Virus record (IMG/VR): IMGVR_UViG_3300031759_000159
Span: 1-22,036 of that record
Length of the DNA: 22,036 bases
From: a virus
Strand: one strand, 5' to 3'
Shown one piece after another: positions 1 to 22,036 of this stretch. Within the stretch, counting starts at the first letter, position 1; each line of letters starts with the position of its first letter. Under the pieces are notes generated by a model that saw only the letters and a program-made list of their open reading frames with translations, did not search any database and was not told the DNA's origin. The position numbers and the translations under genes are program-made.

Positions 1-2
1 CC

Positions 3-260
3 CGCCCCGATCTATCCAAGGCGTTGGAGCCGTTCGGCGAGCAGGCGGATGCGGCCGATCGGCGCCTTGCCGTGATCGAAACCGAACTGCGCCACATGCC
101 GACGCAGCGGGATCTGGCGAACCTCACCGAGAGGGTCGCCAACCTCGCCACCGATGTCGGTAAGATCAGCGTCGGGATCGATGGCATCAACAACCTGCTG
201 GCCCGCATCGAACGGCCGTTGAACGTGCTGATCGATGAGCGGATGAAGGACAACACCTGA
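3..260 (+). CDS. DUF2730-like Mu-type phage protein, 5' partial
   Basis: The frame is open to the left edge of the window, so the true start is probably upstream; a TTG at 24 is the first in-window alternative. The visible 85 residues are polar and heptad-like (RRLAVIETELRHMP, then TERVANLATDVGKI) and end in LARIERPLNVLIDERMKDN. This matches the tail of the small DUF2730 proteins of Mu-like phages, which usually begin with one membrane helix; that helix would lie outside the window. The role in Mu is not established. The stop overlaps the next start (ATGA at 260), and the gene sits just before the gp26/gp27/gp28-like genes, as in Mu. The family assignment rests on remembered pattern plus gene order. 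Confidence 0.6.
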   Translation, partial: RPDLSKALEPFGEQADAADRRLAVIETELRHMPTQRDLANLTERVANLATDVGKISVGIDGINNLLARIERPLNVLIDERMKDNT

Positions 261-550
261 TGACGCTCGCCGAAGCCTGGAAAGCCACACGGCGCCAGAC
301 CATGCTGCGCCTGATCGACAAAGTCGGCGGTTCGGCGAACGAAACGGTGCTGTGCGTGGCGCTGGAAAACGCGGGTTTTCACCGTGATCCGCGCAGCGAG
401 TTTCGCGATGATCTGGACTACCTGGTCAGGCAGCGGTGCCTGACGGAGGAGTGGAACGACGATATGCGCGTCGTGACACTGACCGAACGCGGTGGCGACG
501 CGGCGACCGGGCGGATACACGTGACCGGCGTCGCTCACGACCGCACCTGA
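260..550 (+). CDS. Small winged-helix phage protein (VpaChn25_0724 / Mu gp26-like)
   Basis: This 96-residue protein has the layout of a compact winged-helix domain: helices in MLRLIDKVGGSANETVLCVA, a recognition-like segment around residues 45-60 (FRDDLDYLVRQRCL), and a wing containing VVTLTERGGDAATGR. The ending VTGV resembles the V-x-GV end typical of this small Mu-like phage family. It starts with ATG in a 4-base overlap with the upstream gene (ATGA). It lies directly before the small terminase gene, the position of Mu gp26. DNA binding is inferred from the fold-like pattern, and no target is evident. It could assist packaging or regulate the late operon. Confidence 0.6.
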   Translation: MTLAEAWKATRRQTMLRLIDKVGGSANETVLCVALENAGFHRDPRSEFRDDLDYLVRQRCLTEEWNDDMRVVTLTERGGDAATGRIHVTGVAHDRT

Positions 551-552
551 CC

Positions 553-1110
553 ATGCACCGCCCGTCCAAGGTCGATCGCCTGCCGCCGGAGATCCGGGAG
601 AAGATTGCGGCTCTGCGCGACGACGGTCACACGCTTGATGAGATCATGCAGCACCTGGGCAAGATCGGCCTGGACGCGGACGGCATGCCGTCGCGGTCTG
701 GTCTCGGCCGGCATGTGCAGAACCTGGACTCACTGGCTGAACTGATCAACCAGCAGCGCCGCACCGCCGAAGTGCTGGCCCGGCGTCCGGACGATCCCGG
801 CGCGGCGGATCGGTCGCTGCAACTGAACGTCGAACTGATGCACGGGCTGCTGACGCGCCTGGTGGCAGCCTCGTCGGTTGGCGACGACGCGACCATGAGC
901 GCCAAGGAAATCGGCTTCTTAAGCCGGTCTTTGCAGGCTCTTGCCAGCGCGCAGCGCGCTGACGCGGTCACCAAGATGGCGATCCGCAAGGACATGCAGG
1001 TCGAGATGGAGAAGAAGGTCTCTCAAATCGAAGAGGACGTGGAGACGAAGCGACTGACCCCGGCGGAGATCCTGGAGCGCATCCGCGCAGTCTATCGCGG
1101 CGAGAGCTGA
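553..1110 (+). CDS. DUF3486 family protein, probable terminase small subunit (Mu gp27-like)
   Basis: The start is placed at ATG 553 (MHRPSKVDRLPPEIREKI), not at an in-frame GTG at 436 that would overlap the previous gene by over 100 bases. The product has 185 residues. The opening S-x-(V/I)-DRLP-x-E-(I/V)-R followed by TLDEIMQHL and SGLGRHV is the DUF3486 signature: an N-terminal helix-turn-helix of about 60 residues. A long helical region follows, and the charged C-terminus (residues about 145-180, EMEKKVSQIEEDVETKR) is probably coiled coil. In Mu-like phages this protein precedes the large terminase and is taken to recognise DNA for packaging. It ends 2 bases before the GTG of the large terminase. 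Confidence 0.8.
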   Translation: MHRPSKVDRLPPEIREKIAALRDDGHTLDEIMQHLGKIGLDADGMPSRSGLGRHVQNLDSLAELINQQRRTAEVLARRPDDPGAADRSLQLNVELMHGLLTRLVAASSVGDDATMSAKEIGFLSRSLQALASAQRADAVTKMAIRKDMQVEMEKKVSQIEEDVETKRLTPAEILERIRAVYRGES

Positions 1111-1112
1111 TC

Positions 1113-2465
1113 GTGGCCGGTCTGCTCTACCCGTATCAGGCCAAATGGCTGTCCGATCAGGCCCGTTTCAAGATCGGCATGTTTGCCCGGCAGACCGGCA
1201 AGACGTTTACCACGACACTGGAAATCACTGATAACTGCTTCGAAGCCGAAGTCCTCAACAGCAAACAACGCTGGGTTATTCTGTCGCGCGGCGAACGCCA
1301 GGCAGCCGAGGCGATGAACGAGGGCATCAAGCCCCATATGAAAGCCTACGGCCTCGCCGCCGATCTGATCGAGAGCGAATACACGGTTGAGAAAAGCTTT
1401 CTGGACGGCAAGAAAGCCACCTATCGCCAGTTAGATGTGACGTTTCCGGGCGGCTCCCGCATCACCGCGCTGCCGGCCAATCCTGACACCGCGCGCGGTT
1501 ATTCCGCCAACGTGTTCCTGGATGAATTCGCGTTCCACGCCAAAAGCCGGGCGATCTGGGGTGCGCTGTTTCCGGTGATTTCGAAGCCGGGATTAAAGCT
1601 GCGGATCACGTCCACGCCGAACGGCCGGGGCAACAAGTTCTACGAACTGATGACCGGCAAAGACACAACGTGGAGCCGCCATCGCGTCGATATCTATCAG
1701 GCCGTCGCCGATGGCCTGCCGCGCGATATCGAGGAGCTGCGCGCCGGGTTGAACGACGAGGATCTATGGAAGCAGGAATACAAACTGGAATTCCTGGACG
1801 AAGCCAGCGCCTGGCTGACGTTCGAGATGATCGCGGCCTGCGAGGACACCGATGCCGGCATCCCTTCGAAATACACAGGCGGCCCTTGCGTGATCGGGAA
1901 CGATATCGCGCGCCGCAACGATCTGTGGGTCGCGTGGGTCTATGAGATTGTCGGGGACGTGCTGTGGACGCGTGAGATCGTCACGCTGAGGAACGCGCCG
2001 TTCGCCCACCACGATGCCGAAATCGCGCGGCTGTTCAATCAATACAACGTCACGCGCATGGTCATGGATCAGACTGGCATGGGCGAAAAGCAGGTTGAGG
2101 ACATGAAGTCGGCGCACGGCGCCGGACGTGTCATCGGCATGCTGATGACGCCGGGCAACCGGATGAACGTGGCGCTGGTCGGCCGGCAGGGTTTTGAGGA
2201 TCGCCGGGTACGCATTCCGGCCGGTGATCCGGTGCTGCGATCTGACCTGCACAAGATCAAGAAGGTCAATTCAGAGACCGGCATCCCGCGCCTGGTCGCC
2301 GACAGCGACGCCGAAGGCCATGCCGATCGGGCCTGGGCCGCGATGCTGGGCATTGCCGGTGCCGACCCGTTCATCACCCGACCGAACGATGGGCTGTTGC
2401 AATTCTATCGGCGCGAAGCCGAGGCGGCGAAACAACGCCGCGACAACAAGGACATACAGGCATGA
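1113..2465 (+). CDS. terL: Terminase large subunit (Mu gp28-like)
   Basis: This is the ATP-driven packaging motor with a nuclease domain, and it would act at the portal vertex of the prohead. The 450 residues fit the family. A Walker A-like loop (ARQTGKT) occupies residues 25-31. Walker B (VFLDE) is at 134-138, with D137 and E138 as metal-binding and catalytic acids. STPNG near 170 fits the coupling motif. The RNase H-like nuclease domain starts near residue 260, with candidate metal ligands D264 (VIGNDIARR), D319 (MVMDQTG) and D405 (HADRAW). The start is GTG 1113, directly after the small terminase stop. The stop overlaps the portal ATG (ATGA at 2462). The family call is firm; the exact third acid is inferred. 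Confidence 0.92.
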   Translation: MAGLLYPYQAKWLSDQARFKIGMFARQTGKTFTTTLEITDNCFEAEVLNSKQRWVILSRGERQAAEAMNEGIKPHMKAYGLAADLIESEYTVEKSFLDGKKATYRQLDVTFPGGSRITALPANPDTARGYSANVFLDEFAFHAKSRAIWGALFPVISKPGLKLRITSTPNGRGNKFYELMTGKDTTWSRHRVDIYQAVADGLPRDIEELRAGLNDEDLWKQEYKLEFLDEASAWLTFEMIAACEDTDAGIPSKYTGGPCVIGNDIARRNDLWVAWVYEIVGDVLWTREIVTLRNAPFAHHDAEIARLFNQYNVTRMVMDQTGMGEKQVEDMKSAHGAGRVIGMLMTPGNRMNVALVGRQGFEDRRVRIPAGDPVLRSDLHKIKKVNSETGIPRLVADSDAEGHADRAWAAMLGIAGADPFITRPNDGLLQFYRREAEAAKQRRDNKDIQA

Positions 2466-4921
2466 GCGACAAACCGGCGAAATTCGGGTTGCTGTCGCGC
2501 GCCGAAGCCGCCTGGACGATGGTGCGCACCGGCCAGCCACCGCAGTGGTTCAGTCCCTCCGCACCTATGGCGCCGATGGCACCGCCAGAGGCCGCAGGCC
2601 GGCGGTTCGATTACAAGACCAGCATCAATGCCCAGGCGACGCCGCGGGCGGAGGAGGAGATCGGGTTCCCGGCCCTGCGTAATCTTGCCAAGAACTACGA
2701 CATTTTGCGGATCTGCATGGAGACCCGGAAGAACCAGTTGGTCGGTGAGAAATGGGCGATCCAGACCCGTGAAGGCAAGCCGAAGGCCGAAGTGGCACGC
2801 ATCAAGCTGTGCACTGAATTCTTCGAGTTTCCCGACAAGGAACACGACTGGGATCAGTGGTCGCGGATGCTGATCAACGACATGCTGGAGATCGATGCGG
2901 CGACGATCTACCCGCGCTGGACCAACGGCGGCGATCTTTACTCGCTGGACCCGATCGACGGGGCAACGATCAAGCCGCTGATTGACGACTGGGGACGCAG
3001 GCCGATGGCGCCTGATCCGGCCTTTCAACAGTTTCTGCATGGCGTTCCGGCGGACAATTATAACGCCGAGGAACTGCTGTATTTTCCCCGCAACGTGATG
3101 ACCCATCGGCTGTATGCGATGGGACCGGTCGAACAGATCGTGTTGACCATCAACACCGGCCTGCGCCGGGCGATGCACAAGCTGACTTACTACACCGAGG
3201 GCACCGTCCCCGATGCGCTGTGCGGCGTGCCGGAAAACTGGACGATCGACCAGATCACCGAATTTCAGGACTATTTCGACGGCATGCTGACGGACAATCT
3301 CAGTCAGCGCCGCAAGCTCCGCTTCGTGCCGGCCGGCATCGCCAAGGCGTTTATCCAGACCAAGGAAGGCGTGCTGAAGGACGAATTCGACGAGTGGTTG
3401 GCGCGGGTGGTTTGTTACGCGCTGGACGTGCCCAATCAGTGGGCCGTGAAGCAGCAGAACCGGGCAACGACCGAAATTGCCGGCGAGCAAGCCGATGATG
3501 AAGGGAGGGTGCCCACCAAACAGTGGATCAAGTCAGTGGTCGATCGCTGCCTGCGCGGGCCGCTGAAGTCTCCCGACCTGGAATTCGTGTGGCAGGGCAA
3601 GCATCAGCCCGATCCGCTGGTCGTCGCTCAGACGAATGCGGTCTATCTCGAAAAGGGTGTGATCTCGATCAACAAGGCGAGGGAGGATATCGGCGAAGCC
3701 GCCGTGCCGGGCGGCGATCGGCTGTTCGTCATCACCAGCACCGGTGTGGTGCCGCTGGCGCCGTTCCTTCAGGGCGATGAGATGGCGACTGAGTCGGGGC
3801 TTCAGGAAACGGCGCCACCCGGCCAGACCGCGCAAGCCGGCATCGGTCACAACGGTGGCCCGGCGCTGGATAAGGAAGCGGGCGGCAAGGCGCCGAAGGA
3901 TGCCGCGGATAAAGCCGCCACCGAAGATATGGCCAAGCGCGCGGCGCCGGAAGCACGCCTGAAGGCGGCGTGGCAGGACTGGCTGGCGATGGAAGCACCG
4001 GTCATCAGCTGGCTGTTGGTCCGCTCACTGCCGAAGTTCACCATCATGGCGAAGGCGGCCGGCGATGACCCCGCACAGGCGGCGGAGGACATGGCGGCTG
4101 CGATGCCATCCAGCGACACCGTGCATCCAGGCAAGCCCGTCACGCCGCCGGGGGCCGCCGCGGCGGTATCCGACGCACTCGGCGATGCCATCGCCACGGC
4201 TGTCAATTCGGCCGACTGGGCAACCATCCAGGCCGCGACCGCCGCCGTGCTGCGCGAAGCCGCCGTCGCGAACGTCACCACCGGGATTGACCAGGTGCAG
4301 CCGATGGTGGCCGGCATCGTGGAGAAATCGGCAACGCCGATGATCGATGCCACCAAACTCGCGAATCCGCGTGCCATCGCCTACGCCGAGGATCAGGCCG
4401 CCAGACTGGTCAGCGGCGTGGAGGCTTCCACCCGGAATATGATCCGGGCCACGATCGTCGCCGCGCAGCGGGACGGCCTGACCACCGCACAGGTGCAAAC
4501 GGCGATCGAGAATTCGGCGGCGTTCTCGGCTGAGCGGGCGGAAGTCATCGCGAAATATGAACTGAAGAAATCCAGCGTGCAGGGCAACCTGATCGGCTGG
4601 CGCGCGATGCAGGCGCGGCTGGGCATCAAGATCAACAAGCGCGCCATCCTGGGGCCAAATGAGGCGCATTGCGCGGTCTGCCTCGCCTGCGTGGCCGAGG
4701 GCGCGATCCCGGTGGACGATGAGTTCGTGGCCGGCGACGGCGCGCCGTTCCACCCGCGTTGCGAATGCACGATCGTGCCCGTTGTCGATACGAAGCAGAA
4801 GCCGGCGTCGATCGCCGTGGTGGACGCTGGGGACCCGATGGCGAAAGCGGTGGGGCACCACACGCACGGCCGCTTCGAAGGCCCAGGCTATGAGGACTTT
4901 ACCGGCGGTGAGGGCTTGTGA
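2462..4921 (+). CDS. Portal protein fused to a MuF-type minor head domain
   Basis: The product has 819 residues in one uninterrupted frame. Residues about 45-430 are a portal protein: ETRKNQLVGEKW, TYYTEGTVPDALCGVP and the ending LFVITSTGVVPLAPF follow the common phage portal pattern, and the domain would form the dodecameric DNA channel at the head vertex. Residues 430-500 are a low-complexity linker with IGHNGGP at 461-467. Residues about 500-800 look like a Mu gpF / SPP1 gp7-type minor head protein: a helical region, then AEVIAKYELKKSSVQGN, W, cysteines C737, C740 and C743, and FHPRCEC (H764, C767, C769). That Cys/His pattern is typical of MuF C-termini and may bind zinc. Mu encodes portal and F separately, so this is a fusion. 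The stop overlaps the next ATG. Confidence 0.88.
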   Translation: MSDKPAKFGLLSRAEAAWTMVRTGQPPQWFSPSAPMAPMAPPEAAGRRFDYKTSINAQATPRAEEEIGFPALRNLAKNYDILRICMETRKNQLVGEKWAIQTREGKPKAEVARIKLCTEFFEFPDKEHDWDQWSRMLINDMLEIDAATIYPRWTNGGDLYSLDPIDGATIKPLIDDWGRRPMAPDPAFQQFLHGVPADNYNAEELLYFPRNVMTHRLYAMGPVEQIVLTINTGLRRAMHKLTYYTEGTVPDALCGVPENWTIDQITEFQDYFDGMLTDNLSQRRKLRFVPAGIAKAFIQTKEGVLKDEFDEWLARVVCYALDVPNQWAVKQQNRATTEIAGEQADDEGRVPTKQWIKSVVDRCLRGPLKSPDLEFVWQGKHQPDPLVVAQTNAVYLEKGVISINKAREDIGEAAVPGGDRLFVITSTGVVPLAPFLQGDEMATESGLQETAPPGQTAQAGIGHNGGPALDKEAGGKAPKDAADKAATEDMAKRAAPEARLKAAWQDWLAMEAPVISWLLVRSLPKFTIMAKAAGDDPAQAAEDMAAAMPSSDTVHPGKPVTPPGAAAAVSDALGDAIATAVNSADWATIQAATAAVLREAAVANVTTGIDQVQPMVAGIVEKSATPMIDATKLANPRAIAYAEDQAARLVSGVEASTRNMIRATIVAAQRDGLTTAQVQTAIENSAAFSAERAEVIAKYELKKSSVQGNLIGWRAMQARLGIKINKRAILGPNEAHCAVCLACVAEGAIPVDDEFVAGDGAPFHPRCECTIVPVVDTKQKPASIAVVDAGDPMAKAVGHHTHGRFEGPGYEDFTGGEGL

Positions 4922-5196
4922 TGGCCGATCCAGTTAGAATAATCACATTCAACATCCACGATTATGTTCGAGTGAAACTCTCGCCTGATGCTCTTTTGCT
5001 TTGGAAGCAAGAGGCGGAGGAATTACGAACGGCTTATCCGCAAGATGCCAATGCGTATCCCGATACGCCGCGTCTTGATGCGGATGGTTATTACAGGGAT
5101 CAGCTTTATAAAATCATGCATTTGATTGGTCCCCTATGCGTAATCGCCGGCTTTCCGATCGAGAATTGTGAGATACTGCTGGAAATTAAGCCGTGA
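4921..5196 (+). CDS. Small conserved-looking phage protein of unknown function, AT-richer than its neighbours
   Basis: This 91-residue protein is soluble-looking and has no signal peptide or membrane segment. ATG 4921 is chosen over the GTG three bases earlier because GGTGAGGG lies upstream at normal spacing; it overlaps the portal stop by one base. The pattern FNIHDYVRVKL, then W plus a charged helix, then DADGYYRDQLYKIMHLIGP and a final acidic strand resembles small proteins seen in many unrelated prophages, from memory only; no function is known to me. A hand count gives 128 G or C in 276 bases (46%), well below the rest of the window, with AGA, ATA and TTA codons early on. That suggests separate acquisition. 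It is coupled to the following gene by a GTGA overlap. Confidence 0.75.
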   Translation: MADPVRIITFNIHDYVRVKLSPDALLLWKQEAEELRTAYPQDANAYPDTPRLDADGYYRDQLYKIMHLIGPLCVIAGFPIENCEILLEIKP

Positions 5197-5504
5197 CCGT
5201 CACCGCGCCGGATCTGTGGGACGCGCCGCCAGAGACATACCAACGCACCCTGATCAGCAGCGTCTTCGGACTGGACCGGTCCACGGCGCTGTTTATGAAA
5301 ATGCGGATGTCGGCATTGCGGCACATGAAATGTGCCATGCGGCCGGAACACTGCCGGTTCATCGCCAGCACCTGTCACGTCGATCCCGATGTGCTGACGG
5401 GGCAGCAGCTTGCGCACATCAACCGACTGGCCTGGCGGTACCGGTACCACCTGCCTGCCGTGGCGCGGCCGACGCGCGATCCTGATTCGGAATTCGCGTC
5501 TTGA
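5193..5504 (+). CDS. Hypothetical protein, 103 aa
   Basis: The start is GTG 5193, overlapping the previous stop as GTGA. The product is basic with several histidines and cysteines (RHMKCAMRPEHC, ASTCHVDP) and a helical C-terminus ending in WRYRYHLPAVARP. The C-terminal half (LTGQQLAHINRLAWRYR) has the look of a short helical domain common in small proteins next to phage lysis genes, but I do not recognise the family. There is no membrane segment, so it is not a classical holin. Codon use returns to the high-GC style of the phage. It probably belongs to the same accessory block as the downstream endolysin. Confidence 0.7.
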   Translation: MTVTAPDLWDAPPETYQRTLISSVFGLDRSTALFMKMRMSALRHMKCAMRPEHCRFIASTCHVDPDVLTGQQLAHINRLAWRYRYHLPAVARPTRDPDSEFAS

Positions 5505-5531
5505 ATGCCATTCCGAACCAACCCTGAAACC

Positions 5532-5536
5532 GAGGA
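5532..5536 (+). promoter_or_regulatory. Ribosome binding site deciding the endolysin start
   Basis: GAGGA lies 7 bases upstream of ATG 5544. The alternative in-frame ATG at 5505 has no comparable site, so the shorter product is favoured. Confidence 0.6.
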
Positions 5537-5543
5537 CACAACG

Positions 5544-6122
5544 ATGACCGCCGCTAATTTCCAGTCCTGGTATGATTTCTGCGAACAGCCGGACAATGAC
5601 GGCCAGAAGTTCCACATCACCGAAGGCGATCCCGGTGGCGCCACGGTTTACGGCTGGACAGAGGCAATGTGGGTGCGCGTCGCGCCGCTGCATGGCATCA
5701 CCGACGTGTCGCTGGCCGGGTTCAAGGCGCAGACGAAAGACACGTTGATGCCGCTTTCACGGGCGCAATACTGGAACGGCATTCAGGCGGACCAGATGCC
5801 GAACGGAATCGATGTGTTCTGGACGGATTTCCAATTCGGCTCAGGCGGCGCCACCAAGGCGCTGCAAAAGGCGATTGGCTTGCAGGCGGACGGCATCGTT
5901 GGGATGCAAACGCTGGGCACCCTGCGAATAGAGCCTGACAAGACGCGCCTGCTGGACACACTGCTGGTTGCTCGGCTGGCCTATTACGACGCCTGCGGTT
6001 TCCGCACCCGGTGGCCCGGCCTGTATCGCCGAGCGAGGGTTGGACATGATTTGGCGCAAACGATCGCTGCGGCATCCGCCCCGAAGCCGGCGCTGGTGAC
6101 TGTGCCGAAAGGGCTGACGTGA
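5544..6122 (+). CDS. Endolysin, GH108-like muramidase with C-terminal peptidoglycan-binding domain
   Basis: The product (192 residues) should cleave the glycan strands of peptidoglycan at lysis. The N-terminal half carries GDPGGATVYGWT at residues 28-39, the family hallmark (usually DPGGATNxG-[IV]-T). The catalytic glutamate normally precedes it in an EGGY-like motif; here the corresponding stretch is CEQPDNDGQKFH, so E14 is the best candidate and E27 the alternative. Residues about 93-125 (FWTDFQFGSGGATKALQKAI, then DGIVG) match the predicted peptidoglycan-binding domain found in this family. No signal peptide is visible, so it would need a holin, and none is seen nearby. The stop overlaps a 33-codon ORF (ATGA). 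In Mu the lysis gene lies before the terminase genes, so this placement differs. Confidence 0.85.
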   Translation: MTAANFQSWYDFCEQPDNDGQKFHITEGDPGGATVYGWTEAMWVRVAPLHGITDVSLAGFKAQTKDTLMPLSRAQYWNGIQADQMPNGIDVFWTDFQFGSGGATKALQKAIGLQADGIVGMQTLGTLRIEPDKTRLLDTLLVARLAYYDACGFRTRWPGLYRRARVGHDLAQTIAAASAPKPALVTVPKGLT

Positions 6123-6223
6123 TGATCGAAAATTTCACACTCGAAGACCGCGTTGAAAGCAACGCCGATATCGCCGATCTGATCGAGAAGATATTCCAGC
6201 GGCCATGGGATGCACCGAGATGA
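6122..6223 (+). CDS. Tiny ORF, 33 aa, unknown
   Basis: ATG 6122 overlaps the endolysin stop (ATGA), and its own TGA overlaps the likely methyltransferase start at 6220 (ATGA). The acidic peptide begins MIENFTLEDRVESNADIADL and ends near IFQRPWDAPR. It has no membrane segment. The double coupling fits a real translated gene, or a stretch whose translation serves to reinitiate on the methyltransferase. No family is recognised. Confidence 0.5.
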   Translation: MIENFTLEDRVESNADIADLIEKIFQRPWDAPR

Positions 6224-6936
6224 CCGCGGGCGCCGGCCATGGCACCGTTATGAGGCCCGCTCATCCAGGCGAGCCGGTGCCGAGTCCAGTCCCGCTGCTG
6301 GACCCTGCGCCAGGGGTTGATATGGGGAAGGCCAAAGGCAATCCCCGTGGCAGTGGCTTCGCCCGCAATGCGAACGACTGGTATGTGGAGCCTCCCTGGG
6401 CCGTCCGCGCACTGTTCGACGCCGAACCGTTCTCAGGTGTGGTGTGGGACCCGGCCTGCGGCCGCGGAACGATTCCGCGCGTCGCGAAGGAATACGGACT
6501 GGCATCGTTAGGCACGGACCTGGTCGAACGTGGGTTTGGCGGCGGCGGGACCGATTTCCTGCGTCATTCGCCCGCAACGGACAATATCGTCTCCAATCCG
6601 CCCTATCGGATCATCGGTGGCTTCACCGCCCGGGCGTTGACCTTGGCCAAGCGCAAGGTGGCGATCTTCGCCCGGCTGGCTCTGCTGGAAGGACGGAAGC
6701 GCGGCGCCTGGTTTCCGACCACGCCATTCTCCCGCGTGCTGGTGTTCAGTGCCCGGGTGAACTGCCCTCCCGGCGAGTCCGCGCCCGCGTTCGACGCGCC
6801 GATCGAGGATTGGGGCCTCGGCGGCGCCATCCCCTACGCCTGGTTCATCTGGGACCATGCGCACACGGGAGACGCCCGCGTCGGATTCCTGCCGCCACCG
6901 GGCCGCCAGACCAACTGCATGCGGCTCGCGGCCTGA
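6220..6936 (+). CDS. Phage DNA methyltransferase, probably N6-adenine type
   Basis: This is a class I SAM-dependent methyltransferase of about 238 residues. The SAM-binding motif DPACGRGT is at residues 77-84, an acidic residue at the next strand (GTD, D100) should contact SAM, and the catalytic NPPY is at 126-129. SAM motif before NPPY is the order seen in amino-methyltransferases acting on adenine (or N4-cytosine). A separate target-recognition domain is not obvious, so sequence specificity may be relaxed. The start is uncertain: ATG 6220 is coupled to the previous ORF, ATG 6205 is 15 bases longer, and ATG 6322 has AGGGG just upstream and begins MGKAKGNPRGSGF. The likely role is modifying phage DNA against host restriction, comparable in purpose to Mu mom. 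Confidence 0.85.
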   Translation: MTAGAGHGTVMRPAHPGEPVPSPVPLLDPAPGVDMGKAKGNPRGSGFARNANDWYVEPPWAVRALFDAEPFSGVVWDPACGRGTIPRVAKEYGLASLGTDLVERGFGGGGTDFLRHSPATDNIVSNPPYRIIGGFTARALTLAKRKVAIFARLALLEGRKRGAWFPTTPFSRVLVFSARVNCPPGESAPAFDAPIEDWGLGGAIPYAWFIWDHAHTGDARVGFLPPPGRQTNCMRLAA

Positions 6937-7139
6937 TGGCACACCGGAAAGTCAATATCTGCATCAGCGTCTAGGACGCCGGGTGCCTCACTGTCGTGTT
7001 ACAGCGAGAGATCGACCATGTGGAGAAGGTGTTGCGGATCAACGGTGAAATGATGACCGGGGAAGAGAGGAATTACACGAAGCTCTATCGGTCACAATTG
7101 GCCGGGTGCCTCGCTGCTGTTTGGAAGGTCGTGAGTTGA
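6936..7139 (+). pseudogene. Small ORF interrupted by an in-frame amber codon
   Basis: ATG 6936 overlaps the methyltransferase stop (TGATG), the coupling style of this operon. It opens 12 codons (MAHRKVNICISV) and meets TAG at 6972-6974. The same frame then stays open for 54 codons to TGA 7137-7139, with protein-like content: LQREIDHVEKVLRINGEM, then YTKLYRSQLAGCLAAVW. An internal start at GTG 6996 would give 47 residues but lacks a ribosome binding site. The ORF may be a decayed gene, a short gene starting at 6996, or one needing amber readthrough. No family is recognised. Confidence 0.4.
6978..7116 (+). repeat. Imperfect direct repeat pair, 16 bp, 123 bp apart
   Basis: GCCGGGTGCCTCACTG at 6978-6993 recurs at 7101-7116 with one mismatch (G for A at position 13). 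The offset is a multiple of three, so both copies read in the same frame as AGCLT and AGCLA. It may mark an old internal duplication in the small ORF. Confidence 0.6.
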
Positions 7140-7192
7140 CTGGTGGATGATCGGGCCGCGTATCTCGCAGTGGCGTGATCCCTCAGAAGTTT

Positions 7193-7219
7193 TAAGACGA
7201 TCCTAAGACGCCGTAAGAG
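7193..7219 (+). repeat. Three phased TAAGA(C/G) direct repeats
   Basis: TAAGACG at 7193-7199, TAAGACG at 7204-7210 and TAAGAG at 7214-7219 are spaced 11 and 10 bases apart, about one helical turn, so they lie on one face of the DNA. This is the layout of an activator or repressor binding array. Confidence 0.5.
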
Positions 7220-7276
7220 TATCCAGGGCGGCGCCCGCCCGCCCGGACCATCCATCGGACCCGAAAACGTCCAGCC

Positions 7277-7306
7277 CGGCCTCAGGCCGCCCCTTTACGG
7301 GGGCCG
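7277..7306 (+). other. Two mutually exclusive GC-rich hairpins
   Basis: CGGCC (7277-7281) can pair with GGCCG at 7285-7289 across a 3-base loop, or with GGCCG at 7302-7306 enclosing CCCC-TTTAC-GGGG (7290-7302). No T-run follows, so it is not a typical terminator. An attenuator or mRNA 5' stabiliser is possible. Confidence 0.35.
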
Positions 7307-7367
7307 AACGTCAATCTGATTCCCATCTGATCCGCCGCCTAATCTGGCCTCCTATCCCGGAGGCTTC

Positions 7368-8873
7368 ATGGCGTTCATGCCGATCACCCGTGTCGATACC
7401 GCGAACCGCATGGTCTGGGCACGTCTCGACGAGACGCCCGGCCTATCCGGCCATGTCATGGACTATGACGCGTCCAAGCCGTTCTTCACCACATGGTCGG
7501 AGCGGATGGCGAAAGCCTCCGGTGGCGCGAACCTCGGCAATGTCCGGGCGATGCACTCCCGCAAGGCGGCCGGCATGGTCAAGTCGTTCGATTGTGACGA
7601 CGCAGCCAAAACCATGCTGTTCGGCATTTACATCTCGGATGATGCCGAGCTCGAAAACTGTGCTTCCGGCCTCTACACCGGCATCAGCCCCGGCGGCAAA
7701 ATGCGTAAATTTGTCGCCGGCAGTCAGATCCGTTTCGAGGCTCGGCCGGACGAACTCAGCCTGGTCGATGCGCCGGACAATCCGAACGCCACCTTCATGA
7801 CGATGAACAAGGCGAGCGGGATGGAGGAAGCGGTTCCCTTCGCCCCGATCGCCGACCTGGAAGCGATCGTCGAGGCGATGGCGAAATGCGCTTCCCCCGG
7901 CCACCTGGCCGGCCTGGTCCTCTCGCTGCCCACCACGACCATCGTCCGTATGTTCGGCAACGATGCCGAGCGGGCGCCGGAAGAGGTGATGGAGAAACGG
8001 GCGTTCTCCGCCGCCGATCGGCGAGATGCGACAAAGAACGGCGTAGCCCTGCCGGACGGCAGTTTCGCGATCGTGAATAAAGATGACCTGGCGGCGGCGA
8101 TCACCGCGATCGACCGCGCCAGCGACGGCCCGGCCACGCGTGCGCATATCATCGCCCGGGCCGAGGCACTGGATGCCGTCGCCACGCTATCGGACGGCTG
8201 GCGCGGCGCGATCGTGCCGATGAAGAAAAGCATGGATGAGGTCGGCGCCTTCGCCCGCATCCTTCAGGACGTAAGCTGGCTGGCGTCCAACGTAACCTCC
8301 GAGGCTGCGTCCGAGGGTGATGGCTCAACCGTGCCCGCGCAGATCGCGGCATGGCTGCGGGCCGGCATTCCGATCCTGACCGCCATGGCCGGCGAGGAAA
8401 GCAACGAATTGCTGCAACGGGTCATGGCGGGCGTGGCGGCATTGCCGGTGCTGGCGGTGGCACAGGATGCCGCCGAGGGTGCGGTTGACGACACCATGGT
8501 GGTCCTGGCCGATGGCGTCGATGTCATGGCCAAAGCGGCCGGCATTGGCCGTGTCGTCTCGATGGCCAGTGAGCTGGCGCAGCTTCGCGCCGCCCGCACC
8601 GAGGACATGGCGAAATTCGCCGGCGACCGCGCCAGCTTTGAAACCACGCGCGCCACACTTCAGGCCCGCGTCACCCAACTGGAAGCCCTGCCGCGTGCCG
8701 GCGGCGCCTCGGTTCGCGCGGTCTCCAAGGAAAGCGACGGCGTCGAGCCACCGAAAACAGATCAGGCCCGTGCGGCGGTGGACGCCATGCCGGCCGGTAT
8801 CGACCGGGCGCGCGTCGAGATGTCGCTGGCGCTCGGCGTTCCCCAGGCCCTTCTCAGAAACAGGACGATTTAG
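7368..8873 (+). CDS. Prohead protease/scaffold fusion, XkdF-like with DUF6582-like middle
   Basis: The product has 501 residues. Residues about 1-145 are an XkdF-like serine protease: AMHS with H63, then GLYTGISPGG with S107, and RPDELSLVDAPDNPNATF, the usual end of this domain. H63 and S107 are the candidate catalytic pair. Residues about 205-285 (NGVALPDGSFAIVNKDDL, then RAHIIARAEAL) match a DUF6582-like segment often attached to phage proteases and scaffolds. The rest is helical, with an Ala-rich region and a coiled coil near 400-440, fitting a scaffold that guides capsid assembly and is later digested. GGAGG at 7359-7363 gives a strong start. The stop is TAG 8871, directly abutting the capsid ATG in the same frame. 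It occupies the Mu gene I position. Confidence 0.85.
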   Translation: MAFMPITRVDTANRMVWARLDETPGLSGHVMDYDASKPFFTTWSERMAKASGGANLGNVRAMHSRKAAGMVKSFDCDDAAKTMLFGIYISDDAELENCASGLYTGISPGGKMRKFVAGSQIRFEARPDELSLVDAPDNPNATFMTMNKASGMEEAVPFAPIADLEAIVEAMAKCASPGHLAGLVLSLPTTTIVRMFGNDAERAPEEVMEKRAFSAADRRDATKNGVALPDGSFAIVNKDDLAAAITAIDRASDGPATRAHIIARAEALDAVATLSDGWRGAIVPMKKSMDEVGAFARILQDVSWLASNVTSEAASEGDGSTVPAQIAAWLRAGIPILTAMAGEESNELLQRVMAGVAALPVLAVAQDAAEGAVDDTMVVLADGVDVMAKAAGIGRVVSMASELAQLRAARTEDMAKFAGDRASFETTRATLQARVTQLEALPRAGGASVRAVSKESDGVEPPKTDQARAAVDAMPAGIDRARVEMSLALGVPQALLRNRTI

Positions 8874-10388
8874 ATGACTCTCGCACAGCAGGTTACCGCC
8901 GATACGATCGCTCTCGTGCATGCCGCCATCAGTGGTGGCGGGCTGGAAGAGATGATCAAGGCCGCGGGGTTTACCCAGCCGGCCGCCGGTTTCGGTGGGC
9001 TGCAGAACTTCTCCCTGGAGAAGGTTGCGGCCAACCTGTTCCCGGTCATCACGCCGTTTCGTAACCGCATTCCGCGCCGCATACACGAAGAGGGCGGCAC
9101 CCAGGCCAATTGGAAGGCATTCACCGCGATTAACTCGATGGGCATCGAGGCGGGCGTGGCGGACGGCAATCGTGGCGGCGCCACCAGCACATCCAGTGCG
9201 GATTACTGGGCGGCCTTCCGCCAGATGGGACTTGAAGACTTTGTGACGTTCGGCGCCCAATTATCGGCCAAGGGGTTCCTCGATCTGCGGTCGCGGTCAA
9301 ACACTAACCTGCTCTGGGCGTTGATGATCGCTGAAGAGTTAACCGATATTGGCGGCAACACATCCATGCCGCTCGGACAGGGCAATCAGCCGTCCGCGGC
9401 TGATGTCGGCACCGGCGGCGCTTTGGCGGCGAACACCACCTATTCGGTGATTGTCGCGCCTCTGACTCTCGCCGGCTTCATGACGGGTAACGTCGTGAGC
9501 GGCGTCCGCGGCCTGGTCACCCGGACCAACGCAGACCAGTCGGTTGACACTTACGGCGGGGGCACCGGCAAGCCATCGGCTAATCGCACGGTGGCGACGG
9601 CTAGTGACGGCAATGCGACACATGCGCTCAACGTGCTCACCGCCCCGACGGCCGGTGCCGCCGGTTACGCGTGGTTCTGGGGACCAGTCGGCGCTGAGGT
9701 ATTGGGCGCGATCACGACGATCAACAGTCTGGTCATCACGTCTGCCGCGGGCGGCACGCAAACCGCCGCCAGCCTGGGCGCCAACGACAACAGCACGAAT
9801 GGCCTGGTCTATGACGGCATTCTGACCCAGGTGGCCAAAACCGGTTCCGGGTATTGGGCAACGATGCCGACCGGCGCGGCTGGCATGGGGACGCCGCTGA
9901 CGGCTGATGGAGAGGGTGGCGTGGTCGAAATCGACGCCGCGCTGCAATGGTTCTGGGATACCCGCCGGATGTCGCCCACACGCATTTGGTGCAACTCGCA
10001 GGAACGCCGGAACATTACCAAAAAAGTGCTGATGGGGTCCGCAACGGGTTCACAGCGGTTCACCATCAACAGCGACCAGGGCAACCTGACCGGTGGTGAT
10101 CTGGTACGGACGTATCTGAATAAGTTCGCGATGGGTGCGGCGCAATCGCTGCCGATCGAACTGCATCCCGATGTGCCGCCCGGCACGCTGATGTTTGATA
10201 CCGACCGGTTGCCGTATCCGATCCCCGGTCAGGACGAATTACTCGTGAAGCTGCTGCGGCAGGATTACAACGCGACCGACTGGGCGCTGAAAAGCCGTAA
10301 ATTCGAGTCCGGCGTGTACTTCGACGGCGTGCTTCAGAACTACGCGCCGTTCGCCTTCGGCGCGATCTCCAACATCGGCAACGGCTGA
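8874..10388 (+). CDS. Major capsid protein, HK97-type fold with inserted Ig-like domain
   Basis: This 504-residue protein follows the protease/scaffold gene and precedes a terminator, as major capsid genes do. Residues about 1-170 look like the N-arm and first part of an HK97-type capsid (LEKVAANLFPVITPFRNRIP, then EDFVTFGAQLSAKGFLDL). Residues about 300-504 complete the fold (QWFWDTRRMSPTRIWCNSQE and LPIELHPDVPPGTLMFDTD, then KLLRQDY). Between them, residues about 173-292 are Gly/Thr/Ala-rich beta sequence (TTYSVIVAPLTLAGF, then AGYAWFWGP), an Ig- or fibronectin-like insertion that probably decorates the capsid surface. AGGA at 8862-8865 lies 8 bases before the ATG, inside the protease gene. 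The family is inferred from pattern and position; the insertion fold is inferred. Confidence 0.85.
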   Translation: MTLAQQVTADTIALVHAAISGGGLEEMIKAAGFTQPAAGFGGLQNFSLEKVAANLFPVITPFRNRIPRRIHEEGGTQANWKAFTAINSMGIEAGVADGNRGGATSTSSADYWAAFRQMGLEDFVTFGAQLSAKGFLDLRSRSNTNLLWALMIAEELTDIGGNTSMPLGQGNQPSAADVGTGGALAANTTYSVIVAPLTLAGFMTGNVVSGVRGLVTRTNADQSVDTYGGGTGKPSANRTVATASDGNATHALNVLTAPTAGAAGYAWFWGPVGAEVLGAITTINSLVITSAAGGTQTAASLGANDNSTNGLVYDGILTQVAKTGSGYWATMPTGAAGMGTPLTADGEGGVVEIDAALQWFWDTRRMSPTRIWCNSQERRNITKKVLMGSATGSQRFTINSDQGNLTGGDLVRTYLNKFAMGAAQSLPIELHPDVPPGTLMFDTDRLPYPIPGQDELLVKLLRQDYNATDWALKSRKFESGVYFDGVLQNYAPFAFGAISNIGNG

Positions 10389-10397
10389 TCGCGGCAC

Positions 10398-10439
10398 GGC
10401 CGGCGCGAACAGGCGCCGGCCCGTTTCCCATTCATTTTT
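10398..10439 (+). terminator. Strong hairpin with T-run after the major capsid gene
   Basis: GGCCGGCGC (10398-10406) and GCGCCGGCC (10413-10421) form a perfect 9-bp GC stem around a GAACAG loop. A T-rich stretch ending in TTTTT (10435-10439) follows. The T-run is offset from the stem, so termination is probably partial. A leaky terminator here would raise capsid mRNA above the downstream connector and tail genes. Confidence 0.75.
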
Positions 10440-10459
10440 GAACGTCTGAGGACCCTCTT

Positions 10460-10744
10460 ATGAAGCTCTACGCGAACGGCCAGTCCGTGCTCCACGTCGG
10501 CGACAAGGACTATAAAGCCGACAAAGACGGCGCCTTCACGGTCGATCACGCGCATGTCGATCAGGCCCTGTCGCTGGGTGCCACGCGGCACAAGCCGGGC
10601 ACCGAAGCGCCGCCGGCACCGGCCGTTGGCGACACCCTCGCGCAGAAGGTCGCCACGCTGGAAAACACGCTGGCCGGACTGGCGCCTCGGCTCGCCGCGC
10701 TGGAAGGCCAGATCAAAGACCTCCAGGGCCGTGTTAAGAAGTAG
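10460..10744 (+). CDS. Small post-capsid protein with C-terminal coiled coil, unknown
   Basis: The product has 94 residues, with TGAGGA at 10447-10452 before ATG 10460. Residues 1-45 form a small beta/alpha domain (MKLYANGQSVLHVGDKDYKA, then FTVDHAHVDQALSLGA). A Pro/Ala-rich linker follows, and residues about 60-94 are a regular coiled coil (LAQKVATLENTLAGLAPRLA, then LEGQIKDLQGRV). Small proteins of this shape often follow the major capsid gene in alphaproteobacterial phages. Head decoration or head-fibre function is possible but not shown. The stop TAG is followed 3 bases later by the in-frame GTG of the connector gene. Confidence 0.75.
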   Translation: MKLYANGQSVLHVGDKDYKADKDGAFTVDHAHVDQALSLGATRHKPGTEAPPAPAVGDTLAQKVATLENTLAGLAPRLAALEGQIKDLQGRVKK

Positions 10745-10747
10745 GCT

Positions 10748-11314
10748 GTGGCCGATCTTACCACCCTCGCGGCCGTTGCGGCCTGGCTGGAACAAGAACC
10801 CGGCCAGGGCGACCTGATCGTCGATACCGATGGTCTTCTGATCGGGGAGGTCATCAGCGGCGTCAGCGCGGACTTCGAACGGGAAACCGGCCGCCGGTTC
10901 GCCCTGGAACAACACGATGAGACCTATGACGGACGCGGCGCTACCCGCATGTTCGTCCGCAACAGCCCGATCGTCAGTGTGGCATCGGTCACGATCGACG
11001 GCCGGGTGATTCCAGCAGGCAATTCGACCTCGCCGGGCTGGTACCACGACGGCAAACGGGTGCTGTTGACCGGGTGGCGGTTCTCCCCCGGGGCGGCGAA
11101 TGTCGGGATCGTCTATCAGGGCGGTTTCGAGACGATCCCCCGCGATCTGGCGATGGCCGCGACCCGGATGGTGGCGATCGAATTCCGCGCCCGGGCGCAT
11201 TTGGGTCTGGCCAGCCAGTCGATGGCCCAGCAGAACACGATGTATTTGCACGAGGCCATTCCCGTTGAAGTGGAGCGGGTGCTGGCCCGGTATCGCCGCG
11301 TCGTGCCGGTATGA
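10748..11314 (+). CDS. Head-tail connector protein, HK97 gp6-like
   Basis: The product has 188 residues. The opening TTLAAVAAWLEQ, the helix ending FERETGRRF, the strand region DETYDGRGATRMFVRNSPIV and SVASVTIDG are the usual pattern of gp6-like connectors, which form a ring below the portal. The C-terminal helix (DLAMAATRMVAIEFRARAHL) also fits. The start is GTG 10748 with no strong ribosome binding site, so expression may depend on translation of the upstream gene. The stop overlaps the next ATG (ATGA at 11311). Position between capsid and tail completion genes supports the call. Confidence 0.8.
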   Translation: MADLTTLAAVAAWLEQEPGQGDLIVDTDGLLIGEVISGVSADFERETGRRFALEQHDETYDGRGATRMFVRNSPIVSVASVTIDGRVIPAGNSTSPGWYHDGKRVLLTGWRFSPGAANVGIVYQGGFETIPRDLAMAATRMVAIEFRARAHLGLASQSMAQQNTMYLHEAIPVEVERVLARYRRVVPV

Positions 11315-11757
11315 GCGACGCCGTCCAGGTTACCGGTGTCGATGAGGTTACGGCTTACTTTGAAACCCTCGGCGGCGGTGCCCATGCGCGGCTGGAAGCG
11401 GCCGTTGGACTCCAAACTGTGGCGATGCAGGGTGTTGTCATGGGTGATAAACTCTCAGGCGGCGTCCTGAATATTCGGTCGGGACGGCTGCACGACCACA
11501 TCTTTTCCGACGTTTCCAGTTCCGGCGACCGGATCGTTGGTATGGTCTACACCAACGTTCCTTATGCTCGGATTCATGAATACGGCGGCGTGATCGTGCC
11601 AGTTGCCGCCCCAGCCCTCCGGTTCTGGATCGGCGGTCAGATGATCTTTGCCAAGAGCGTGACCATGCCGGAACGGTCTTTTCTGCGCTCGACACTCGCC
11701 GAACGGAGTGACGAGATCCGCGCGGCACTGCTGGCGGCCGTGATGGGAGCTGCCTGA
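11311..11757 (+). CDS. Tail completion / neck protein, HK97 gp10-like
   Basis: This 148-residue protein carries the family pattern: LSGGVLNIRSGRLHDHIFSD in the first half, VYTNVPYARIHEYGGVI in the middle, and MPERSFLRSTL near the end. HK97 gp10-like proteins (related to Mu gpG) act at the head-tail joint or in completing the tail. It starts with ATG in an ATGA overlap with the connector gene and ends in a TGATG overlap with the tail terminator gene, so the neck genes form one coupled block. Confidence 0.82.
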   Translation: MSDAVQVTGVDEVTAYFETLGGGAHARLEAAVGLQTVAMQGVVMGDKLSGGVLNIRSGRLHDHIFSDVSSSGDRIVGMVYTNVPYARIHEYGGVIVPVAAPALRFWIGGQMIFAKSVTMPERSFLRSTLAERSDEIRAALLAAVMGAA

Positions 11758-12179
11758 TGCGCGAGGAACGCTACGCCGCGCTATTTGCGCTGCTGGAGAC
11801 GATGAAGGGCGACGCCGGCTTCAAGACCTGTAGTCGCAAGATGCGCCTGCTGACTGAAGTAACTGCTCCGGAAATGCCGGCGCTGTTCATGAGCGTGACC
11901 CGCCAGCCAATCAAACAGAAGGTCAATTTTCCGGCGCGGCGTTCGCTGGGCGCCATGGTCTTTTTGTATGTGTCCAACCCCAATCCCGCCACCCCGGCCA
12001 GTACCAGATTGAACAATTTGCTCGATCTCCTGGATGCCACATTGGGGACGGAGGACAATCTGCAAACCCTTGGCGGTTTGGTCGAGCATGCATGGATCGA
12101 AGGAACGATCGAGATCTGGGAAGGCCCAAAAGGAGAGCGGGCCGCCGCCGTGATCCCGATCATGATGCTGCTGCCGTAG
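11757..12179 (+). CDS. Tail terminator-like protein
   Basis: The product has 140 residues. The start MREERYAALFALLE, then FKTCSRKMRLLTEV, PALFMSVTRQPIKQ, and a C-terminal strand pair (WIEGTIEIWEGPKGERAAAV then IPIMM) follow the pattern of siphophage tail terminators and minor tail U-like proteins. These cap the tail tube and attach it to the head. Gene order (after gp10-like, before tail tube) supports this. It ends in TAG 12177-12179; the next gene's ATG lies 15 bases further on in the same frame. Confidence 0.72.
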   Translation: MREERYAALFALLETMKGDAGFKTCSRKMRLLTEVTAPEMPALFMSVTRQPIKQKVNFPARRSLGAMVFLYVSNPNPATPASTRLNNLLDLLDATLGTEDNLQTLGGLVEHAWIEGTIEIWEGPKGERAAAVIPIMMLLP

Positions 12180-12194
12180 GAACCGCACACCGCC

Positions 12195-12443
12195 ATGGAT
12201 ACCGTTACGCAAGACATCGCCCCCACCGCGGACGAAACCATCCGCCCCGCGCCAGCAACAGTGCTGCCGGTGACGGCGTCACCCGCCGCGCAGGCCGATA
12301 AGACCGGCATCGTCAACGACGTGTTGTCCGAATGGATGACGGTCCACATTCACAACAGCCCCGTCGCGCAGGCCACGGCAGCCTTCAATCATCTCTGCGC
12401 GGCGCTGCCGGCGTTGCGCGACGCACTTCTCAGGAGCTTGTAA
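12195..12443 (+). CDS. Hypothetical protein, 82 aa, between tail terminator and tail tube genes
   Basis: The N-terminal 38 residues are Ala/Pro/Thr-rich and probably disordered. The C-terminal half is a helical pair (VNDVLSEWMTVHIHNSPVAQ, then FNHLCAALPAL). The W-x4-HIHNSPV stretch looks conserved-like, but I recognise no family. The only upstream purine stretch, AGGAA at 12178-12182, is 12 bases from the ATG, so independent initiation looks weak. The frame is continuous with the tail terminator gene apart from its TAG. The stop overlaps the tail tube ATG (TAATG). Confidence 0.65.
   Translation: MDTVTQDIAPTADETIRPAPATVLPVTASPAAQADKTGIVNDVLSEWMTVHIHNSPVAQATAAFNHLCAALPALRDALLRSL
12432..12436 (+). 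promoter_or_regulatory. Ribosome binding site deciding the tail tube start
   Basis: AGGAG lies 6 bases before ATG 12443. The same frame is open upstream to 12332, but that longer start would overlap the 82-residue gene by 112 bases and adds Arg-rich non-homologous sequence. Confidence 0.7.
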
Positions 12444-13186
12444 TGCAGGTTGGTTTCGGCGTTGGCCGCATGTTCGGCATCCCACAGGGGTTGCCCGCTG
12501 GAACGGCGACGCCCGTCCAGCTTGGCGCACTGGAGAAGGTCCAAATTGAATTTTCCGGTGACCTGAAGGAATTGGGGGGATCGCAGTCGTTCTCGCTCGA
12601 TTTGGCGCGCGGCAAGTTCAAGATCACGGGGAAGGCCAGCTTCGCCAAGATTAACGCGGCGACCTGGAACAGCCTGTATTTCGGGCAGGCCGTGACCACC
12701 GGTCAGACCTTGATTTCCCTGGATGAGCTTGGGACTGTTCCTGCTGCCGCGCCCTACACGATCACGGTCGCGAACGGGGCGACGTTCGCGCAGGATCTGG
12801 GCGTCGTTTACCAGAATGGAAACGGCCTTATTTCCCAGGTGCCCCCAGCCCCGGGACCAGCCGCGGCGCAATATTCGCAGGGCGCGGGCGGCGTTTATAC
12901 CTTCGCCGCGGCTGATGCCGGTGCGCCGGTCAAGTTCTGCTATGAATACACCGGCACCGGTGGCTACACGATGGCCCTGATCAACCAGGATCAAGGCTCG
13001 GTGCCGACCTGGAAGGCCGCGTTCACCACTAAATTTCGGGGGAAATCACGCACTCTGGTGCTGAACAAGTGCGGATCGGCGAAACTGTCGTTCGCTACCA
13101 AGGATGACTGGACAGTTCCTGAAATGGACTTCACCGCCGTTGCCGACGATAGCGGCAATATCGGCTACCTCTCGTTCGCGGAGTAA
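12443..13186 (+). CDS. Major tail tube protein
   Basis: The product has 247 residues starting MQVGFGVGRMFGIPQG. VQLGALEKVQIEFSGDLKEL, then SFSLDLARGKFKITGKASFA is the typical first half of siphophage tube proteins. The central stretch, residues about 92-175 (YTITVANGATFAQDLGVVYQ, then FKFxYEY-like), is a beta-rich insertion common in alphaproteobacterial phage tubes. The C-terminal half (WKAAFTTKFRGKSRTLVLNK, then EMDFTAVADDSGNIGYLS) closes the tube fold. Hexamers of this protein should stack to form the tail. Position just before the assembly chaperone and tape measure genes is standard. Confidence 0.8.
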   Translation: MQVGFGVGRMFGIPQGLPAGTATPVQLGALEKVQIEFSGDLKELGGSQSFSLDLARGKFKITGKASFAKINAATWNSLYFGQAVTTGQTLISLDELGTVPAAAPYTITVANGATFAQDLGVVYQNGNGLISQVPPAPGPAAAQYSQGAGGVYTFAAADAGAPVKFCYEYTGTGGYTMALINQDQGSVPTWKAAFTTKFRGKSRTLVLNKCGSAKLSFATKDDWTVPEMDFTAVADDSGNIGYLSFAE

Positions 13187-13190
13187 GCCG

Positions 13191-13538
13191 ATGGACGAGG
13201 AAACCACGGCGAAGATCACGATCGGCGGCACGACGACTACGCTGTCCCCCATGATGTTCGATCAACTGAAACTGATTCTGCCGTTCGTCCTGATCAGTTC
13301 CGGCGGGCATAACCGGATTGAAATCACCGATGCGGCGCTGAGCATTTGCGCAATCATGATATCGGACGTTGACCACCGGACGGCTGAAGACATTCAGGCG
13401 CAGGCGCTACTCCTCGGCCAGAAACTCTTCGCCACGGAAATCGACGGCCTGTTGCGGTCCATCACGAAGCTGCTGACGGTGTCCGGGTTGGTCGCTGCCG
13501 GAGATCCAGCGCCGGGGGAACCCGTAGCGATCGGCTGA
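13191..13538 (+). CDS. Tail assembly chaperone, zero-frame product (G-like)
   Basis: The start is ATG 13191 with GGAG at 13180-13183; an in-frame start at 13104 would overlap the tail tube gene and is rejected. The 115-residue product opens MDEETTAKITIGGTTTTLSP, then a helical region (FDQLKLILPFVLI and LLRSITKLLTVSGLVAAG). Size and position between tail tube and tape measure fit the lambda G-type chaperone that coats the tape measure before tube assembly. The zero frame ends only five codons after a putative slippery site. Sequence similarity to G itself is too weak to judge by eye, so the call rests mainly on order and on the frameshift signal. Confidence 0.75.
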   Translation: MDEETTAKITIGGTTTTLSPMMFDQLKLILPFVLISSGGHNRIEITDAALSICAIMISDVDHRTAEDIQAQALLLGQKLFATEIDGLLRSITKLLTVSGLVAAGDPAPGEPVAIG

Positions 13539-13804
13539 CCACCGATCGCATCAACGATCTGATCTCGGAATTGGTCGCCAACGGCTGTGGGTCCTGGCGT
13601 GAGGTGTCCCATTACATGGGGCTGAGGGAGTATTTCGCGATGCATCGCCGTTGGTCTGATCATCCGCCCGTTCCCCTGATGGTCGCGGCCTATCTGGGCA
13701 TCAAGCCGCAGGTCAAATTCGCCGATAACGACGAAGCCATGGAAGCCCTGCTGGCCATGTTCGGCGTGTCCGGCGGCGGCACGGCCGTGATCGGTTCGTT
13801 ATGA
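13191..13804 (+). CDS. Tail assembly chaperone, predicted -1 frameshift product (GT-like)
   Basis: A -1 shift at GGGGGAA (13514-13520) joins 13191-13520 to the frame starting at base 13520 and running to TGA 13802-13804, giving about 204 residues. The -1 frame is open from well before the slip site. The extension begins TRSDRLTTD and contains GCGSWREVSHYMGLREYFAM and PPVPLMVAAYLGIKPQ, credible protein rather than random sequence. Alternatively the second part is a separate gene from TTG 13571 (77 residues), but it has no convincing start signal. In lambda and many siphophages the GT extension links the chaperone to the tail tube protein. The stop overlaps the tape measure ATG (ATGA). Confidence 0.7.
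13514..13549 (+). promoter_or_regulatory. Putative -1 programmed ribosomal frameshift element
   Basis: GGGGGAA (13514-13520, read G GGG GAA in the zero frame) is followed by a 6-base spacer. A perfect 8-bp stem then pairs GCGATCGG (13527-13534) with CCGATCGC (13542-13549) around a 7-base loop holding the zero-frame TGA. The P-site Gly tRNA re-pairs perfectly after -1 slippage; the A-site Glu tRNA would need a G-U pair, so the heptamer is not fully canonical. Confidence 0.65.
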
Positions 13805-16740
13805 GCGGCACGTCTTCCGATACCGAAGTCAACGTCTCGATCAGCGGCGTCGCCACTGAATTCGAGCAAAGCTGCAAGGCGGCAGCGTCCGCGATGCAGG
13901 GATTGAAGTCGTCGATCGACGGCTTCACCACTTCCATGGCATCGGCGCAAACCGGTCTGGACAAGGCCACGCCGGCCATGGACGCGATGCGCACAGCCAG
14001 CGCAGCATCCACGCAGGCGTTGACCGGCACCGGCACCGCCGCGACGGCCGCCAGCCGGTCCATGCAGGATCTGATCAACCAGACGACCGGGGTATCCCGG
14101 TCGATGGGCAGTGCCGGCGACAGCGCCGACGTGTTCCGCAGGGCGCTGGGCGATAGCAGCAACGAGGTTAAGCAGCTTCGGTCGTTTTTCGAGGAAGGCA
14201 ACGAAGGCGCCGGCCACTTCGCGCATGGCACAGCAGGCGTTACGCGTGAACTGATCGTCATGGCGCATGAGGCGGTGCAGGGTAATTTCTCCCGCATTCC
14301 AGGCAGCCTGATGGTGCTGGGCGAACGCATGGGCGGCATCACGCTGGCGACGATGGGTTGGGCTGCGGCCGTCGCCGTGGCGGTCTACACGGTCTATGAA
14401 CTGGTTGCGGGCTGGCAGCACGTCGAAGAAGCCGTGCGGGGCGCACAGGCCGCGCAGATCACGGTGGGAACCTGGTCGGAACAAAGCGAAGGTCAGATCC
14501 GCAAGTCTATTCAGTCGATGATGGAGCGGTGGGGTATCACCAAGGCGGAGGCCGCCGATACCACGCAACTTTACGCCGGAATGGGCGGAGCCGCGGCGCA
14601 ATACAGCGAGCGGATCGCGGATGCGGGACACGCCCTCGCGCAGTTGAAGGGCGGCGACCAGGTTGAAGCCGCCAATGAAATCTCCAAGGCGTTTAATGGC
14701 GGCGCACAGGCCGCGCTAAGCTGGGCCAAGGCGAACCATTTCGTCGAGGGCAGCACGGTTACGTTAATCCAGGCGATGATTGACGCGAACCAAACCGGTA
14801 AGGCGATGTCCACCATATTGGACGCCCTGAACGAGCGGTTTGGAGAAGCCGGCAGGGCTGCCGCAAAAATGGGCCAGGAAGCCAAAGAGGCCATGCAAAT
14901 GGTCATGGCCCTGGGTCCGGACGCACCCGCTGGCATGATCCCGGATGCGCCCGGCAAGCAAGAGCAGCAGAAAAAAGCCGGAGAGGCAGGCGGCAAGGCG
15001 CAGTCGCAAGACGAGGTCGATCAGACCGCCATTATTGAGAAGAATACCGCGGCACTGCGCGATAAAGCCGCAATGCAGGATGAATTGGACCGCCTCCAGG
15101 CATCCGAATTGCCTGTGACGGCGGCCAGCCTGGAGGCGATAGCCCAGCTTCAACACAAGCTGGCCACCGCCCACACGCAGATCCAGATGGATGAACACGA
15201 AGCCACGATGGCTGGCTATCAGGCCGAACTGATCGTGGCGAAGGACAATGCCGCCCAACTGCTGGTTATCAAGCAGAAGATGTTCCTCGAAACCGCGAAA
15301 TACGAGGGCGCCAACGCCGCTGCCGTGCGGGCGTCGGCTAACCAGGTGCTATCCGCCCAGCAGGCCGCGAGCGATCAGCAGTTGCGCATGCGGATGGCGC
15401 AGATCGGCAACGAGGAAGCCGCGTCGCGCGGATCGAAGGCCGACCTGCTGGCTATCTCAGACGAAAAACTGGCGGTGCTGCGCGAATACGGCAAACAGGG
15501 CACGATCGAGTACCAGACCGAACTGAACCGCCGCACGGCGCTGGAGAAGCAGGCCGGCGACGAGACCATCCAACTGCGCCTGAGCAAGCTGCGCGGCGAT
15601 ATGGAAGCCGCGCGCGGCAACCTGACGGCGCAGATGGCGATCCAGGACCAGATCGTGGAGATGGTGAAGGAACACTACGGTGCGGAAACCACCCAACTCC
15701 AAACGGAACTGAACAAGCAGGGCCAGCTTCGGGCAGAAGCCAAACAGCAGGCCGCATCGCTCGCGGTGCAGCAGCTTGAAGAAAAACGCCGCACGCTTGA
15801 AGAAGAGATGCGGGCGGAGATGCAGCACGTCGAGGCATCCCGCCAGGACGGCGAGATCACGATCGCCCAGGCGCGGACGCAGCAGCTTCAACTGATCCAG
15901 GACTACCGCTCGGCCGCCGCGCAGATCCTGGCGATCGAGGCGCAGAAATCCGCAGGCATCCGGGCAATGGCCGAACAGGTCGCCAGGCGCCAGCAGGAAC
16001 TCGCCCAGCAGTCCGCCACCGCCATCATGCGGGCCAACGACCGGGCGGCCGAGGAAACCCATCGCGCCTGGGCCACGACGAACCGGGAGATCGCCGATAG
16101 CTTCGCCAGCGAGGCGACCTCGGTATTATCCGGCCAAAAGGCCATGGTGCAGGTGCTTCAGGGCCTGGGTCAGCACATGGTGCAGAGCGCGATTGGCTGG
16201 GCCGGCCGCAAGGCGCTGGCGTGGGCTGAGGGGGAGATTGCCCAGACCGCCGCCACGGACGCCCAGGCCGCCCTGCGGGCCGGTGCGGACGGCGCGTCGA
16301 TGGCACCGACGCTGGCGATGCTGCTGACGAAGTGGCTGGGCTTAGAGACCGCTAAGACGGCCGGAAGCGCCGCCGGAGACGCCCTGAGAACCGGCGCCGA
16401 TACAACGGCTGCATCGGCGTCGGCCACGACGGCCAGTACCGCCGCGCTGTTCCAGATTAAGGCCGCGGCGGCTGTGGCGGCGGCGAACACCTACGCGGCG
16501 ATCTCGGCCATCCCCTATATCGGACCCGAGATGGCGCCTGAAGCGGCAGCCGGCGCGGATGCGGCCGTGATGGCGTTTGCCGCCCCTGTCGCGTTGGCGG
16601 TCGGTGCCTGGAACCTGCCCGGTGACGCGATGTATCAACTGCACAAGGGTGAAACCGTGGTGCCGCAGACCTTCGCGGACGGCATGCGTAACGCGATCGG
16701 CGGTGGTGGCGGCAGCGGTGGTGGCGACACGCACAACTAG
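13801..16740 (+). CDS. Tape measure protein, ends at an amber codon
   Basis: The product has 979 residues, the longest helical protein here. It should set tail length inside the tube and exit with the DNA. The N-terminal third is Ser/Ala/Thr-rich helix. A hydrophobic segment lies at about 178-206 (ATMGWAAAVAVAVYTVYELV), typical of tape measures. Residues about 410-770 are Gln/Ala/Glu-rich coiled coil. The C-terminus has Ala-rich helices and AWNLPGDAMYQLHKGETVVP, which normally lies just before the protein end in this family. A Gly-rich stretch then leads to TAG at 16738-16740. The frame continues in convincing protein sequence to 16860, so this end looks premature. At roughly 1.5 angstrom per residue (known rule) the tail would be near 150 nm. 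Confidence 0.9.
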   Translation: MSGTSSDTEVNVSISGVATEFEQSCKAAASAMQGLKSSIDGFTTSMASAQTGLDKATPAMDAMRTASAASTQALTGTGTAATAASRSMQDLINQTTGVSRSMGSAGDSADVFRRALGDSSNEVKQLRSFFEEGNEGAGHFAHGTAGVTRELIVMAHEAVQGNFSRIPGSLMVLGERMGGITLATMGWAAAVAVAVYTVYELVAGWQHVEEAVRGAQAAQITVGTWSEQSEGQIRKSIQSMMERWGITKAEAADTTQLYAGMGGAAAQYSERIADAGHALAQLKGGDQVEAANEISKAFNGGAQAALSWAKANHFVEGSTVTLIQAMIDANQTGKAMSTILDALNERFGEAGRAAAKMGQEAKEAMQMVMALGPDAPAGMIPDAPGKQEQQKKAGEAGGKAQSQDEVDQTAIIEKNTAALRDKAAMQDELDRLQASELPVTAASLEAIAQLQHKLATAHTQIQMDEHEATMAGYQAELIVAKDNAAQLLVIKQKMFLETAKYEGANAAAVRASANQVLSAQQAASDQQLRMRMAQIGNEEAASRGSKADLLAISDEKLAVLREYGKQGTIEYQTELNRRTALEKQAGDETIQLRLSKLRGDMEAARGNLTAQMAIQDQIVEMVKEHYGAETTQLQTELNKQGQLRAEAKQQAASLAVQQLEEKRRTLEEEMRAEMQHVEASRQDGEITIAQARTQQLQLIQDYRSAAAQILAIEAQKSAGIRAMAEQVARRQQELAQQSATAIMRANDRAAEETHRAWATTNREIADSFASEATSVLSGQKAMVQVLQGLGQHMVQSAIGWAGRKALAWAEGEIAQTAATDAQAALRAGADGASMAPTLAMLLTKWLGLETAKTAGSAAGDALRTGADTTAASASATTASTAALFQIKAAAAVAAANTYAAISAIPYIGPEMAPEAAAGADAAVMAFAAPVALAVGAWNLPGDAMYQLHKGETVVPQTFADGMRNAIGGGGGSGGGDTHN

Positions 16741-16860
16741 CATATCAGCGCGATCGATGCGTCCGGCATTGCGGCCCTGTTCCGCGCCAATGGTCCGATC
16801 ATCGCGCGGATTGTCGGTGCCCAGCAAAGCCGCAATCCATCCATGCGACCGGCCTTCTGA
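16741..16860 (+). other. Amber-separated C-terminal extension of the tape measure frame
   Basis: After TAG 16738-16740 the tape measure frame stays open for 39 codons: HISAIDASGIAALFRANG, then IIARIVGAQ and a final SMRPAF. This resembles the usual ending of such tape measures (an ISAIDA-like strand, then a short helix). It has no start codon of its own except a late ATG at 16852. Its TGA (16858-16860) overlaps the next gene's ATG by one base, exactly the operon's normal junction. It is therefore the lost or conditionally translated C-terminus. Confidence 0.7.
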
Positions 16861-17450
16861 TGACGATCCCGTTCTTTCCGGTGTTGCCGGGGCGTGGCTG
16901 GCCGATCACCCGGGCGCCGCTGTGGAAAACACTGAAGCAGGAATCGGCATCCGGCAAAGAGACCACGATACCGGCATGGACATTCCCGAAATACCAATGG
17001 AGCGTCCCGTTCACCACTTTGCGGGCGGCAGCTTCTTACAATGAATTCCAGACGCTATTGGGTTTCATCAATACCCTGAATGGCGGAGCGCTGCCGTTTT
17101 ACTACACTGATTCCATCGATAACGCGGTGACCGCGCAGGTCTTTGGTCTGGGTGATGGCACGACGGCCGCCTTCCAGCTTGTGCGGGCCATGGGCGGCTA
17201 TGCGGAACTGATCCAGTCGCCTGCAGGCGTCCCTGTGATATCTGTCGCAGGCGTCGCGACAGCCGCCTTCACGGTTAGCAATGTCGGCGTGATTACCTTC
17301 ACCGCACCGCCCGCCGCGGGCGCCCTGCTGACCTGGTCGGGGTCGTTCAACTGGCTGTGCCGGCTGGATGAGGACACGGCGGAATTCTCGATGTCGATGC
17401 CGAAGCTGCTGGAGCTGGGGAAGCTCTCTTTCACCTCAAAAAAGCTGTAG
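16860..17450 (+). CDS. Distal tail protein, DUF2460 family (GTA g12-like)
   Basis: This 196-residue protein follows the DUF2460/TIGR02217 pattern: FPVLPGRGWPITRAPLWKT at the start, a central FNTL-type strand region (YNEFQTLLGFINTLNGGALP, then FYYTDS), GLGDGTTAAFQLVRAMGG, ITFTAPPAAGALLTWSG, and the ending RLDEDTAEFSM. Proteins of this family form the distal tail ring between tube and hub in the Rhodobacter capsulatus GTA and related siphophages. The start overlaps the TGA that closes the readthrough frame of the tape measure. It ends in TAG, 5 bases before the next ATG; readthrough here would stop after two codons. Confidence 0.88.
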   Translation: MTIPFFPVLPGRGWPITRAPLWKTLKQESASGKETTIPAWTFPKYQWSVPFTTLRAAASYNEFQTLLGFINTLNGGALPFYYTDSIDNAVTAQVFGLGDGTTAAFQLVRAMGGYAELIQSPAGVPVISVAGVATAAFTVSNVGVITFTAPPAAGALLTWSGSFNWLCRLDEDTAEFSMSMPKLLELGKLSFTSKKL

Positions 17451-17455
17451 CGCCC

Positions 17456-18436
17456 ATGAAATCACCGATCTGGGAAGCATCCCCGGGCGCCCTGATGGCG
17501 CTGCTGTTTTCCGCCGGGCCAACCGAGCGGATCTTCGCTTATTACGACCTTTACACGATCACCTGCGTGCAAGGGCCGGTGCTGCGCTACACGACGTGCG
17601 ACCGGACGATCGGCTACGGCGGCACAGTGTGGGCGGCCGATGGCGTGCGGATTGAACCGGCCGGTCAGAAGAATGCGCTGTTTCATGCCAAGGTGGGCCT
17701 CGACGTCGATACCTGGCAGGCGGTGTTTTACCCGCGTCCCGTCGATGATCTGACCGGCGCGGCCTATCCTGATCTGATCGGATCGGTGCCCTGGCTCGCC
17801 GCGGCGGCGGCCGGCGCGCTGAGTGGCGCGACCGCCAAGGTGGACCGGGCCTATTTTGCGCTGCCGATGACAGTAACGGTCAATTCAGGGGGCAATACAT
17901 ACACGTTGCCTATGCCGGTTCCGCTTCAGCCGGTGGGTGTGCTGCGCCTCTTCGCCGGCCGGGTGGCTGAGGTGGACCTTGGACGCTCGGGCGCCTGCAT
18001 CACGATCAACAGCCACCTGGAACTGCTGAACGTCCAGATGCCCGGGAACCTGTTTCAGGCCGGGTGCAAGAATAAATTGTTCGACGCCGGCTGTACCCTT
18101 TCAGCGGCCACCTATGCGGTCACCACCGCAGCCGTTGCCGGATCAACGCGTTATAAATTGCAATCCGCTGTCGCTGCGCCGGCCGGGTCCGGGACTTACA
18201 CGCTGGGCCGGATTGCCATGACATCGGGTCTGAACACGGGCTTCACCCGGTCGGTTCGATCCTGGGACGGCCTGAATTTCACCCTGGTCAATCCGCTGCC
18301 GTTCACGGTCGCGGCCGGCGATACATTCACCGCCTGGCCGGGGTGCGACAGGCAGCTTGCGACGTGTGACCTGTTCGGCAACCGCGCGAATATCAAGGCC
18401 GAAATGTTCATCCCCGCGCCGGAAACCGCCGCATGA
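17456..18436 (+). CDS. Tail hub protein, DUF2163 family (GTA g13-like)
   Basis: The product has 326 residues. YYDLYTITCVQGPVLRYTTC and GYGGTVWAADGVRIEPAGQK open the hub fold in the way usual for DUF2163/TIGR02218 proteins. The C-terminal domain carries four cysteines in the family positions: C204 (AGCKNKLFDAGC, with C213) and C297 (PGCDRQLATC, with C304), followed by FGNRANIKAEMFIP. Phage lambda gpL, the functional counterpart, binds an iron-sulphur cluster through cysteines in its C-terminal domain, so a cluster here is a reasonable inference. The hub joins the distal tail ring to the tip. It ends in an ATGA overlap with the peptidase gene. Confidence 0.86.
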   Translation: MKSPIWEASPGALMALLFSAGPTERIFAYYDLYTITCVQGPVLRYTTCDRTIGYGGTVWAADGVRIEPAGQKNALFHAKVGLDVDTWQAVFYPRPVDDLTGAAYPDLIGSVPWLAAAAAGALSGATAKVDRAYFALPMTVTVNSGGNTYTLPMPVPLQPVGVLRLFAGRVAEVDLGRSGACITINSHLELLNVQMPGNLFQAGCKNKLFDAGCTLSAATYAVTTAAVAGSTRYKLQSAVAAPAGSGTYTLGRIAMTSGLNTGFTRSVRSWDGLNFTLVNPLPFTVAAGDTFTAWPGCDRQLATCDLFGNRANIKAEMFIPAPETAA

Positions 18437-18927
18437 CGGATGAAGCCGCCCAGCGCGCCGCCGTCGTGGCCGAGGCCCTGTCCTGGATCGGCACGCCGTA
18501 TCACGCCCGCGCCAGGATCAAGGGACGCAAGGGCGGTGTCGATTGTGCACTCTTCCTGGCGGAGGTCTATGAGCGGGCCGGCGTCATCGAGCGCGTCACC
18601 CCACCGCATTACCCGCAGGATTGGCATCTGCACTGCGCCGAAGGTGATGAACGCTTCGTCGAAACCATCCTGTCGCGCGCGGTCGAATTTCCAGGCCCTC
18701 CGCAACCCGGCGACGTGGTGTCTTACAAGATCGGTCACGCCTTTGCCCACGCCGCGATCGTGACAGGGCCATGGCCGGCGATCGTGCATTCGGACCTGGA
18801 CGCGCGGTGCGTCATCAAAGCCGATGGCACCAAGGGCCGGCACGCACACGAGAATACCGGACGGCCGCGTCCTGTGCGTTTCTTTACCCTTTGGCCTGGT
18901 CCGATCGCTCCGGTGGCTATGCCATGA
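18433..18927 (+). CDS. NlpC/P60-type tail peptidase (GTA g14-like)
   Basis: The 164-residue product has the papain-like layout of phage tail NlpC/P60 proteins. AEALSWIGTPYHARARIKG leads to GGVDCALFLAEVYE with catalytic Cys C38. PPQPGDVVSYKIGHAFAHAA holds the strand and candidate catalytic His H106, and H119 in IVHSD completes the usual site region. It probably cleaves peptide bonds of peptidoglycan to let the tail tip through the cell wall at infection. It is coupled on both sides by ATGA overlaps (18433 and 18924). The hub-peptidase-tip order is the same as in GTA and many alphaproteobacterial siphophages. Confidence 0.88.
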   Translation: MTDEAAQRAAVVAEALSWIGTPYHARARIKGRKGGVDCALFLAEVYERAGVIERVTPPHYPQDWHLHCAEGDERFVETILSRAVEFPGPPQPGDVVSYKIGHAFAHAAIVTGPWPAIVHSDLDARCVIKADGTKGRHAHENTGRPRPVRFFTLWPGPIAPVAMP

Positions 18928-21908
18928 GCATCCTGGGCGGCGGGTCCGCATCGAAGCCGACACCGCCATCCGTGGCGATGCGGGTGCAAACGTCGGTGGA
19001 GGGTAAGCCGGTGCCGGTCGGCTGCGGCCAATGCCGTCTGTCGGGCAACCTGATCTGGTACGGGTATTTTTCCTCTAAACCGGCCAATGGCGGCGGCAAA
19101 TCGGGCGGCAAGGGCGGTGGTGGCGGTGGCAAGGGCGGCAAGGGCGGCGGCTCTTACGACTACAGCGCCTGGCTCGCGGTCGGACTGTGTGAGGGGCCGG
19201 TCGCGGGTGTGCTCCAGGCATGGAACGGCAGCACGGCGTCAACGCTGGCATCGCTCAATTTGGTTCCGTATCTGGGCGATTACGACCAATCACCATGGCC
19301 TCAGCTTGAATCAAATCTGCCCGCGCAGGCTTTGTCCTATCGCGGCCTGTGTTATGTCGCCGCCGCGCCGTTCGACCTCGGCGGTTCCCCAGCCCTGCCC
19401 AACGTCAATTACGAGGTCCTGTTCGCGATCAATGGCGCGATCGCCGGGCAGCCGGACGCCGATCCCAGCCTGTGGGTCGTCGATCGGCTGACCAACCCCC
19501 ATAACGGCTTAGGCTTTCCGTCTGCCGCGCTGGGTAGCCTGGCGGTCTATCAGTCGATGTGTCTGGCGGCCGGCCTGGTGATTTCCGACGCGGTGGTCAG
19601 TCAGGTCGCGGCCAACAGTTACTTTGCCGATTTACTCGACGCCACCAACAGTGAATTCGTGTGGTCGTCCGGGCTTCTGACGATCGTTCCCTATGGGGAT
19701 GCCGGCGCCATTTCCGGCAATGGCTACAGCTATACGCCGCCCGCGACGCCGCTGTTCAGCCTGACAGACGATGATTTCATGAAGAACCAGGGCGGATCGT
19801 CCTCTGGCACATCGTCCTACACCAGCGAAGATCCGGTGCTGGTGACCATCCTGCGCCAATCCGACGCGCTGAACGACATCAAAGTCGAATACCTCGATCG
19901 GGGCGCCACTTATATCGATCCTGATACCGGTGTGCTGACCAGCAACGCCTACAATCCGAAAATCGTCGAAGCGCCCGATGATGCGGCCATCATCACCTAT
20001 GGTGTGCGGCCGTCGTCCACAAAGGCGATGCACTTCTTTTGCACCGCCGCACCGGCCGTCATGGCAGCCAATCTTCAGCTTCGGCGCCAGGCGGTCACCC
20101 GGAATTTCACTTTCACCCTCGACCAACGATACATCGTGCTCGAACCTATGGATCTGGTGGAGATCACGGACATCGCGCTCGGCCTGGTCAATCAGCCGGT
20201 CCTGATCAAGGAAATCACCGAGAACGCGGACGGCAGCCTGACCATGCTGGCCGAGGAATATCTGGGCGCTTGCAGCGCGATCCCGGCGCACGGCCTGCAA
20301 CCGAGCGGCGGTTTTGTCCAGAATTACAACATTGCGCCGCCAGCCACGAACCCGCCGATCGTCTTCGCGGCCCCGGTACAAATCGCGGACAATGGCGGTC
20401 TCGAGATCTGGCTGGTCGCGAGCGGCCCGGCCGGCTGGGGTGGCTGTGATATTTGGATCAGCGGCGACGGCAACACGTACCTGAATGCAGGCCGTATTGT
20501 GGGGCCTGGACGCCAGGGCATGATCACCGCCCCCATCGCCGCGACGCCGGACCCGGATACCCTTGTTGTGATTCCAGTCGATCTATCATCGTCGGATGCG
20601 CAACTGCTCTCGGGGACGCAGACGGACGCGGATAACGCGAACACCCTGTGCTGGCTCGACGGTGAACTGATCGCTTATTCAGATGCGACTTTGACCAGCC
20701 AGCACCATTACACGCTGGATACCTACATCCGGCGTGGCCTGTATGGCACGGTCAACGGCCCGCATGCGGCCGGGGCGGCGTTCGCCCGGCTTGATTCGCA
20801 GGTGTTCAAGTATCCGTATTCGGTTGATCAGATCGGCAAGCCGTTGTTCGTCAAGCTGACCGCGTTCAACATCTACGGTGGTGCGGAACAGGGCCTTGCG
20901 GACGTTACGGCGACGAGCCTCATATTGACGGCACCGCCGCCGCCTTCGACCGTCACGGGGTTCGGCGTCAAGGAGTTCAATAACCTCGTCTCGTTCACCT
21001 GGGACGCTGTTTCTGACTTCGCCCTGCGCGGCTACGACATTGGCTATGCGCCGGTCGGAACGACCACCTGGTCGTCGTTCTTGATGCTGACCGAAGCCGG
21101 GTCGGGCACGGAAATGACCAACGCTGATGTGCCGAACGGCGCGTGGGTGTTCGGCATCGTTGCCCGCGACATCGCCGGCCAGAGGTCGGCGTCGATCGCC
21201 ACGGCGACGCTGACAGTGACCGCGCAGGATGAGGTGATCGCCGAGGTCGAACAGGCACCGCTGTGGAACGGCACGCTGACCGGGTTCATACGCCATTACA
21301 CGGGCGTTCTGGTGCCGGACGATCAGCAAACGATGCCGTCTTACATGTCCTCCTGGAGTGTCTGGGCGAATGGTTTCCAGCCAACGCCGGTTAGCACGGC
21401 CAGCTATACGGCGCCTGTAATTGACACCGGATACGACGCTGACAACCGCGTCCATTGCACATTCGGATCAGGGCTGAACCCGGGTCAGGCGGGCACGCCG
21501 GCCATCAGCCCGTCTGTCGATATGTGGCTGACCGGCGCTGCCGATCCGAACACCTTCACGGCCTGGACGATTGCCTCCGCCACGTTCCGTTATCTGCGCG
21601 CCCAGATCACCTACACAGGGATCACAGCCGGCAGCGTCTCCTACATCAATGAATTCGAACCGATTATCGATACGGGAACACCACCCACCGTTTACAGCCA
21701 GACAGCCACGATCGCTGCCGGCGGAACGACGGTGATGTTCACCCAACCGTTCCATCTGCCTCCTGCCGTCATCCCGACCGCCATCAGCGGCAGCGCGGTT
21801 TACGCGACGGCCTCGGCCGTCACCGCGACGAACTGCATGGTCAACGTCTGGGATCACACCGGGTCGAGCGTCGGCGGCACGGTCACCATGAATCTGAGTG
21901 GAGAATAA
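18924..21908 (+). CDS. Tail tip / receptor-binding protein (lambda J / GTA g15-like)
   Basis: The start is ATG 18924 in an ATGA overlap; the frame is open upstream to 18771 but that overlaps the peptidase gene. The product has 994 residues. The N-terminus (VPVGCGQCRLSGNLIWYGYF) and the SYDYSAWLAVGLCEGPVAGV segment are standard for phage tip proteins. Between them residues about 55-78 are almost only Gly and Lys. The central part (to about 660) is a J-like region (DLVEITDIALGLVNQPVLIK, then YIRRGLYGT). A fibronectin type III-like domain follows at about 671-765 (VSFTWDAVSDFALRGYDIGY). Residues about 780-994 are beta-rich and end in VNVWDHTGSSVGGTVTMNL, the likely receptor-binding end. It should seal the tail and bind the host surface. 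Confidence 0.87.
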   Translation: MSILGGGSASKPTPPSVAMRVQTSVEGKPVPVGCGQCRLSGNLIWYGYFSSKPANGGGKSGGKGGGGGGKGGKGGGSYDYSAWLAVGLCEGPVAGVLQAWNGSTASTLASLNLVPYLGDYDQSPWPQLESNLPAQALSYRGLCYVAAAPFDLGGSPALPNVNYEVLFAINGAIAGQPDADPSLWVVDRLTNPHNGLGFPSAALGSLAVYQSMCLAAGLVISDAVVSQVAANSYFADLLDATNSEFVWSSGLLTIVPYGDAGAISGNGYSYTPPATPLFSLTDDDFMKNQGGSSSGTSSYTSEDPVLVTILRQSDALNDIKVEYLDRGATYIDPDTGVLTSNAYNPKIVEAPDDAAIITYGVRPSSTKAMHFFCTAAPAVMAANLQLRRQAVTRNFTFTLDQRYIVLEPMDLVEITDIALGLVNQPVLIKEITENADGSLTMLAEEYLGACSAIPAHGLQPSGGFVQNYNIAPPATNPPIVFAAPVQIADNGGLEIWLVASGPAGWGGCDIWISGDGNTYLNAGRIVGPGRQGMITAPIAATPDPDTLVVIPVDLSSSDAQLLSGTQTDADNANTLCWLDGELIAYSDATLTSQHHYTLDTYIRRGLYGTVNGPHAAGAAFARLDSQVFKYPYSVDQIGKPLFVKLTAFNIYGGAEQGLADVTATSLILTAPPPPSTVTGFGVKEFNNLVSFTWDAVSDFALRGYDIGYAPVGTTTWSSFLMLTEAGSGTEMTNADVPNGAWVFGIVARDIAGQRSASIATATLTVTAQDEVIAEVEQAPLWNGTLTGFIRHYTGVLVPDDQQTMPSYMSSWSVWANGFQPTPVSTASYTAPVIDTGYDADNRVHCTFGSGLNPGQAGTPAISPSVDMWLTGAADPNTFTAWTIASATFRYLRAQITYTGITAGSVSYINEFEPIIDTGTPPTVYSQTATIAAGGTTVMFTQPFHLPPAVIPTAISGSAVYATASAVTATNCMVNVWDHTGSSVGGTVTMNLSGE

Positions 21909-21911
21909 AAA

Positions 21912-22036
21912 ATGCCCGGCACAACCCCTGTTGGCGCATATGCCGAGACCGCATCGACGGGCGCTGCCGCGATGACGCCCTCCATGTGGTTTGCTCAGTC
22001 CGATGCAAACTCAGCGGTCATGATGCGATCCGGTGA
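21912..22036 (+). CDS. Start of a post-tip gene, 3' partial
   Basis: ATG 21912 follows the tip stop by 3 bases, with TGGAG at 21899-21903 as ribosome binding site. The frame is open to the window edge (41 codons seen): it begins MPGTTPVGAYAETASTGAAA and later reads MWFAQSDANSAVMMRSG. It is not recognisable from this length. By position it may be a tail-tip accessory or fibre-related protein, or part of the late cassette after the tip. Confidence 0.6.
   Translation, partial: MPGTTPVGAYAETASTGAAAMTPSMWFAQSDANSAVMMRSG

Follow-up and report, generated by a model that had tools for sequence, protein, structure and literature searches.

A probable recent nonsense mutation near the end of the tape measure gene in one lineage of Mu-type phage

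Why should a phage tape measure gene contain an amber codon so close to what looks like its natural end? The question is raised by a soil virus record from IMG/VR, a fragment of 22,036 bases with no host genome attached, here called the window. Its tape measure gene, assigned from its open reading frame, its position before a DUF2460 gene and the homology of its C-terminus to other tape measure genes, occupies positions 13801-16740 on the plus strand. The full protein has no match in Pfam or PHROG. Counted from the ATG at 13801, 979 codons lie upstream of an in-frame TAG at 16738-16740 on the same strand. Beyond it the frame continues for 39 sense codons (16741-16857, HISAIDASGIAALFRANGPIIARIVGAQQSRNPSMRPAF) and closes with a TGA at 16858-16860 that overlaps, by one base (TGATG), the ATG at 16860 of the distal-tail-like (Dit-like) DUF2460 gene (16860-17450, plus strand; Pfam PF09343, E 3.9e-33). 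A preliminary description of this DNA had noticed the overlap, which is present as described, and had argued from the near absence of gaps in the operon that the TAG cuts off a natural C-terminus. Without the extension there would indeed be a gap, but this argument is weaker than it was made out to be. In several intact relatives, 67-102 nt separate the DUF2460 gene from the end of the tape measure frame, so that a gap alone does not prove that a tail end is missing.

The surroundings give an idea of the kind of phage involved. The stretch 1-1110 covers a gene for a Mu Gp27-type packaging protein (PF11985), preceded by two small genes that match PHROG families; this protein indicates a transposable phage, the type to which JBD30 also belongs. 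The window thus joins a transposable-phage head module to a siphophage tail resembling that of gene transfer agents (GTA). Among the head genes is an endolysin-like gene with Glycosyl hydrolase 108 and peptidoglycan-binding character (5505-6122), and in the interval between it and the next head gene (6123-7367) the longest open reading frame (6205-6936) is without a Pfam match. Two overlapping frames (13191-13538 and, in frame -1, 13388-13804) that lie after the tail tube gene and before that of the tape measure resemble a tail assembly chaperone pair of the gpG/GT type; the run CCGGGGGAACCC near 13512-13523 is a possible -1 slip site for this pair.

The homology of the extension was examined through DUF2460, which directly follows the tape measure gene in this family. 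We collected 80 viral and 80 genomic loci, extracted the C-termini encoded upstream and built a profile from them that did not include the window. Positions 2-74 of its 75 matched the read-through frame of the window, with 68 bits in a three-frame scan and 77 bits for the isolated end; scored separately, the part before the TAG reached 43 bits and the extension alone 25.6 bits. The latter value exceeds chance: the best of 1000 shuffled extensions scored 7.5 bits and the other two frames scored below 0. A typical relative has DVHFHVNAMDAGGVAKFFQTHGRALAATIRNQSRNFNP and an Asaia MAG has DVHLHVSALDAGSVTALFRSQGADLARIVAHQMSNNPSLRPRY, compared with DTHN(TAG)HISAIDASGIAALFRANGPIIARIVGAQQSRNPSMRPAF in the window. 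Judged by this match, the extension (16741-16860 with its TGA, plus strand) is the native C-terminus of the tape measure protein, comprising a strand and a C-terminal helix, and the last 40 or so residues of this family appear to form a conserved strand-plus-helix end. Since its score falls in the middle of the range of intact relatives left out of the profile, the extension seems not to have decayed, which would mean either that the mutation is recent or that some translation of the extension persists. Other searches added little: a profile search of the PDB gave no significant match, a phage collection gave none by nucleotide search or by tblastn with the full tape measure protein, and single-protein scans of viral contigs with the latter returned the same lineage plus one short match only. 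An AlphaFold2 model of the read-through C-terminus reached a pLDDT of 39, and no structural claim made here rests on it.

We found that the relatives run on through the position of the TAG. Matches to the profile were obtained at 126 other loci. Where a stop was flagged within one of them, it proved to be the natural end, which the match overran by a few residues, and none lay at or near the TAG position; a few of the 160 loci did not match the profile and are uninformative either way. Searching 342 further genomes, drawn from two host groups, yielded 28 matches, a few of them loci already counted, all open through the TAG site, and the nearest relatives in that search were 47-51% identical over the last 139 residues. 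Among the C-termini of about 150 relatives there was no further internal stop, and on this comparison the stop is private to the lineage of the window. Homologues ending at GGGDTHN were looked for among the relatives, and none was found. The alignment that the preliminary description had called for places a sense codon where the window has TAG, usually for I, V, L, Y, F or W and rarely for A, M or T, a strand-like hydrophobic pattern directly preceding the C-terminal helix. Its suggestion that the codon arose from one for tyrosine is plausible, as two relatives with the same local flank and spacing have Tyr there (HNYHI and NNYHI); it is not proven, given the range of residues in the relatives overall, and Leu or Trp, whose codons likewise lie one base from TAG, are possible precursors.

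We consider it probable that the TAG is a recent, still undecayed nonsense substitution fixed in one lineage of phage or prophage, of Mu type with a siphophage/GTA-like tail. Homologous sequence runs in frame past the stop, and homologues, the closest of them about 50% identical, have a sense codon in its place, as expected of a nonsense allele. Recent inactivation of the gene, in a lineage that is resident or conditionally defective, is most likely and also the simplest account, because the stop is private and neither a readthrough signal nor a suppressor was found; it would be unusual but ordinary biology. A transposable phage could plausibly persist as a resident provirus on which selection is relaxed. 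Some observations run counter to this reading: the lineage is common enough to have been assembled in several metagenomes, and its other recognisable genes are all intact, as would also be the case in a functional phage relying on readthrough, and readthrough predicts an undecayed extension equally well. If the nonsense reading is right, an essential tail gene can be damaged in a virus whose contigs come from several metagenomes, and contigs that look intact are not all functional.

Under the nonsense reading, the TAG would have replaced a hydrophobic or aromatic residue in a strand just before the C-terminal helix. Translation would end 40 codons early, with loss of the strand and helix that in siphophages studied so far anchor the protein in the baseplate or initiator complex. 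In phage TP901-1, the C-terminus of the tape measure protein was assigned to the initiator complex, and removal of its last 30 residues left heads only, with no plaques and no lysogeny (PMC5099701). In the JBD30 tape measure protein, the 33 C-terminal residues make up a coiled coil within the core of the baseplate and bind the upper baseplate protein gp50 (PMC11445458); in RcGTA, the end of the protein consists of strands and a helix of 20 residues (PMC7296036). By inference from such systems, the missing 40 residues would be a baseplate anchor rather than part of the ruler length, and, since TP901-1 makes heads only without its last 30, the TAG should abolish tails unless it is suppressed. 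Termination 120 nt upstream would probably also weaken translation of the DUF2460 gene. The start of this gene has almost no Shine-Dalgarno complement (anti-SD duplex of -1.7 kcal/mol, at the 75th percentile, the weak end, of random positions, whose median is -2.9), so that its coupling to the natural stop would be lost through the TAG. The region 16840-16862 itself, with little Shine-Dalgarno sequence and a TGATG junction, suggests translational coupling to the tape measure gene. Unless suppressed, then, the lineage would produce heads without functional tails and amount to a defective or conditionally defective provirus.

The alternative that survives best, though we think it rather unlikely, is that the TAG is read through at a low or moderate level, by near-cognate decoding or with the help of a host suppressor. 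A few full-length copies per cell would suffice, and the truncated form would be a by-product or a dominant regulator. The undecayed extension and the open state of all other recognisable genes agree with this idea, but recent mutation accounts for the former equally well. Few copies are needed per tail, tape measure trimers having been reported in RcGTA (PMC7296036) and JBD30 (PMC11445458), and bacterial genes with in-frame stops and dN/dS below 1 exist (PMC7918605). However, the stop is conserved in 0 of about 150 relatives, contrary to what programmed readthrough predicts; no recognised signal is present, and no tRNA gene was found in the window, itself a fragment, or in three sister contigs of the same lineage. 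Nor was a tRNA with a CUA anticodon established among 299 genomes from the family presumed to include the host, searched with a restricted pattern that had no positive control; of six matches to the pattern, ARAGORN recognised ordinary Gln or Leu tRNA genes at four and none at two. The host had been guessed to be Acetobacteraceae-like solely from the nearest relatives. Regulated readthrough giving two tape measure lengths, an option raised in the preliminary description, is thus not supported, and two lengths are also unlikely because a stop at the TAG would remove the anchor and not ruler length (PMC5099701, PMC11445458). A literature search on tape measure readthrough returned nothing relevant.

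One could envision a more elaborate version, in which the TAG is kept as a switch. The amount of full-length tape measure protein and, via coupling, that of the Dit-like protein would be set by rare readthrough, making tail initiation limiting and dependent on the translation state of the host. We regard this as very improbable. Readthrough, if genuine, would control tail assembly in an unusual way; nothing here points to such control.

An artefact must also be considered. Three other IMG/VR contigs (3300032605_001656, 3300032675_001233 and 3300032676_000880), each from a different metagenome ID, match the window at 100%, 99.99% and 100% over 6.6, 7.2 and 6.3 kb, and all three carry the same TAG, followed by an identical extension (0 variation). 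A one-off sequencing or assembly error, one of the options first put forward, is therefore unlikely. The metagenome IDs of these contigs are numerically close; samples or processing may be common to them, and their independence is not proven. That all the assemblies have an error or a chimera in common is nevertheless very unlikely, the TAG being present in four records, one of which differs from the window elsewhere by a SNP (G to T at 13050, which turns Arg into Leu in what is presumably the tail tube gene), so that the four are not copies of one consensus.

It is even harder to believe that the tape measure protein works without its last 40 residues. What speaks for it is a parallel, in that the gpH protein of lambda undergoes cleavage close to the C-terminus as the phage assembles. 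The strand and helix are kept in the relatives, and TP901-1 does not tolerate the loss of 30 residues (PMC5099701).

TAG is a normal stop elsewhere in the window. It terminates four other genes (at 8871-8873, 10742-10744, 12177-12179 and 17448-17450), including the DUF2460 gene, which ends at the normal C-terminus of its family, and a gene at the TAG-ATG junction 8871-8876. The latter lies within 7368-8876, where a 501-aa gene ends in TAG and the ATG of the phrog_13692 gene comes directly next in the same frame. No other gene contains an in-frame TAG, the remaining plus-strand TAG triplets either falling in another frame or lying beyond the listed genes, and none was found in the tail-fibre gene past the right end of the window, as read from a sister contig. 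A single internal TAG in an otherwise intact gene might suggest that TAG stands for an amino acid in the phage or its host, but with TAG ending four genes and internal to no other, and with no tRNA found in the window or the sister contigs, we give this idea almost no credence, recoded phages being expected to have many in-frame TAGs and to avoid TAG as a terminator.

Stop-recoded phages such as phAss-1 likewise have an in-frame TAG in a structural gene, but phAss-1 has in-frame TAGs in 41 ORFs (PMC10607447); such phages carry TAG in dozens of genes, whereas here one is internal and the codon otherwise serves as an ordinary stop. In-frame stops in bacteria, which are often short-lived, provide a precedent for nonsense mutation and readthrough alike (PMC7918605). 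They resemble the present case in that a single TAG interrupts a reading frame that is otherwise conserved, and differ from it in having been chosen for stops that two or more species share; ours is in one lineage. In TP901-1, both C-terminal loss and an amber mutation in a siphophage tape measure were studied experimentally, but these were laboratory-made changes in an unrelated lactococcal phage (PMC5099701), whereas the stop described here is natural and known from sequence alone. JBD30 is of the same broad type as the phage in the window, combining transposable-phage head genes with a siphophage tail; the window has a Mu-type head-module gene, as expected of such a phage. The C-terminus of the JBD30 tape measure protein (gp46; PMC11445458) has no internal stop and no detectable match to our profile; the parallel is therefore functional and not one of sequence membership. 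Two genes past the tape measure gene, the window encodes a homologue of gp50 (17456-18436, plus strand), an upper baseplate or hub-attachment protein with the same two Pfam domains (PF09931 and PF09356; BLASTP E 6e-7).
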